A DNA stretch of 64,000 nt from Cyanobacteria bacterium FACHB-63. GTDB lineage: Bacteria; Cyanobacteriota; Cyanobacteriia; Leptolyngbyales; Leptolyngbyaceae. Below, piece after piece: positions 1 to 64,000 of the stretch. The notes beneath the pieces were generated by a model, which saw only the letters and a list, made by a program, of their open reading frames with translations, was not told where the DNA came from and did not search any database. The stretch lies in contig JACJNX010000020.1 in the NCBI GenBank assembly GCA_014695255.1, forward strand, positions 1 to 64,000. The letters are read 5' to 3'. Within the stretch, counting starts at the first letter, position 1. Each line of letters opens with the position of its first letter. The translations under genes were made by a program, and so were the position numbers.

Positions 1-114
1 AAAGCCAAGAGTATCTTCCGCACAGGGTTTGATCATCTCAGACAAATCTTGCTCAATCTAGAAAGCCGCAATCAGCAGTATCTACAGGTTCTAAAACTTT
101 TGTCCTGTACTTAG
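1..114 (+). mobile_element. 3' end of an IS4-family-like transposase gene (IS fragment at window edge)
   Basis: Frame 1 of the plus strand is open from the window edge to a TAG at 112-114 and encodes 37 residues containing FRTGFDHLRQILLNL and ending VLKLLSCT. This resembles the C-terminus of cyanobacterial IS4-type DDE transposases, where a stop codon lies almost at the element's end. The adjoining minus-strand formamidase gene loses homology at about 115-118, just past this stop, so the element's right end probably lies there. The catalytic part and left end are outside the window, so it is unclear whether the element is intact. Family assignment is from memory of the C-terminal motif, so moderate confidence. 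Confidence 0.6.
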
Positions 115-535
115 GCCGTGAACTTGTATAAATGCCCTGGAAGTCCCAGATTGCTTTAGCCGCTTTGGGAAAATGGTCGGTTAAGAAACCGCCGCCATTT
201 TCTTTGGCAAAGATGCCTGTAAAACCCCACTCATCCCCTTGTAGCGCTCCAATATCAAGCAAATCCACAACAAGAATATCTCCGGGTTGAGCACCATTCA
301 CCCAAATAGGGCCACTAAGAACGTGAACGACTGTTAGATCAACATCTTCAATATCTTTTGGATCATCATTGTTTTTAATCTGTCCATCTGTCCAATCTTT
401 ACACTCGATCCGAAACACCTCGCCCGGATTCACCGAAACAACTGCTGGAATATCGGGATGCCAGCGATTATGTCCTGGCAATTCCTGCTGATCCATCGGT
501 TTAGTGAGATCGACCTTAAACAACGTCTTCGGCAT
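53..535 (-). pseudogene. fmdA: Formamidase/acetamidase (FmdA family), 3' part lost at an IS junction
   Basis: FmdA enzymes hydrolyse formamide or short amides to ammonia and the acid. The ATG at 533-535 follows an AAGGAGAG ribosome site. The protein starts MPKTLFKVDLTKPM and carries ELPGHNRWHPDIP, FRIECKDWTDGQI and GDEWGFTGIFAKENGGGF, all typical of the family's N-terminal half. Homology stops after about 140 residues at QGIYTSSR; the last 20 residues are read from the complement of the transposase end, then TGA. Full-length members are about 400 residues, so the C-terminal half with part of the active site is missing. Almost certainly inactive. A longer upstream open frame (to 616) has no support. 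Confidence 0.85.
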
Positions 536-978
536 AGTTCTCTCCTTAAAATAGCAGGATGCAGCAATATCTATTTCTGCTTCGCGTATCAACACTGCGG
601 CGGCATAACCACTCAAAACGCCAACTTACTAAACTCAGGCGCGATCGCTTCAAATGGTAAGCAGTCCATAGCGTTAAATCTTAGATATAAAGAACACAAT
701 TATCGATTGAGAGATTGTGTCGGACGAGACAATTTTCCAAAATAGGTCTTCTTGAATGACCCTATCAATCAGCGTACTGCCGGATTGTTCTGATCTTTGA
801 GATCTCAAATCAAAGCGGTTACTACACAAACAGTTGCAACCAATTTTGCTACGCTTGCTGCTGCTTATCCCTATCAGAAAAATTGATTGTGAGTGACTAT
901 CGCTTAGTGGACTGTGATGAACTCGAAACCTTGTGCTATTCCAAATCCGTTGACATGCTGAAACATTCCATCCGATTG
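536..978. other. Intergenic region without a supported gene
   Basis: About 440 bases between the formamidase start and the lipoprotein stop. It holds a HIP1 octamer near 642 and a 14-base palindrome at 796-809 (TTTGAGATCTCAAA). Plus-strand open frames across it look like chance frames. No convincing promoter or RNA seen. Confidence 0.5.
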
Positions 979-1584
979 TTAATCCACTATCTCAAGCTTC
1001 ATAACGTTCCTGCTCCTGCCTAGTCCATCTCGCGATTTACCAACGTTCCTAGATTTGAGCGGGCTAAAAGACTTTGACTCTTGAGCTTCAATTTTTAATG
1101 CTCGATCGCCCACGTAGGATACTCTCACAGTTTGCCCTGCCCGAATCGCCCTTGATGCTTCTCGATAGGTTAAGTCATCCGTTTTCAGCGACCCACTTTC
1201 ACAGCGCAATTGGTATTCTACAGACCGTTGTAACTGAGGCGGGTCATTCTGTTCTTGAGTTTGACGCTGCTGATCCACTTCATCGGCAGTGGGACGAGGA
1301 GGGAGAGCCGCCCATCCGATGCCATTGTCGTCGATCGAAACTGCATTCAGCGGTCTTTCACCATTCAGGTTTGTGATTGTGTTGCTCTGAAAGGACTGCG
1401 ATCGCTGCGCGTTCAATCCACCGCTGGTCTTGCTGGTGTAGTAATTCACTTCCCAGGTTTGAGTTGCGATCGCGATCGCAGTATCACACCGAGTTTGTGG
1501 AATGATCCTATTCTGCTCAGTGCAACTATTGAGCGCGAGAAATACAGCGCTGATTGCGACTTTGTTTAGGATTCGAGGCTTCAT
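979..1584 (-). CDS. Predicted lipoprotein of unknown function
   Basis: A 201-residue protein with an N-terminal hydrophobic stretch (ISAVFLALNSC) ending in a lipobox-like LNSC, so Cys21 is the probable lipidated residue and the protein probably sits on the inner or outer membrane facing the periplasm. The rest is polar, rich in Gln, Ser and Arg, with no domain I recognise. Two further cysteines (RCDTA and RCESG) could form a disulfide. It lies downstream of glnQ but is separated from it by a long hairpin, so it is probably its own unit. Start ATG at 1582-1584. Function unknown. Confidence 0.6.
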   Translation of the reverse strand: MKPRILNKVAISAVFLALNSCTEQNRIIPQTRCDTAIAIATQTWEVNYYTSKTSGGLNAQRSQSFQSNTITNLNGERPLNAVSIDDNGIGWAALPPRPTADEVDQQRQTQEQNDPPQLQRSVEYQLRCESGSLKTDDLTYREASRAIRAGQTVRVSYVGDRALKIEAQESKSFSPLKSRNVGKSRDGLGRSRNVMKLEIVD

Positions 1585-1620
1585 TGTTTCAGAAAGAATA
1601 AGGCAGTTCTACTTGACGAT

Positions 1621-1672
1621 GCCTAACGAATAGAAATCGCGGCTGTAGGGTTGCGATTTCTATTCGTTAGGC
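1621..1672 (-). terminator. Perfect 20-bp hairpin between the ABC transporter operon and the lipoprotein gene
   Basis: Arms 1621-1640 and 1653-1672 are exact reverse complements with a 12-base loop. It lies just beyond the glnQ stop, where a terminator is expected, but no run of T follows on either strand, so it may stabilise the 3' end of the mRNA or be a dispersed repeat instead of a classical intrinsic terminator. Confidence 0.55.
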
Positions 1673-1694
1673 GTTCAGGCATCTGAAGCAATTC

Positions 1695-2471
1695 TTAAAG
1701 CATTTTCTCTAGGAATTGCTTAGCGCGATCGCAGCGAGGATTGCTGAAAAACTCGCGAGGCGGAGCATCTTCAGCAATATAGCCTTCATTCATGAACAAA
1801 ACGCGATTGGCGACCTCCCGCGCAAATCCCATTTCGTGCGTCACCACTGCCATCGTAATGCCCGTGAATGCTAGTTCTCGAATCACTTCTAAAACCTCTT
1901 TCACCATCTCCGGATCAAGTGCAGAGGTCGGCTCATCAAATAGAATTACTTCGGGTTCCATCGCGAGAGCGCGGGCAATTGCAACCCGTTGTTTCTGCCC
2001 GCCTGAAAGTTGAGACGGGTAAACATCGGTTTTTTGACCTAACCCCACTTTTTCCAAGAGGGATCGACCGAGTTCATTCGCTCTCGCCTTCGACATTTTC
2101 TTTACTTTGATCGGGGCATAAGTAACATTGTTCAACACCGTCATGTGCGGAAACAAATGAAAGAGTTGAAACACCATCGCCATCTTTTGCCGAACTTCTA
2201 AAACGTTGGTTTTGGGCGCAGTAATATCTTGATTTTTGAAATAAATTCGACCATTATTCGGACGTTCTAGCAAATTCAGACAGCGTAAAAACGTCGATTT
2301 TCCACAGCCAGACGGACCAAGAATCGCAACCACTTCACCCCGACGAACCTCAGTCGAAATGCCGCGCAATACCTGCAAATCACCAAAGGACTTCACGAGC
2401 GATTCTGTCTGAATCATCGTGTCGCTGCTGGCTTGTGAATTTGTTTCAGAACTTATACTAGGTTTAGTCAC
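1695..2471 (-). CDS. glnQ: Polar amino-acid ABC transporter, ATP-binding subunit
   Basis: The ATPase that powers amino-acid import through the permease encoded immediately upstream. Visible motifs: Walker [10 protein letters not shown] (about residues 52-60), Q-loop region [12 protein letters not shown], signature LSGGQKQR (about 155), Walker B VILFDEP followed by the D-loop SALD, and the switch His in VTHEMGF. At 258 residues it is slightly longer than usual GlnQ because of about 20 Ser/Thr-rich residues at the N-terminus. The start is a GTG at 2469-2471 that overlaps the end of the permease gene by 8 bases, implying coupled translation; an internal ATG at 2415-2417 is the alternative. Family assignment is firm; the exact amino acid is not deducible. 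The symbol denotes the family. Confidence 0.93.
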
Positions 2472-3963
2472 TTTTTCTTAATCTCCGTTCTAGGTTAGAT
2501 GCTGCAACCGTAAGAGCCATCACCAATACGTAGTAAATCAAGCCTGCAAATAGCAAAGGCTCAAAGTAGATATATTTGTTTGCGCCAACAATTTGAGCAC
2601 TGCGAAGTAGTTCTACCACACCTATTGTTGATACTAGCGAGGAATCTTTGAGCAGTGAGATTGTTTCATTCACCAAAGCCGGAAGAATGTTTCTCAAAGC
2701 TTGCGGAAAAATCACATCGAGCAACATCGTCCAGTAAGGCACACCCAACGACATTGCCGCTTCTCGCTGTCCTTTGTCTACTGCTAGAATGCCGCCTCGA
2801 ATCGTTTCAGACATATACGCGCCAGAGTTGAGCGTGAAGGTCAAAACGCCTGCTAACAATGCCGGAATGTTATAGCCAGTTAGCTGAGGAGTTGCGAAAT
2901 AAACCAAAGCAATTTGCAACAATAAGGGTGTGCCCCGGAAAATAGAAGTATAGGCATCTGCCACTGCTGCGAGTGGTTTGATCCCAGAGATTTTGAGCAG
3001 CGATAAAACCGTTCCCCAAATCAGACCGAAGAACACAGAAGTAATCGTAAATAGCAACGTTAAGGGAATGCCTCGGAGAATAAAAGGCAGATCAGGAAGA
3101 ATTCGACCAAAATCGAGATTCAATCCCCCTTTGGGTGCTGCGGGTGCTTGAGCGTCTTCTGCCGCTGCTGCGGTGGTGCTCGCCGAAAACCACTTAGCAG
3201 CAAGCCGATTGACTTCACCCTTGTCTTTCATCTGTTGAAGCACACGGCTGAACGGTTCGACTAGCGGTGAACCTTTGGGGAACGCGATCGCTGATCCCGA
3301 TGGACCTTCCGGCGGAATTGAGGTGAACTGAAGATCTGGATTGGCTGAGATAAACCCTTTAGCGATCGTGTCTTCGATAATTGCCGCATCAATCCGTTGG
3401 GCTTTGAGTTCCTGAATAATTTCCGGGACGCGATTCAGTTGTTTCAGTTGAATCCCGCTGACTTTTTCCGCAATCTTTTTCGCATTGGTTTCCTGAATTG
3501 TGCCGAGTTGCACCCCGACCCGCTTACCGCTCAAGTCTGCTGTCTTGGTGATAGTGCTGCCTTTGGGAGAGACGATCGTATCTTGCGCTTGATAGTAGAT
3601 GACCGAAAAATCGACGTTCTTCTGGCGTTCTGGAGTTGGGGTCATTCCTGCCATCACGAAATCGACGCGATTGGCTTGAAGTGCAGGAATCAAGCCATTG
3701 AAGTCTGATTCTGCAATCTTCAGCTTAAACCGTAATTCTTTCGCGATATAGTTTGCGATATCGACATCAAACCCAACGATCCGCCGATCCCCATCTTTCG
3801 TTTCATAGAATTCATACGGCGGATAGTCGGGAGAAGTCAGCATGGTGAGTTCTTCTTTACCAACGAGCGACTGGGCACCGGATGGCAAGTAAGAAACAAC
3901 GATCGTGCCGATTGCCACCACAACAGCAACTAGCACGGTAAATACCCAAGAGGTTCGTTTCAT
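2464..3963 (-). CDS. Fused substrate-binding protein and permease of an amino-acid ABC transporter
   Basis: One 499-residue chain joins two usual subunits. After a hydrophobic signal or anchor (residues about 8-30) comes a SBP_bac_3 domain (about 37-268) with [33 protein letters not shown] and [12 protein letters not shown]. An Ala/Pro linker follows, then a HisM/GlnP-type permease domain (about 290-495) with several membrane spans and the EAA loop [20 protein letters not shown] that contacts the ATPase. The binding domain is therefore tethered at the periplasmic face. ATG at 3961-3963, only 6 bases after the porin stop, and the glnQ-like gene overlaps its 3' end. Fusions of this type occur widely in bacteria. 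Substrate probably glutamine, glutamate or another polar amino acid. Confidence 0.92.
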
Positions 3964-3969
3964 AGAAAG

Positions 3970-5595
3970 TTAAAATGTAAACGTTGTCCGAACGACACCC
4001 ACGACCACATCTGGATTTCGAGCATCATGATTGGGTGCTGTCAGCCAGATCACACCGGGAGTAATGGAAATGTTGTCGTTGAGTTGATAGCGATAAAACG
4101 CTTCGATATGAAATCCGGTGTCGCGATCGCGACGCTGTCCACTCGGAAGCCCGATCGCTTGAGCCAGGGCAGGCGTACTGGTTCCCGTAAGTTTGGGCTG
4201 CATCCCAAACACGAGTCCGCCTAAGTTGCCCTTTTTGCCGAGATCCGGAAACGCAAGATTCACTGCAAAATTCCAAATATCTGCATCGCCTTTTGTTCCA
4301 TCGCCTAAACTTCGTGCCTCGGTTAGCCCGACCCATCCCCCTAGTTCAAAGGTCGGTGCCAGTCGATAGGTCAACTGCGCCCCGTAGGAGTTGCCGACTA
4401 CAGGTCCCGCGCCAATAATCTTTGCTGCATTGCTGCCTGCTAAAGTATCGACCCCGTTCCGAACTGAATAAGTATTGAGATACATCAAGCCTAACTTCAG
4501 TGATCCTGATGTCAAAACAAGCTGCGTCCAAGCGCTATAGCCGCCGTTGAAGATGCCGGATCTTTGATCCGGAAAGTTCGGACCCCCGATCGTTGTATCT
4601 TCGCCGTAGTAGCCAAAGTCCCAACTGATTGACGGACTCACCGCGAAGTTTGCTGCGATCCCAGCTCGGTTGCCTACCGGAAAGAAGATTGGATTGATTT
4701 GACCAAAGTTAGACACGGCACCGTTGACTTGATCATTAAACGGCGTGATTGGATCGGTGACGATGCTAGGGTCGATCGTGTTTGCATCAAGGTAAACCGT
4801 TAAGCGCTCGCCTACAGGAAACCGATACTGCAATCGATTTAGCGTAATTTCCCCGTTTTGGGAAACGCTAGTGGCTAAAAATCGAGTTTCATCGGTTGCG
4901 CCTGCGAGTGCAGCACTGGGAAAAGTTGTAGCGGTATCGAGGCGACGGAGATTCGTCGATTGCAGTCGGAGTCGCAAGCGATCGCGCCCAGAGAAACTCG
5001 TATCAAAATCCAATCGCAAGCGATAGCCAAGTGAAGGATTGTTCACCGCTCCTGCATTTTCTCCAAAAGCATCTGCCAGGTAGCTTACGAGTTCTACCCC
5101 TAGCTTGGTGGTCGTGGAAAATTGTTGCCGTTCTAAGGTTGCAGTTCGAGCTTCTAGGGCATCCACTCGTCCACGAACCGTTGCTAGTTCGATCGCAAAC
5201 TCTGATTGCAACTTTTGTAATGTCACCAAATCTTCTTTTTTGACCAAATCCGCTGTTGCGGCTGCAATCAACTCATTGACTCGATTCAAACAAGCATTCA
5301 AGCCTGCTGCAAATTCATAGCGAGTCAGCGCCCGATTGCCGCGATAGGTTCGGTCTCGATAGCCTGCAATACAGCCGTAGCGCTCCACCAAAGATTGCAA
5401 TGCTTGAAATGCCCAATCAGTCGGTCTAACGTCGGAGAGTTGAGAAACAGAGGTAACTTGATCGAGAGCAGTGTCTGAAGCATTCTCTACATCATCAAAC
5501 CGATCAGTTTCAGCATAAGCAGAAGTTTGGACTCCGAATGCGCCACCCAACAAGCCTACCCCTACAGGCAGACTGTACCATAAGTGCTTTATCAT
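3970..5595 (-). CDS. SLH-domain OprB-type outer-membrane porin
   Basis: 541 residues: signal peptide ending near SAYA, an SLH-like domain (about 48-110: LSDVRPTDWAFQALQSL, RYEFAAGLNACLNRV) that binds peptidoglycan-linked polymer, a short coiled coil (about 110-155), and a long C-terminal beta-barrel region ending in aromatic VVRTTFTF, as expected for an outer-membrane strand. This is the standard build of cyanobacterial major porins (OprB or iron-uptake porin class). It is the first gene of a run with the amino-acid ABC transporter (6-base gap), so it may provide the outer-membrane route for the same nutrient. Solute specificity cannot be read from sequence. Confidence 0.9.
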   Translation of the reverse strand: MIKHLWYSLPVGVGLLGGAFGVQTSAYAETDRFDDVENASDTALDQVTSVSQLSDVRPTDWAFQALQSLVERYGCIAGYRDRTYRGNRALTRYEFAAGLNACLNRVNELIAAATADLVKKEDLVTLQKLQSEFAIELATVRGRVDALEARTATLERQQFSTTTKLGVELVSYLADAFGENAGAVNNPSLGYRLRLDFDTSFSGRDRLRLRLQSTNLRRLDTATTFPSAALAGATDETRFLATSVSQNGEITLNRLQYRFPVGERLTVYLDANTIDPSIVTDPITPFNDQVNGAVSNFGQINPIFFPVGNRAGIAANFAVSPSISWDFGYYGEDTTIGGPNFPDQRSGIFNGGYSAWTQLVLTSGSLKLGLMYLNTYSVRNGVDTLAGSNAAKIIGAGPVVGNSYGAQLTYRLAPTFELGGWVGLTEARSLGDGTKGDADIWNFAVNLAFPDLGKKGNLGGLVFGMQPKLTGTSTPALAQAIGLPSGQRRDRDTGFHIEAFYRYQLNDNISITPGVIWLTAPNHDARNPDVVVGVVRTTFTF

Positions 5596-6067
5596 GCTGC
5601 AATCTCACACCCAAGTAGTTTAATTTAGAAAACAATTTCAACAGCTAGTGTCTTAGCGCGATCGCTCCTTACTTACTGCTACTGCCGATGCTTGCTTCCG
5701 TATGTATTAGAGATGACTATGAAACAGCTAGATTCTGAATTACATCTGATAAAAGATAGAGACTTTTCTGTTTGGCGAAATCGCGTTGCTGAGCTTGATA
5801 CCCCGATCAACCATCAAGATAACTGTGACTGATTCTGCTCAAAACAAGCGATCTGCCAACAAAGCTGACAAAGCCTAACACCCAAACGTTACACGGTAGA
5901 TTTTTGGGAGGTTTCATCGATCCGCCCTGCAAATGGTATCGTCAGCTTAACTGGAAATATTCAAAATCAATCACGGTAATCCTTGCTTCAACTGGCAAAC
6001 CAAATTTGGATTCATCATTCGTGAAGATTGAACGAGTGTTTCCATTGGTTTCACTAAGTTGGTTTTA
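5596..6067. other. Intergenic region, probable promoter region of the porin-ABC operon
   Basis: About 470 bases between two minus-strand genes. No open frame with a ribosome site and no strong hairpin. The promoter for the porin operon should lie in the right-hand neighbourhood of 5600-5750, but I cannot pick a convincing -10/-35 pair. Confidence 0.4.
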
Positions 6068-7930
6068 CTAAGATTGACGATAGAGATCGAGCAATTCCGT
6101 CAAATAGTCAAAGCCATCGACTCCAATTTCAGTCACTAAGCGCGATCGCTGATCCTGCAAAAGCTGATTAAACCGCTCTCCGAGTTGTCCCCGCAAAATC
6201 GTTAACAATCCGGCTGCACTCCTCCAATCATTTGTTCCCATTTGCTCAAGCTTGTACATTGCGATCGCCGAGGCAAACACAACTCTCTCATAGTCCTGAC
6301 GCTGATAAAACGCCTCACCAAAGTTCGCTAGACAGAGCGCGTGTAGATAGCCATCGCCTGCATCTGCGGCGGCGTAGCTTGCTTGTTCTAGATACTTTAA
6401 TGCTTGATCAGTGTCATTCAACGTAACATAAGCACTGCCTAAACTGAGGGCACAGAGTGCCTTGCTCTGAAAGTCACCTAACTTTTCGGAGAGCGCTAAT
6501 CCTTGCTCCAGGTAGCCGATCGCGAGTTCATACGCATCCGGATCAGACTCTAGGAGCTGGGCTTGAAACACTTCCGCATAGCCTAAGTTCGCAAGTGCAT
6601 TTGCTTCACCCATGCGATCGCCCGACTGTCGGCTGAGAATTAAAGCTCTTTGACTGTTACTAATCGCTTCTGCATACTGTTTTTGATGCAGACTCACGCG
6701 ACTGAGATGATTGAACGTCGCAATCTCACATTTGCGATCGCCTGCTTCTTGTGCAATCTCTTGGGCTGCAAGGTAAATCTCTTTTGCTACATCCAAGGCT
6801 CCAGAGACACGCTGCGATGACCCAATCAGGGTAAGGATTCTTGCTTTTTCCTGAGTGCCTTCGACCCGCTTTAAAGGTTCACTCAAATAGTTCATCGCTT
6901 CGCGGAACGATGCCCCCGTGAACGACGTATAAATGGTTCCATACAAAGGAAAGTAGGGGCGTTGAGCAAAAATTCTCAAAATTTGAAGCGATACCCGGAG
7001 GGATGCTTCTGAAAAGCGCGATCGATTGATCGAGTTGAGCGACGACGATCGCCCGAAGCCATACGATAACTCCATCCAAATCAAGGCAAAGGTCAGAAAA
7101 ATCGACACGCATAACGAGGTGCCAATCTTAGAACTATAGCTTTGATTTTCTGACCAACTGACCAAACCCCGCTGCAAGGCTTGCACCACGATCACGAACT
7201 CAATCCAATCCGCCAATGTGATTTCGGGTTGAGATTCGACCCATAGACTTGCCGCTTGATTTTGATTGAGTGCCGCAAAAAATGATTTGGGAATATCGCC
7301 GATCGCTTGTTTTGACCACAACTCCCAAGGCTTTGCTCCCCGCGACGACTCCCCAAATCCCAATTGTTCAGGATTGTAAATCCAACTGATGAGATGAGGC
7401 TGTAAATTATTCCAAGACTGAAAACCGCGCAGAATTCCATCGCTCAGCTGCGCGAGTTCCTGTTGAGTTTCAGCATCAGAAATCGGCTGTTGTCTCAGCG
7501 TCACTGCTAATTGTTTGAGTTGATCAGCATTCAAACTATTTGGATGATTCGGATCGCTCAGAGTTAGAAAAATGAGTAATCGATCGGTTTTGTCCGCCTG
7601 ATTTAACTGTCGAACTGCGGTGGCGATCGCGCTTCTATTTTGATTTTCAGACTGCCAGCGTTTCCATTCACCGTCAAGCGTCGAGAGCGCCCGCATTGCC
7701 CGCATTGCTTTAGCTTGCTTGAGTTCATCGCTGCGATCGTTCGCTTGAGTTTGAGTCTGCACAAACCGATCGCGAAACTTCGCTTCAAAAATTTCACCGC
7801 TATCTGGTTCAATTTCCTGCACCAGCATTTGATAAACCTGTTCTTTCGATCGAATGTTGCCTTTCAGCGTCATTTGAACGATTTGTTCAATCAGATTTGT
7901 ATAGCGATCGCCCAGTGCAGAATCAGACAT
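6068..7930 (-). CDS. Membrane-anchored tetratricopeptide repeat protein
   Basis: 620 residues. The N-terminal half is helical and unassigned (starts MSDSALGDRYTNLIEQIVQ). One probable membrane span lies near residues 265-285 (SLCVSIFLTFALIWMEL). From about 335 on there are TPR-like helix pairs, e.g. KARILTLIGSSQRVSGALD, GEANALANLGYAEVFQAQ, SKALCALSLGSAYVTLND and HALCLANFGEAFYQRQD, a scaffold for protein contacts. The ATG at 7928-7930 has no Shine-Dalgarno sequence; instead a perfect 16-bp hairpin ends two bases before it. An in-frame stop at 7961-7963 excludes a longer protein. Partner and role unknown; similar TPR proteins are common in cyanobacteria. Confidence 0.8.
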   Translation of the reverse strand: MSDSALGDRYTNLIEQIVQMTLKGNIRSKEQVYQMLVQEIEPDSGEIFEAKFRDRFVQTQTQANDRSDELKQAKAMRAMRALSTLDGEWKRWQSENQNRSAIATAVRQLNQADKTDRLLIFLTLSDPNHPNSLNADQLKQLAVTLRQQPISDAETQQELAQLSDGILRGFQSWNNLQPHLISWIYNPEQLGFGESSRGAKPWELWSKQAIGDIPKSFFAALNQNQAASLWVESQPEITLADWIEFVIVVQALQRGLVSWSENQSYSSKIGTSLCVSIFLTFALIWMELSYGFGRSSSLNSINRSRFSEASLRVSLQILRIFAQRPYFPLYGTIYTSFTGASFREAMNYLSEPLKRVEGTQEKARILTLIGSSQRVSGALDVAKEIYLAAQEIAQEAGDRKCEIATFNHLSRVSLHQKQYAEAISNSQRALILSRQSGDRMGEANALANLGYAEVFQAQLLESDPDAYELAIGYLEQGLALSEKLGDFQSKALCALSLGSAYVTLNDTDQALKYLEQASYAAADAGDGYLHALCLANFGEAFYQRQDYERVVFASAIAMYKLEQMGTNDWRSAAGLLTILRGQLGERFNQLLQDQRSRLVTEIGVDGFDYLTELLDLYRQS

Positions 7931-7932
7931 AA

Positions 7933-7969
7933 AACTTTTAGAATGAAGGCTTTCTTCATTCTAAAAGTT
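7933..7969 (-). promoter_or_regulatory. Perfect 16-bp hairpin in the leader of the TPR gene
   Basis: Arms 7933-7948 and 7954-7969 are exact reverse complements around a 5-base loop. On the minus strand the stem ends two bases before the TPR start codon, covering the place where a ribosome site should be. It also lies in the divergent region with the outer-membrane protein gene at 8095. It could be a translational control hairpin or a protein-binding operator. Confidence 0.5.
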
Positions 7970-8094
7970 CTGGCAAAAGTCTTTCATCTCCAACTTAAAA
8001 ATCAGCGTATTGCGCTTGTGAAGTGGGTAAATTTGGATATGATGAACAAATAATTTTGGTGCTTCGCTGTTTCTGGTTAATGAGGAATCGATCG

Positions 8095-8616
8095 ATGAGA
8101 AATTTGATGGGATTAATCAATCAAAAGCTGAGCTTAGTTGGAGTGACAGGAATTTGTGCGTGTGCGATCGCCGTTGCAAGTCAGGCTCCAGCTTCAGCCC
8201 AAGCGGCTTATGGGAGCTATGTGGGCATTGGCCCTGGAATTGGGTTGACGAGCGGCGATGACGGGGGAAGCCGTGTATCGGCTGTAGTGGCTGGACGGTA
8301 TAAGTTCCTCAGATCGCCGATCTCACTGCGAGCACAAGCGTTTATTGGCAACGGAGTCGCGATCGTTCCGACAATTTCCTACGACTATGCACTCAATTGG
8401 CAGACTGATGTTTACATTGGCGCAGGTGCTTCGATTCCGCTCGGTGGTGATACGGCTGTAGGAAATCGCACCAGCTTTGCGATTCAGCCGGGAATTGACT
8501 ACGCCCTTCCCAATAGTAATTTAGTCGTGTTTGGCAATGCGGTGATTGCGTTTGATGGCTATCGGGGCGGTGGAGCGGCTGCAACCCTGCAAGGTGGAGT
8601 CGGATTGCGCTTCTAA
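8095..8616 (+). CDS. Secreted, probable outer-membrane beta-barrel protein
   Basis: The ATG at 8095 is preceded by a GAGG ribosome site, so I prefer it to an upstream frame beginning at 8023. The 173-residue product has a signal peptide (LSLVGVTGICACAIAVASQ) with probable cleavage after ASAQA. The mature part alternates polar and hydrophobic residues with many Gly and Tyr (GSYVGIGPGIGLTSG, AGRYKFLRSPISLRAQAF, VYIGAGASIPLGG) and ends in a phenylalanine-terminated strand GGVGLRF, typical of small outer-membrane barrels inserted by the BAM complex. No specific family recognised. Confidence 0.7.
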   Translation: MRNLMGLINQKLSLVGVTGICACAIAVASQAPASAQAAYGSYVGIGPGIGLTSGDDGGSRVSAVVAGRYKFLRSPISLRAQAFIGNGVAIVPTISYDYALNWQTDVYIGAGASIPLGGDTAVGNRTSFAIQPGIDYALPNSNLVVFGNAVIAFDGYRGGGAAATLQGGVGLRF

Positions 8617-8672
8617 GTTGACGCAATGCCGCAACACCCGTAACGATAGAGGGAGTTGCGATCGGATTATTT

Positions 8673-9875
8673 ATGACCGCTCCCCTAAGCTGGACAGAAC
8701 TCGAAGCCCTTACCGACTTTCACCCTGACGCGATCAACGGGCTTACCAACGCTCAATCCCGCTTACGTCTGTTTGAACAGGCGGAATCGGAGGTGCGCGT
8801 GACGCTCTATCGTGACTATCATGCCTGGTGTCCCTACTGCCAGAAAATTTGGCTGTGGCTCGAAGAAAAGCAAATCCCGTACCGCATCGAAAAAGTGACG
8901 ATGTTCTGCTACGGCGAGAAAGAAAGCTGGTACAAGCGGAAAGTACCATCGGGAATGCTGCCTGCGATCGAGCTTGACGGGCGCATCATCACCGAAAGCG
9001 ACGATATTCTAATGGCGCTGGAACAAAAGTTTGGTGTTCTGACGTTTGGCATGGAAGATCCGAGAGTAAAGCCGTTGCGCTGGTTAGAGCGGCTTTTGTT
9101 TCGGGCGTGGTGCAATTGGTTGTGCTATCCATCGATGTCGGGGCGCGACGAACAGCGCAAGCGTGAAAAGTTTGTCGAGGTGATGGCACAGGTTGAAGCA
9201 GCGATCGCTCAAACGCCAGGAGCCTACTTTTTAGAAGAATTCAGTACGGCTGATGTGATTTTCACGCCGTATGTCGAACGCATGAATGCAAGCCTTTACT
9301 ATTACAAAGGCTACTCGATGCGCGAGGAAAATCCGCGATTTAAAGCCTGGTTTGATGCGATGGAAACTCGATCGACTTATCGCGGCACTCAAAGCGATTT
9401 TCACACCCATGTCCATGATTTGCCGCCGCAGATGGGAGGATGCTGGGAAAATGGCGAACCCCAAATGCTAATCAACAAAGCGCGAGTGGATCAAGGGTCC
9501 TGGTTTGAGTTACCGGATGTGGCTTATCCAGAGCCGGAGAACTCCCGTAAAGAGGCGCTGTATCGCGTGATTAAGCATCGATCGAACATTATTCGCGTCA
9601 ATCCTGCACCGAATCAGCTAATGGATGAAGCGCTGCGTTGTGCCTTAACTCGAATGATGACGGGGAGCGTGTGTGTCCCGCCATCGGGTGCAGATGTGGC
9701 GTTGCGGTATCTGCGCGATCGCATCAATGTGCCGCGTGATATGTCGATTTATGCAGCAAAACGACTGAGAACCGCTTTAGAAGAAACCGCCGCGTGGGTT
9801 GGAAACGGGCAAGGCTCACCGATTCCGGTTAAGCATCGCCGCGATCAAGATCCAGCGAACTTTGCCAAACGGTAA
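8673..9875 (+). CDS. Glutathione S-transferase family protein
   Basis: 400 residues. The N-terminal thioredoxin-fold domain (about 38-115) starts [21 protein letters not shown], with a glutaredoxin-like CPYC motif; it continues with the cis-Pro segment ([13 protein letters not shown]) and the glutathione gamma-glutamyl contact ITESDDI. An all-helical GST C-domain follows (about 150-240). The extra C-terminal 150 residues ([21 protein letters not shown]) belong to a longer cyanobacterial/plastid GST type. It may reduce or conjugate substrates with glutathione in the cytoplasm. Substrate unknown. ATG at 8673 without a clear ribosome site. Confidence 0.85.
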
Positions 9876-9921
9876 ATGGCGATGAGGAGTACGACCTGCT
9901 CCCCGATGGAATGATCGCGCT

Positions 9922-10182
9922 CTAACTACGACCAGCAGAGACTGCCAGAATTCGGATCAGAATGTTGGCAGCAATGGCGACCGACCAAATCGTCATAATG
10001 TTTTTAATGTTGTGGCGATCGACGTTTTGCCATCCCCAAATAAAGGTGTAAATACCACAGATGATTCCAAAGATTCCCCAACCGACTCCCTTATCAGGAA
10101 AGAGCTTCATCAACACAAGAATTAAGCAGATAAAGCTTACGATTGAGGCGACAGCCGTAACTAATCCGAGTAAAGCTACCAT
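9922..10182 (-). CDS. Small membrane protein of unknown function
   Basis: 86 residues with three hydrophobic segments: ALLGLVTAVASIVSFICLIL, GVGWGIFGIICGIYTFIWGW and a third near IWSVAIAANILIRILAV. A GAGGAG ribosome site precedes the ATG at 10180-10182. It is the last gene of a minus-strand run downstream of a DUF2752 membrane protein; an operon is plausible. Function unknown. Confidence 0.7.
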   Translation of the reverse strand: MVALLGLVTAVASIVSFICLILVLMKLFPDKGVGWGIFGIICGIYTFIWGWQNVDRHNIKNIMTIWSVAIAANILIRILAVSAGRS

Positions 10183-10220
10183 TCATAACTCCTCAAAAAA
10201 CCTGTAGCTATGAAAGCACA

Positions 10221-10634
10221 TTACAGAACCAATCGATAAAACTCCTTTGTAAAAAAGAACAATCGAATCAGCCAATAGACCAAGAAACTACTGAGAAGAA
10301 CGATCGTAATTCCAGTGCGCCGCTCAATGCGATCGACAATCCTCACAAGTTCGATTCGAGAAGACTTAGGTAAAACGATCGCAGCCAAAACAAATCCCCC
10401 TACACCAACCGCGATCGGTGCAAAGGCGTGAATTCTTAAGGCGTGATCAAAGTGACCTTGCAAAAGTTCTAACGTAGCGCGTGAGAGTCCACAGCCCGGA
10501 CAGGGAATGCCCAGCCCAGCCCGAATCGGACACTGCCAACCGGGTAGACCGAGTAGAATCAGCCCAAAGTGAAGCGCTGCTGTCGCTGCAAGAATGACAC
10601 AGAGTTGATGCGATCGTACCAGTGAAGCCAGCAT
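10221..10634 (-). CDS. DUF2752 family membrane protein
   Basis: 137 residues with the DUF2752 hallmark: hydrophobic helix, then CPIRAGLGIPCPGCGLSRA, a cysteine-rich motif next to the membrane, followed by two more hydrophobic segments (FAPIAVGVGGFVLAAIVL and TIVLLSSFLVYWLIRLFFF). The family's function is not known to me; the CPxCG-type cysteines might bind metal or be redox active. ATG at 10632-10634, three bases after the DUF429 gene's stop, so the two are probably cotranscribed. Confidence 0.85.
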   Translation of the reverse strand: MLASLVRSHQLCVILAATAALHFGLILLGLPGWQCPIRAGLGIPCPGCGLSRATLELLQGHFDHALRIHAFAPIAVGVGGFVLAAIVLPKSSRIELVRIVDRIERRTGITIVLLSSFLVYWLIRLFFFTKEFYRLVL

Positions 10635-10637
10635 GGT

Positions 10638-11354
10638 TTAAGTCAACGGCGATGGAACCACAATATACCCGGATGTACGATCGCCCAACACCATATTTTT
10701 TTCAGTTCCCCAGTACCACCAGTAGGCAGCTACATATGCACAAATCAAACTATCGAACTGATCTTCGACTTCTTTGAGTTCAGTCCCTTTGTTTGGAATG
10801 TTAGGAAGTGTCTCTAATTCTAATCGCGGTTCAATCTGAGGTAATCGCTCTAGGATGAATTGGCGTAATTTCTCTAATTCGGGTTTACGTTGCGCGATCG
10901 TACCTTTTTTGTATTTCAGAATTTGATTCAATTGGAATAAATTCACCATTGCGGGATGCGGAAAAACTTCGATTTGATAGCGTCCCGGATGCTGTGCCTT
11001 GATCGTGGATGCGTGTTCAAATCCCCGCGCTTCTAAGCTCAGTCCTACGCCGACGGTACGATCGGCAAAGGGAAGTCCTAAGTTTGCCGGATAACAGCCT
11101 GCATGGTAGCGCCCGAAGTGTTTGTGAGCTAAACGATCGGGAAGTCGCATTCCGGTTTGATTCGGAATAAGGGTCGGTGCATCAACAGCAACGATCGCAC
11201 AATCCGGGGCTTGCTGATCCACCCAGGCGAGAATTTCGTCGATCGAACTCTCTCGCCGCAGATCTCGCAGCGTTAAGGTTCGATCGACCAGATCTAAACA
11301 GCACAAGCCGCTAGGATTTGAACTCCAACCTAAATCGATTCCAAGACATCTCAC
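10638..11354 (-). CDS. DUF429 family protein (RNase H-like fold predicted)
   Basis: 238 residues opening with MRCLGIDLGWSSNPSG, the first strand and Asp of the RNase H/actin-like fold of DUF429 proteins; also AIVAVDAPTLIPNQTGMR and DSLICAYVAAYW, the usual second and third conserved blocks. These support an enzyme with metal-binding acidic residues, but no reaction is established to my knowledge. Its ATG overlaps the stop of the coiled-coil gene by 4 bases (11351-11354), and DUF2752 follows after 3 bases, so this is a translationally linked trio. Confidence 0.85.
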   Translation of the reverse strand: MRCLGIDLGWSSNPSGLCCLDLVDRTLTLRDLRRESSIDEILAWVDQQAPDCAIVAVDAPTLIPNQTGMRLPDRLAHKHFGRYHAGCYPANLGLPFADRTVGVGLSLEARGFEHASTIKAQHPGRYQIEVFPHPAMVNLFQLNQILKYKKGTIAQRKPELEKLRQFILERLPQIEPRLELETLPNIPNKGTELKEVEDQFDSLICAYVAAYWWYWGTEKNMVLGDRTSGYIVVPSPLT

Positions 11355-11731
11355 GATCGATTCTCTTCGGTTCTGAGGCGCTCTACTTCTGCCCGGAGTG
11401 CAGCTAATTGTGCGGTGAGTTCTTGTAGCTCAAGCTGGACTTCCGGTGAAGCGGTGGGAACTGGGGTTGCCGTGGTTGTCACTGTGGTTCCAGAATTCAT
11501 CTCACCCCGCCGTTGAGCCATCAAAGTATCTACATAGCTGCGGGCTTCTTGCTCGGTCATTTCGCCCTTGTCTGCCCATTCGCGGGTAAGTTGGTCGAGT
11601 TCCGCTTTGATTTTGGTTAAATTAGCCTCGCGCTTTTGTGGGTCTTGGAGAATTTCGACGAGCGATGCAGTCGCTCCGAGCGTGACCCGAAAGCTTTTTT
11701 GTAAGATGCGAACGACAGTATCAGAATTCAT
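11351..11731 (-). CDS. Phasin-like small coiled-coil protein
   Basis: 126 residues from the ATG at 11729-11731; a TTG frame reaching 11752 is less likely. The N-terminal part (VVRILQKSFRVTLGATASLVEILQDPQ, quoted in part) is an amphipathic helix region, followed by KAELDQLTREWADKGEMTEQEARSYVD-type sequence, a Thr/Pro linker, and a C-terminal coiled coil (LELQELTAQLAAL, AEVERLR). This layout resembles cyanobacterial PhaF/phasin-like proteins, which coat granules or act as assembly helpers. The 4-base overlap with the DUF429 gene implies joint expression. Function inferred only from architecture. Confidence 0.65.
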   Translation of the reverse strand: MNSDTVVRILQKSFRVTLGATASLVEILQDPQKREANLTKIKAELDQLTREWADKGEMTEQEARSYVDTLMAQRRGEMNSGTTVTTTATPVPTASPEVQLELQELTAQLAALRAEVERLRTEENRS

Positions 11732-11845
11732 ACATCCAGCCCAGCAACTCAATAATTTGATTTTACTGCACGAAGTTTTAGCGACTGCTTTTCTTCAACT
11801 TTCAGTCGCCAAGCTTAATTAAAAATGTGTAAGGCTCAGGTGATT

Positions 11846-14431
11846 CTACTTAATCGCCAGCAGCCTTCTCCAGTCCGCGATCGCGCTTTCACTCCAATAC
11901 CAGTTTTGGTTTTGGCTCAAGGCTTTGATCTGAAACTGCTCCGGCGCTTCGTTCAAGACTCGATCGCGCAATGCAACGGCTTGCTGTCTTGATTGATTGC
12001 GGATATTGCCTTTTTGAGACTGAGCTTTTTTATTCAGAGCAAGTGCGAGTCCTGCCTGTGCAATCATTCCTTCTCGTTTTGCCGCGCCGCCAATTTCTTT
12101 GGCAAGATTTGCCGCATTCAGCCAGCTCCGACCTGCCCGATCGGCATTGCCTTGAGAATAATAAACAAAGCCTAAAGCATTCAGAACTTGAGGCGTTCGA
12201 TTGCCTTTCAGTGCCGTTTCAAAATAATTTTGAGCATCATCTAAGCTGTAGCTGCTCTTGCGCTGCTGCACCGACTGCCACGCAATTCGACCGCGCAAAA
12301 ATGCCACGGCTGGATTGTCCAATTTATCGGGGGGCACATTTTGAAATGCAGAATCGGCAGCCGCAAGCTGTCCCTGACTCAGCAATTCCTCGATCGCATC
12401 TTGCCCAGACCGCAAATCACCCTGAGCAAAGCTCCGAGTCGCGGTTGAGACTAAGATATTCGCTCGACTCGGATTCGCGCCGACAGGTTGATCCAGCTCA
12501 CGCACCGCATCAATCAACTGGCTAGGGGGCGGAGTTGAAGCCCGCCAAGCAGAGAAACCAACTACGCCTAAAACCGCAGCCACCGCCCCCGAAATTCCCA
12601 GCACCAGCCAAGGGTGGCGACGTGCAGGTCTGCGTTTTCGAGTGCCAAAAATGCGATCGACGATCGGTTCTTCGGTGATCTTGACATCTTCAACGTGCAG
12701 GTCAGGAGTAGGGGTGGGGGGAGTGACCTGCTGCGCTGGCGCGAGATTGTGGGCAGCCTCTAAGCGCTGAAGATGGCGACGGGCATCACTTAAACTCGGC
12801 TCATATTGCAGCGCCATTCTGTAAGCCACGATCGCCTCAGTCGGACTCCCTAACTGCTCTAAAGCAGTCCCCATTTCGCTAAACGCCTCTGCACACTGGG
12901 GATCAAGCTCGATCGCTCGTCCGTAAGCGATCACAGCTCCACTGAAGTCTCGGTTTTGCGATCGCAGTCTGCCGAGCGTTAGACAGTCTTCTGCGGTCTG
13001 AAGCTGAGCTTCATCGGTATTCACCGTAATCGATTCAAAGAACGGTTGCGTCTCTTGCGCTGGCAAGAAGGGATTTTCTTCGGGGTCGCGAATTTCCCGC
13101 AGCATTTCCAGAATGGCTTGTCGATCGCTGTCTTCCGGCTCGTCAAAGTCTAGATGCGAGAACGATTCATCTTCGAGATCGAGCGGATCATCGATCGCGC
13201 TGGCATCGATGCTAAAGGTTGAAGCAGCTAGGGGCAAATTTTCCAGTGAGTCAGCCAACGGCGTTGGTGCAGCAGGCTGGAGATAGCCGTCAAAATCGGG
13301 GTGCAGATACAAGATCGGCAATGCCCAATACAACTGATCCGAACCGTAAGACGACAATAATCCCTGACGCGCTCGACTCAGGCTGAGATCGATCGGGGAT
13401 CGCTGCCTCAAATTGCGGTAAAACAAGCGGCTGAGCGTCAATGCCACATCATCAGGAATGCGCTCCGCCATTGCCAGCACCGCTGGCATTCCTCGCTTCA
13501 ATAGCGCTTCGGTCAGATTGCTCGACTCGGTTTCATTTGCGGGATCAGCCGTCGCTGTATATACGCCGCGACAGGAATTAAATACCGCCATGCGTACCCC
13601 ATTATTGACGAGCAATCCGGCAAGATCATCGCCGCTCAGCACCTCGGTTAATCCGGTACGATCGCTCACTAAGTACAAATCTCCCCCAGACATGCCTAAA
13701 TTGCTGTGTCCGGCGTAATGCAGCACTTGGTAATGCCCTTGCTCCAAAGCTTGGGTCAACTGCTCGCGTCCGGGTTGATCCAGAATGGTTAGATCAATTT
13801 CGCCGTTCGTTTGTCGATCGCGTTGCAGCTCATCGCGCAGGTGATCGGCTTCTCGCCGCAGTTCCAGCACTTCTTGATCGGTCGGCGCCGCCAATACCAT
13901 CAAAATTCTGAGCGGTTGGTTGGGGTCAAGCTCGATCGAGCGATGCGGCTGCAAAATCGTTCCCATTGGCGCAAAAGCAGCCTGATAGCGCGAAAATACG
14001 ACATCGGTTCCCGTTGCCAAGGGTCGCGCTCCGGCATACAGCACTTCCCACGGTAAACGCGGCAAGCGATCGCCCTTCAGCCCTAACCGCAACCGCAAGC
14101 CTTCGCGTCGATTCTGAGCGATTCCCTGCGCGGTCATCCAGCTATCGCGAATCGTGCCTTGAAATAGCGCATTGTAGAGCGTCTGTCCCAATTCCACCAG
14201 GTTGGAAGAAAAACCGTCGCCGCCCATTGCCAATTGACCCGATCGCATTCGTCCGCGCAAAATTCCCAACAGCGGATCGTGCATCAGATGGCGAGCTTGT
14301 TCTAGCCACTCTTCGACTTGCCAAGTGACCAGTTCTTCTGCCAGCGGCACTCCCGGTGAAACGCGCTCGGTTCTCACCCAATATTCATCGCCTCGCACTG
14401 GCGTGACGGAAATGTAGAATTCCTGATTCAC
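11846..14431 (-). CDS. CHAT-domain caspase-like protease with TPR repeats and a membrane span
   Basis: 861 residues. A CHAT domain occupies about residues 115-390; the expected catalytic pair is visible as His242 in LHYAGHSN and Cys287 in VFNSCRG. TPR-like repeats follow at about 480-560 (FSGAVIAYGRAIELDPQCAEAF, quoted in part), then a membrane span near 605-625 (PWLVLGISGAVAAVLGVVGF), and a second helical repeat region on the other side. CHAT proteins include HetF and proteases of conflict systems. The membrane anchor with repeats on both sides suggests a sensor-type role. It is the first gene upstream of the coiled-coil/DUF429/DUF2752 run, with a 114-base gap. Substrate unknown. Confidence 0.88.
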   Translation of the reverse strand: MNQEFYISVTPVRGDEYWVRTERVSPGVPLAEELVTWQVEEWLEQARHLMHDPLLGILRGRMRSGQLAMGGDGFSSNLVELGQTLYNALFQGTIRDSWMTAQGIAQNRREGLRLRLGLKGDRLPRLPWEVLYAGARPLATGTDVVFSRYQAAFAPMGTILQPHRSIELDPNQPLRILMVLAAPTDQEVLELRREADHLRDELQRDRQTNGEIDLTILDQPGREQLTQALEQGHYQVLHYAGHSNLGMSGGDLYLVSDRTGLTEVLSGDDLAGLLVNNGVRMAVFNSCRGVYTATADPANETESSNLTEALLKRGMPAVLAMAERIPDDVALTLSRLFYRNLRQRSPIDLSLSRARQGLLSSYGSDQLYWALPILYLHPDFDGYLQPAAPTPLADSLENLPLAASTFSIDASAIDDPLDLEDESFSHLDFDEPEDSDRQAILEMLREIRDPEENPFLPAQETQPFFESITVNTDEAQLQTAEDCLTLGRLRSQNRDFSGAVIAYGRAIELDPQCAEAFSEMGTALEQLGSPTEAIVAYRMALQYEPSLSDARRHLQRLEAAHNLAPAQQVTPPTPTPDLHVEDVKITEEPIVDRIFGTRKRRPARRHPWLVLGISGAVAAVLGVVGFSAWRASTPPPSQLIDAVRELDQPVGANPSRANILVSTATRSFAQGDLRSGQDAIEELLSQGQLAAADSAFQNVPPDKLDNPAVAFLRGRIAWQSVQQRKSSYSLDDAQNYFETALKGNRTPQVLNALGFVYYSQGNADRAGRSWLNAANLAKEIGGAAKREGMIAQAGLALALNKKAQSQKGNIRNQSRQQAVALRDRVLNEAPEQFQIKALSQNQNWYWSESAIADWRRLLAIK

Positions 14432-14655
14432 AAGCCACCCTCCAACAATTCGCTGCGCTCCTCAAAAAGTATTGAGGTCATCGCTGCTTTTATTACCACC
14501 GACGATCGATCTCGTTCAGGGAAAATTCGCAATCAATTCGCACTCTATAGCATTACAAATTTTTGCCCCGATCGACTGCCTTTACATTTAATGCAGGACT
14601 GCGATCATAGACGTAATTGACTCCAGACCTAGACGCAACCTTTATCTAAAAGTTA

Positions 14656-14798
14656 CTAAAAGTTCAAGAGAACTTCGCACTAGCTTTAAGTATTCCCGCT
14701 CAAAGCATCCGGAAAACCCGCCTGATTCCAAGCAAAGAGGAATGGTAGATGCACCCTGATTATTTCCCTCATTCATGCCTAGTGAGTGAGGGTTTTTT
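14656..14798 (+). ncRNA. Candidate small RNA or sodB leader element
   Basis: Between the divergent CHAT and sodB genes lies a chain of paired elements reading in the plus direction: a 6-bp hairpin (14660-14665/14670-14675), a stem GCATC/GATGC (14705-14709/14748-14752) enclosing ATTCC/GGAAT (14725-14729/14739-14743), and then an intrinsic terminator ending in six T. No open frame with a ribosome site is present. A terminated transcript about 100-140 nt long is therefore likely: either a free small RNA or a leader that attenuates sodB. Exact 5' end unknown. Confidence 0.4.
14766..14798 (+). terminator. Intrinsic terminator upstream of sodB
   Basis: Nine-base arms 14766-14774 and 14784-14792 pair with one G-U; TTTTTT follows at 14793-14798. 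It points toward sodB and sits about 105 bases before the sodB start, so it ends an upstream RNA, not a known gene. Confidence 0.75.
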
Positions 14799-14902
14799 AT
14801 TTGTTCAAGTCTCATCTCCTTTTTAAGATAGAATCTTCACGGTTAAGTTATGTTTCTGCCAACGCTCAAATTGCAGAACTACGATCGAGAGGAATTGAAC
14901 AC

Positions 14903-15502
14903 ATGGCATTCACACAAGCTCCCTTACCTTTTGCAAAAGATGCCCTTGAGCCATATGGCATGAAGGCAGAAACGTTCGACTATCATTACGGCAAGCACCA
15001 CGCGGCTTATGTCACCAACTTAAACAAGCTGGTAGAAGGTACACCGATGGAGAGCATGGCGCTAGAAGATGTGATCAAGCAGTCGTATGGCGATTCGTCG
15101 AAGACCGGCGTTTTTAACAACGCAGCCCAGGTTTGGAATCACACCTTTTTCTGGAACTGCCTCAAAGCAGGTGGCGGTGGAGCTCCTACCGGCGAACTGG
15201 CTGCAAAAATCGATGCGGCATTCGGCAGCTATGACAAGTTCAAAGAAGAGTTCAGCGCTGCGGCAACCACTCAGTTTGGAAGTGGCTGGGCTTGGCTAGT
15301 CGAAGAGAACGGAACGCTAAAGATTACAAAGACTCCAAACGCAGAAAATCCCCTAGTTCACGGTCAGAAGCCCTTACTGACCCTAGATGTGTGGGAACAC
15401 GCTTACTATCTTGACTACCAAAACGCTCGTCCTGCGTTTATCAAGAACTTCTTGGATAACTTGGTGAACTGGGATTTCGTGGCTCAAAATCTCGCAGCGT
15501 AA
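14903..15502 (+). CDS. sodB: Iron superoxide dismutase
   Basis: Converts superoxide to oxygen and hydrogen peroxide in the cytoplasm. From the ATG at 14903, with GAGAGGA as ribosome site, the product has 199 residues, the normal length. Metal ligands are all visible: His in FDYHYGKHHAAYV, His in VWNHTFFWNCL, and Asp and His in LTLDVWEHAYYLDY. The GSGWAWLV segment and the FNNAAQVWNHTFFW block fit the Fe-type. A longer open frame from 14786 would run across the upstream terminator and is rejected. A terminator follows directly, so the gene is monocistronic. Confidence 0.96.
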   Translation: MAFTQAPLPFAKDALEPYGMKAETFDYHYGKHHAAYVTNLNKLVEGTPMESMALEDVIKQSYGDSSKTGVFNNAAQVWNHTFFWNCLKAGGGGAPTGELAAKIDAAFGSYDKFKEEFSAAATTQFGSGWAWLVEENGTLKITKTPNAENPLVHGQKPLLTLDVWEHAYYLDYQNARPAFIKNFLDNLVNWDFVAQNLAA

Positions 15503-15524
15503 CGTTGAAGTCAATCGATTTCAA

Positions 15525-15552
15525 GTGAGGTAGGAAACTGCCTCGCTTTTTT
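15525..15552 (+). terminator. Intrinsic terminator of sodB
   Basis: Eight-base stem 15525-15532/15539-15546 with two G-U pairs, loop GGAAAC, then TTTTTT at 15547-15552. Confidence 0.85.
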
Positions 15553-15689
15553 GTGTCTGCCAGATGAATAGCCTTGTGTTTTCTAGATGACACAGACTTT
15601 ACTCAATTACAAAAAACTTTGTCCGATCGCACCCACAACGCCCAAAATAACGCAACAATGAAGCTAAACCGCAGATTTTGACCTCCTCC

Positions 15690-15896
15690 ATGAATAGCAC
15701 CGAACTCGCCCGCTACCTCGAACAAACGGACAATGTGACAAAGCCCTGGTTACTTGCTCAGTTAAGAGTCCTGAAACTGAATGAACAACGATCGCAGATG
15801 ACCACCGCTGAGTATGAGCAGCGATTAGCAGATATTCACCAGGATTTGATGAATTTGGGTGAATGGTGGGTCGGCCGTGAAGATGAGGTGTTCTAA
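15690..15896 (+). CDS. Small conserved-looking protein coupled to ppk
   Basis: 68 residues from the ATG at 15690 (MNSTELARYLEQTDNVTKPW). It looks helical, with heptad-like spacing (LRVLKLNEQRSQMTTAEYEQRL) and an acidic end. Its stop overlaps the ppk start in a TAATG arrangement (15894-15898), so ppk translation probably depends on ribosomes finishing this gene. No Shine-Dalgarno precedes its own start. No domain recognised; a role linked to polyphosphate synthesis is only an inference from the coupling. Confidence 0.6.
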   Translation: MNSTELARYLEQTDNVTKPWLLAQLRVLKLNEQRSQMTTAEYEQRLADIHQDLMNLGEWWVGREDEVF

Positions 15897-18061
15897 TGCG
15901 ACGACGCAAGCAGGCAACGGTAGAACCCGATCTAAGCGATCCACAGTTTTTTTTCAATCGAGAACTAAGCTGGATTGAATTTAACAATCGGGTACTGCAT
16001 GAAGCATTTGACCCCCGCACCCCTTTGATTGAGCGGCTCAAGTTTCTAGCGATCTTTAGCTCAAACTTGGACGAATATTTTATGGTGCGGGTGGCAGCCC
16101 TCAAAGAACAAGTCGAGGCGCAAGTCAGCCGCCTGAGTTCAGACGGTCGCACACCGCAAGAACAATTAACGTTAATCAACGAGCGATTGCGCCCCCTTGT
16201 AGCAAAACAACATCGTCATTTTGAGGAAGCGCTGCGCCCTCAGATGGTTGCTCAGGGCATTTATCTTCTGGATTACATCGATTTAAGCCAGGAACAACGC
16301 GCTTATTTACATCAGTATTTTGAATCTCAAGTCTTTCCGGTTCTGACTCCGCTTGCGATCGACCCCGGACACCCATTTCCTTATATTTCTAATCTCAGTT
16401 TGAATTTAGCGGTTGTCATTAAAGACAGTGTGACCGATGAGGAACTGTTTGCGCGAGTGAAAGTTCCGAGGGTGCTGCCACGCTTTATTCCCTTGCCGAT
16501 CGAAACTCAGGATCTCCCCACTTCCGTTGCCAAAAGTCGTGCCACCGTTTGGGCAGGCGTTCCGCTTGAACAAGTGATCGCCCATAACCTGGAAGCTTTG
16601 TTTCCAGGGATGAATATTCAGGAATATCATCCGTTTCGGATTACGCGCAACGGGGACTTAGAGGTTGAGGAAGACGATACCGACGATTTGCTGATCGCGA
16701 TCGAGGAAGAATTGCGAAAACGTCGCGTTGGAGGTTCGGTGGTACGGATGGAAATTAATCCATCAATGCCGCAGCACATTCAATCGATGCTGCTCGAAGA
16801 AATGGAACTCACTCCTGATGATATTTATGAAATTGACGGACTTTTGTGTCTGAAGGATTTGTTTACCCTCACAGGCTTACCGCTTCCAGAACTTAAAGAT
16901 CCGTCTTGGAACCCTGTAACGCACCCGAAACTGAGACGAGTTGCAGAAGTTCCTGTGACAGAGGCGCTGACGCACGATGAAAACTTCTTTGCGGTAATTC
17001 GTCGTCAAGATATCTTGGTGCATCACCCGTATTATTCGTTTTCTCGCAGTGTGCAGCGCTTTATTGAAGAAGCGGCTTACGATCCGAATGTCCTTGCAAT
17101 CAAGATGACGCTCTATCGCACATCGGGAGATTCACCGATCGTTCAAGCCCTGATCGCTGCTGCCGAGAACGGAATTCAAGTAGCGGCTTTAGTCGAACTC
17201 AAAGCCCGCTTTGATGAAGCCAACAACATTAGCTGGGCAAAGAAATTAGAGAGTGCAGGCGTGCACGTTGTCTATGGGTTGGTCGGGCTAAAAACGCATA
17301 CTAAATTGGTGTTAGTAGTGCGGCGCGAAGAGGGACGTATCCGGCGATATGTGCATATTGGCACAGGTAATTACAATCCGAAAACTGCCCGACTTTACAC
17401 AGATTTAGGCATCTTTAGCTGTCGTGAAGAGCTAGGAGCCGATTTAACGGATTTGTTTAACTATCTCACCGGATATTCGCGCCAACAGTCTTATCGCAAG
17501 CTATTAGTCGCCCCGGTGAATTTGCGCGATCGCATGTTGAGCTTTATCGATCGTGAGATTGAACATCAGCGCAACGGCGGACAAGGGCGGATTGTTGCCA
17601 AGATGAATGCCTTAGTTGATCCACGATTGATTACTGCACTCTACGAAGCGTCTCAAGCTGGAGTTCAGATTGATTTGATTGTGCGCGGCATTTGCTGTCT
17701 GCGCCCAGGATTAAAAGACATCAGCGAGAATATTCGCGTGATCAGCATTGTGGGGCGTTTTCTCGAACACGCTCGAATTTTCTACTTCAGCAACAACGGC
17801 GAATCCGAAGTGTACATCGGCAGTGCGGATTGGATGCCGCGAAACCTCGATCGTCGAGTTGAAGCAGTCGTGCTAGTCGATGAGCCTGCTCTTTCTCAAG
17901 ATCTGCAAGAGATTCTGGGAATTATGCTGGCGGATAATCGTCACGCTTGGGATTTGCAATCGGATGGCAAATACATCCAGCGAAAACCCCAAGCGGATCA
18001 GCCCGAACAAAGCTCGCAGCGCATTTTCATGGATATGGCGCAGCAACAAGCTAGAGAGTAA
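15896..18061 (+). CDS. ppk1: Polyphosphate kinase 1
   Basis: Transfers the terminal phosphate of ATP to long polyphosphate chains and can run in reverse. 721 residues, full length. Visible blocks: the N-domain start FFNRELSWIEFNNRVL, the head-domain tyrosines, and two phospholipase-D-like catalytic domains containing VYGLVGLKTHTKLVLVVRRE and GRFLEHARIFYFSN, the latter with the phosphorylated His, plus SADWMPRNLDRRVE near the end. ATG at 15896 overlaps the preceding stop by one base and no independent ribosome site is needed. An intrinsic terminator follows. Confidence 0.97.
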   Translation: MRRRKQATVEPDLSDPQFFFNRELSWIEFNNRVLHEAFDPRTPLIERLKFLAIFSSNLDEYFMVRVAALKEQVEAQVSRLSSDGRTPQEQLTLINERLRPLVAKQHRHFEEALRPQMVAQGIYLLDYIDLSQEQRAYLHQYFESQVFPVLTPLAIDPGHPFPYISNLSLNLAVVIKDSVTDEELFARVKVPRVLPRFIPLPIETQDLPTSVAKSRATVWAGVPLEQVIAHNLEALFPGMNIQEYHPFRITRNGDLEVEEDDTDDLLIAIEEELRKRRVGGSVVRMEINPSMPQHIQSMLLEEMELTPDDIYEIDGLLCLKDLFTLTGLPLPELKDPSWNPVTHPKLRRVAEVPVTEALTHDENFFAVIRRQDILVHHPYYSFSRSVQRFIEEAAYDPNVLAIKMTLYRTSGDSPIVQALIAAAENGIQVAALVELKARFDEANNISWAKKLESAGVHVVYGLVGLKTHTKLVLVVRREEGRIRRYVHIGTGNYNPKTARLYTDLGIFSCREELGADLTDLFNYLTGYSRQQSYRKLLVAPVNLRDRMLSFIDREIEHQRNGGQGRIVAKMNALVDPRLITALYEASQAGVQIDLIVRGICCLRPGLKDISENIRVISIVGRFLEHARIFYFSNNGESEVYIGSADWMPRNLDRRVEAVVLVDEPALSQDLQEILGIMLADNRHAWDLQSDGKYIQRKPQADQPEQSSQRIFMDMAQQQARE

Positions 18062-18087
18062 CTTCACATCAAACAATCTGGATCTGG

Positions 18088-18116
18088 AGGCGAATGTTTT
18101 GGCATTCGCCTTTTTT
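18088..18116 (+). terminator. Intrinsic terminator of ppk1
   Basis: Nine-base perfect stem 18088-18096/18103-18111 (AGGCGAATG/CATTCGCCT) followed by a T run to 18116. Confidence 0.9.
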
Positions 18117-18217
18117 GTGATCTTCGTTTAGCAACTTTGTAGCAGCAAACTGAATCGCCTCTCTACTGCCCCGAATTCTATTGCGGGGCGGGAGGGAACA
18201 AGCGAGGGGTTTTAAAC

Positions 18218-20056
18218 CTAGCGTTTTCGGGTCGATCGTGCCTTTTTCTTCGCGGGTACTTCCGCAGGTTCGGGAACGGGTTCAGCCGGACTCACTCCAT
18301 TTCGCAAACTTGCCGCTTGCGCCAACAGCGAATCCGCAAACGCGATCGCTGCCACCTCAGTCGTGGTATTTTCAGTCGAGCCGACTTGACCACTGGCCAG
18401 CTGTGCCAACTCTTGACGGCGTTGCTCCTGATCGAGCGCACTCACCCGCACGATCGTTCTAAGCTCTGTGCTGGCTCCGTTTCCGTTTTGCGATCCGTTG
18501 CTCAGTTCGATCACTTGTTTCGCCACATTGAAATGCTGATCTGCCATCGCTGCCACGATCGGCTGGTGCGTGACGCAGAGAACTTGATGATGCCGACCCA
18601 GTTGATACAGCTTTTCTGCAATCGCCTGCGCGACTCGACCGGAAACCCCAACATCGATTTCATCAAAGACCAGCGTTTCAGCCGAATCGACTTGAGAGAA
18701 ACAAGCCTGCAGCGCGAGGAGAAATCGGCTCATCTCCCCACCGGATGCGATTTCGGTCAAGGGCTGCAACGGTTCACCAGGGTTCGGGCTGAACAGATAG
18801 CTAATGCGATCGCTCCCGGCTGCGGTGGGCGCGATCGGCGTGATTCCCACCTGAAATTGCACCTTTTCCATTGCCAGCGGTTTGAGTTCTGCAATTAGGC
18901 GTGCTTCTAGACCTTGAGCAGTGGATTGACGTAATTCAGTGAGAAGAGTTGAAGTTTCGACAAGCTCAGTTCTTCGAGTTGCAGTGAGCTTTTCAAGCTC
19001 TTCGAGCGATTGTCCGGCTCCAGTGAGTTCTTCGAGTTCGGTTTGGAGTGATTGCCGCAGCGCGATCGCATCACTTAAATTAGGGCCGTACTTGCGACAG
19101 ATTTGTTTTAATTCAACGATGCGTTCTTCGACTTCTTGCAGCCGCTGCGGATCGGTTTCTAGATCGTCGCCATAAGCATTAATCTGCTGTCCTGCTTCTT
19201 CGACTTGTGCCAGTGCAGAAGTGACAATCTCTAAAATGGGCTGAATCTGATCGTCATAGCGCACCATGTCGCTCAGCAAACTTTCTGCTTTACCCAGCAA
19301 GTCTGCACAGGCATCTTCCCCATTCTCATTCTGATACAGGGCTTGATACACCTGATAGCTTTGCTGCTGTAATTCCACGCTATGACCGAGCCGCTTGCGT
19401 TCTTGCTCTAGTTGATCCAACTCGTCTGGATCGTCGAGGCTGGCTGCATTCAGTTCGCGTAGCTGATATTCAAATAGATCAAGCTGCTGTAAGCGCTGCT
19501 GTTCTGAGTGTTTGCGTTTTTCCAAGGCTTGAGCCGCCTGCTGATAGCTGGAAAATGCCTGACTGACGAGTTCACGCTGCTTTAATAAAGCGATTCCGCC
19601 ATAACTATCCAGCCAATCTCGCTGAAGTCCAGGTTGCCCTAGTTGAACGGTCTGCCCTTGCGCGGTGATTTCCACCAAACGATCGCGCAACGCCTCCATC
19701 TGCTGCTTATTGACTAGAATCCCGTTAATTCTGGATCGATTGCGCTGCCCGCTGCCCAACGCGACAATCTCACGACTACAAACGGCAATCCCGTCATCGA
19801 GTAGATCAATTTGCTCTTGCTCAAACCAGGACTTCAGCGGATCATTCACTCGGAAAGTCGCTTCGATCGTGGCGCGTTCTTCTCCGGTTCGTACCGCTCG
19901 ACCTGTCACCTTTCCGCCGAGCGCCGCATCGATCGCATCCAAAATAATCGATTTACCGGCACCCGTTTCTCCGGTCAGAACGTGCAGTCCTGTCCCAAAC
20001 GTTAGGTCGAGGTGATCAATCAGCGCAAAATTTTCGATCCGCAGGGACAATAGCAT
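18218..20056 (-). CDS. recN: DNA repair protein RecN
   Basis: SMC-like ATPase that gathers broken DNA ends for recombination repair. 612 residues: N-terminal half-ATPase with Walker A GETGAGKSI (about 29-37) and QRNRSRINGILV, a long coiled-coil middle (about 150-350), then the signature LTEIASGGEMSRFLLALQ, Walker B LVFDEIDVGVSG and the H-loop VTHQPIVAAMAD. The last 35 residues are a basic Pro/Lys/Arg tail (KKKARSTRKR) beyond the usual end. ATG at 20054-20056. Complete and apparently monocistronic. Confidence 0.95.
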   Translation of the reverse strand: MLLSLRIENFALIDHLDLTFGTGLHVLTGETGAGKSIILDAIDAALGGKVTGRAVRTGEERATIEATFRVNDPLKSWFEQEQIDLLDDGIAVCSREIVALGSGQRNRSRINGILVNKQQMEALRDRLVEITAQGQTVQLGQPGLQRDWLDSYGGIALLKQRELVSQAFSSYQQAAQALEKRKHSEQQRLQQLDLFEYQLRELNAASLDDPDELDQLEQERKRLGHSVELQQQSYQVYQALYQNENGEDACADLLGKAESLLSDMVRYDDQIQPILEIVTSALAQVEEAGQQINAYGDDLETDPQRLQEVEERIVELKQICRKYGPNLSDAIALRQSLQTELEELTGAGQSLEELEKLTATRRTELVETSTLLTELRQSTAQGLEARLIAELKPLAMEKVQFQVGITPIAPTAAGSDRISYLFSPNPGEPLQPLTEIASGGEMSRFLLALQACFSQVDSAETLVFDEIDVGVSGRVAQAIAEKLYQLGRHHQVLCVTHQPIVAAMADQHFNVAKQVIELSNGSQNGNGASTELRTIVRVSALDQEQRRQELAQLASGQVGSTENTTTEVAAIAFADSLLAQAASLRNGVSPAEPVPEPAEVPAKKKARSTRKR

Positions 20057-20137
20057 GAAGACTCACAAAACAACGATTTGCACTTCCAGTTCCATGTTAC
20101 TCCGTAGTAAAAGTCTAAGAGACTAATCTGAGAGACT

Positions 20138-20168
20138 AAAAAATAGCGGTGAACGCCCTGCTATTTTT
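20138..20168 (-). terminator. Terminator hairpin downstream of the HAD-protein operon
   Basis: Nine-base perfect arms 20139-20147/20160-20168 (AAAAATAGC/GCTATTTTT). Read on the minus strand the stem ends in a T-rich tract, as needed to stop transcription coming from the HAD gene before recN. Confidence 0.6.
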
Positions 20169-20345
20169 CTGATCTCACGCCCGGGCTGCCGCCACTTCTC
20201 AAACTCCCCGGACTGAAGTTGCACCCTGCCTAGCCCTAGCGCCAGTTTCAAAATGGCGAGCCGATACCGCATCCATTCGATTTGATTGAGGTTAGCCGAA
20301 TACGCGGGTAGATCAGTTATTTGCTAAAGAAAGATTGCAGAGTTT

Positions 20346-21044
20346 TTAGACTGAAACAAACGCAAAGCTATCCTGAAGACGATCGATTTCTAAATCAATT
20401 AAGTAATCAACTGTCCAATTGGCGCAGCGTTGCAGCATATGAAACGGATAAGTATTTGCAACTCCCACAACCGGAACCTTTGCCGCTTTTGCCGCTTCAA
20501 TGCCGCTAAAGGTATCTTCGATCGCTAAACATTCTGAAGCCGTTAACTGAAGATTCGGAAACGTTTGATTGAGTCGATCGATGGCTAACAGATATCCATC
20601 CGGTTCAGGTTTGCTGACGCTTAGATCGTCGCCTGACACAATGACAGAAAAGCGCGATCGCAGGTTTGCTCGCTCCAGAACCAGTTCAATTTCAGACCGC
20701 AGTGCGCCACTGACGATCGCAAACTTGCACTGAGGCAGCCTAAACATCAAGTCCTCAATTCCGGTATAAATCGGCAGCTTTTCTAACGCGCTGATTTGCT
20801 GCACGTAGGCTTGGGCTTTACGCATCACCAATTCATCCAGATAAGCCGGATTAATCACTCTACCGCGCCGTTCTAGTAAAGCTTGAATACAAACACGATC
20901 GCTGCGTCCTAAACAAAGTTCGCGGAACTCTCCCGGTTTGGGGCGTAAGTTTTCCTCGATCAAAATTTGCTCTAGCAGTTTGTCGTGGAGTGGTTCATCG
21001 TTGATAATGACCCCGTTGAAATCAAATAGAACAGCTTTCAGCAT
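20346..21044 (-). CDS. HAD-superfamily hydrolase with DFNG in motif I
   Basis: 232 residues from the ATG at 21042-21044; an upstream frame to 21122 has no support. A beta-phosphoglucomutase/phosphatase-like HAD fold with C1 cap: motif I LFDFNGVIINDEPLH, motif II FAIVSGALRSE, the Lys region VSGDDLSVSKPEPDGY and motif III ECLAIEDTFSGIEAAKAA. In motif I the second Asp (general acid/base in phosphatases) is Asn, while the nucleophile Asp8 is kept. I recall similar DFNGV proteins in other cyanobacteria, so it may be a family trait. Last gene of the run TIGR04282-TIGR04283-methyltransferase-HAD. Substrate unknown. Confidence 0.85.
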   Translation of the reverse strand: MLKAVLFDFNGVIINDEPLHDKLLEQILIEENLRPKPGEFRELCLGRSDRVCIQALLERRGRVINPAYLDELVMRKAQAYVQQISALEKLPIYTGIEDLMFRLPQCKFAIVSGALRSEIELVLERANLRSRFSVIVSGDDLSVSKPEPDGYLLAIDRLNQTFPNLQLTASECLAIEDTFSGIEAAKAAKVPVVGVANTYPFHMLQRCANWTVDYLIDLEIDRLQDSFAFVSV

Positions 21045-21121
21045 CGGAATATAAAGCGCGATCGTTCCGTCTTTTACCTTACACCCAAGCTTGCAGAGCG
21101 CGATCGCGAATGTCAGACACA

Positions 21122-21973
21122 CTACGACACCGCAAATGCTCCACCAAATTCGTCAAATTCCTCAAAATCTGTGCTGGGGAGTGCTTTCACTCCATGCGTA
21201 ATTTGATGTAGCCACCAAAATTCTTCGCTGTGAATGGTCGAAAATCTGGCTGCACCCATCCACGCTTCAATGCTGTCATGAGCATACTCACGAATGTAAG
21301 GTTCCTCAAAAATCTGTGTTAACCATTCTGTTTGTCTTAGCGTTTTCTGACTGCCATCGAGGATGATCACTTCGCCGCTTGATTTAAGCAATCGATAGCA
21401 TTCTTGCAGAATTAACTTGGAAATGGTCGGTGGTGTTTCATGAAATAATAACGAAGCGGTCACGACATCGAATGAATGATCAGAGAATTTCGTAGATTCT
21501 GCTTTGCCGTGTATCCAGTGAATGTTTAAGTTGGCTTGTTTGGCTTTGCGATCGGCAACTGCCAACATAAACGGCGATAAGTCTAAGCCGAATACTTCTG
21601 CATTCGGAAACGCTTGTTTGAGTAATAGCGTGGTTGATCCGGTGCCACAACCGAGATCTAGAATCCGTAAGGGCTGTCCCTGAATTGCTTCGATCACTTG
21701 TTGACGTACCCAGGTCTCATTCGGAGGTAATGCCAGTTGAGTAATGGGATCGTAAGTTGTCGCAGCGCCGATCGTTAAGTAGCCGCCTTCGATGCCGTGG
21801 AAATTTTGAGCTTTGTAGTAGTTCGGGTAGACCAAATCGGGATCAGCCAAACGATCGCACTCCGTTTTCCAGTCAATACTATCGTGCAATCGCCGCATCT
21901 CGGTTTCATCGACGAGCAAGCGTGCGATCGGAGCTAAATACTGCTCGAAAATCGTATCTTTGCGAGTTGCCAT
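21122..21973 (-). CDS. Class I SAM-dependent methyltransferase
   Basis: 283 residues. A long N-terminal region precedes a Rossmann-type methyltransferase core with motif I ILDLGCGTGSTTLLLKQA (about 130), the acidic ribose-binding loop VFGLDLSPFMLAVA and post-motif HSFDVVTASLLFHE. It does not show the cysteine pattern of arsenite methyltransferases, so I do not call it ArsM despite lying 15 bases after the TIGR04283 gene. Its substrate may be linked to the neighbouring transferases. ATG at 21971-21973. Confidence 0.85.
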   Translation of the reverse strand: MATRKDTIFEQYLAPIARLLVDETEMRRLHDSIDWKTECDRLADPDLVYPNYYKAQNFHGIEGGYLTIGAATTYDPITQLALPPNETWVRQQVIEAIQGQPLRILDLGCGTGSTTLLLKQAFPNAEVFGLDLSPFMLAVADRKAKQANLNIHWIHGKAESTKFSDHSFDVVTASLLFHETPPTISKLILQECYRLLKSSGEVIILDGSQKTLRQTEWLTQIFEEPYIREYAHDSIEAWMGAARFSTIHSEEFWWLHQITHGVKALPSTDFEEFDEFGGAFAVS

Positions 21974-21988
21974 ACATTCATCACAACA

Positions 21989-22681
21989 CTACTGACGCTT
22001 AGTGTAACGAATTGGTTTGAGTCCGGTGCGATACCAGCGATGGATTCGCTCTGGTGCAACTCCTAACAGGTATGCCAATATCACGATTTGATTCACGATC
22101 GTCGTTCTGAAAACGCCCAGCTTTTGCCAGCGTCGTCCCGATGTCAAGACAGCATGAGGAACGATCGCGATTCTTCCCACTTGTCGTAATTTTCTGACAA
22201 ATTCAAAATCCTCCATAATCGGTAGGTCTGGAAATCCACCGATGGCGTCAAACGTTGTGCGATGCAGAAAGATCGCCTGATCACCATAAGGAAATTGGAG
22301 GTAACGCGATCTCAAGTTGACCCCCCATTGCACCCAGCGCAATCCCAGTAGAGTCGCATCAATGTTTAACTGAAATGCACCTGCGATTGAATTTGATAAC
22401 ACTTGACGAATCATTTGATCGAATTCTGCGGGCAATCGTGTATCGGCATGAAGAAACAAGAGAATCTCTCCAGTTGCGATCGCGGCTCCTGCGTTCATCT
22501 GTTTGGCGCGACTAGGAATCGAGTGCAAGACTTTAACGCCGTAGGATTTCGCAATTTCAACCGTTTCGTCTTGGCTACCACCGTCTACAACAATAATTTC
22601 AATATCAGCCGCTTGAATCGACAGAATTCTAGGGAGTGCGTTTGCTTCGTTTAAAACCGGAATGACGATCGAGATTTTCAT
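21989..22681 (-). CDS. TIGR04283-family glycosyltransferase (arsenosugar-associated, transferase 2)
   Basis: 230-residue GT2-fold enzyme: N-terminal nucleotide-sugar site SIVIPVLNEANALPRIL, EIIVVDGGSQDETVEIA, the DxD-type motif in LLFLHADTRLP, and MEDFEFVRKLRQVG as the ED acceptor-site motif. These match the family called rSAM/selenodomain-associated transferase 2, often tied to arsenosugar synthesis. Its start overlaps the TIGR04282 gene's stop by 4 bases (ATGA, 22678-22681), so the two are coupled. Actual substrate in this organism not proven. Confidence 0.85.
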   Translation of the reverse strand: MKISIVIPVLNEANALPRILSIQAADIEIIVVDGGSQDETVEIAKSYGVKVLHSIPSRAKQMNAGAAIATGEILLFLHADTRLPAEFDQMIRQVLSNSIAGAFQLNIDATLLGLRWVQWGVNLRSRYLQFPYGDQAIFLHRTTFDAIGGFPDLPIMEDFEFVRKLRQVGRIAIVPHAVLTSGRRWQKLGVFRTTIVNQIVILAYLLGVAPERIHRWYRTGLKPIRYTKRQ

Positions 22682-23277
22682 GGCAAATGCCGCAAATCTT
22701 CGGGGCGATCGATATCATTCAGCGTCGGTAGGAGCGAGATCGTTAAATCTAGCTGTTTTGCAATTTCCAACGTTTGCTGAAATACAAGATTTGTACTCCA
22801 GGTAATATTTTTGAAAATACCAGACACAAACTGATTTAATCCAATTAAGTAATACCCACCATCAGTTGCAGCACCAATTGATAAATTATAATCATTTAAT
22901 TTCAGAAATGCTGTCGTTAATAGATCAGCAGTCAAATCAGGACAATCTGTTCCGACTGCAACAACCGATTTTGCACCGGAATCAAACGCAGACTGAAACG
23001 CATCAATTAATCGCTCACCCAAATCTCCAGAACACTGCGATCGATACTCCAGGTCATGCCCTAACCAATCCTGCATTTGTACGAGTGTTCCACCTGTGTA
23101 ATAAACACAAATTGAGACAAAACGATCGTTTTTTAGCTTGCGGGATTGCGCGATCATTGCTTCCGTCATCTGTCGATGTAGTGCCGCCGCTCCAACTTCT
23201 CCTAACGCTGGAATCAAACGAGTTTTGGCTTTACCCGGTTCAGGATAGCGCGTGAAAATAATTAACTGCTCTTGCAC
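22678..23277 (-). CDS. TIGR04282/DUF2064-family nucleotidyl- or glycosyltransferase
   Basis: 199 residues with a GT-A/nucleotidyltransferase-like fold: IIFTRYPEPGKAKTRLIPAL at the start (P-loop-like sugar nucleotide site), QCSGDLGERLIDAFQSAF, VAVGTDCPDLTADLL and GAATDGGYYLIGL, the family's conserved blocks. Known as rSAM/selenodomain-associated transferase 1, regularly paired with TIGR04283 as here. GTG start at 23275-23277. First gene of the four-gene minus-strand run, right after the terminator of the upstream gene. Confidence 0.87.
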   Translation of the reverse strand: MQEQLIIFTRYPEPGKAKTRLIPALGEVGAAALHRQMTEAMIAQSRKLKNDRFVSICVYYTGGTLVQMQDWLGHDLEYRSQCSGDLGERLIDAFQSAFDSGAKSVVAVGTDCPDLTADLLTTAFLKLNDYNLSIGAATDGGYYLIGLNQFVSGIFKNITWSTNLVFQQTLEIAKQLDLTISLLPTLNDIDRPEDLRHLP

Positions 23278-23283
23278 AAAGAC

Positions 23284-23322
23284 AAAAAAATAGAACTGAG
23301 TAGAGTTTCTACCACAGTTCTA
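23284..23322 (-). terminator. Intrinsic terminator of the COG3650-like gene
   Basis: Outer stem 23291-23298/23315-23322 with an inner GTAGA/TCTAC stem; on the minus strand seven T follow (23290 down to 23284). It closes the 23339 gene and separates it from the transferase operon. Confidence 0.88.
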
Positions 23323-23338
23323 TAGGGATGGCAAAGAA

Positions 23339-23716
23339 TTATTTCTTCATCGCGCAACCATCCCGAACCGTATTGCCCAAGACCAGCGTAGCGGTGTAGT
23401 TATATTTGCGATCAGACATGCCATCGCTACACGCACCCCGTCGAATCACCAAGGTTCCGCTTGTTCGTCCACGCAGGGGATAAACGCGCACATAATCTGC
23501 GGGTCTTCCTTGAGCACTCAGGGGCGCGACGTAGGGAAACGTTATGTTCTGGGGATCTGGTGTCTTGTAAGTGATTCCTGTTTTGTCGATCGTCACGTTC
23601 CAAAACGGCTCAGTTCCAATCACATTAAAGGATTCGATCGAGCGGGAATTCATCTGAGCCGTGGCAGGCATCAATGCGAGTAGACTTGCAGCTAAACCAG
23701 TCAAAAGGACTTTCAT
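23339..23716 (-). CDS. Secreted COG3650-like protein
   Basis: 125 residues from the ATG at 23714-23716, preferred because it begins a clean signal peptide (KVLLTGLAASLLALMPATAQ). The mature part has FNVIGTEPFWNVTID, typical of small periplasmic proteins of the COG3650/META-like group, and two Cys (GACSDGMSDRKYNY and DGCAMKK) that may pair. Function unknown. Divergent from the glycosyltransferase pair and closed by its own terminator. Confidence 0.7.
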   Translation of the reverse strand: MKVLLTGLAASLLALMPATAQMNSRSIESFNVIGTEPFWNVTIDKTGITYKTPDPQNITFPYVAPLSAQGRPADYVRVYPLRGRTSGTLVIRRGACSDGMSDRKYNYTATLVLGNTVRDGCAMKK

Positions 23717-23834
23717 TTTCAGGATTAAACTCAATTTGTATTGATCTCTACAAAAGATGCAATCAGAATTCCAGGGAATTGTTAGCGCTCGATCGAGCTT
23801 GTCCATACTGGGGACAACGGATTGAACGTGAACT

Positions 23835-24743
23835 ATGGATCTGAGTGTCGTCATTTGCACATATAACGGTGAAGCTCGAATCGGACAAGTCTTAGACCGA
23901 CTGCGATCGCAGCTTCACACCGAAGCGATCGCCTGGGAAATCTTAGTCATTGATAACAATAGTCGCGACAATACCAAGCAAATTGTTTCAACCTATCCTG
24001 AGGCTCGATATGTTTTCGAGCCAGAACAAGGATTAGCGTTTGCACGATCGAGAGCCGTTCGCGAAGCTGTAGGACGCTGGGTTGCCTTTCTTGACGATGA
24101 CACGCTGCCCGATGAATACTGGGTCGCCCAAGCCGATCGATTTGCTCAAACTCATCCAGAAGCTGGGGCGTTTGGTGGACAAATTCATGCAGAATACGAA
24201 GTTGAGCCACCCCCAGGAGTGAAAAAGCTTGCGCCATACCTAGCGATCATCGAACGTGGATCAAAGCCGCATCGGTACGATCGTGTGTTGCCTCCGGGTG
24301 CGGGTTTAGTGGTGCAGCGTCAAGTGTGGCTCGATGCGGTGCCTGAAAGATTAGTGTTAGTGGGTCGTACTACTACTGCCATGCTTGCCAGTGAAGACAT
24401 CGAGGTAATTTTGCACATTCAAAACTCTGGGCGCGAGATCTGGTACAACCCAGAAATGCACTTATATCATCAGATTCCCCACTGGCGAACGGAGCGATCG
24501 TATCTGCTCAAATTGGTAAAAGGTGTTGGACTAGCGCGACATCACATTCGCATGACTCGCTGGAAGGCTTGGCAACGTCCAATGATCACACTGATCTATC
24601 TTGCCAATGACTTCAGAAAATTGCTTGTGCATTGGGTGAAATTCGGACGATCGCAAAGTCTAGAAGTCGTATGCGAACAGCAATTGTTAGTCAGTAGCTT
24701 GATCAGCCCATTCTATTTAAGCAGCTTGAGACAAAAAGCATGA
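23835..24743 (+). CDS. Family 2 glycosyltransferase
   Basis: 302 residues, GT-A fold: LSVVICTYNGEARIGQVL, ILVIDNNSRDNTKQIV and the metal-binding DDD in WVAFLDDDTLPDEYW (about residue 92). It continues with GGQIHAEYEV and a C-terminal region without membrane spans. It transfers a sugar from a nucleotide donor, probably to a polysaccharide or lipid. The next gene starts inside its stop (ATGA at 24740-24743), so the two glycosyltransferases likely act on the same product. Acceptor unknown. Confidence 0.88.
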   Translation: MDLSVVICTYNGEARIGQVLDRLRSQLHTEAIAWEILVIDNNSRDNTKQIVSTYPEARYVFEPEQGLAFARSRAVREAVGRWVAFLDDDTLPDEYWVAQADRFAQTHPEAGAFGGQIHAEYEVEPPPGVKKLAPYLAIIERGSKPHRYDRVLPPGAGLVVQRQVWLDAVPERLVLVGRTTTAMLASEDIEVILHIQNSGREIWYNPEMHLYHQIPHWRTERSYLLKLVKGVGLARHHIRMTRWKAWQRPMITLIYLANDFRKLLVHWVKFGRSQSLEVVCEQQLLVSSLISPFYLSSLRQKA

Positions 24744-25822
24744 AACTGCTGATTCAACACACCCACATACCAGACGAAATTGCAGGCGTACTGACTTATA
24801 TTGATGCGATCGTTCCAGGTTTGAATGCAATGGGTGTTGAAACTCGCGTTCTCTCAACTCAAACCAACGCGATTAAATTCTGGATTTCAGCGATTCGATG
24901 GGCAGACATCGTTCACATGAATTCTAATCATTTAGGATTCGCAATTTTATGCAGATTGTTTGGTAAAAAAATCGTTATTAAGTATCATTATCTCTTCTAC
25001 ATTTCCACACATTCGCATTATGAGAAAATGTCTCTATGGCAACGATTAAAGCGCGAATTCATTCAAACATTACCGAAATCCCATTACCCATTAAAATGGA
25101 AGCTACATACTGTTGTGAAATGGGCGAGATTTGGCATTCGATTTGGAACGGCTTTACTGTGCGATCGACATACTGCCTGTAGTCAATTCTTGGCTGAATC
25201 CCTCAGTTTTCCCTGGAAAGTTTCGGCGCTAAATTGCCCGATTGCATCAAGCTCACCAGAAAAGGCGTTTGATAATCTGTTTCAGCCTTATACCTTTACT
25301 TATGTGGGTCGTCTGAATCCCGATAAAGGCGTAGATCTACTCTTAAGAGCAACGCAATTAATTCAGGAGCAATCTTTTCAAGTCAAAATAATCGGCAGTG
25401 GACAAGATTTAGAACGGTTACAGACACTAGCAAAAGAATTAGGAATTAGCGATCGCGTCGAATTTCTCGGCAGTCGCCCGAACCGGGAAGCGCTGGAAAT
25501 TGTGCGATCGTCGATCGCTTTAGTGGTTCCGTCTCGCTGGCAAGAACCTGCCGGATACGTTGCCCTTGAAGCTGCTAGCGTTCGGACTTGCGCGATCGTT
25601 GCAAAAGTCGGAGGGTTGCCCGAAATGGCAGGAAATTCAAGTTTATTCTTTGAGCGCGAGGACTACAAGACTTTGGCGCAACAGATGCAAGCTTGCTTAG
25701 AAAACCCGACAGAAGCACTCATCAGAGGCAATCGAGCAAACCAATATATTTCTGAGCAATTTACGGTTGAAAAAGCTGCTCAGGAACTGCTTGAAATTTG
25801 CCAAGAAATGAAGTCAAACTGA
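24740..25822 (+). CDS. Family 4 (GT-B) glycosyltransferase
   Basis: 360 residues, GT-B fold: N-domain with a glycine-poor loop (HIPDEIAGVLTYIDAIVPGL), C-domain with FTYVGRLNPDKGVDLLLRA, VKIIGSGQDLERL and the donor-site E-x7-E region SRWQEPAGYVALEAASV. These are GT4/Glycos_transf_1 hallmarks, a retaining enzyme. The basic central segment could sit on the membrane surface. Four-base overlap with the GT2 gene. It ends 25 bases from the convergent nadK gene with no obvious terminator between. Confidence 0.88.
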   Translation: MKLLIQHTHIPDEIAGVLTYIDAIVPGLNAMGVETRVLSTQTNAIKFWISAIRWADIVHMNSNHLGFAILCRLFGKKIVIKYHYLFYISTHSHYEKMSLWQRLKREFIQTLPKSHYPLKWKLHTVVKWARFGIRFGTALLCDRHTACSQFLAESLSFPWKVSALNCPIASSSPEKAFDNLFQPYTFTYVGRLNPDKGVDLLLRATQLIQEQSFQVKIIGSGQDLERLQTLAKELGISDRVEFLGSRPNREALEIVRSSIALVVPSRWQEPAGYVALEAASVRTCAIVAKVGGLPEMAGNSSLFFEREDYKTLAQQMQACLENPTEALIRGNRANQYISEQFTVEKAAQELLEICQEMKSN

Positions 25823-25847
25823 GCGACAAGAACTTAATCTATATCGA

Positions 25848-26765
25848 TTAATTGCGGTGATTGTTGTTGTAGCGAATTCGTGCTCCCGCCCATTGCAACT
25901 TTTCACGCAGCGTTGTGTAGTAGGAGTAATCTTCGCGCAACACAATAAAGTGCGCTTCTTCTTCTGCCATGCGAATATCGACGCGCTGACCTGGCCAAAT
26001 TGGAGTTGCCAACACGCCATCCATCCAAAGCTTTGTACTCAAATCATAGTCAGCTAAGGGCCAAATACTCACGACCGATCCGGGTGGGATCACGATCGGA
26101 CGACTCGATAAACTCAAGGGACAAATCGGCGTAATCGCGATCGCTGCCATCCCCGGATGAATAATGGGTCCATTCGCCGCAACCGTGTAACAGGTTGATC
26201 CGGTCGGCGTAGACACAATTAATCCATCACCCTGATATTGATCCACCACTTCGCCATCGATTTCCATTTCCAGAACCGAGGTGATCATACGATCGGCAGA
26301 AGCCGGTTTGATACACATCTCATTCAAGGCAAGATAGCGGTCGCTGACTGGCTCCAGATTTGTCCGATTGCCCTCATGCAGAGTTGCCTGAAGCATCATC
26401 CGTTTCTGCACCGCAAATCGATCTTGCTCTAACCGATCCCAAATCGCTTCACTGTCAAAATCCTCTGGCGATTCGGTTAAAAAACCCAAATGTCCACCGA
26501 CATTCACTGCCAAAATTGGAATGCGATCGGCTGCTAAATTCCGAGCCGCAGAAAGCGCAGTCCCATCTCCACCGAGAATTACGGCGAGATCGATCGGCGG
26601 CGCAACCGAAGCCAAAAACACCGGATACGGATTATCTTTTGGTCCGCTTGGACCCAGCAAAACATGACATCCTCGCTTTTCTAGAACTTGAGCACACTTT
26701 TCTGCCCATCGCTTACTCAATGGGTCGCCGGATTTGTGAACAATCAGAACTTGTTTTAGCTGCAC
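25848..26765 (-). CDS. nadK: NAD kinase
   Basis: Phosphorylates NAD to NADP. 305 residues with the diagnostic AVILGGDGTALSAARN (GGDGT), the NVGGHLGFLTE block and the substrate-binding GDGLIVSTPTGSTCYTVAANGPI. Start is GTG at 26763-26765 (VQLKQVLIVHK). Cyanobacteria usually have two nadK paralogues; which one this is cannot be told here. Confidence 0.95.
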   Translation of the reverse strand: MQLKQVLIVHKSGDPLSKRWAEKCAQVLEKRGCHVLLGPSGPKDNPYPVFLASVAPPIDLAVILGGDGTALSAARNLAADRIPILAVNVGGHLGFLTESPEDFDSEAIWDRLEQDRFAVQKRMMLQATLHEGNRTNLEPVSDRYLALNEMCIKPASADRMITSVLEMEIDGEVVDQYQGDGLIVSTPTGSTCYTVAANGPIIHPGMAAIAITPICPLSLSSRPIVIPPGSVVSIWPLADYDLSTKLWMDGVLATPIWPGQRVDIRMAEEEAHFIVLREDYSYYTTLREKLQWAGARIRYNNNHRN

Positions 26766-26862
26766 AACGATCGATAAAAATTGAGGACAGTTGCAAACTC
26801 TCTACTTGTACCATTGTGCAGTGATTTGGCAAAAAGAACAGATGCGATACGGCTTACGTCGA

Positions 26863-27096
26863 TCACAAATCAGCACTCAATACTTGTTCAGCCGTCAATT
26901 TCAACGCTGGAAAACTTGGGGAAACAATCGTCTGATTGTTCCTAAGCCGCTGGATTTTGTATTTTCCATCGACGAGCGTACAAACTGAAAGAGTAGGTTG
27001 CTTCGGCTTCCCAATATGACGAGTCTCGCCTAAACCTGCATAGTCTGCAATCCAATATTCAGGAATGCCCAAAGCCGCATAATCCTCAACCTCAGA
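26863..27096 (-). pseudogene. C-terminal remnant of a Uma2-family (PD-(D/E)xK-like) protein
   Basis: Reading toward 26863 the frame encodes EVEDYAALGIPEYWIADYAG, then RHIGKPKQPTLSVCTLVDGKY and a normal C-terminus FPALKLTAEQVLSADL. This is the last 75-80 residues of a Uma2/DUF820 protein (full length about 190), including the EYWI(V/A)D core. The N-terminal part with the first catalytic residues is missing; at about 27093-27100 the homology switches to a different gene (DUF6176). An open frame runs to 27117 but has no plausible start. Non-functional remnant. Confidence 0.75.
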
Positions 27097-27268
27097 GTAA
27101 GTAATCCTTACCATCAAGTGACAGGTGGAACCAAGACTCTATGATGACACCTTCGTTTTGTAGCGTTAAGATAGCCTCTTCAGCCCGCTCATTAAGAGTT
27201 TTCGCCCATTCTTCTACTCGCTCTAGTGAATTTGCTTTTAGTTCAATAATGTTAGCAGCTACATCCAT
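27092..27268 (-). pseudogene. N-terminal remnant of a DUF6176-like protein
   Basis: From an ATG at 27266-27268 with a GAAGGG ribosome site, 58 codons read MDVAANIIELKANSLERVEE, continue through QNEGVIIESWFHLSLDG and stop with DYLL then TGA. I recognise the start of DUF6176-type proteins (normally about 100 residues). The homology ends exactly where the Uma2 remnant begins, so a deletion or recombination joined two broken genes. It is too short for most gene callers. Possibly still translated, function unlikely. Confidence 0.6.
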
Positions 27269-27396
27269 AAGTAGCCCTTCAATTTATGTCAGTTTATCTA
27301 ACATTCCTTTTCTTTAGGTTTTATCCTGATGGCAAACGGAATAATGTTCATAATTAAGCAATTATGCTAATCAAAATTCCCTCAGTTCTAGACCAA

Positions 27397-27422
27397 CAAA
27401 AAAGAGGTGCGTTCACACCCCT
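27397..27422 (-). terminator. Intrinsic terminator of the ndhAIGE operon
   Basis: On the minus strand AGGGGTG (27422-27416) pairs with CACCTCT (27409-27403), one G-U pair, followed by a run of T (27402-27398). The plus-strand version has an A/C mismatch, which supports the minus orientation. It lies 25 bases after the ndhE stop. Confidence 0.75.
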
Positions 27423-27447
27423 TTCTCTTCAAAATTCAGAAAGTAAT

Positions 27448-27753
27448 TTACCACTTGAGCAAATTGAATTGCTCCATATCTACAGTGTCGCGGTTTCGAT
27501 AAATCGCAAGCACGATCGCCAATCCTACAGCAGCCTCAGCCGCTGCAATCGTAATCACAAAAATCGTAAAAATCTGACCCTTAATTTGCTGCGGATCGAG
27601 ATAGTTAGAAAACGCCATCAAATTGACATTGACCGCATTTAACATTAGCTCGATCGACATCAACACCCGCACTGCATTCCGGCTCGTCACCAAACCATAA
27701 ATGCCAACGCAGAATAACGCCGCCGCAATCAGTAAGAAATATTGAAGTTGCAT
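27448..27753 (-). CDS. ndhE: NDH-1 subunit E (NuoK homologue)
   Basis: Membrane subunit of the NADPH/ferredoxin-plastoquinone oxidoreductase of thylakoids, used in respiration and cyclic electron flow. 101 residues, normal length, three membrane spans; conserved [16 protein letters not shown] contains the buried glutamate of the proton path, with the second one in [17 protein letters not shown]. Last gene of the ndhA-I-G-E operon, 12 bases after ndhG. Confidence 0.97.
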
Positions 27754-27765
27754 CGGGGGAAGTCC

Positions 27766-28371
27766 TTAGTTTTCAAGATTGCTTTGACCTGCGGGGGTCA
27801 GTTCACGCGGACGCTCTTGCAAAGTCAGAGCGGTCGTTCCAGTCAATTCGTCAGCTTCGGGAATAAATTCGCGACGAGCCAGCACGATCGCACCAATCAG
27901 CGCCATCAGCAGCAAGACCGAAGCCAACTCAAACGGCAACAGAAAATCGCTGAAGAAGTGAAGACCGATCGTAATAATTGAGCTTTCAACTGGAACGGCG
28001 GTAGAAATCGCCCAGGGAGTCGTGACTACCATTGCACTGAGTAGAGCAAAAATTCCAGCGCAAACTAATGCAGTCGCAGCCCGACGAATCCAAGATTTCG
28101 CCATCGGCTTAAACGCTTCCCGCTTGTTCACGAGCATAATCGCGAACAAAATCAGAATGTTCACTGCTCCCACATAAATCAACACTTGAGCCGCCGCAAC
28201 GAAATCTGCGTTTAACAGCAAATATAGTCCAGCAATGCTAATAAACACTCCGCCCAGCAAGAAAGCGGAATACACTACATTTTCGAGAAGCACAACGCCG
28301 AGTGCTGATCCAAGCATCATCACTGCTAGGATCGCAAACGATACAACTTGAACACCTTCCGCTAGATTCAC
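27766..28371 (-). CDS. ndhG: NDH-1 subunit G (NuoJ homologue)
   Basis: 201 residues with five hydrophobic segments and the conserved LLNADFVAAAQVLIYVGAVN, including the pi-bulge helix of NuoJ-type subunits, and INVG-type residues nearby. GTG start at 28369-28371 preceded by AGGAGAG. Part of the membrane arm of NDH-1. Lies between ndhI and ndhE in the order standard for cyanobacteria. Confidence 0.96.
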   Translation of the reverse strand: MNLAEGVQVVSFAILAVMMLGSALGVVLLENVVYSAFLLGGVFISIAGLYLLLNADFVAAAQVLIYVGAVNILILFAIMLVNKREAFKPMAKSWIRRAATALVCAGIFALLSAMVVTTPWAISTAVPVESSIITIGLHFFSDFLLPFELASVLLLMALIGAIVLARREFIPEADELTGTTALTLQERPRELTPAGQSNLEN

Positions 28372-28453
28372 GGTTCTCTCTCCTAAATATCAGACGAGAG
28401 GCGCGATCGTGCAGCTTTATTGTGCCGCAGGCAACGCGCCTCTATAGACTCAA

Positions 28454-29035
28454 CTACGACCCTTTTTCAACAATCTCGTCCGGGCGCAATCCTGCACGGC
28501 GCGATCCTGCCGGAAGATCATGCGGCTCGTTCACACCTTTGGGCAGATAAGCAAACTCACGCAACGGAGTCACCATCGGATCATTCGTCACCTTGTAAGG
28601 CAGACGACCGAGCGCAACATTATCGTAGTTGAGTTCGTGACGATCGTAGGTAGACATTTCATATTCTTCGGTCATTGACAAACAGTTCGTCGGGCAATAT
28701 TCCACGCAGTTGCCGCAGAAGATACAAACGCCGAAATCAATACTGTAGTGATTCAGCTTTTTCTTCTTCGTTTCTTTGTTGAATTCCCAATCCACCACAG
28801 GCAGGTTAATCGGGCAGACGCGAACGCAAACTTCACAAGAGATACACTTGTCGAATTCAAAGTGAATCCGTCCCCGGAAGCGCTCTGAAAGAATCAGTTT
28901 TTCGTAGGGATACTGAACGGTGATCGGGCGACGGCGCATATGGTCGAAGGTCACAGATAAGCCTTGACCAATGTATTTACCCGCTTGGAACGCCTCTTTC
29001 GTATAGTCACCGACTTGTTTGAGAAATTTCAGCAT
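28454..29035 (-). CDS. ndhI: NDH-1 subunit I (ferredoxin-type iron-sulfur protein)
   Basis: 193 residues. Two 4Fe-4S sites are visible: [12 protein letters not shown] and [12 protein letters not shown], each followed by the Cys/Pro that completes the binuclear arrangement of clusters N6a/N6b. These pass electrons from the ferredoxin docking site toward plastoquinone. The N-terminal [20 protein letters not shown] and the C-terminal extension match cyanobacterial NdhI. ATG with GGAGAA ribosome site. Confidence 0.97.
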
Positions 29036-29059
29036 GAAGTGTTCTCCAAGGGTTAGAGG

Positions 29060-30178
29060 TTAGCCGCCAAATGCGACCGGGAATGCAAGTTTCAAGCCTG
29101 CGGTAATCAGCAGGTTTACTAGCGAAACAGGAAGTAAGAATTTCCAACCGAGATCAAGCAGTTGGTCAATCCGCACACGGGGTACAGTCCAACGCATCAA
29201 AATCGCGAGAAACACGAGGAAATACGCTTTCAGAATCGTGGTCCCGATCCCGATCGAGGCGAAAATCAATTGCAGCCAAGGCGTATTCTCAGGAATGCCA
29301 ATCAGACCAGAAATGTACGGAAGCGACACCGGAAACTCCCAGCCACCCAGGTAAAGCACCGCAAACAGAAGGGCTGACAGCGTGAGGTTGACATAAGAAC
29401 CCAAGTAAAAGAGGGCAAACTTCATCCCCGAATATTCGGTTTGATAGCCGGCAACGAGTTCTTCTTCTGCTTCGGGTAAGTCGAAAGGAATCCGCTCGCA
29501 TTCTGCCAATGCTGCGATCCAGAAGATGATAAATCCGACGGGTTGCCGCCAAATATTCCAGCCAAGAACGCCGTAGCCCGCTTGCTGATTGACGATATCG
29601 ACGGTGCTGAGCGAATTCGACATCATTACGACGGCTAAGACGGAGAGCGCTAACGGCAGTTCATAGCTAATCGACTGTGCGGCGGCTCTGAGTCCACCTA
29701 ACAGCGCGTATTTATTATTCGAGGCATAGCCTGACATCAGAAGCCCGATCGGTACGACACTAGAGAGCGCAATCCACAAAAAGATGCCTAAGCCAACATC
29801 GGTAATTTGTAGATTTTGTCCAAATGGGAGAATGAGGTAGGACAAGAAGACGGGAATTACAACGATCGCGGGACCGAGCGTAAACAGCAGCTTATCTGCT
29901 TTAGCAGGAACCACATCTTCTTTGAATACCAACTTCAATCCGTCCGCTAGGGGTGCTAGCACACCCAAAGGTCCAATAAACTCGGGACCGATTCGTTGTT
30001 GGGCGGCGGCTGAGATTTTCCGCTCTAGCCACACCACGACCAAGACACTGACCGTTGCTGCAACCAGCATGATCAGCATTGGCAATGGCATCCAGAGGGC
30101 TTTGGCTGCCCCGGCAGGAATGCCAAGGCTCTGCACAGTTTCAATAAAGGTTCCTTGAAGGTCAATTCCTGGATTCAT
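29060..30178 (-). CDS. ndhA: NDH-1 subunit A (NuoH homologue)
   Basis: From the ATG at 30176-30178 the product is 372 residues, the usual NdhA length; a frame reaching 30253 adds 25 residues without homology. Eight hydrophobic segments. Conserved loops [30 protein letters not shown] and [21 protein letters not shown] form part of the quinone cavity and connect to the peripheral arm. First gene of the ndhAIGE operon, downstream of gltA with 436 bases between. Confidence 0.96.
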
Positions 30179-30410
30179 GGTTCCCGACTCGTAGGAAGGC
30201 AGTTGAGGCAGTTCGATCGCTCTCCACACATGAAGAATTATTGATGCACTCAACGTATCTCAGTATAGCGGTCTCGATGGAACCGAAACGCATCGAACTC
30301 CTGAATTTCTGGCGTTTTGAGCTATCAAAGTATCCAATGAGACGGATTGACTCTACTGAATAATCATCTAGGAAACGATCGCAATTCTTCTATATCAATT
30401 TTAACTGTGG

Positions 30411-30442
30411 GGAGTAGGGAGTGGGGGTATTTCTCCCTACTC
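30411..30442. repeat. GGGAGTAGGGAG-type dispersed repeat with hairpin
   Basis: GAGTAGGGAG at 30412-30421 pairs perfectly with CTCCCTACTC at 30433-30442; the loop is G-rich. Short GGGGAGT-like runs of this kind are scattered in many filamentous cyanobacterial intergenic regions. Only one copy is in this window. Confidence 0.5.
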
Positions 30443-30488
30443 TTCCGTTGTTATTGCAAATTGACTCGTAATAAATTCCGCTTCCATT

Positions 30489-30520
30489 AAAGAAACCCTC
30501 AGAAGCAAGATTCCTGAGGG
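30489..30520 (-). terminator. Terminator of gltA
   Basis: Seven-base stem 30496-30502/30514-30520 (CCCTCAG/CTGAGGG); on the minus strand it is followed by TTTCTTT. Located about 95 bases after the gltA stop. Confidence 0.65.
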
Positions 30521-30614
30521 CTGGAGTTCCTGAAAATCGTCACGTAGATATCCTTGCAAGGGTTAGCCGAATCCACAAGAGGGGTCTGACCCATCATTTC
30601 GATTTATACAAGCT

Positions 30615-31757
30615 TCATGTTCGCTGATCGATCGAAATATAAGGAGATCCGTGCAGCCCCGTATAAATTTGCGTGGGTCGGAAAATGCGGTTTTCGGCTA
30701 ACTGTTCTTTCCAGTGCGCCAACCAGCCCGCAGCCCGCGAAATCGCGAACACAGGCGTAAATAAGTCAGTTGGGATACCTAACTTTCTATACACTAAACC
30801 CGAATAAAAATCGACGTTCGGGTAAATTCCCTTGTGCCCCAGTCGCTCTTCGACGGCTCTCTCCAGTTCGACCGCAATGTCGTAATACTTATCTTGACCA
30901 AACTTTTCAAACAGTTGCTCAGCTAGATGTTGCAGAATGTTGGCTCTAGGGTCTTTGACTTTGTAAACCCGATGCCCAAAGCCCATAATTTTTTCTTTGC
31001 GCTCTAGGCGATCGTCCAAAAACGGACGCACGTTTTCAACTGAACCGATTTCCTCAAGCATTGCAATGACTTCTTCACTCGCTCCACCGTGAAGCGGACC
31101 TGCCAAAGTTCCTACCGCAGAAGCAATCACCGCATACGGATCAGTCAGGGTCGAAGCCGTTACCATCGCGCTAAACGTAGACGCATTAATCGTGTGTTCT
31201 GCGTGAAGCGTCAAACTGATATCAAAAATTCGCGCTGCAAACGGATCAGGTTCCTGCTCGTTCAACATATACAGAAAGTTCGCGGCATAGCTTAGATCGT
31301 CACGCGGCTGCACCGGGTCATTTCCTTTTCGCATCAGTTGAAAAGCAGCAACCATCGTCGGAATCTTTGCCAGAATCCGCACGACTGCTGCTCGAATATA
31401 ACTTGGATCATCGAGCGCCCGCTTCGAGTAGAAGAGACCTAAAGCAGCGGCACAGGCTTGCAATGCATCCATCGGGTGCCCGCTTTCTGGAAAGCACTTC
31501 ATCATGTCGCGAATGCGATACTTTAAGCGGCGATGATACTGAATTTCGTGTTCAAACTCCGCCAAGACTTCTCGATTCGGCAGTTCGTTCCAAATCAGGA
31601 GATAGGCGGTTTCGAGAAATGTATTTTCAGGCTGCATCGCCAATTCCTGAATCGGAATGCCGCGATACTCCAGAATCCCTTTCTGCCCATCAACAAAGCT
31701 TATGCTGGACTGAGTTGCAGGAATACCTTCCAGACCTGCCCTAAATTCGACCGTCAT
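30615..31757 (-). CDS. gltA: Citrate synthase
   Basis: Condenses acetyl-CoA and oxaloacetate to citrate. 380 residues, the short (type I dimer) form. Catalytic parts visible: LHAEHTINASTFSAMV (His), GPLHGGASEEVIAM (His) and the Asp in PNVDFYSGLVYRKLG, with MGFGHRVYKVKDPRA for oxaloacetate binding. ATG at 31755-31757 after AAGGGTG. Lies upstream of the ndhAIGE operon on the same strand but has its own terminator. Confidence 0.95.
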   Translation of the reverse strand: MTVEFRAGLEGIPATQSSISFVDGQKGILEYRGIPIQELAMQPENTFLETAYLLIWNELPNREVLAEFEHEIQYHRRLKYRIRDMMKCFPESGHPMDALQACAAALGLFYSKRALDDPSYIRAAVVRILAKIPTMVAAFQLMRKGNDPVQPRDDLSYAANFLYMLNEQEPDPFAARIFDISLTLHAEHTINASTFSAMVTASTLTDPYAVIASAVGTLAGPLHGGASEEVIAMLEEIGSVENVRPFLDDRLERKEKIMGFGHRVYKVKDPRANILQHLAEQLFEKFGQDKYYDIAVELERAVEERLGHKGIYPNVDFYSGLVYRKLGIPTDLFTPVFAISRAAGWLAHWKEQLAENRIFRPTQIYTGLHGSPYISIDQRT

Positions 31758-32090
31758 TGTTCACCCTTGGCTGAATATATTCACAAGTTAAATTATCAGA
31801 TTCGTTGCCAAGCTTTGTAGTGTAACTACCAGAGCAGGGGCGATCGTGCAATTCTTCACAGAACTTCTCATGGTCTTGAATACCATACTTTCGGGCTCAA
31901 AGTGACAAAAAATCGATACAGATCTGTAAACATTTGCAGTTTTTTATAAAAGCGAATATTATCAAGATAGAAAGCTTTACATCTTGACGAAATTGCATCT
32001 ACTCATCAGCCAACTGACTCTCTTTTCGACCTGGTTTTTGCTCGGAAGGAGTCGTTTGGCGATTTTCTATATTCGATCGTAAGGAGTTAT
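31758..32090. other. Divergent intergenic region (gltA / small protein gene)
   Basis: About 330 bases between divergent genes, so promoters for both should lie here. An AT-rich tract at 31925-31980 is a likely promoter area; no box assignment is secure. No open frame of note. Confidence 0.45.
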
Positions 32091-32417
32091 ATGCCTCACA
32101 AAATGTCTCAAAAACCTCAAAAAGACTACCGCTCTAATTACCGCTACCGCGAAGACGCACCCCGAACGACCCTGACTCGGTTGATTGAACAAGACGCTCC
32201 ACTCTTCTCTCACAGTCAACTGGTGCTAATGTACGGATTCTTCCAGGCGGAAATGGCCCCCCAAGCCAATCAAGGCGTGGCTTCCTGGATTAAAGAATGC
32301 GTTCGACAATATGGATTACCGAGCCTTGTCCGGTTTGATTCGCACCGTCGCGCTCAGATTTTCCGACGAGATCAGTTTCAACCTTGGCTCGAACCCTTGA
32401 TGGATCAAGCGTGTTAA
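32091..32417 (+). CDS. Small hypothetical protein
   Basis: 108 residues, basic and soluble. ATG at 32091 follows GTAAGGAG with good spacing. Sequence features: a polar N-terminus (QKPQKDYRSNYRYRED), LTRLIEQDAPLFSHSQLVLMYGF, and a C-terminal part KECVRQYGLPSLVRFDSH with RRAQIFRRDQFQPWL. No domain recognised. Codon use and ribosome site indicate a real gene. Confidence 0.7.
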   Translation: MPHKMSQKPQKDYRSNYRYREDAPRTTLTRLIEQDAPLFSHSQLVLMYGFFQAEMAPQANQGVASWIKECVRQYGLPSLVRFDSHRRAQIFRRDQFQPWLEPLMDQAC

Positions 32418-32580
32418 AAATTTAGAACGCAAGTTGTTAGCGCTACATCAGCTTGGGAACGCGAACTATGGATCGATAAAAGAAGCTAACAACCGAGTTT
32501 CTGAAATTTGCACAATTTGGCACTTTTAAGCACGATCGAATCCGCTAGAGTGGGCGATGAGATCTTTGCGGTGCTGGATT

Positions 32581-33843
32581 ATGCCGAACTACGACCTTCT
32601 GCTGCGTAACTGTCAGCTCCTTCGCACTCCCGATGTTTCTGAACGAGTGGATATTGCGATTCAGGCAGGTGAGATTGTGGAGATTGCCCCTCACCTTGAT
32701 GCAACAGCGGAGATAGAACTAGAAATCCAAGGCTGTCTAGTCAGTCCTCCGTTTGTCGAATCGCATATTCACTTAGACTCTGCACTCACGGCAGGGGAAC
32801 CACGCTGGAATCAGAGCGGGACACTGTTTGAGGGCATCGAGATCTGGCGAGAACGTAAACAAAATCTCTCGCTGGAAGACGTGAGACAAAGAGCGATCGA
32901 GACGCTGAAACAACAGGCGTTGCAGGGGGTTCTTTTTGTGCGGAGTCACGCCGATGTCAGTGAGCAAAGTTTGACTGCGCTGAAAGCGCTGCTTGAAGTC
33001 CGCGACGAAGTGAAAGATTGGATCACGCTGCAAGTCGTCGCGTTTCCGCAGGATGGAATTTACGGCGGCGCAAAGAACGATGAATTAATGGAAGAAGCGA
33101 TTCGGTTGGGAGCGGATGTGGTTGGCGGCATTCCCCACTACGAACTGACTCGCGAGGATGGGGTGCGATCGGTCAATCGCATCTTTGAGCTGGCGGAGAA
33201 GTACGATCGCCTAATCGATATTCACTGTGATGAAATTGATGACGATCAATCCCGCTTTCTAGAAGTGGTTGCTGCCTGCGCCATTCGTACTGAAATGGGG
33301 TCAAAAGTCACCGCAAGCCACACGACTGCATTCGGCTCTTATAACAATGCTTATGCGTTTAAGCTGCTTGGATTTCTCAGACGTACTCAGCTTAATTTCA
33401 TCGCGAATCCTCTGATCAATATCACGCTGCAAGGTCGGACAGACACTTATCCCAAACGGCGCGGTGTGACGCGAGTGAAAGAACTGTGGCAACAAGGCAT
33501 GAATGTGAGCTTAGGGCATGATTGCGTTCAAGATCCTTGGTACTCACTCGGTACAGGCAATATGCTCGATGTGGCATCAATGGCAATTCATGTTTGTCAA
33601 ATGACCGGAACGACTGAGATTGACGCTTGTTACAACATGGTGACTTGGGGCGGGGCGAAAACCTTGAATGTTCAAGATCAATATGGTGTTGAAGTGGGGA
33701 AACCTGCGAACTTGATTGTGTTGGATGCGATCGATCGATATGATGCCATTCGCCGACGCGCTACAGTGCGGTATGTGATTTCTCAAGGTAAACTCCTAGC
33801 GCAAACGGAACCGCCGAAACCAAAGTGGCGCGGAAATATTTAG
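32581..33843 (+). CDS. CodA-family deaminase, probably 5-methylcytosine/cytosine-like substrate
   Basis: 420 residues, close to E. coli cytosine deaminase CodA throughout: metal site ESHIHLDSALTAG (His62, His64), VAFPQDGI, DIHCDEIDDDQSRF (His215, Glu218), ASHTTA (His247) and SLGHDCVQDPWYSLG with metal Asp314. CodA has GHDD at this last site; here the second Asp is Cys315. In CodA this residue (Asp314) is the specificity residue, and homologues lacking it were reported as 5-methylcytosine deaminases. So the product likely deaminates a pyrimidine, perhaps 5-methylcytosine to thymine. ATG at 32581 chosen over 32557 by fit to the family. A 50-residue membrane protein gene follows one base after the stop. 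Confidence 0.88.
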   Translation: MPNYDLLLRNCQLLRTPDVSERVDIAIQAGEIVEIAPHLDATAEIELEIQGCLVSPPFVESHIHLDSALTAGEPRWNQSGTLFEGIEIWRERKQNLSLEDVRQRAIETLKQQALQGVLFVRSHADVSEQSLTALKALLEVRDEVKDWITLQVVAFPQDGIYGGAKNDELMEEAIRLGADVVGGIPHYELTREDGVRSVNRIFELAEKYDRLIDIHCDEIDDDQSRFLEVVAACAIRTEMGSKVTASHTTAFGSYNNAYAFKLLGFLRRTQLNFIANPLINITLQGRTDTYPKRRGVTRVKELWQQGMNVSLGHDCVQDPWYSLGTGNMLDVASMAIHVCQMTGTTEIDACYNMVTWGGAKTLNVQDQYGVEVGKPANLIVLDAIDRYDAIRRRATVRYVISQGKLLAQTEPPKPKWRGNI

Positions 33844-33844
33844 C

Positions 33845-33997
33845 ATGAACGATGAGGTTGTTTCATTTCTCCTAGGTGCAGGTCTATTGATTCTGTACTT
33901 AGTCTTTTCTGCATTCACCGAAATGGGGACTAAGAATCCGTGGAAGACCGATGCCTCGGAAAAGTCTTCACTAGATAAGCAAACACCGCCAGATTGA
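33845..33997 (+). CDS. Small single-span membrane protein, 50 residues
   Basis: ATG at 33845, one base after the deaminase stop; stop TGA at 33995-33997. MNDEVVSFLLGAGLLILYLV begins a single hydrophobic helix (about residues 5-24), followed by a polar tail (TEMGTKNPWKTDASEKSS). The composition is typical of small membrane proteins, and the position suggests translation coupled to the deaminase. No family recognised. It is below usual gene-calling length limits. Confidence 0.6.
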   Translation: MNDEVVSFLLGAGLLILYLVFSAFTEMGTKNPWKTDASEKSSLDKQTPPD

Positions 33998-34145
33998 CTA
34001 CAAAGACGATCTCTTTAACGATCTCAACTTCGCGAATCAGGGCGTAAATCTTTGACAATGTTGGTTTTGATCAAAACAATTCCTTCATTTTAGGGAAAGC
34101 ATTGCGATATGATACTTTCCGCAGTCTTCAGCATCGTAAAGCGCT

Positions 34146-35225
34146 ATGAGCCAACAGTATCGCATCACACTTCTTCCCGGTGACGGCATTGGACCTGAGA
34201 TTATGGCAGTTGCCGTTCGTGTTCTCAAAACCGTTGGTGAGAAATTTGCGCTGAACTTCGAGTTTAAAGAAGCGCTGATTGGGGGTGCTGCGATCGATGC
34301 CACAGGTGAACCGCTTCCCGCTGCAACGCTCGAAACCTGTAAACAAAGCGATGCAGTCTTACTAGCTGCGATCGGCGGTTACAAATGGGATTCTCTGCCG
34401 CGTCATCTGCGCCCTGAAACTGGATTGTTGGGACTGCGATCAGGCTTACAGCTTTTTGCAAATCTTCGCCCTGCAACGATTTTGCCTCAGTTGATCGATG
34501 CCTCAACGCTCAAGCGTGAAGTCGTGGAAGGGGTCGATATTATGGTCGTGCGGGAATTAACAGGCGGAATCTACTTCGGTCAACCCCGCGGAATCTTTAC
34601 GACAGAAACAGGCGAAAAGCGCGGTGTGAATACGATGGCGTACACCGAATCGGAAATCGATCGCATTGGTCGCGTGGCGTTTGAAACCGCACAGAAACGA
34701 TCAAAGCGCCTCTGCTCAGTTGATAAAGCAAACGTGCTAGAAGTCTCGCAATTTTGGCGCGATCGGATGATTGCACTTTCGGCTGAGTATCCTGATGTTG
34801 AACTGACGCATTTGTATGTCGATAACGCAGCCATGCAACTGGTTCGCGCTCCCAAGCAGTTTGATACGATCGTCACAAGCAATCTGTTCGGCGATATTCT
34901 CTCCGATGCGGCTGCAATGTTAACCGGAAGTATTGGAATGTTGCCTTCTGCCAGTTTAGGTGCATCGAATCCTGGTGTTTACGAACCTGTTCACGGTTCT
35001 GCACCGGATATTGCAGGACAAGACAAAGCCAATCCGTTGGCGCAAGTTTTAAGCGCAGCAATGATGCTTCGCTACAGTTTCGATCAAGCTGAAGCAGCAA
35101 TGCAGATTGAACAAGCCGTTCTCAAGGTGCTGGATCAGGGGTATCGTACCGGAGATATTATGTCCGAGGGCAAAACGCTAGTGGGATGCCAAGCGATCGG
35201 AGATGAGATCGTCGCCGCACTCTAA
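34146..35225 (+). CDS. leuB: 3-isopropylmalate dehydrogenase
   Basis: Third enzyme of leucine synthesis; oxidises and decarboxylates 3-isopropylmalate with NAD. 359 residues, full length: [16 protein letters not shown] at the start, [17 protein letters not shown] (substrate Args), [13 protein letters not shown], the Lys/Asp metal and substrate sites in VDNAAMQLV and [18 protein letters not shown], and the NAD-site [21 protein letters not shown] at 34146. Its stop overlaps the convergent coiled-coil gene's stop by 4 bases. Confidence 0.97.
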
Positions 35226-36136
35226 CTTTTTCGAGTGCGATAAGTGCGGCGACGAACAAGGAATTCGGGAATGTCACTCTCTGGCTTGAACGAATTCGAT
35301 CGCGTCGTTGATTTAAGATCCGGTGGCGGTGTTGTATCGATCTCGTCCAAAACCGTTCTAATCTCCGGTGGAAGGTCTTGATCGGTTAACGCTTGTTTGA
35401 GCGCGATCGCAATTTCATGTAGTCCGTGAAAGCGAGTTTTCCAGTGCTGAATGGCAGTTTCATACTCGCTTGCTTGTTGGGCTTGACTGAGGATTTGTTC
35501 TTGCATCTCTGCTGCTTGGCTTTCTAGCTCGGTGATCCGGCTTTGACTTTGTTCGCGATCAACTTCGAGTTCTTGGCAAACCTGTTGCAGCAGCGCCTGT
35601 GTGGTCATGTGACGCGCAAGTCGCGCTTCTAGCGCTTCGACTTGCGCTTCTAGCTCAATCCTACGAGTGTGGGATTCTTGCTTTTCGGATTCAAGATCTT
35701 GGAGTTGCTGCCGTCGCAGTTGCAGATCGGTTTGCAGCACTTGGAGTTGTTGCTCGATCTCAAATGGCTGAGCATCTGCTAACTCTGCTTGTTGGCGGGC
35801 TTCAGCCGCAGCTAGAAGGCTCTGATAATCCCGCTCTCGCTGCTGTGCCTGTTGAATCTTATGTTCGAGTTCAGCTTTTTGCTGAGAAAATTGCAGCTTT
35901 AACTGGTGAATCGCTTGCTGCTGCACATTGGCGATTTCCTCGGTCGAAGCTAATTGGCGTTCTAGAAAATGTTGATTGACGACCTGCGATCGCAGATCCT
36001 CCAGACTCGCGATCGACTGATCAAGCGCCTGCTCTAAATCCCGAATTCGCCGCTGCTGCGCTTGAACTTGCTCGATCAAGTCCGAAACAGACGAATTCTC
36101 CTCGAAGCTCAAACTGAGTTGCTCCGGTTCTGACAC
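35222..36136 (-). CDS. Long coiled-coil protein of unknown function
   Basis: 304 residues if begun at the GTG 36134-36136, which has GGGAGG eight bases upstream; a TTG at 36152-36154 is the alternative. Residues about 15-245 are almost continuous coiled coil with many Gln and Glu ([38 protein letters not shown]); the end is basic ([13 protein letters not shown]). No membrane span. Probably structural or scaffolding. Similar Gln-rich coiled coils are common in cyanobacteria, but I know no function. Confidence 0.7.
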
Positions 36137-36201
36137 CGCTCGAACCTCCCACAAGTCCGATCATAAAATTACACGCAGTCTAGGATTTGCGCCTCCGTAG
36201 C

Positions 36202-36459
36202 TTAAAGTTTTGGCTCTTGCGGCAGAGGGGCGGTCGGCATTTGAACGCTATTGAGTGACCAGCGATACTCGATCGGCAGGTTTAATCGCTCTAATTCGCC
36301 TTCAAGCTGTTTTTGCTGCGAGAGTGCCTTACGGAGCGCGACGATTAGCTGCTGAACTTGTTCTCGTTGTCGCCCTCCGACGGCAAACAGGGTCTGACGC
36401 TCTAATAGTTGCAACAATAACTCGTAGTGAATATGCGATGGTAGGGGGATCGGTTCCAT
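36202..36459 (-). CDS. DUF5340 family small protein
   Basis: 85 residues from the ATG at 36457-36459, chosen because the conserved family start MEPIPLPSHIHYELLLQLLE begins there. Continues with RQTLFAVGGRQREQVQQLIV and a short coiled coil. I recognise it as the cyanobacterial DUF5340 family, function unknown. The frame extends to 36561 without support. Between trpC and the coiled-coil gene on the same strand. Confidence 0.8.
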   Translation of the reverse strand: MEPIPLPSHIHYELLLQLLERQTLFAVGGRQREQVQQLIVALRKALSQQKQLEGELERLNLPIEYRWSLNSVQMPTAPLPQEPKL

Positions 36460-36579
36460 GAAAAACCTACAGGGAATAAGGGTGTAGAGCGAGAAGAGGC
36501 AGGTTGTGCGAACTCTATCAGAAGAAGCCTCAGATTTTAACCTAAAAGCTGAATGCGGCAAACTTTAGCACCCAAAGGC

Positions 36580-37470
36580 TTAAGCAAGTCCGGCAAGAAG
36601 CTGGGCTAGGGCTTCTCCGGGAGCGGGCTGCTTGACAATGGATTCTCCGATTAATACCGCACTTGCACCCGATCGTGCCACTCGCATCAAATCGGCTGAA
36701 GTGTACAGTCCAGATTCGCTGATGATCGTGATCTCTTTTTCTGCTAGCACCGAAGCACGATCGCGCAAAAGGTCTTCGGTCGTTTGCAAATCGACTTCAA
36801 AATTTTTCAGGTTGCGATTATTGATGCCAACAAGCGTCACGCCATCCAGGGCTAAGATGCGATCGAGTTCTTCCAGTGTGTGAACTTCAATCAGGGCAGT
36901 CATTCCCATTGCTTTAACGATTTTGAGAAAATACTGCAAATCTTTATCGGGAAGAATTGCAGCGATTAATAAAACCGCGTCGGCTCCATGAAGCCGTGCC
37001 CAATACATTTGATACGGGTAGACGATGAAATCTTTGCATAGGAGCGGTAAGTCTACAACCTCTCTAATCTTTGCCAGATTTTGAAAGCTGCCTTGGAAGA
37101 ATTGAGCATCAGTGAGGACAGAAAGACAGGTTGCGCCACCGGATTGATAGGCTTGTGCGATCGCTTCCGGGTCAAAGTCCTCGCGAATTACGCCTTTACT
37201 CGGTGATGCTTTCTTGACTTCTGCAATCACAGCAGGCTTAATTTTGCTGTCTTTGAGTGCGGCTAAGAAATCTTTAGGAGCGGCGAGATCTTTAACTTTG
37301 CTCTGGAGTTCGATCAGCGGCATTTTTTCCCGCAGTTGATCGACTTCGGTTTCCTTATGCCAGACGATCTCTTCCAAAATGTTTCGAGGGGCGCTGTCTG
37401 GAACCTTGGCTTGATAGCGCAGTTCTTGAACAGAAACAGCAGGATTCGGACAACGACGACGGATTTCCAT
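36580..37470 (-). CDS. trpC: Indole-3-glycerol-phosphate synthase
   Basis: Closes the indole ring in tryptophan synthesis. 296 residues, a TIM barrel with [19 protein letters not shown] (catalytic Lys and the phosphate-binding Ser), [16 protein letters not shown] (Lys/Asp), [28 protein letters not shown] and [10 protein letters not shown]. About 35 N-terminal residues ([18 protein letters not shown]) precede the usual barrel, as in cyanobacterial members. ATG at 37468-37470. Confidence 0.96.
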
Positions 37471-37518
37471 TGAATTACGGATAAGGGTTAGGAAATGAAT
37501 TTACTTTGGCTAGAGTTC

Positions 37519-37591
37519 GCCCCCTAAATCTTTCATGTACGAGACTCAGGCAAATATTCAAAGTCCCCCACTTGTGGGGGATTTAGGGGGC
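37519..37591. repeat. Inverted-repeat element between lpdA and trpC
   Basis: Exact 12-base arms GCCCCCTAAATC (37519-37530) and GATTTAGGGGGC (37580-37591) flank 49 bases that include a second hairpin TCCCCCA/TGGGGGA (37564-37570/37575-37581) with loop CTTG. The two structures share bases and could compete. CCCCTAAATC/GATTTAGGGG sequences are dispersed repeats in many cyanobacteria. Location beyond the lpdA stop suggests it may also act as a terminator. Confidence 0.65.
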
Positions 37592-37619
37592 TTCAACGAA
37601 CTGAAACGAAGCAATCCGA

Positions 37620-39044
37620 CTAAGAATGCACTGCCGCCCGTTTGTACGCTTCATCCAAAATTTCCGAAAGCGTCGGGTGCGTGTGAACCAAGAATGCCAA
37701 CGATCGCACCGATTCTCGTTTCGCGATCGCATTCGCCGCTTCTTGAATCAAATCTGCCGCGTGCATCCCGATGATGTGTGTGCCTAACACTTCTCCGGTA
37801 TCTTTACGGTAAACGATCTTTGCAATTCCTTCAGATTCCGCCTCAGCCAGCGCTTTCGCGTTTCCTTTGAAGTAAGTTCGCACCACTGCGACTTCAAAGC
37901 CTTCTTTTTTCCCTAATTCCTTCGCTTGTGGCTCGGTCATGCCCACAAAGCTAATTTCAGGATGAGTAAAGGCGGCAGCAGGAATACTGCGGTAATCGAT
38001 TTCGCGCTGACGACCACACATATTCTCGATCGCCACAACTCCTTGAGCCGAAGCCGCATGAGCCAGCATCATCTTTCCAGTTGCGTCCCCGATCGCCCAC
38101 AAATGCGGTACAGGTTTGCCTTCAGACAACACTTGCATCTGATCGTTGACCGGAATAAAGCCGCGATCGAGTTCGACGTTGACCGTTTCAAGTCCTAGCT
38201 CTTTAGCAAACGGAACCCGTCCCGCAGCGACTAAACACGCATCCACTTCGAGCACTTCGACTAATTCTTTGGTTTTGGCATCGATTAGCTCGATCGTCAC
38301 TGGAGATCCTGGAGTCACTTTCGCCGCAAACACGCCGACTTTTGTTTCGATATCGCGAGGCGTGATTAGAATTCTTTGCGCCAGTTTTGCGATATCGGGA
38401 TCAAATCCAGGCATGAGTTGATCGAGTCCTTCGATCATCGTCACTTCGCAACCTAATGCCGTATAAACATCTGAGAATTCTAAGCCGATGTAGCCGCTAC
38501 CCACGATCGCAACCCAAGGCGGCAACGATTCCAATTTAATCGCATCATCGCTAGTGAAAACGGTTTTGCCATCAGTTTGCACACCCGGAGGCACAAACGG
38601 AATTGATCCCGGGGCCAAAATAATATCTTTTGCCGTGATCGTCTTTTCGCCTTCTGGCGTTGAAACGATTAATTTTTGACTGCCTGCGACTCTTGCCCGT
38701 CCGTGAATGATTTCAACACCTAGACGCTTCATGCTGCCGATCAAGCCTTCTCGCTGTTTAGTGACGATCGCCTGTGCGTGATTGGCGATCGCGGCTCGAT
38801 CGAATGCCACGTCCCCGACCTCGATCCCCAACGATTTCAAGTGATGGGCATTTTGCAATTCTCGGACTCGTCCTGAGGCTGCAAGTAGCGCTTTAGAAGG
38901 AATGCAGCCCCGATTCACGCAGGTTCCGCCCATATCAGCGGCTTCGATAATTGCGGTCTTCAAACCACAATCGACGGCGTGGAGTGCCGCTCCATGACCT
39001 CCAACGCCCGCGCCGACAATTACCAAATCATAATCGTAAGCCAC
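37620..39044 (-). CDS. lpdA: Dihydrolipoyl dehydrogenase
   Basis: E3 subunit of 2-oxoacid dehydrogenase complexes; reoxidises lipoamide using FAD and NAD. 474 residues: FAD site [18 protein letters not shown], redox disulfide [19 protein letters not shown] site [32 protein letters not shown] and the catalytic [10 protein letters not shown] (His-x4-Glu) at the end. GTG start at 39042-39044 after GGGAGAG. Partner of the pdhA product encoded at 50.6 kb, though not adjacent. Confidence 0.96.
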
Positions 39045-39239
39045 AGTTCTCTCCCGTTCTCAATGCCTATCTATTCTCATCCGTGAAGCGTCGCTTCGAC
39101 AATACAAACTGCCAAATCGGTCATGAAACGCTTTGATCTAATTTGATCTAAGTTGGGCATCCTGATCTGAGCGTAGCTACCATAAAAATCGTGCATATGG
39201 CTTTCGGGCTAATCTCTCATACTGATTAGGAGTGAACCT

Positions 39240-39431
39240 ATGGATCGTCAACAGCGAGAATTGCGTCGCGCCGCCGCTCAAGCCTTTGCTGAGTCGCTGA
39301 ATAAGCTAGAAGACACGCTCTTTGCTCCTGAATCTCAGCCCGTTTTGGAAGCACCAAATTTAGCGATCGATTTTGAACAGGCGCTGGCAGATATTGAACG
39401 TTTCATGCATGAGAAAGAAGAACAGGGTTAA
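39240..39431 (+). CDS. Small hypothetical protein
   Basis: 63 residues, acidic and helical (RELRRAAAQAFAESLNKLED, LAIDFEQALADIERFMHEKE). TAGGAG ribosome site with good spacing before ATG 39240. Resembles a small soluble protein frequent in cyanobacterial genomes; no function known to me. Convergent with the DUF6887 gene. Confidence 0.7.
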   Translation: MDRQQRELRRAAAQAFAESLNKLEDTLFAPESQPVLEAPNLAIDFEQALADIERFMHEKEEQG

Positions 39432-39475
39432 GGGGCGATCGATCAAGCAGGGAGTCGCTCGATTCCCCTTCCCGC

Positions 39476-39664
39476 TTAAAGCTCACCTGCTAGTTTTTTG
39501 CGAATAATCTCGTAAGTTTCTTCAAAAGAATTCGTCTTATATCTCACTGCGTTTGGGCTGCGACGGCTAAAAAGCTCTCGAATCGCTTCATTATCGTCCC
39601 GATGCGTCAATACATAGGCTCTTAAGTCGTCTTTGCTCATGGCTTTAAGGTCTAGTTTCGTCAT
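39476..39664 (-). CDS. DUF6887 family protein, copy 1
   Basis: 62 residues from the ATG at 39662-39664: AMSKDDLRAYVLTHRDDNEA, then IRELFSRRSPNAVRYKTNS and a C-terminal helix IIRKKLAGEL. This is the DUF6887 pattern. The ATG overlaps the stop of the DUF6888 gene (ATGA), so the two are translated together. A longer frame to 39676 begins inside the partner gene and is not needed. Copy 2 (40481-40666) is clearly homologous, with the same residues at DLRAYVL/ELRAYVL, NAVRY/NAIKY and the RKK(L/I)AGE end. Function not established. Confidence 0.8.
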   Translation of the reverse strand: MTKLDLKAMSKDDLRAYVLTHRDDNEAIRELFSRRSPNAVRYKTNSFEETYEIIRKKLAGEL

Positions 39665-39837
39665 ACAAACTCCCAATTTCCATCTTGAAAAATGACTACT
39701 TCAGTGATTTCGTGAGCCAAAATGTAAATATTTCCGGTTAGGGGATCAAATCGAAAAAGGTTGATGTCACGCAACATGTCTGAGAGGCTTTGACACACTT
39801 CAACGGCTTTGAGTGCCTGTGCAACGGTGGGATTAAT
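39661..39837 (-). CDS. DUF6888 family protein, copy 1, apparent ATT start
   Basis: The conserved part reads NPTVAQALKAVEVCQSLSDM, then LFRFDPLTGNIYILAHE and ends VVIFQDGNWEFV. Aligned with copy 2, the natural N-terminus falls at an ATT codon (39835-39837) exactly 8 bases after GAGG (39846-39849). The only in-frame standard start further up is a TTG at 39928-39930, which would add 31 residues not shared with copy 2 and overlap the TPR remnant. With the ATT start the protein has 58 residues, the same as copy 2. Stop overlaps the DUF6887 start. Start choice is inference; the coding frame is certain. Confidence 0.72.
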   Translation of the reverse strand: MNPTVAQALKAVEVCQSLSDMLRDINLFRFDPLTGNIYILAHEITEVVIFQDGNWEFV

Positions 39838-39871
39838 AAGTTGTTCCTCAATTCTGACATATTTAATTTTC

Positions 39872-40460
39872 TCACGTGTAGAGATGCGGAGCTTTCGGCT
39901 TATGTCGATCAAAAAACTCAGACGGGTCAATTTTCAAAGGTTCAAGAATGCGGGAAATGATTCGATGTTTATCATGAAGGAGTCGAGCGATTTCTAGTGC
40001 AATATCGATTTGGCCTAAATCTCCATAATTCCTTAAAACATCACAAAGGGTTAAGTCACGACTATTAACATCTTCTAAATTTGTCGCAAGTTTAAGCGCA
40101 GTCTCCAAAAGCTCAAATCCCTTACTGGTTCGACCTAGCTTCACGTACTGATACCCAATGTCGCCGAAATTGGTTGCCCTCGCGCTGTCGCATTCGCAAT
40201 TTTCGACAGCACGCAACGCCTGCTCAAAAACTTCAAGCGATCGCTCTCCTAGATTCAAGTCTTGATAAGTCTTGGCAACATCAATCAGACAGTACATTCT
40301 GGCAGTACATTCTGGAATCTGCGTTTGGCAAATCTTGAATTCGCCCGATCGCTTCAGTTAGAAGCGCAATGGCGTTCGATCGCTGAGTTGGCTTAGTTTT
40401 TCTGGAAGCCTTGCTGAGCAGCCATTCAATTCTTTCCCGTTCTGTGAAAAACTTCTCCAT
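39872..40460 (-). pseudogene. TPR-like gene split by an exact 13-bp tandem duplication
   Basis: The first frame starts at ATG 40458-40460 (MEKFFTERERIEWLLSKAS) and runs into a stop at 40281-40283 after the out-of-frame tail QNVLSD. A second frame (40297 to 39872) continues MYCLIDVAKTYQDLNLGERS and carries TPR-like helices (ARATNFGDIGYQYVKLGRTS, CDVLRNYGDLGQIDIALEIA). The unit CAGTACATTCTGG (plus strand) occurs twice, at 40290-40302 and 40303-40315. Removing one copy joins the frames into a single 191-residue protein (...ADSRMYCLIDVAK...). A 13-base gain shifts the frame by one. The second fragment keeps an ATG and could still be made. Lies between the two DUF6888-DUF6887 pairs. Confidence 0.85.
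40290..40315. repeat. 13-bp direct tandem duplication
   Basis: CAGTACATTCTGG twice in immediate succession (40290-40302, 40303-40315), with different bases on both sides, so the unit is exactly 13 bases. It breaks the TPR gene. Confidence 0.95.
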
Positions 40461-40480
40461 CAAGGTTCCACTTTTTTAAG

Positions 40481-40666
40481 TCAAATCTCACCTGCGATTT
40501 TCTTTCTAAGAATTTCCTTAATTTCTTCGGGATCGCTGGTCGTGTACTTTATGGCATTTGGATTTCGTCGATTAATTAGCGCTGCAAGTGCCTCATCATC
40601 TTCTCGATTCTCAAGCACATACGCTCTCAGTTCCTCTCTGGTCATTGCTTCAAAGTTCGGTTTCAT
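40481..40666 (-). CDS. DUF6887 family protein, copy 2
   Basis: 61 residues: MKPNFEAMTREELRAYVLEN, REDDEALAALINRRNPNAIK and EEIKEILRKKIAGEI. Clear paralogue of the copy at 39476-39664. Its ATG (40664-40666) overlaps the stop of DUF6888 copy 2 as TAATG. The split TPR gene begins 20 bases downstream. The acidic, helical small protein next to a slightly larger partner recalls two-component small modules, but no activity is known to me. Confidence 0.8.
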   Translation of the reverse strand: MKPNFEAMTREELRAYVLENREDDEALAALINRRNPNAIKYTTSDPEEIKEILRKKIAGEI

Positions 40667-40842
40667 TAGACAAACTCCCAGCTTCCATCTTGAGTGATCA
40701 CAATTTCGATGTTTTTCCGTGCGAGTATGTAAGTTGTTCCGGTGATTGGACTGAATCGAAACAGGTAGATGTCCCGATACAAGTCGGACAGTTTTTGGCA
40801 GAGTTCAACGGATTTGATTGCTTGTGTAATGGTGAGATTGAT
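40666..40842 (-). CDS. DUF6888 family protein, copy 2, apparent ATC start
   Basis: 58 residues: NLTITQAIKSVELCQKLSDL, then YLFRFSPITGTTYILARKN and VITQDGSWEFV. In this frame no ATG, GTG or TTG exists between the upstream stop TGA near 40908 and the middle of the protein (first TTG at residue 21). The expected N-terminus is an ATC (40840-40842) lying 8 bases after GAGG (40851-40854), the same geometry as copy 1. Both copies share 17 identical bases upstream (40850-40866 and 39845-39861). Standard gene callers miss this gene. First gene of the five-unit run, divergent from ileS. Confidence 0.7.
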   Translation of the reverse strand: MNLTITQAIKSVELCQKLSDLYRDIYLFRFSPITGTTYILARKNIEIVITQDGSWEFV

Positions 40843-40966
40843 AGCTTTTTCCTCAATTCTGACATGTCTAGACTGCCCAACGAATCTGAAACAAATTTCG
40901 CCTCAATCTCCACAGTGGCAGAATTCCTGACAGAATAGACGGATATGTAATTTTTGCCCTTTTCTT

Positions 40967-43849
40967 ATGACTGCGACAGAACCCGGTTCTTACAAAAACA
41001 GCGTGAACCTGCCTCAGACCAAGTTTGATATGCGTGCGAACGCCGTCAAACGGGAGCCCGAACTGCAAAAATTCTGGGCAGAGCAGCAAATTTACGAACA
41101 CCTGTCGCAAGAGAATCCTGGCGAATTGTTCATTCTGCATGACGGTCCGCCTTATGCAAACGGAGCGCTGCACATCGGTCACGCGCTGAACAAAATTCTC
41201 AAAGATACGATTAATAAGTATCAGTTGCTCAAAGGACGCAAAGTTCGATTTGTGCCGGGATGGGATTGTCATGGGTTGCCGATCGAACTTAAAGTCCTGC
41301 AAACCCTCAAACCCGAAGAACGTCGCCAACTGACTCCGCTAACGTTGCGGCAGAAGGCGCGGGATTTCGCGATCGATACAGTTGCACAACAAGCGACTAG
41401 CTTTAAGCGATATGGAGTTTGGGGCGATTGGGATCATCCTTATTTAACGCTAAAGCCCGAATACGAAGCCGCGCAGATTGCTGTGTTTGGGCAAATGGTA
41501 CTGAAGGGTTATATCTATCGGGGATTGAAGCCTGTTCACTGGAGTCCCAGTTCTAAAACAGCACTAGCAGAAGCGGAACTCGAATACCCGGAGGGTCATA
41601 CTTCGCGGAGTTTGTATGCAGCTTTTGAAGTGCTGAACTTATCGAAAGATTTGCAGATGCCGCTTGATCCGTTCTTGGGTGAATTGGGTGTGGCAATCTG
41701 GACAACGACTCCTTGGACAATTCCGGCAAACTTAGCGGTGAGTGTAAACCCGGAGTTAGTCTATGCTGTGGTTGAAGTTGGGGAGAATGCGCCCGGACGA
41801 TTTAAGTATCTAATTGTTGCAAAGGATCTCGTCGATCGCTTGTCAGAAGTTCTTGGTACAACGCTTGAGATCAAAGCAACGATGATGGGGCGATTGTTAG
41901 AGCATTGTACTTATCGTCATCCTTTGTACGATCGCACCAGCGAAATCGTCATTGGTGGAGATTATGTCACGACTGAATCGGGTACAGGCTTAGTTCACAC
42001 GGCTCCGGGTCATGGTCAAGATGACTATCAGGTGGGACAGCGCTATGGATTGCCGATTCTGTCTCCGGTTGATGACAATGGCGACTTTACCGAAGAAGCG
42101 GGACAGTTCCAAGGCTTGAATGTTTTGGGAGATGGTAATACTGCGGTGATTGAAGCACTGCAAGAAGCACAATCTCTCTTGAAGGAAGAGCCTTATCAAC
42201 ATAAATATCCTTACGATTGGCGCACGAAAAAGCCGACGATCTTCCGAGCAACTGAACAATGGTTTGCGTCAGTTGAAGGCTTTCGAGATGACGCATTAAA
42301 AGCGATCGCCGAAGTAAACTGGATTCCCGCACAGGGCGAAAATCGGATTACATCAATGGTGGCTGAGCGCTCCGATTGGTGTATCTCACGTCAGCGCAGT
42401 TGGGGTGTTCCGATTCCGGTGTTCTACGACGAAGAAACCGGAGAGCCACTGTTAAATGAGGAAACGATCGCTCATGTGCAAGCGATCGTCGCTGAGAAAG
42501 GTTCGGACGCTTGGTGGGAATTGTCGATCGAAGAACTCTTACCCCAGAAGTATCACGGCAAGAACTATCGCAAGGGCACAGACACGATGGATGTCTGGTT
42601 TGACTCCGGATCATCTTGGGCAGCTGTAGTCGAACAGCGTCCAGAGTTGCGCTATCCCGCCGATATGTATCTTGAAGGATCAGATCAACATCGCGGTTGG
42701 TTTCAATCGAGCTTGCTCACTAGTGTGGCAACTCAGGGACAAGCACCCTATAAAACTGTGCTAACGCATGGGTTTACTTTGGATGAACAAGGGCGCAAAC
42801 AAAGCAAATCTTTGGGGAATGTGGTTGATCCGATGGTCGTGATCGAAGGAGGCAAAAATCAACAGCAAGAGCCGCCTTATGGCGCGGATATCTTACGGTT
42901 GTGGGTGTCTTCGGTGGACTATACCAATGATGTGCCGATCGGTAAAAACATCCTCAAGCAAATGTCGGATGTGTACCGCAAGATCCGCAATACCGCCCGA
43001 TTCTTACTAGGAAACTTGCACGATTTTGATCCGGAGAAAGATGCAGTTGCGTATGAGAAGTTGCCAGAACTCGATCGCTATATGCTGCACCGCATGACTG
43101 AAGTATTCGACGAGATCCAAGACTCGTTTGAAACTTATCAGTTCTTCCGATTTTTCCAAACTGTGCAAAACTTTTGCGCTGTAGATTTGTCTAACTTCTA
43201 CCTCGACATTGCAAAAGATCGGCTGTACATCAGTTCGCTCAACGCAGAGCGTCGTCGGAGCTGTCAGACGGTGTTGGCGATCGCGCTTGAGAATCTAGCG
43301 AAAGTGATCGCGCCGGTTCTCTCACATATGGCAGAAGATATCTGGCAGTATCTTCCGTACAAAACATCTTATAAATCGGTGTTTGAGTCGGGCTGGATTA
43401 AGCTTGAGGAACAATGGCGTAATCCGGAGTTAGCCGAGCGTTGGGAACAGCTGCGCGAACTTCGTGCTGAAGCCAACAAAGTGTTGGAACAAGCGCGAAC
43501 GGCGAAAGCGATCGGCTCTTCTCTCGAAGCGAAGTTATTGCTGTTTGTGGCAGATTCAAACTTACGATCACAACTTCAGGCATTCAACCCGTCTGATAGT
43601 TTGAGCGGAAATCGGGTCGATGAACTGCGATATCTATTCATTACTTCGCAGGTTGAGCTAGTGGATTTAAGCGATCGACTGACTGACGCAAAATACACCA
43701 GCCAAACCGAAGCATTAGGAATTGGTGTTGCGAATGCTGACGGTCAGAAGTGCGATCGTTGTTGGAATTATTCAACTCACGTTGGTGAATCGAAAGAGCA
43801 TCCATTGCTGTGTGAACGGTGTGTTCCGGCGATCGAAGATCAGTTCTAG
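40967..43849 (+). CDS. ileS: Isoleucyl-tRNA synthetase
   Basis: Charges tRNA-Ile and edits misactivated valine. 960 residues, bacterial type: PPYANGALHIGHALNK carries the HIGH motif, the CP1 editing domain shows WTTTPWTIPANLAV and ESGTGLVHTAPGHGQDDY, the KMSKS counterpart reads KQSKSLGNVVDP, then the anticodon-binding domain (about 640-820) and a C-terminal zinc site CDRCWNYSTHV...CERC. ATG at 40967. Its stop is directly next to the stop of the convergent DUF938 gene, with no bases between. Confidence 0.97.
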   Translation: MTATEPGSYKNSVNLPQTKFDMRANAVKREPELQKFWAEQQIYEHLSQENPGELFILHDGPPYANGALHIGHALNKILKDTINKYQLLKGRKVRFVPGWDCHGLPIELKVLQTLKPEERRQLTPLTLRQKARDFAIDTVAQQATSFKRYGVWGDWDHPYLTLKPEYEAAQIAVFGQMVLKGYIYRGLKPVHWSPSSKTALAEAELEYPEGHTSRSLYAAFEVLNLSKDLQMPLDPFLGELGVAIWTTTPWTIPANLAVSVNPELVYAVVEVGENAPGRFKYLIVAKDLVDRLSEVLGTTLEIKATMMGRLLEHCTYRHPLYDRTSEIVIGGDYVTTESGTGLVHTAPGHGQDDYQVGQRYGLPILSPVDDNGDFTEEAGQFQGLNVLGDGNTAVIEALQEAQSLLKEEPYQHKYPYDWRTKKPTIFRATEQWFASVEGFRDDALKAIAEVNWIPAQGENRITSMVAERSDWCISRQRSWGVPIPVFYDEETGEPLLNEETIAHVQAIVAEKGSDAWWELSIEELLPQKYHGKNYRKGTDTMDVWFDSGSSWAAVVEQRPELRYPADMYLEGSDQHRGWFQSSLLTSVATQGQAPYKTVLTHGFTLDEQGRKQSKSLGNVVDPMVVIEGGKNQQQEPPYGADILRLWVSSVDYTNDVPIGKNILKQMSDVYRKIRNTARFLLGNLHDFDPEKDAVAYEKLPELDRYMLHRMTEVFDEIQDSFETYQFFRFFQTVQNFCAVDLSNFYLDIAKDRLYISSLNAERRRSCQTVLAIALENLAKVIAPVLSHMAEDIWQYLPYKTSYKSVFESGWIKLEEQWRNPELAERWEQLRELRAEANKVLEQARTAKAIGSSLEAKLLLFVADSNLRSQLQAFNPSDSLSGNRVDELRYLFITSQVELVDLSDRLTDAKYTSQTEALGIGVANADGQKCDRCWNYSTHVGESKEHPLLCERCVPAIEDQF

Positions 43850-44476
43850 CTATTGCTTCTGAAACACAACAGATAAATTGTTCGCTGGCATTGCAACAAC
43901 TTTTAGCAGTGCCAGTTTTTGATCTTGGGCTACATTAACCACATCTTCTAGGTTTCGCACTCCCCATTCCGGATTTTGTAACTGTAAGCTTTCGTCAAAC
44001 ATCTCATTGCTCGGTGCAGTATGAGTTCTACCTTGCTTGTAAGGACCATACAAATACAAGATTCCACCTGATGGGAGAATCCGATTTGCACCCGCCAACA
44101 ACCCTAAACACGCTGACCAAGGTGAAATGTGAATCATATTGATATTGACGATCGCCCTAATCGGCTCAGATAACTCCTGCCGTTCAATGCTCCAAACGGA
44201 ATCACGAGCATCAATGTTGATCGGTGCTTCTAGGTTCTCGGCAGGCTCAAACTTACACCATGCGGCAATACTGGCACGAGCGATCGGGTTCAGATCAGAA
44301 GGTTGCCATCTTCGAGGAGCTAAGCGAGGCGCAAAGAAGACTGCGTGTTCTCCGGTGCCACTAGAGATTTCTAGTACCGTTCCAGATGAGGGCAAAACCT
44401 CAAGTAGAACTTCTAGAATTGGTTCGCGATTTCGCTGAGTGGCAGGGGCGTATTGGCGATCGTCGGAGATATTCAT
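43850..44476 (-). CDS. DUF938 family SAM-dependent methyltransferase
   Basis: 208 residues. DUF938 hallmarks: RQYAPATQRNREPILEVLLE at the start, the SAM motif VLEISSGTGEHAVFFAPRL, WQPSDLNPIARASIAAW, INMIHISPWSACLGLLAGA and GGILYLYGPYKQGR. A soluble Rossmann-fold methyltransferase of unknown substrate. ATG at 44474-44476, nine bases after the stop of the STAND gene on the same strand, so it may be expressed from the same transcript. Confidence 0.88.
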   Translation of the reverse strand: MNISDDRQYAPATQRNREPILEVLLEVLPSSGTVLEISSGTGEHAVFFAPRLAPRRWQPSDLNPIARASIAAWCKFEPAENLEAPINIDARDSVWSIERQELSEPIRAIVNINMIHISPWSACLGLLAGANRILPSGGILYLYGPYKQGRTHTAPSNEMFDESLQLQNPEWGVRNLEDVVNVAQDQKLALLKVVAMPANNLSVVFQKQ

Positions 44477-44485
44477 GTCAAATCC

Positions 44486-47400
44486 TCAAAACCTACCGAT
44501 ATTCTCCTCTATTGCTCCTAACGCTTTCAATGTAGTTTTCTGAGCATTCGTAATTCCGCTAACATTTGTGATATTCGTACCATTGTAAGGCTGTGGTTTC
44601 TGTAACACTTTCACGCATTCTCCGGTTTCAACATTCCACAGCCGGACTGTTTGATCTTCGCTTCCACTTGCAATTCTCGAACCATCCTGGTTAAATTTCA
44701 CCGACCAAATGCGATCGCAATGTCCCCGCAAGATTTCACACTCCCCGGTTTGAAGATTCCATACTTTTACCGTTTGATCAATTCCGGCACTGACAACGCG
44801 ATCGCCGTTCGGAGAAACTGCAATAGATAGGATTCGGTTAGCTTTGCTGTGCCCTTGGGCATCGCTATCCTGAAACACCATCTCACACTGTCCCGATTTC
44901 AGATCCCAAATTCTCACGGTTCCATCTTCGCTGCCACTGACTAACTGTTTCCCGTCTGAACTAAAGGCAACAGACATTACCCTACTGGTATGCCCTTGTA
45001 AGGTTTTCAAACATTGACCTGTATGCGGATTCCAAAGATGAATCAAATGATTTTCTTCACCGCTTGCTAAGAACTCACCATCGGGACTATAAGCGATCGA
45101 CCAAATTCGACTTTGAGCCGCAAGAATATGCAAACACTCGCCCGTATGAGGATTCCAAAGCCGAATGGTTTGATCAAAGCTACCACTAGCAAGCGTAGTT
45201 CCATTTGGACTAAATGCTACTGACCACACCCAGTTTGTATGTCCGCGTAGCACTTTTAGGCATTGGTTGGTCGATCGATTCCACACCCGAACCGTATGAT
45301 CAAAGCCGCCACTCGCAAGCAATTGATGATCTGGACTAAATTGAACTGTCCACACCCAGTTTTCATGCCCATAAAAGCTACTGATACAAGCCCCAGAAGC
45401 AACATCCCAAAGGTTCACGGTTTGATCCGTGCTAGTGCTGGCTAGAAGTTGACCTTCAAAGCTAAACTCAACCGATAAGACAAAGTTGGTATAGCCTTGA
45501 AGTGTTTTACAACATTCCCCAGTTTGAGTGTGCCAAAGTCGAACAGATTGATCAGCGCTACCACTAGCAATCATGTTGCCAGTGGGACTAAACACAGCCG
45601 ATCGCACCACTCCCCGATGCTGATGTAATGTTTTTAAGCATTGTCCGGTTGATCGATCCCAAAGCTTAATCGTTTCATCAAAGCTAGCACTTAATATCAA
45701 TTGCCCATCGGGGCTAAAGTTCACACATCGAACTTGGTCTAAATGTCCGGTTAAGGTTCTAACACAGCTTGCCGTTTGAATGTCCCAAAGCTTGATGGTT
45801 GCATCCTCACTGCCCGATGCCAGCATTGATCCATCGGGGCTAAAGGCAACACTCCTGACTGTATTTGTATGTCCTTCTATGGTCTTTAAGCATTCTCCAG
45901 TCTCTACGCTCCAGAGTTTAATCGTGCGATCGTCACTGCCACTCGCTAACATTCGACCATCAGGACTAAACGCAACCTTACAGATCCAGTGCTGATGTCC
46001 TTCTAGCACTCGAATCAGTTTTCCAGTGTGGAGATTCCAAAGCCGAATCGTGCGATCGGCGCTGCTACTCGCAAGGATTGGAGCGATGGGAGAAACGGCG
46101 ATCGAAATGACCCAATCTTGGTGCTCACTCAGCGTTCGCAAACATTCGCCTGTTTTGGTACTCCAAATTTTGATGGTATTGTCTCCACTTGCTGAAACAA
46201 TCAAATCGCCTTCTAGACTAAAAGCAACCTCACACACCCAGTGTTGATGTCCATCACAGGTTAGTATCTTCTGCCGATCTAGAACATTCCACAGATGAAT
46301 TGCTCCAGCCGTATCGCTCGCGGCTAAGGTTGTCCCATCGGGACTAAAGGCAACTGACCAAACATTCCCCAAGGTTTCTGAAAAGACGGATTTCTTTAGC
46401 TCTGCATTCGTAAAATTGACGTGATGTAAGTTCACGCCCTGTAGCTGCGCTTGCCACACTGCCAAATCCGAAAAGTCATACCCAGTCAAATCAGCCCTGA
46501 GACAGCACAATAAATTGAGAATGTTACCGGCTGCGTATCCAGGGGCGCATCCTAACTGTTGTCGAAGCTTGACTAGGACAGACCTAAACTTTTGTTCTAA
46601 ATCTGTTTGGCAATGGGTTGGAGCAGTCAGACGATCGACCAAGGGTTGCATGATCATGCGAGTTTGACGATCGCGGATATGATCTTCAACCGTTGCTTTC
46701 ACCAAAGCATGAGACATTAAGAGTTCAAACCCCTCAGAACATAGTTCTTGAAACACGCGATCGATCAATCGATCAATCACATATTCCATCACGACAGGCT
46801 GCTGCGTAAATTTCGCGCCGCGTTTTTCAACAATGGGTCTTCGCGCCAAAGATGCTAAAGCTTCGATCAACTGTCGTTTGGGAATTGGCGGAACCAAATC
46901 TTCATCTAACTCAGACAGCGAAGTTCCATCACGATTAATGGCAATCCAGTACATGATCTGCTGTTCGAGATCAGATAAGCGATCAAACTGTTCATCTAAC
47001 AAATCCGAAATTCCACCAAATACGGCTGTTCCCTGGGTCAGAAACTCGCTCACATCGCTATCAAACAAATCTTGAATCGTTGAAGCCGCAATTTTCAGCG
47101 CCAATGGATTGCCGCTATAGAGATTGATGAATCGGGTAAATGTGTTTGAACTCGCTTCTAGCTGTTTCGGTTTGAGAAATTCTCCCGCTTCTGTTGGATT
47201 CAAGCCATCCAAGCGAAACGATCGCACAAACTGCCCTTCAAGCGCCGCGACTTCTTTTGGCTTCTCGCGGCTCGTTAACACCAGACAACTTTGATGCACC
47301 GTTTCCCCGATGCGGCGAAATAACTCTCCGTAACATTCATACCCGCTTGGGTAATGTCCAGCGCGATCGCCGCTCTCTAAAATAGATTCAACGTTATCAA

Positions 47401-48043
47401 GAATGAGCAAACAGCGCGACGATCGCAAATAGTACATCAATCGAGCCAGTTTTCCATCGACGGCATCGGGTAGCTCGGTTTCTTGTTGCCGCGATAGAAA
47501 TGGAATCCAATCCGACAAAATCACATCAAGGGGGGGTGCATCTTGCAGCGATCTCCAAATTACCGCTTCAAACTTTGCTTGTACCTGCTGCGCCAATTTC
47601 ACAGACAGAGCCGTTTTGCCAATGCCGCCCATGCCCAAAATCGTCACAAATCGACACTGTTCCTCGGTCAAGGCACGATCGAGGTCTTTTAATTCTTGGG
47701 CACGACCACAAAATCCCGAAACATCGACCGCCTCTCCCCAGTCCACTAACGCATAGGAAGGCTCCGGCGATCGGATTTCTGTTTGCTCCAATTGGGCACA
47801 CTGACGCAGCGCAACGCGGAAATTGCTCTTCGTGACTCGTTGCCCCAAACGATCGGAGAGAAGCTGCCACAATTGAGCGCCAACTAACTTGATGTAATCC
47901 GGATCGTAGTCCTCAGCCGTCGCAATCTGTTCATAGGTCAGACCCTCCCAAGCGCATCGGAACACTACTTCTTGCAGATGAGTCAAGCGATCTTGCTTTA
48001 GCACTCGATCCAATACGCAAAGCGCCTCCTCGATCGTGATCAC
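44486..48043 (-). CDS. STAND NTPase: vMAP-type N-domain, NB-ARC and 14 WD40 repeats
   Basis: 1185 residues in three parts. Residues 1-85 form an HTH-like helical domain (MITIEEALCVLDRVLKQDRL, TYEQIATAEDYDPDYIKLVG) seen in cyanobacterial vWA-MoxR-associated proteins. An NB-ARC-type ATPase follows (about 110-400): CGRAQELKDLDRAL, Walker A LGMGGIGKTALSVKLAQQ, Walker B CLLILDNVESIL, SCLVLTSREKPKEV and GNPLALKIAA. From about 560 there are 14 WD40 repeats such as GRMLASGSDDRTIKLWSVET, enough for two seven-bladed propellers. This layout senses a ligand through the propellers and switches through the ATPase. GTG start at 48041-48043. Likely sensing or defence; no separate effector domain visible apart from the N-domain. 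Confidence 0.88.
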   Translation of the reverse strand: MITIEEALCVLDRVLKQDRLTHLQEVVFRCAWEGLTYEQIATAEDYDPDYIKLVGAQLWQLLSDRLGQRVTKSNFRVALRQCAQLEQTEIRSPEPSYALVDWGEAVDVSGFCGRAQELKDLDRALTEEQCRFVTILGMGGIGKTALSVKLAQQVQAKFEAVIWRSLQDAPPLDVILSDWIPFLSRQQETELPDAVDGKLARLMYYLRSSRCLLILDNVESILESGDRAGHYPSGYECYGELFRRIGETVHQSCLVLTSREKPKEVAALEGQFVRSFRLDGLNPTEAGEFLKPKQLEASSNTFTRFINLYSGNPLALKIAASTIQDLFDSDVSEFLTQGTAVFGGISDLLDEQFDRLSDLEQQIMYWIAINRDGTSLSELDEDLVPPIPKRQLIEALASLARRPIVEKRGAKFTQQPVVMEYVIDRLIDRVFQELCSEGFELLMSHALVKATVEDHIRDRQTRMIMQPLVDRLTAPTHCQTDLEQKFRSVLVKLRQQLGCAPGYAAGNILNLLCCLRADLTGYDFSDLAVWQAQLQGVNLHHVNFTNAELKKSVFSETLGNVWSVAFSPDGTTLAASDTAGAIHLWNVLDRQKILTCDGHQHWVCEVAFSLEGDLIVSASGDNTIKIWSTKTGECLRTLSEHQDWVISIAVSPIAPILASSSADRTIRLWNLHTGKLIRVLEGHQHWICKVAFSPDGRMLASGSDDRTIKLWSVETGECLKTIEGHTNTVRSVAFSPDGSMLASGSEDATIKLWDIQTASCVRTLTGHLDQVRCVNFSPDGQLILSASFDETIKLWDRSTGQCLKTLHQHRGVVRSAVFSPTGNMIASGSADQSVRLWHTQTGECCKTLQGYTNFVLSVEFSFEGQLLASTSTDQTVNLWDVASGACISSFYGHENWVWTVQFSPDHQLLASGGFDHTVRVWNRSTNQCLKVLRGHTNWVWSVAFSPNGTTLASGSFDQTIRLWNPHTGECLHILAAQSRIWSIAYSPDGEFLASGEENHLIHLWNPHTGQCLKTLQGHTSRVMSVAFSSDGKQLVSGSEDGTVRIWDLKSGQCEMVFQDSDAQGHSKANRILSIAVSPNGDRVVSAGIDQTVKVWNLQTGECEILRGHCDRIWSVKFNQDGSRIASGSEDQTVRLWNVETGECVKVLQKPQPYNGTNITNVSGITNAQKTTLKALGAIEENIGRF

Positions 48044-48333
48044 GGTAGTTCACCCTCTCTGATTAATCTTTACACTGAGCGATATTTAGCGCTTCAATCA
48101 CAGCCAGGGAGATTACGAATACTTCCATTTTCTGATGGATTCGCGCTCGCCGAAATAACGTTTTATAACCCTAAAGCCCTAACCTTTTCATACGGACGCT
48201 CGCAGGGAACTGGCGTATCTTCATAAGTATCAAGCTGAGTGCATAAAACGAATGCCCTAACCGTACTCATCTTTATCGGAACTCAGGCAGCCTGATTCCT
48301 CTGTCTTTTACAACTCATTCGCCCCTGAAGATC
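48044..48333. other. Divergent promoter region (STAND gene / PAS-LuxR gene)
   Basis: About 290 bases shared by two divergent genes. CCCTAAAGCCCTAACC near 48169-48184 and CCCTAACCG near 48253 are short direct repeats that might be regulator sites. No gene seen. Confidence 0.4.
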
Positions 48334-48867
48334 ATGAATATGCCTCTTAATACCCCTAATGATTTCCTGTTGTCCGTATTAGAAGGTTTAGTAGACGGTA
48401 TTTTAATTGTGAGTCAGCAAGGTCAATTGCTCTTTGCAAACACACCCGGAGCCGAAATTTGCCAAAAGCTCAGTCCCCATCAGCAATACCCTGCTGAGGT
48501 CTGGCGTTCCTGCGAAGCGTTAATCGAAAGTCGTCAATGGTACGGCGCTCACCCACTCGTGATCGAGTCCGAGCTACAGACAGAAAATCACCAAACCTAT
48601 CGCATCTGCGTTCAGTGGCTGCAATTAGAACAGCCTTGCTTGCTGGTTCGTTTAGAGGATCAGCAGCGATCGCTGCAAAGTCTCGCGGTGACAGAAGCGA
48701 AGAAATTTGGGCTTACGCCGCGTGAAGCCGAGGTCTGGTTTCTCAAGCGCTGCAACTTATCGCGAAAAGAAATTGCATCGCAGTTATTTATCACGATCGA
48801 CACCGTGAAAAAACACTTGGGAAATATTCAACTGAAACGTCAGGCAAACTCGGAAAGCTGGTGCTAA
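48334..48867 (+). CDS. PAS-LuxR transcriptional regulator
   Basis: 177 residues: an N-terminal PAS-like sensor (about 8-105: DFLLSVLEGLVDGILIVSQQ, GQLLFANTPGAEICQKL) and a C-terminal LuxR/GerE helix-turn-helix (FGLTPREAEVWFLKRCNLSR, KEIASQLFITIDTVKKHLGN). No receiver domain, so the signal probably acts through the PAS domain, not phosphorylation. ATG at 48334; a second ATG at 48340 is possible. Terminator follows. Divergent from the STAND gene, which is a possible target. Confidence 0.85.
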   Translation: MNMPLNTPNDFLLSVLEGLVDGILIVSQQGQLLFANTPGAEICQKLSPHQQYPAEVWRSCEALIESRQWYGAHPLVIESELQTENHQTYRICVQWLQLEQPCLLVRLEDQQRSLQSLAVTEAKKFGLTPREAEVWFLKRCNLSRKEIASQLFITIDTVKKHLGNIQLKRQANSESWC

Positions 48868-48886
48868 ACGCCAAGCTTAGACAATC

Positions 48887-48921
48887 AAAGCTCTGATTTT
48901 CTACACGATCGGAGCTTTTTT
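48887..48921 (+). terminator. Intrinsic terminator of the PAS-LuxR gene
   Basis: AAAGCTC (48887-48893) pairs with GAGCTTT (48912-48918), with further GAT/ATC pairing inside, followed by a T run to 48921. Confidence 0.8.
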
Positions 48922-49151
48922 ATTAATTTAATTCTTTAGAGTTTTTTTATAGACTTAATTCCAAAGATGAATGTGGAGATCTGCTGATTGACCTATAGTT
49001 TTAGTAAGTTTGGCGCTTGACATCTTTCTTAATAATCTCATTTTTAAATCTCAACTCTTAACAGAGCTAGATGCTTGTTCGCTGAAAAGTCCAGACAATT
49101 CTACTTACATTTGCTCGATCCCTTGATTGAAATCTGCCCCTGTGTCGAATT

Positions 49152-50474
49152 ATGGAAACGGATTTAATAAGCAACTATATTCAAACTGTGCAGCAACGTA
49201 CTCAGACGTTGTATCAAAATACACAGGTTGCCGCTCATGAAAGCCCGCACTCGATGCTGAGGTGCCTAGAGGAATTACAGTCAGCTTTAGAGGAACTGCA
49301 CACTGCGGAAGAAGAACTCAGACGGCAAAACAAGTCCTTGTTATCGGCTCAACGCACGATCGAAGCCGAACGACAACGCTATCAAGAATTATTTGAATTC
49401 GCGCCCGATGCCTACGTTGTTACCGACCTCCACGGCACTATACTTGAAGGCAATCGAGCTGCGATCGAATTGTTCAATGTCCCCTATCGGCATCTGATCC
49501 AAAACTCTCTCGGTTCCTTTGTCCACAAAGAGCAGCGATCCGCTTTTCGAGTGGTGCTGCGTCAACTTCCTACCATTCACCGCGTTCAGGAGTGGGAAGT
49601 GACGATGTGTGGACAAGACACGCATTCTATCGATAGCGCCATCACTGTTGAAGCGGTGCGCGATCTTCAAGGAAAAGCGATCGCGCTTCGCTGGCTGATT
49701 CGCGACATTACCACCCGTAAACAGAGCGAAGCCCAACTACATAAATTGCAACTACAAAACCTCGAACTTACGGAAGCCGATCGCCTAAAAGACCAGTTCA
49801 TGGCGACGATTTCGCACGAGTTACGCACCCCCATGAATGCGATTCTGGGCTTTTCCCATTTGTTGCTGAAGCGCGTCTCCACCATGGAAGATAGCAGCTT
49901 AGCTTGCATGGCTGATCGCATCGTTTGCAATAGTCAGCACCTGCTTAGTTTGATCGAAGACCTCTTAGACTTCTCGAAGCTGAAAGCGAAAAAGCTGCAA
50001 TTGCGAATGACTGAATTTGATTTGATAAAAGGTGCAGACGAAACTATACAAGAATTACGCCATCTTGCGGAGCAAAAAGGAATTGCACTCAATTTGGACA
50101 TCACTCAACCAGCTCTACCGATCGTCAGTGATCCCGTTCGATTACGACAAATTATGACCAATTTGCTCTCGAACGCAATTAAATTTACTGAAGCAGGGCA
50201 AGTCACGCTAGGAGTGTGGGAGCTTCCCGCAGGGCGAGTGCTAATTGCGGTTCAAGATACAGGCATCGGAATTGATCCGGCTGATCAAGAACGAATTTTC
50301 CAAGAATTTTGGCAAGTCAACCAAACTTCGACCCGCCTGAATGGTGGCACCGGATTGGGGCTTGCGATCGTCCGATCTCTGGTGGAGTTGATGCAGGGGA
50401 GCCTTTCGATCGAGAGCCAAATCGATCGGGGCACAACCTTCCGAGTTGAATTACCGCGTCAATTGAGATATTGA
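49152..50474 (+). CDS. PAS-domain sensor histidine kinase
   Basis: 440 residues: N-terminal coiled coil (about 30-75, LEELQSALEELHTAEEELRR), a PAS domain (about 75-200: YQELFEFAPDAYVVTDLHGT), H-box FMATISHELRTPMNAILGFS with the phosphorylated His, and a HATPase with N-box RQIMTNLLSNAIKF, G1 VQDTGIGIDP and G2 NGGTGLGLAIVRSL. No membrane span, so cytoplasmic. No receiver domain and no response regulator adjacent; the PAS-LuxR gene upstream has no receiver. The partner must be encoded elsewhere. ATG at 49152, ribosome site not obvious. Confidence 0.9.
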   Translation: METDLISNYIQTVQQRTQTLYQNTQVAAHESPHSMLRCLEELQSALEELHTAEEELRRQNKSLLSAQRTIEAERQRYQELFEFAPDAYVVTDLHGTILEGNRAAIELFNVPYRHLIQNSLGSFVHKEQRSAFRVVLRQLPTIHRVQEWEVTMCGQDTHSIDSAITVEAVRDLQGKAIALRWLIRDITTRKQSEAQLHKLQLQNLELTEADRLKDQFMATISHELRTPMNAILGFSHLLLKRVSTMEDSSLACMADRIVCNSQHLLSLIEDLLDFSKLKAKKLQLRMTEFDLIKGADETIQELRHLAEQKGIALNLDITQPALPIVSDPVRLRQIMTNLLSNAIKFTEAGQVTLGVWELPAGRVLIAVQDTGIGIDPADQERIFQEFWQVNQTSTRLNGGTGLGLAIVRSLVELMQGSLSIESQIDRGTTFRVELPRQLRY

Positions 50475-50491
50475 GTATTCACCTAAAAAGA

Positions 50492-50519
50492 TAGAGACGC
50501 AATTAATTGCGTCTCTATT
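50492..50519. repeat. 28-base perfect palindrome between convergent genes
   Basis: Bases 50492-50505 and 50506-50519 are exact reverse complements centred on AATT, with core AGAGACGCAATT. It lies between the convergent histidine kinase and pdhA genes, suitable as a terminator for both, though no T run follows. AGACGC...GCGTCT palindromes are frequent dispersed elements in cyanobacterial genomes. Confidence 0.6.
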
Positions 50520-50582
50520 CGTTGATGCAGCTAACAAAGATCGACCGCATTCACCTAATGATTGAATGTGGCAAAACCTCGA

Positions 50583-51614
50583 TTAATCCTCTGCAAAAAT
50601 GTACTTATATAGTTCGCTCGGATCAGGTTCAGGGCTTTCTAATCCGAATTTCACCGCATCTTCGACCAAAGCTTGCACTTTCTTCTCAATGTCCTTGAGT
50701 TCACTCTGCTTCACTAGATTCTGCTCGATCAAGTACGACGAGAATTTCTTCAGGGGATCGCGTGCTAGCCATGCTTCTTTTTCTTCTTTCGATCGCAGTT
50801 CATCCGGATCAGCCAGCGAATGCCCCCGGAAGCGATAAGTTAAACACTCGATCAAAGTCGGGCCTTCACCCGCTCTCGCTCGTTTTACGGCTTCTTGAGC
50901 AACTCCGCGAACGGCTAACACATCCATTCCGTCCACCTCATACCCCGGCATCCCGAAAACGCTCGCTTTCTTGTAGATCTCGGTTTGAGAACTGGCTCGA
51001 TCGTGCGCCATCCCGATCGCCCACTTGTTATTCTCAACCACAAAGATAATCGGTAACTTCCACAGTGCCGCCATATTCAAGCACTCGAAAAACTGTCCAT
51101 TATTCGTGGTGCCATCGCCAAAGAAGCAAGCCGTCACCTGATCGGCGCTTTCGTCACCCATGACTTCGCGACGATACTTCGACTGAAATGCTGCTCCCGT
51201 CGCCACCGGAATCCCTTCCCCGATGAACGCAAACCCACCGAGCAGGCGATGCTCTGCTGAGAATAAGTGCATCGACCCGCCGCGCCCCTTACTGCATCCG
51301 GTCGCCTTGCCGAACAATTCCGCCATCACTTCACGAGCTGGAACCCCACAGCTCAGTGCATGAACGTGGTCGCGATAAGTGCTACAGACATAGTCCTCGC
51401 CTGGACGCATCGCCCGAATCACGCCCGTTGAAACTGCTTCTTGACCGTTGTATAAGTGTACAAATCCGAACATTTTGCCGCGATAGTACATTTCGGCACA
51501 CTTATCTTCAAAGAAGCGTCCCAACACCATATCCTCATACAGCATTAATCCTTCCTCGCGGGTCACTTGCGCGGGGACGGTTTGAAATGCCGGAAATGCT
51601 CTTTCTTGAACCAT
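50583..51614 (-). CDS. pdhA: Pyruvate dehydrogenase E1, alpha subunit
   Basis: Thiamine-diphosphate-dependent decarboxylation of pyruvate, with the beta subunit, E2 and E3 (LpdA). 343 residues from the ATG at 51612-51614; a TTG 9 bases upstream is unlikely. Visible: [47 protein letters not shown], the ThDP motif [19 protein letters not shown] ending in VENNKWAIG, and the phosphorylation-loop region [15 protein letters not shown]. Single gene here; pdhB is not in the window. Confidence 0.96.
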
Positions 51615-51971
51615 GAGAATCAATTAACCTCGCTGCAATAACCCCAGATCGAACAAGTGAATGCGAAACCTGCGTAAAAGAATCACGCGCCATTCTGAAT
51701 AATCTAATCTAAAATACCTTCCTGACGTATCAAAGATCAAATGTAGCGAACCGAAACCGTAACAGATGCACTGCTCAGGCTGGATAAACTTCAAGATTTA
51801 TTTATTTTGTTGGGGTTCTATCCCTTCGCAAATCCTTTTATTGTTAGGATTACAGTCTCCAAGTTACGCCCACCGACGCTGCTGACTTCGCACCGACACG
51901 GTATGATGTCTGTCAATTCGATCGTCACTCTCGATCTTCCTTACCTCGATCTACTGCTGGGGACGTGAACT
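51615..51971. other. Divergent intergenic region (pdhA / zipN)
   Basis: About 357 bases that should hold promoters for both genes. GGTATGATG near 51900-51908 contains a TATGAT box suitable as a -10 for zipN. No RNA hairpin or gene seen. Confidence 0.4.
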
Positions 51972-54074
51972 GTGCGTATACCGCTCGACTATTACCGGAT
52001 TTTAGGTCTACCGATGCAAGCCACGGCAGACCAGTTGAAGCAAGCTCACCGCGATCGCACGTTACAGTTGCCCCGCCGTGAGTATTCTGAAGCTGCGATC
52101 GCCACTCGTCGAGATTTGCTCGATCAAGCGTATGCTTTGCTATCTGACCCAGTTCAGCGTAAATCCATTGATGAGAACCTGCTGAGCCTTCAATACGAGG
52201 AAGATGCAGATGCGGCAACGATCGGACTTGACGATCAGCATTTGATCGGAGCGCTGTTAATTCTGCAAGAGTTAGGCGAGTACGAGTTAGTTCTAAAGAT
52301 TGGACGACCGTACCTCAGTAGTGGAACCTCCTCGATTCGAGATGGTCGATTTGGTGATCCCCGGATTGTGCTGTCGGATATTGTCCTGACGATCGCGCTT
52401 GCCTGTTTAGAACTCGGTCGCGAACAGTGGCAGCAAGGACAGTATGAAAATGCGGCAGAGGCGCTGGAAACGGGGCAAGAATTGCTTTTGCGAGAGGGAT
52501 TGTTCGCGGGGGTACGGGGCGAGATTCAAGCGGATTTATTTAAGCTGCGTCCTTACCGAATTCTAGAATTACTGGCAGCGCCGGATGAAGAGAGTGGCGA
52601 TCGCCAACAAGGTTTGCGATTGCTCAAAGATATGCTGCGTGAGCGGAGTGGCATTGATGGCGCAGGCAATGATCAGTCTGGATTAAGCGTTGATGACTTT
52701 TTGCGGTTTATCCAGCAACTGCGGGGGTATTTGACCGCAGCCGAGCAGCAGGCTTTGTTTGAAGAAGAATCTCGTCGTCCATCAGCCGTCGCCACTTATC
52801 TTGCAGTCTATGCCCTGCTAGCACGAGGCTTTGCGGATCATCAGCCTGCGCTGATTCGTCGAGCGAAACTGTTGTTATTTCGGCTCGGCAGTCGGCAAGA
52901 TGTCCATCTTGAACAATCGGTTTGCGCTCTATTGCTCGGACAAACTGAGGAAGCCAGCCGAGTGCTTGAACTGTCTCAGGAGTACGAGCCGCTGGCGTTT
53001 ATTCGCGAAAACTCTCAAGGTGCACCGGATCTTCTACCGGGATTGTGTCTCTACTCTGAACGCTGGCTGCAAGAGGAGGTGTTTCCTCATTTTCGGGACT
53101 TGGCGAAACGAGAAGCTTTACTCAAAGATTACTTTGCCGATGAGCAGGTTCAAGCTTACTTAGAAGAACTACCTGCGGATGGAGAATGGGTGACAGATTG
53201 GTCACTGGCAGAACAGGGACTGGTGCATCATGAGTTAAATTACGGCTCGACGATCGCCTCCTCGCGCAACGGTCGCACCACTCCAGTTGAGGAAAATATC
53301 GGCGGCTACCGATCTGCAACCGCTACATTAACCACAGATGTTGCAGCAGTCTCCGTTTCAGAACGCTCCCTGAAAAGCAGCACCAATGGTGGGGAGTCAA
53401 CGCCTCCTCGATCGCCGCGCAGTGGTCGCAATGGTCGTGGCCGCTCTGCCCCCTCTCGCCATCACCCTCCGGATCAAACTGTCCCTAGAGCAAAAGCACC
53501 GAGAGAAAATCGTCGATCGCGCTGGATTGTGCTACTTCTGGGAATTGCACTAGCGATGGGACTAGGCTTTTTGATGATTCGAGCACTTAGAGCGCTGATG
53601 AATCCGTCCGCTCAAACAGCAAGTGAAGCACTTCCTGTGCAGCTTGACCAACCGATCGTCAACTTACAGCCTGCTTCTCAACCCGTCACCCTTTCAGGCA
53701 GTCTCGATCAAAGCCTTGCCCAGAAAGTAGTAGAAACCTGGCTTGATGCAAAGAAAGCGGCAATGGGAAAAACCTACGACAGCTCAAAACTGGCTCAGGT
53801 GCTAGTTGATCCGAAGCTGACAGAATGGCAGCAGAACATCGAAGAAACGAAGCGAGAGAACTTACACATCGAATATGACCACGCGGTCAAAGTCCAAAGC
53901 GTTGAAGTCAGTCCAACCGACTCAAATCAGGCGATCGTAAAAGCAACGGTAACTGAGGTGCGGAAGTATTTTGCCGGAAACACCCCTGGTGATGTACAGA
54001 CCGATCGAGATATGGCGGTGCGTTACACCTTAGTACGCCAAGACAATCAGTGGCGGATCAAAGACTGGCAGTAA
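51972..54074 (+). CDS. zipN: Cell division protein ZipN/Ftn2 (ARC6 homologue)
   Basis: Membrane anchor and organiser of the FtsZ ring in cyanobacteria; ARC6 is the plastid form. 700 residues: a DnaJ-like N-domain (about 1-70: DYYRILGLPMQATADQLKQA) in which HPD is replaced by HRD, a long helical region (about 80-440), a Pro/Ser/Arg linker, one membrane span (about 515-540: RWIVLLLGIALAMGLGFLMI), and a C-terminal ARC6-like IMS domain (AQKVVETWLDAKKAAMGKTY, VRYTLVRQDNQWRIKDW). GTG start at 51972. Length and architecture match Ftn2. Confidence 0.93.
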   Translation: MRIPLDYYRILGLPMQATADQLKQAHRDRTLQLPRREYSEAAIATRRDLLDQAYALLSDPVQRKSIDENLLSLQYEEDADAATIGLDDQHLIGALLILQELGEYELVLKIGRPYLSSGTSSIRDGRFGDPRIVLSDIVLTIALACLELGREQWQQGQYENAAEALETGQELLLREGLFAGVRGEIQADLFKLRPYRILELLAAPDEESGDRQQGLRLLKDMLRERSGIDGAGNDQSGLSVDDFLRFIQQLRGYLTAAEQQALFEEESRRPSAVATYLAVYALLARGFADHQPALIRRAKLLLFRLGSRQDVHLEQSVCALLLGQTEEASRVLELSQEYEPLAFIRENSQGAPDLLPGLCLYSERWLQEEVFPHFRDLAKREALLKDYFADEQVQAYLEELPADGEWVTDWSLAEQGLVHHELNYGSTIASSRNGRTTPVEENIGGYRSATATLTTDVAAVSVSERSLKSSTNGGESTPPRSPRSGRNGRGRSAPSRHHPPDQTVPRAKAPRENRRSRWIVLLLGIALAMGLGFLMIRALRALMNPSAQTASEALPVQLDQPIVNLQPASQPVTLSGSLDQSLAQKVVETWLDAKKAAMGKTYDSSKLAQVLVDPKLTEWQQNIEETKRENLHIEYDHAVKVQSVEVSPTDSNQAIVKATVTEVRKYFAGNTPGDVQTDRDMAVRYTLVRQDNQWRIKDWQ

Positions 54075-54168
54075 TTTCGAGCTAAAATGTCTGCCCTAAT
54101 TAAATGCGTTATTTGCGGGAGCGATCCGTTACGATAGTGCAGGAGTAGCGCCCGATGGCGGCAAGGGC

Positions 54169-55140
54169 ATGATCGCAAGTTTGGTTCACGCTTACACCCC
54201 CTTAATCCTCTGGACTGGGGTGGGTGCTTTATTATTTCGATTTTTGCCTTTATCGTTTCCACGATTTTTAGGGCGGAGCTTATATTGGGTGGGTGTACCA
54301 TGGCAGATTTTTTCGCTGGTACGAGCAACTGACTTTTCAACACACGTAGGGATTGCGCCGGCGGTGACGATCGCGACGCTGGGAACAGGACTGACGCTTG
54401 CCTGGATCGCATTGCAGCTTCTAAGTTGGCTCAAAACTGAAGCAAAGCCAACTTGGTTGGGTGCGATCGAAAGCTGGTTGCCGCCTATGGATCGGGCTTC
54501 TCAAGGAGCGTTTGTGATTGCTTCGACGATCGGAAATACAGGCTTTGTCGGTCTGGGGTTAATTCCTGCGTTGATTGGCACTGGGGATCTGAGTTGGGCG
54601 GTGTTCTACAGCGTGACCCAGAATTTGATTGGAACGTATGGTATTGGCGTTCTAGTTGCAAGCCACTATGGTCGGGCAGAATCTCAAAGCACAACCTGGA
54701 CGCTGCTGCGGGATGTCTTCACGGTTCCGACGCTTTGGGCATTTGCTGCTGCATATTTCACTCAGTCGATCGCCTTTCCGGAATGGGGGGAAACGATCGT
54801 TCAGTCCTCGCTGATCTTTGTCATTCCCGCCTCATTTCTGCTGATGGGGATGCGCCTGATTCAACTTAATGGCATCGCTAGCCTAAAAATGGCTACAATT
54901 CCGGTGTTGCTCAAAGCGCTGATTTTGCCGAGCTTAGTCGCGATCGCGGTCGCAGTTTTGGGATTGAATCACGATGCTCGCCTGTCGTTGACGATCATGG
55001 CAGGAGTACCTAGTGCGTTTGCAAGTTTGATCCTGGCTGAAGAATACAACCTAGACCACGATTTAGCAGCAAGTAGTATTGCTTTAAGTACGATCGTGAT
55101 TTTGGCGACAATTCCAGTTTGGTTACTGATTAGTCATTAA
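54169..55140 (+). CDS. AEC-family transporter (auxin efflux carrier type)
   Basis: 323 residues, about nine or ten hydrophobic helices in two repeats, with the broken-helix motifs of the family: FVIASTIGNTGFVGLGLIPA and IMAGVPSAFASLILAEEYNL. Members export organic acids, amino acids or related anions; the substrate here is unknown. ATG at 54169 with GGCGGCAAGGGC upstream. It lies 94 bases after zipN and 79 bases before sphR on the same strand. Confidence 0.88.
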   Translation: MIASLVHAYTPLILWTGVGALLFRFLPLSFPRFLGRSLYWVGVPWQIFSLVRATDFSTHVGIAPAVTIATLGTGLTLAWIALQLLSWLKTEAKPTWLGAIESWLPPMDRASQGAFVIASTIGNTGFVGLGLIPALIGTGDLSWAVFYSVTQNLIGTYGIGVLVASHYGRAESQSTTWTLLRDVFTVPTLWAFAAAYFTQSIAFPEWGETIVQSSLIFVIPASFLLMGMRLIQLNGIASLKMATIPVLLKALILPSLVAIAVAVLGLNHDARLSLTIMAGVPSAFASLILAEEYNLDHDLAASSIALSTIVILATIPVWLLISH

Positions 55141-55219
55141 ATCTTGAAAAACTGTATAAACGCATACGGTGATCTGGATCAATGGTAGAATTTTGCCGAC
55201 AAGTCGAGACGCACTTTTT

Positions 55220-55981
55220 ATGCCGACAACGCTCCTGACCGACGCTACAACTGTCGCATCCAAACTTTCCATCCGGCGAATTCTGCTCGTCGATGATGAA
55301 GAGATCATTCGCGACACGATCGCGCTCACTTTGTCCGACGAAGGATATGAAGTCGTAACGGCTACTGATGGTCGCCAAGCGCTAGAAATTCTGCAAACGT
55401 CTTTAAGCCAAGACTCCGACAAATCATCTATGCCGGATCTGGTCATTCTGGATCTGATGCTGCCTTATGTGAATGGGTTAGATATTTGTCGCTGGATGCG
55501 GCGCGAAGGCAGCAGCGTCCCGATCTTAATGCTCAGTGCCAAGGCGAGTGAAACCGATCGCGTCGTTGGACTAGAGGTGGGAGCCGATGACTATCTCACT
55601 AAACCGTTTGGAATGCGTGAATTGGTTGCTCGCTGCCGCGCCTTACTGCGTCGTCATCAACAGTTACAGCCTGCTCAGTTGAGTCCTACCCTGCAATTTC
55701 AGGATGTCACGATTTACCCGCAAGAATGCCGCGTCACGGTTCGAGGCGAAGTCGTCAATTTCTCACCGAAAGAATTCAAGCTGTTGGAGCTTTTCCTGCG
55801 GCATCCGAAGCGCGTTTGGTCACGGGATCAACTGTTGGAGAAAATTTGGGGACATGACTTTATTGGCGAAAGTAAAACGGTGGATGTTCACATTCGCTGG
55901 CTCCGAGAAAAGCTAGAACTTGATCCAAGTAATCCTCAGTATTTGGTGACTGTCCGGGGTTTTGGCTATCGATTCGGCTAA
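55220..55981 (+). CDS. sphR: OmpR/PhoB-type response regulator, probably SphR
   Basis: 253 residues from the ATG at 55220. Receiver domain: RRILLVDDEEIIRDTIALTL, phosphorylation Asp in LVILDLMLPYVNGLDICRWM, MLSAKASETDRVVGLEVGAD and DDYLTKPFGMRELVARC. Winged-helix output domain: NFSPKEFKLLELFLRHPKRV and VDVHIRWLREKLELD with the end TVRGFGYRFG. The pattern and the partner kinase next door match the phosphate-responsive pair SphR/SphS. It overlaps the kinase gene by 20 bases. The specific name is by resemblance; the family is certain. Confidence 0.82.
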   Translation: MPTTLLTDATTVASKLSIRRILLVDDEEIIRDTIALTLSDEGYEVVTATDGRQALEILQTSLSQDSDKSSMPDLVILDLMLPYVNGLDICRWMRREGSSVPILMLSAKASETDRVVGLEVGADDYLTKPFGMRELVARCRALLRRHQQLQPAQLSPTLQFQDVTIYPQECRVTVRGEVVNFSPKEFKLLELFLRHPKRVWSRDQLLEKIWGHDFIGESKTVDVHIRWLREKLELDPSNPQYLVTVRGFGYRFG

Positions 55982-57338
55982 GCTTGAAGGAGAGAGAAGC
56001 CATCTCCTACCGCCCTTTAGCCATGTTTTGCCTGTGTCTGTTCTTTGGTTTCTGGCTGGACTCGCGATCGGGATTCTTCCTTTCACGGTGTATCGGGGTC
56101 AACTCACTACCCGCATTCATCGCCTGACCAAAAATCTGCCTCCTGACGAAGCCGAGATTGACTTGTCCGTCACCTCTCGCTTATCGATGATGATGTCTCA
56201 TCATCAGTCGCAGATCGAGCAATTAGAACGCACGGTAGAAGAATGGAAGCAAATTCTCAGTTTGTCGCCGATCGGCTATCTGCAAGTTGATGATGAGAAT
56301 CAACTAACTTGGTGCAATCCCGCCGCCGTTCAAATGCTAGGTATTCATCAAAGCGATGACTACGCACCTCGGCTGCTGTTGGAACTGGTGCGATCCTACG
56401 AACTCGATTCATTGATTGAAAAGGCTCGCGATCGCAATCAACTCCATCAGCGCGAATGGATGTTTTATCCGATTTCCGCCGATGCAGAAGATCTGTCGCA
56501 GGCGCGATCTACTCCGATTCGCGGGCTTGCCTTTCCGCTCTCTAGGGGCGAAGTCGGCGTTTTTCTAGAAAATCGTCAAGAAACAGTCAACTTAGTCCAA
56601 CAGCGCGACCGCTGGACATCCGATGTTGCCCACGAACTCAGAACGCCCCTGACCTCGATTCGCCTCGTGGCTGAAACGCTACAAGCCCGCTTAGATTCCA
56701 CGAATCGGGCGTGGATCGATCGCTTACTAAATGAAACCATCCGGCTTAGCAGATTAGTGCAAGATCTGCTTGATCTGAGCCAGTTAGACTTAAATCCAAC
56801 TCAAAGACTGCGATTAACCTCGATCGATCTAGTCAAGCTGATTCATTCTGCCTGGGAAAGCTTAGAACCGCTTGCCTGCGAAAAGCAGGTGCAACTGCAC
56901 TACAGCGGCTTAGAATCTGTGAAGCTCCGAGCCGATGAAGCCCGGATGTATCGTGTCTTTCTCAACCTGCTCGATAACAGCCTCAAATACAGCCCCGTCC
57001 ATGGGATCGTTCGGGTTGAGACAACGCTGCAAGAGCAGTCGAAGCCCCGAATTCAGGTCGATATCATCGATGCAGGCGAAGGATTTCCCGAAGAGGCGAT
57101 CGCGCACATCTTCGATCGGTTTTATCGCGCTGATCCATCGCGGGTACGCCCAACTCAGAGCCAAGCCGCGCCCCAATTGACCAGTGGTAGCGGATTAGGT
57201 CTGGCAATCGTGCGTCAAATTGTGGAGGCACATCAAGGGTCAGTCCGGGCACAAAATCATCCTGATGGGGGAGCATGGCTGCAACTGGTTCTACCTTGTG
57301 AAAGCTCTGCAACACGAGTGAAATCTCACTCTTCATGA
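55962..57338 (+). CDS. sphS: PAS-containing sensor histidine kinase, probably SphS
   Basis: 458 residues with a single N-terminal hydrophobic segment (VLPVSVLWFLAGLAIGILPF) followed by a short linker, a PAS domain (about 95-200: WKQILSLSPIGYLQVDDENQ), H-box TSDVAHELRTPLTSIRLVAE, N-box RVFLNLLDNSLKYS, and G1/G2 IIDAGEGFP and GSGLGLAIVRQIVEAHQGS. Kinases of this build sense phosphate limitation together with the Pst/PhoU system. No ATG is available: TTG at 55962 or a later TTG/GTG (56028, 56034); an AAGGAGAG site lies at about 55986. Start therefore uncertain. Confidence 0.82.
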   Translation: MAIDSAKLEGERSHLLPPFSHVLPVSVLWFLAGLAIGILPFTVYRGQLTTRIHRLTKNLPPDEAEIDLSVTSRLSMMMSHHQSQIEQLERTVEEWKQILSLSPIGYLQVDDENQLTWCNPAAVQMLGIHQSDDYAPRLLLELVRSYELDSLIEKARDRNQLHQREWMFYPISADAEDLSQARSTPIRGLAFPLSRGEVGVFLENRQETVNLVQQRDRWTSDVAHELRTPLTSIRLVAETLQARLDSTNRAWIDRLLNETIRLSRLVQDLLDLSQLDLNPTQRLRLTSIDLVKLIHSAWESLEPLACEKQVQLHYSGLESVKLRADEARMYRVFLNLLDNSLKYSPVHGIVRVETTLQEQSKPRIQVDIIDAGEGFPEEAIAHIFDRFYRADPSRVRPTQSQAAPQLTSGSGLGLAIVRQIVEAHQGSVRAQNHPDGGAWLQLVLPCESSATRVKSHSS

Positions 57339-57514
57339 ATACTTATCACTTCCTGGGGGCAGATATGAATTCCGAATGAGGCAATCTTTCTGACATTTTG
57401 CGGAATCCAGACTCATGTAATATTTGTACATATTGATAGATAGGCAATTTGATAGATAGACAGTTGTCACAGTTTGCTCCAAAATCCACCGTTTTCCAGG
57501 CTTTAGGCTGTGCT

Positions 57515-58306
57515 ATGCCCGAAAGAGTACAAAAAATTCTTTCACAATGGGGAATCGCCTCGCGTCGGCAGGCGGAGCAGATGATCTTGGACGGGCGCGT
57601 CAAGCTGAATGGCGTGGTTGCTGAGTTGGGTCAAAAAGCTGATCCCGCCTGCGATCGCGTTGAAGTCGATGGGCAGGTGATTCAAGCAACCGAGCGTCCG
57701 CAGCTGATTTACTTGCTGCTGAACAAGCCAGCCGGGATCATCTCAACCTGCGATGATCCTCACGATCGGCGAACTGTTCTTGAGCTTTTGCCAAAATCAT
57801 TGCGACAAGGACAAGGACTTCATCCGATCGGGCGATTAGATGTAGAATCAACCGGGGCGATATTGTTGACGAACGATGGCGAGTTAACTCACTATTTAAC
57901 TCACCCCCGCCATCACATTCCTAAAACTTACGAGGTTTGGGTGAATGGAGAAGTCTCGCGCTCTGTTTTACAGCACTGGCGCGAAGGGGTTATGTTGGAT
58001 CACCGAAAAACCCTACCTGCTTCTGTCGATGTTCTACGCCGTACTCCGTCTAGTACGCTATTGCGTATAATTCTTCGTGAAGGAAGAAATCGTCAAATTC
58101 GTCGAGTCGCCGAGCAGCTGGGGCACCCTGTGCTTCAGCTACACCGGAGCGCGATCGGAGGCATTCAGCTCCACCCATCAGGCAAGCCCGCTTTAGCGGC
58201 GGGACAGTATCGACCATTAGAAGACTTTGAAATTCGTGAATTAAAGCAGGGAATGAACCCATCCTTAGAGAAGTTGCCAGCACAGACGAAGGAGCAGCGC
58301 AGATGA
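57515..58306 (+). CDS. rRNA pseudouridine synthase (RluB/RsuA family)
   Basis: 263 residues from the ATG at 57515, where the S4 RNA-binding domain begins ([20 protein letters not shown]). The catalytic domain shows [15 protein letters not shown], the active-site Asp in [20 protein letters not shown] and [20 protein letters not shown]. Converts a specific uridine of rRNA to pseudouridine; the 23S site of RluB is the likely target but 16S (RsuA) cannot be excluded. The RodZ-like gene starts inside its last codon (ATGA at 58303-58306). Confidence 0.9.
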
Positions 58307-59124
58307 AAAAGCAAACCCTCCCAACCAATCGAGAGCAAGCAGAGCGGCTGGCAGAGTTGGGGAATCGACTCCGCGATCGTCGCGAAGCTCAAGGCATCTC
58401 ACTCGAAACCGTGGCGGGAACCACTTGTATTCAGCCGCGCTTGTTGAGAGCGATTGAGCAAGGAAAAATTGAAGAACTGCCAGAACCTGTTTATATCCAT
58501 AGCTTTATTCGCCAATATGCAGGCGCGATCGGGCTAAACGGCGTGGAGTTTGCCAGCGGGTTTCCGACGACTGGTTTTGTCGTGCAGCCGATTCAAACCT
58601 CCTGGCGATCGCTACCGGGGGCACAGTTGCGCCCCGTTCATCTGTACTTGATCTACATGGCGCTGATTGTCGGCGCAGTGAATGGATTGTCGTATTTTCT
58701 CAACCGCTCCGCTCAGACTTCGATCGCTGCGATTGAAATGCAGCAGCCCCCTGCATCAGTTGCGCCGATGGGTCCAACTTCCCCGATGCGGCAACCGAGC
58801 AATTTCAAGACAGACTGGAAACACGAAACTTCCACATCCACGGCTAACAAGCCTGTGCGCGTTGGCGTAACGCTCACCGAAGAGTCTTGGGTGCGCGTGA
58901 TGGCAGACAATAAGGTGGAATATGAAGGACAGTTGCCGAAGGGCGCTCAGCGGACTTGGACGGCTGATCGGCAAGTCGTCGTGCGGGCTGGAAATGCGGG
59001 CGGTGTGATTGTGACGTTTAACGAAAGCCAAGCTAAGCCGCTCGGTCAACCTGGAGAAATTGAAGAGATGTCTTTTCCTCCTGATCCAAGAATGGCAAAG
59101 CTGACAATCGGTGAATTACGGTAA
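58303..59124 (+). CDS. RodZ-like protein: HTH_25 domain, membrane span, DUF4115-like tail
   Basis: 273 residues. An N-terminal helix-turn-helix (about 15-80: [40 protein letters not shown]) is followed by one membrane span (about 108-128: [20 protein letters not shown]) and a periplasmic DUF4115-like beta domain ([36 protein letters not shown]). Same architecture as RodZ, which links MreB to the envelope. Its start overlaps the pseudouridine synthase stop. A terminator lies right after. Role in shape is by analogy. Confidence 0.83.
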
Positions 59125-59131
59125 TAAACTG

Positions 59132-59157
59132 GGGGCGTGAACCGCCCCTTTGTTTTT
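59132..59157 (+). terminator. Intrinsic terminator of the pseudouridine synthase-RodZ operon
   Basis: GGGGCG (59132-59137) pairs with CGCCCC (59143-59148), loop TGAAC, then TTTGTTTTTG. It lies inside an upstream extension of the following open frame, which argues that the next gene starts at 59167. Confidence 0.85.
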
Positions 59158-59166
59158 GTGTGCCGT

Positions 59167-61005
59167 ATGTCGTGTATCCCTTCAGGCTGGTTTGGGTCGA
59201 TCGCTACGTTCCTCGCCTGTCCTACCGCCGATTGGCTAGAGACGCTAGCGACGAATTATCAAACGTTATACCACCAGCAGCCCGCAGGAACGCAGCGGCA
59301 GGCGTGGGACGAATGTGGTGAAATTCTGCGATCGCAGCTTGAGTTGCTTTTAAGTAATCGTCCTGATAGCAAATCTTGGACATTGATATTCGAGTACGAG
59401 TTGCCCGGAGAAGGTGGGCGGCGACCTGATCTGGTGCTGCTGGGAGCAGGGCAGATCCTTGTTTTTGAGTTCAAACAGAAACCGGTTCTTTCAACGGCTG
59501 ACTTGGATCAAGTTGCTGCTTATAAACGGGATCTTGCTGAATATCATCAAGCCTCGGCTCACAATCCTGTCACTGCAATTCTAATTCCGACGCGCTACAC
59601 AAAAGAAAATACAACTCGAAATGCAGTTCAAATCTTAAATCCAACGCAAATTTCAACCTATTTAGAAACGCTAGCCGAAATCCAACCGGGAATTAATGCC
59701 GATCGCTGGGTTGATTCATCGTATGAACCGCTCCCCACGGTGATTGATGCGGCGCGACGAATCTTTCAGCAAGAACCGCTCCCCAGCATTAAACGCGCTC
59801 AAAGTGCGAGGATTCCCGAAATTCTGGACTATCTAGCTCAAATTGTCGATCGCGCTTCTCGGCAAAAAGAACGGCACTTAATTTTAATTACAGGGGTTCC
59901 GGGAGCGGGAAAAACGCTCGTAGGATTGCAGTTTGTGTATCAGACGGAGCGCGATCGTCCAGCGATCTTTTTATCCGGCAACCGTCCGTTAATTGCGGTT
60001 CTCCAGTACGCACTTCAAAGTAAAGCCTTTGTGCGGGAGATTCGTAATTTTTACCTCCAGCACGAAGTTCGTCGTCAAACTGCGGCGCGAGAACATATTG
60101 TCGTCTTTGATGAGGCTCAGCGGGCTTGGGATGCCGAGCGTATGTCTGAAAAATATGGCATTACCAGTGCGGCTCCGGGTGCAGTTTTGCGAATTTGTGA
60201 GCGAGTTCCTGATTGGTGTGTCTTGCTTGGCTTAATCGGTGAGGGGCAAACGATTCATGTGGGCGAGGAGGGTGGAATTGAACAGTGGGATCAGGGCTTA
60301 AAGAGTGCGATCGAGCCTTGGCAGGTTCATTGTTCTACTGAGCAAGCGAAATATTTTGAGACAATATCCCACACCAATGATTTATTAAATCTCACCACTT
60401 CTTTGCGATGGCATCTCGCTAAGCACCTTCAAACCTGGGTTACTCACGTTCTCAATGGCGAAATTGCTCAAGCCAAATTAGTGATATCTTTGTTAGTCTC
60501 AGAAGGATTTGATTGTTATCTCACTCGCAATCTTGAAACCGCAAAAAACTATTGTCGATCGCGTTATCAAGGTCAATCAGATAAGCGTTATGGTTTAGTC
60601 GCCTCTTCACGATCTCGCAACTTAGTCAAATACGGGATCAGAAACGACTACATTTCAACTCAAAAACTGAGTATCGGCGCTTGGTACATCGATCCGCCTG
60701 ACTCTCAAACATCTTGCTGTGCGTTCGATCGCGTGGTTACAGAATTTAGCTGTCAAGGCTTAGAACTCGATTTTCCAATTGTCGGCTGGGGCGACGATTT
60801 AATCTGGAGCAATGACACTTGGATGATGACTAAACCCCAAAAAAACGTTCGTAATCCACTGCAACTCCGAATCAATAGTTATCGAGTTTTACTTACCCGC
60901 GGACGAGACGGATTTATTATTTTCGTGCCCGAAGAAGCCAAAATGGACAGCACATTTGAAGCCCTGCGATCGTCCGGATTGATCACGCTTGAGACTGAAG
61001 CATAA
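59167..61005 (+). CDS. DUF2075 helicase-like ATPase with N-terminal PD-(D/E)xK-like nuclease domain
   Basis: 612 residues from ATG 59167; an alternative start at 59137 would place the upstream terminator in the coding region. Residues about 75-170 contain GGRRPDLVLLGAGQILVFEF with K after it (Asp, then E-F-K), the metal-site pattern of PD-(D/E)xK nucleases. The DUF2075 ATPase follows: Walker A ITGVPGAGKTLVGLQFVYQ, Walker B IVVFDEAQRAWD, SLRWHLAKHL, VTEFSCQGLELDFPIVGWGD (superfamily 1 motif V region) and SYRVLLTRGRDGFIIFVP (motif VI). It probably acts on DNA or RNA with ATP. Free-standing gene; proteins of this build often occur in defence islands. No ribosome site evident. Confidence 0.8.
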   Translation: MSCIPSGWFGSIATFLACPTADWLETLATNYQTLYHQQPAGTQRQAWDECGEILRSQLELLLSNRPDSKSWTLIFEYELPGEGGRRPDLVLLGAGQILVFEFKQKPVLSTADLDQVAAYKRDLAEYHQASAHNPVTAILIPTRYTKENTTRNAVQILNPTQISTYLETLAEIQPGINADRWVDSSYEPLPTVIDAARRIFQQEPLPSIKRAQSARIPEILDYLAQIVDRASRQKERHLILITGVPGAGKTLVGLQFVYQTERDRPAIFLSGNRPLIAVLQYALQSKAFVREIRNFYLQHEVRRQTAAREHIVVFDEAQRAWDAERMSEKYGITSAAPGAVLRICERVPDWCVLLGLIGEGQTIHVGEEGGIEQWDQGLKSAIEPWQVHCSTEQAKYFETISHTNDLLNLTTSLRWHLAKHLQTWVTHVLNGEIAQAKLVISLLVSEGFDCYLTRNLETAKNYCRSRYQGQSDKRYGLVASSRSRNLVKYGIRNDYISTQKLSIGAWYIDPPDSQTSCCAFDRVVTEFSCQGLELDFPIVGWGDDLIWSNDTWMMTKPQKNVRNPLQLRINSYRVLLTRGRDGFIIFVPEEAKMDSTFEALRSSGLITLETEA

Positions 61006-61347
61006 AGTCAGTGAATTCAAACTTTACCAATGACCGCCAGTGATATTAGGCAAAATCCACCCTGATTTCCATCACGGCAGACGCTTTGACACTTGACTAT
61101 GCTGAGGGAAATCGCGTTTGTACAAAACTTTACCTGCATAGATTCCGAATTCCAGCCCTAATTCCCTGTAGTAAGCCAGTAGAAGCTTCACGCGAAGCCC
61201 TTTCTGATATCGCACACTTCTAGCGTTTCAGCTTCCGTGGTTTCAACGTTTCCTGGAACTCCCGACCCTGTTCCTGAGTCCCAGACTACGGGAACAATAG
61301 TGAAGCAACCGACCGAACGACTTCCACATAGCGCACAAAGGAACATG
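61006..61347. other. Intergenic region upstream of sigC
   Basis: About 340 bases. A GTG-initiated extension of sigC (from 61237) crosses its right part but lacks homology. No terminator for the nuclease-helicase gene is obvious. Promoters for sigC are expected around 61080-61250; none is clear. Confidence 0.4.
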
Positions 61348-62583
61348 ATGCCAGCACCTTCTTTCTACGCTGATGCAGAATTTGATCCCTCCATCCTGGA
61401 GCCTTCGCCGACCTCGCCAGAGTTCGATCCGAATGCGGATCTGACTGAACTCGAAACCGAACTAGCAGGACAAGCTAGACTGTACGGCGCTGGGCGGAAG
61501 ACGACCGACCTGGTGAGACTTTACCTACAGGAAATCGGGCGCTATCCCTTGCTCGGACGCGATGAAGAAGTGTCTGAAGCGCAGAGAGTGCAGCGCTATA
61601 TGAAGCTTCTGGAACAGCGCAACCATGCGGCTACCAAAGGCAGCGCAACCATTCGTCGGTATGTGGAATTGATCGATGTCCGCGATCGATTGGTTTCGAC
61701 GCTGACGCATCGTCCCTCCTTGGAACGGTGGGCGGCCGAAGCCAAGATCGACGTTGCAGACTTGAAGCCGATGTTAGCGGCAGGCAAGCAGCACTGGGCA
61801 AAAGTAGTCGATCTCACGGTTGCCGAACTCGATCAGGTGATCAATCAGGGACTTGCAGCCAAGACGCATATGATTAATGCGAATTTGCGCCTAGTAGTCT
61901 CTGTTGCGAAAAAATATCAAAATCGCGGTCTAGAACTGCTCGACCTGATTCAAGAGGGCACACTGGGGCTAGAGCGGGCGGTGGAAAAATTTGACCCGAC
62001 GAAAGGCTATCGATTCAGCACCTATGCGTACTGGTGGATTCGTCAAGGAATTACCCGTGCGATCGCAACTCAAAGCCGCACCATCCGTCTCCCTGTTCAT
62101 ATCACTGAAAAGCTCAACAAAATCAAGAAAGCTCAGCGCAAGATTTCGCAAGAAAAAGGGCGTACTGCGACGATCGAAGACATTGCAGTGGAGCTAGAAA
62201 TGTCGCCGCCTCAAGTGCGAGAAGTCCTGCTCAAAGTGCCGCGCTCTGTATCGCTCGAAACTAAAGTTGGGAAAGAGCGCGATACTGAACTAGGGGATCT
62301 GCTCGAAACGGAAGAAGTCACGCCCGAAGAGACCTTGATGCGCGAATCGTTGAGACGCGATCTGCTGCAACTTCTAGCAGATCTAACGACTCGTGAGCGA
62401 GATGTGATTCAGATGCGGTTCGGCTTGGGTAGCGATGGGCAACCCTACTCGCTAGCGGAGATCGGACGCGCTCTAGAATTGTCTAGAGAGCGAGTTCGAC
62501 AAATTGAAGCAAAAGCGCTGCAAAAACTGCGACAACCGAAGCGCCGCAACCGAGTGCGCGATTATCTCGAATCGCTCAGTTAA
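61348..62583 (+). CDS. sigC: Group 2 RNA polymerase sigma factor, SigC type
   Basis: 411 residues from the second of two adjacent ATGs (61345, 61348); AAGGA at 61338-61342 fits the second better, and SigC proteins start MPA-SFYADA. Regions visible: 1.2 TTDLVRLYLQEIGRYPLLGR, 2.1-2.4 NLRLVVSVAKKYQNRGLELL and YRFSTYAYWWIRQGITRAI, 3.x EKLNKIKKAQRKISQEKGR, and 4.2 LAEIGRALELSRERVRQIEA. SigC is a non-essential sigma factor linked to stationary phase, heat and nitrogen or carbon stress. A terminator follows, then furA. Confidence 0.85.
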   Translation: MPAPSFYADAEFDPSILEPSPTSPEFDPNADLTELETELAGQARLYGAGRKTTDLVRLYLQEIGRYPLLGRDEEVSEAQRVQRYMKLLEQRNHAATKGSATIRRYVELIDVRDRLVSTLTHRPSLERWAAEAKIDVADLKPMLAAGKQHWAKVVDLTVAELDQVINQGLAAKTHMINANLRLVVSVAKKYQNRGLELLDLIQEGTLGLERAVEKFDPTKGYRFSTYAYWWIRQGITRAIATQSRTIRLPVHITEKLNKIKKAQRKISQEKGRTATIEDIAVELEMSPPQVREVLLKVPRSVSLETKVGKERDTELGDLLETEEVTPEETLMRESLRRDLLQLLADLTTRERDVIQMRFGLGSDGQPYSLAEIGRALELSRERVRQIEAKALQKLRQPKRRNRVRDYLESLS

Positions 62584-62621
62584 AGGGCTTAACCCCTAGC
62601 AATTGCAGAATATTCTCAATT

Positions 62622-62654
62622 AGGCGAACTTATTGCAAGTCGCCTCTTTTTTTT
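62622..62654 (+). terminator. Intrinsic terminator of sigC
   Basis: AGGCGAACTT (62622-62631) pairs with AAGTCGCCT (62637-62645) with one bulged A, loop ATTGC, followed by CTTTTTTTT. Its descending arm overlaps the probable furA promoter. Confidence 0.85.
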
Positions 62655-62661
62655 GTATGCT
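62633..62661 (+). promoter_or_regulatory. Candidate furA promoter inside the sigC terminator
   Basis: TTGCAA (62633-62638) and TATGCT (62656-62661) are spaced 17 bases, close to the vegetative consensus; transcription would begin near 62668 and lead into AAAGGAGG. A palindrome AGAATATTCT (62607-62616) upstream might be a Fur-type operator, but this is weak. Confidence 0.4.
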
Positions 62662-62692
62662 ATGATTCTCAAGAAAGGAGGTTTTGTTGACA

Positions 62693-63157
62693 ATGTTGAA
62701 CGCTCCTACCTACACCAGTGCTTCGCTCAAGGCTGAATTAAATGAAAAGGGATGGCGCTTAACGCCGCAGCGCGAAACGATTCTTCAAGTGTTTCAAAAA
62801 CTCCCTGAAGGTCAACATCTCAGTGCTGAGGATCTTTATCATGAGCTTCAGACGCAAGGCGAGGGGATCAGTTTATCGACCATCTATCGCACCCTCAAAT
62901 TGATGTCCCGGATGGGCATTTTGCGGGAACTCGAACTTGCAGAAGGTCATAAGCACTACGAAATCAATCAGCCCTATCCGCATCATCACCACCATTTGAT
63001 TTGTGTGCGGTGCAATAAGACGATCGAATTCAAAAGCGATTCGATTCTCAAAACCGGAACAAAAGCAGCCCAGAAGGAGGGGTACCACATTCTAGACTGC
63101 CAGTTGACGATTCATGCAGTCTGTCCAGCCTGTCAGCGATCGCTGCTGCCGCTCTAG
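62693..63157 (+). CDS. furA: Ferric uptake regulator, FurA type
   Basis: Iron-dependent repressor and global redox regulator in cyanobacteria. 154 residues from the ATG at 62693; TTG at 62684 or 62687 also fits the AAGGAGG at 62675-62681. The DNA-binding winged helix shows NEKGWRLTPQRETILQVFQ and ISLSTIYRTLKLMSRMGILR; the metal-binding domain has GHKHYEINQPYPHHHHHLIC, CVRC and AVCPAC. The whole sequence closely follows cyanobacterial FurA rather than Zur or PerR. The CVRC and CPAC cysteines suit redox and heme sensing described for FurA. Confidence 0.9.
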   Translation: MLNAPTYTSASLKAELNEKGWRLTPQRETILQVFQKLPEGQHLSAEDLYHELQTQGEGISLSTIYRTLKLMSRMGILRELELAEGHKHYEINQPYPHHHHHLICVRCNKTIEFKSDSILKTGTKAAQKEGYHILDCQLTIHAVCPACQRSLLPL

Positions 63158-64000
63158 CTATTCAAACACGACGCGGGCATCGGTTAAGCCTCGCGATCGC
63201 AGTCTGTTTGCTTGGCGCTCTGCCTCTTCTGGCGTGGTAAAGCTGCCTGCGCGAACGAAATTTCCTAAGCGATTCTGTCTCGGAACGGCATCTGGAACCA
63301 CAGATTGAATTCGATTAAACGAAGCAGAATCGGTAAAGGGAATAACCACTGAATAGCGGCGACTGTTTGAAGGAGTGCTTGAGCCGCCTGCTGCTTGTTG
63401 AATCGCCCGCAAGGTCTCTGGGTCTGCAACCCCTGTTGCAGGTAGCGATCGTGATTGTTGAAAGCTCAAAACTGCCTGCTGAGTTTGGGTGCCAAAATAG
63501 CCTGTGACCGGAAGCGAATATCCAATGCGATTTAGTTGCTGTTGAAGGTCAGCGACTCGCGAGTTTTGGTCGCCTAATTGGAGTCCATTACCCAGATCGG
63601 GCGTAGGTGTCGGCGATGTCGAGCCATCGAGTACAGCATAAACCTGAGCATCCATCACTCCAGTTTGAGAAAGACCAGCATCTCGCTGGAGTTGAATGAC
63701 TGCGTTTTGCGTTTCTTGACCAAAAACGCCATCGATCTCACCGTAGTAATAGCCGCGTGTTTGCAGTCGGCGCTGTAACTCTTCGACTCCTGCACCGCGA
63801 TCGCCAACCTGCAATCGATCGCCATATTGACTAGACCCTGTTCCCGGTTCGGGATTGCCCAATCCGAGAGCACGATAGGTTTCGGCTCCGACAATGCCAT
63901 CAGGTCTGATGCCGCGTTGCTCTTGACACCGAATGACGGCATCGCGAGTTTGAGATCCGAAGAATCCGGTCGTCTCGCCGTCATAACAGCCTAATGTTCT
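63158..64000 (-). CDS. Peptidoglycan-binding protein with at least three PG_binding_1 domains and a SPOR-like end (5' part outside window)
   Basis: The frame is open from 63158 to the right edge (280 codons plus the stop), so the gene is partial; a TTG at 63860-63862 is not the start because homology continues upstream. Three PG_binding_1 modules are seen: one cut by the edge (GFFGSQTRDAVIRCQEQRGI), then VGDRGAGVEELQRRLQTRGY with GVFGQETQNAVIQLQ, then LGDQNSRVADLQQQLNRIGY with GYFGTQTQQAVLSFQ. The C-terminal 70 residues (SVVIPFTDSASFNRIQ, FVRAGSFTTPEEAERQANRL) look like a SPOR domain, which binds denuded glycan. Likely a periplasmic cell-wall-binding protein. Convergent with furA, no gap. Confidence 0.88.
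   Translation of the reverse strand, partial: RTLGCYDGETTGFFGSQTRDAVIRCQEQRGIRPDGIVGAETYRALGLGNPEPGTGSSQYGDRLQVGDRGAGVEELQRRLQTRGYYYGEIDGVFGQETQNAVIQLQRDAGLSQTGVMDAQVYAVLDGSTSPTPTPDLGNGLQLGDQNSRVADLQQQLNRIGYSLPVTGYFGTQTQQAVLSFQQSRSLPATGVADPETLRAIQQAAGGSSTPSNSRRYSVVIPFTDSASFNRIQSVVPDAVPRQNRLGNFVRAGSFTTPEEAERQANRLRSRGLTDARVVFE

Follow-up and report, generated by a model that had tools for sequence, protein, structure and literature searches.

The deaminase gene in the window (the whole 64,000-nucleotide stretch of DNA that was analysed) encodes, by homology and profile match, a new member of the known CodA family, with a cysteine at the position of Asp314 of E. coli CodA. Alignment of relatives indicates that this cysteine is the rule in the cyanobacterial clade rather than a peculiarity of the window enzyme, and it is probably the ancestral state of the site. 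The enzyme probably serves cytosine salvage, as a metal-dependent deaminase that converts cytosine to uracil and is likely to tolerate 5-substituted cytosines, whereas a dedicated role in turning 5-methylcytosine into thymine is not supported.

The positions of the gene and its active site residues are collected in Table 1. An alternative start codon, the ATG at 32581, gives a protein of 420 residues and fits the homologues better than the ATG at 32557; the cysteine is residue 315 when counted from the former and residue 323 from the latter. CodA numbering is used throughout, and the residue roles are those established for CodA, with the HIH motif (His61 and His63) as metal ligands and Gln156 in substrate binding. 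In the alignment to CodA, the window deaminase has counterparts of His61, His63, Gln156, His214, Glu217, His246, Asp313 and Trp319, and Gln occupies position 316. Translation of the plus strand reproduced exactly the GHDCVQDPW that the first-pass annotation had placed at 33514-33540. The aligned GHDDVFDPW of E. coli CodA could be seen in the PDB sequence, and the metal ligands (equivalents of His61, His63, His214 and others) are kept, as had been said.

Table 1. Features of the window deaminase gene; residue numbers are counted from the ATG at 32581
Feature	Position	Strand	Basis
CodA-family (amidohydrolase superfamily) deaminase gene	32557..33843	+	428-aa open frame from first ATG; homology and profiles
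HIH metal-ligand motif (His61 and His63 equivalents; residues 62 and 64)	32764..32772	+	sequence
VAFPQ motif; substrate-binding Gln156 equivalent is residue 157 (33049-33051)	33037..33051	+	alignment
HCDE motif; His214 and Glu217 equivalents are residues 215 and 218	33223..33234	+	alignment
His246 equivalent (residue 247)	33319..33321	+	alignment
Motif GHDCVQDPW	33514..33540	+	translation of open frame
Asp313 equivalent	33520-33522	+	within GHDCVQDPW
Cys at CodA-314 position, codon TGC	33523-33525	+	alignment to CodA
Trp319 equivalent	33538-33540	+	within GHDCVQDPW

The window protein scored above the cut-off of the NCBIfam cytosine deaminase model NF006685 (PRK09230; 578.3 bits, cut-off 483) and matched the E. 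coli CodA structure 1k6w in phmmer with an E-value of 8.9e-144, so that the homology to CodA is not a matter of chance. It was also above the cut-off of NF005748, likewise named cytosine deaminase (506.1 bits, cut-off 438), as was E. coli CodA (490.9 bits), and it carries the Pfam domains PF07969 and PF01979. The features of an NF006685-type enzyme found in the protein are the profile match and the catalytic residues; Asp at 314 is replaced by Cys. Since Kpn00632 of K. pneumoniae, with Ser at this site, also exceeds the NF006685 cut-off (602 bits), Asp314 is not defining for the profile. By sequence (phmmer), E. coli CodA and its mutants come closest among solved structures, followed by K. pneumoniae 4r7w. 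Identity is 55.2% to K-12 CodA over 411 aligned residues, 49.9% to Kpn00632 over 407 aligned residues and 45.3% to a Rhizobium homologue of the Cys type. A Foldseek search with the predicted model returned CodA structures as top matches (TM-score 0.86-0.87), with the Klebsiella 5-methylcytosine deaminase scoring equally, and the fold thus cannot tell the two apart. Mean pLDDT of the model was 78.8 and fell below 50 at residues 70-88, 280-294 and 317-324; because of these stretches, the last of which adjoins the cysteine, no pocket geometry was taken from it.

The window enzyme was compared with characterised relatives. It shares with E. coli CodA (1k6w, 3o7u) the metal ligands, Gln156, Glu217, His246, Asp313, Trp319 and the ANPL motif, and differs in having Cys for Asp314, Gln for Phe316 and Gly for Ala in the (A/G)IPH motif. 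Kpn00632 (4r7w, 4r85, 4r88) likewise lacks Asp at 314 and agrees with the window protein in Gln316 and in the glycine of GIPH, but its residue at 314 is Ser, and AQDS and SCPTES stand where the window protein has GHDC and ANPLIN. The alignment with characterised homologues that the first-pass annotation had called for divides: Gln316 and the GIPH glycine are those of Kpn00632, the ANPLIN and GHD segments those of CodA. With pocket motifs mixed in this way, the substrate is not decided by pocket residues alone. The primary study of 5-methylcytosine deaminases is said to include other members from Rhodobacter and Corynebacterium. Two premises of the first-pass annotation agree with the sources. 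In the available part of PMC6186785, CodA is described as hardly active on 5-methylcytosine and as gaining this activity when the discriminating Asp is mutated to Ala, in line with a discriminating role for Asp314. That same text gives Ser at this position in the Klebsiella 5-methylcytosine deaminase, and in the PDB the entries 4r7w and 4r88 are titled accordingly for the K. pneumoniae protein, so homologues lacking Asp314 have indeed been characterised as 5-methylcytosine deaminases. Given a residue other than Asp at 314, activity of the window enzyme on 5-methylcytosine in vitro is plausible.

Cysteine was found at 314 in 80 of 80 cyanobacterial loci, these being the best 80 of 210 confirmed relatives and so biased towards close ones. 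The alignment tally is used for this count, as a strict text pattern, which variants escaped, recovered GHDC in 64 of 88 loci. The equivalents of His61, His63, Gln156, His214, Glu217, His246 and Asp313 are kept in all of these best 80 of 210, and Thr follows His246 in 79 of them, as in CodA. Of 386 cyanobacterial genomes drawn separately, 21, the window's own included, had a relative with an identity of about 46% or more; cysteine was present in 21 of 21 (L089-L109) and also in a broken remnant (L110). Two of these homologues (L108 and L109, in cyanobacterial genomes of about 3 Mb), 46-48% identical, group with the alpha/beta-proteobacterial Cys type, which suggests horizontal transfer. Elsewhere the site varies. 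Among 25 homologues picked by hand from listings of plasmid records, 23 were tallied once L128 and the AtzC row L129 had been set aside, with 12 Asp, 6 Cys and 5 Ser; L144, one of the Ser proteins, matches 4r7w without a difference across 412 residues. In an alignment of 125 loci tallied before this, with the window entered twice (L001 and L089), the counts were 107 Cys, 12 Asn, 4 Ser and 2 Asp; Asn belongs there to paralogues (among which L002 and L006 represent a single gene) and to L128 and L129, which are outgroup rows. The six alpha/beta-proteobacterial relatives of one branch (L121, L122, L125, L130, L145 and L146) all have Cys, with membership of NF005748 (PRK07572) shown for L121 and L122. 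They differ from the window enzyme in identity (43.9-46.8%), in Leu after His246 and in forming a separate clade, and ABC-transporter genes lie nearby in the four annotated loci.

The direction of change at position 314 was read from two trees. The first, of 53 rows with distant outgroups, did not resolve how the cyanobacterial, Asp and Ser rows relate to one another; on it the cyanobacterial rows took two changes, and a single change in 63% of the 200 trees of the bootstrap. Support for its root branch was weak (71/85), it had several long branches, and its bootstrap had not settled. The second, of 36 rows, was built without the column of the site itself; it also omits the outgroup rows, two Ser rows on long branches (L123 and L126), several of the cyanobacterial rows and some near-duplicates. 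Here the 17 cyanobacterial rows form one group (support 98/99) and the Asp and Ser rows another (98/92), in which the Ser rows sit inside the Asp rows; the proteobacterial Cys rows are the outgroup (100/100). Residue 314 then requires two changes, most simply Cys to Asp and subsequently Asp to Ser. Because the cyanobacterial enzymes fall outside the Asp and Ser clade of the 36-row tree, Cys is probably ancestral and Asp derived, provided that the tree is rooted on the proteobacterial Cys clade. The wording of the first-pass annotation, in which Cys stands in place of the specificity Asp, thereby probably has the order reversed; a loss of Asp by this enzyme is not supported, Cys being the likely older state. 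On the same tree, a clade of cyanobacterial and Ser rows was rejected (p-AU 0.035), as was one of cyanobacterial and Asp rows without Ser (p-AU 0.005). The presumed closeness to the characterised 5-methylcytosine deaminase is accordingly not supported, and Kpn00632 groups with the Asp types, not with cyanobacteria. A fuller scenario can be put forward tentatively: the ancestral CodA-type enzyme may have had Cys at this site and acted as a deaminase of cytosine and 5-methylcytosine alike, the Asp of the E. coli type being a later gate against 5-methylcytosine that was reopened as Ser in the Klebsiella type, with cyanobacteria retaining the ancestral dual specificity.

The window's genome, which is 99.98% complete, was searched for partner genes. 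One NCS1 transporter was identified as a cytosine permease by NCBIfam NF008241 (429.9 bits, cut-off 326), and uracil phosphoribosyltransferase gave two matches above cut-off and a third below. No match was found in this genome to C5 cytosine DNA methyltransferase (PF00145; the control was positive in 10 of 14 named genomes), thymidine kinase (PF00265) or PYNP_C (PF07831), the families taken as source and sink of 5-methylcytosine salvage, and none of five RutA matches was above cut-off. The genome also encodes a second cytosine deaminase by NCBIfam name (L002:1399-2739; G000 C129:118644-119795), which scores 687.6 bits with NF005759 (PRK07583). This paralogue shares the superfamily and product name with the window enzyme, but is only 26% identical and has Asn, Phe and Ser at positions 314, 319 and 156; similar matches of 26-31% identity recur across the 386-genome draw.

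In E. coli, codA adjoins codB, and the Kpn00632 gene adjoins codB and a PucR-type regulator, whereas the permease and deaminase genes are unlinked in the window's genome. When flanking ORFs were clustered in the best 80 of 210 relative loci, no widely conserved neighbourhood emerged. Aside from the deaminase, the most shared family, a putative protein kinase as judged from the start of its sequence, occurs in 17 of these 80, and four families from the upstream side of the window in just 7 to 8 each, the window counted. A 108-aa ORF upstream of the deaminase (32091-32417, plus strand) is present in 7 of the 80 relative loci and in L090 and L092, and gave no NCBIfam match at E 1e-20. Downstream, a 50-aa ORF with a hydrophobic stretch (33845-33997, plus strand) begins one base past the deaminase stop codon; its tblastn matches were confined to the genome's own loci (L001 and L089), with 0 of 80 relative loci. 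Of 9 phage records that match the deaminase, 4 cover 80% or more of the query, and the three best are Salmonella and Escherichia records at 57-60% identity; these were set aside as uninformative about the window enzyme.

The proposal that the enzyme is a dedicated 5-methylcytosine deaminase, feeding 5-methylcytosine from DNA or RNA breakdown to thymine with Cys as a specific adaptation, is quite unlikely. It draws on the lack of Asp at 314, a trait of the characterised K. pneumoniae enzyme too, on the Gln316 and GIPH glycine common to Kpn00632 and absent from E. coli CodA, and on the fixation of Cys in 80 of the best 80 of 210 relatives, which suggests functional constraint. Also in its favour, 14 of 21 gene-bearing genomes of the panel described below carry a PF00145 match. 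The rejected clade with Ser-type enzymes speaks against it, as do the missing PF00145 match and the RutA result in the window's own genome. Further evidence comes from a non-random panel of 21 gene-bearing genomes and 21 others (20 listed without a match and G014 with only a 28%-identical one). PF00145 is present in 14 of the 21 with the gene but in 20 of the 21 without (Fisher p 0.045, kinship uncorrected); C5 methyltransferases are thus rarer, not commoner, alongside the gene, opposite to the expectation for such a role. In all 42 panel genomes there was no thymidine kinase match and no PYNP_C match above cut-off, one weak sub-threshold match to the latter occurring in a genome without the deaminase gene. 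A thymine product would therefore have no salvage route in the panel genomes, as far as these families go, while uracil has one in the window's genome. The thymine salvage or DNA-turnover role offered by the first-pass annotation finds no support in the gene content of the window's genome, with no PF00145, thymidine kinase or PYNP domain and with a cytosine permease and phosphoribosyltransferases present.

Also unlikely is a chief activity on some other small N-heterocycle (isoguanine, isocytosine, creatinine or a xenobiotic), from which the cell would draw nitrogen. The family is promiscuous according to the accessible parts of PMC12828455, which describe CodA-cluster enzymes as such, and of PMC6186785. 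The ABC-transporter genes near the alpha-proteobacterial Cys-type homologues and the second annotated cytosine deaminase in this genome may be read the same way. A CodA homologue in Halobellus adjoins a creatininase gene; this Ser-type protein of Halobellus limi (L123:2956-5100) hints at creatinine metabolism in that branch. Against another substrate stand the Thr after His246 in 79 of the best 80 of 210 cyanobacterial relatives, as in CodA and unlike the Leu of the six proteobacterial Cys-type enzymes, the CodB-type permease in the window's genome, and the failure of any widely conserved neighbour to point to another substrate. That the gene is a decaying or non-functional copy is very improbable. 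Its occurrence across the phylum is patchy (21 of 386 genomes), and broken copies with in-frame stops occur in other genomes, three stops over two pieces in the remnants of G229 (L110) and one TGA in G039 (L101), so that the gene seems dispensable in some lineages. The window gene, however, is full length, without internal stop and with all catalytic residues present, and a 93%-identical relative exists.

Cytosine salvage, the preferred reading, rests on the NF006685 score, CodA as the nearest structures, the catalytic residues kept in all of the best 80 of 210 relatives, and the permease together with two phosphoribosyltransferases, as well as on the absence of thymidine kinase and PYNP_C matches from the window's genome. 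Counted against it were the lack of linkage between deaminase and permease genes, the absence of a widely conserved neighbourhood, the Kpn00632-like Gln316 and GIPH glycine, the second protein named cytosine deaminase, by which this genome could handle cytosine instead, and the 15 of 21 gene-bearing panel genomes without a PF02133 (NCS1) match above cut-off. Counted in its favour, PF02133 exceeded the cut-off in 6 of the 21 gene-bearing genomes and in 1 of the 21 others, a difference that is not significant (Fisher p 0.093, kinship uncorrected), and one further gene-bearing genome had a match below cut-off. In the available text of PMC12828455, the tested enzymes HBY46137 (annotated as cytosine deaminase) and MBE3094533 (not annotated) converted only one library compound, and the HBY46137 result indicates that annotation by itself is weak evidence of substrate. 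Among the papers listed in literature searches, no title concerned the cyanobacterial enzyme.

The analysis shows the sequence, residues, family and tree position of the window enzyme, the clade-wide cysteine and the partner genes; the substrates, rates and physiological role are inferred. Cytosine would be taken up through the CodB-type permease, whose gene lies at another place in the genome, and be hydrolysed by the window deaminase to uracil and ammonia, and uracil would be converted to UMP by uracil phosphoribosyltransferase. Analogous to CodA, the Asp313, His246 and Glu217 set would activate the metal-bound water, with Gln156 holding the ring carbonyl. The cysteine beside Asp313 probably leaves space at ring position 5, and 5-methylcytosine and 5-fluorocytosine are likely to be accepted as side substrates.

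If cyanobacterial enzymes accept 5-substituted cytosines, carriers of the gene may be sensitive to 5-fluorocytosine. Such sensitivity, if true, would hinder codA/5-fluorocytosine counter-selection, described for Synechocystis mutants in the accessible part of PMC7133116, in those cyanobacteria that bear the gene. The gene is otherwise an ordinary salvage gene, and the tree offers a testable sequence of changes at the specificity site 314.
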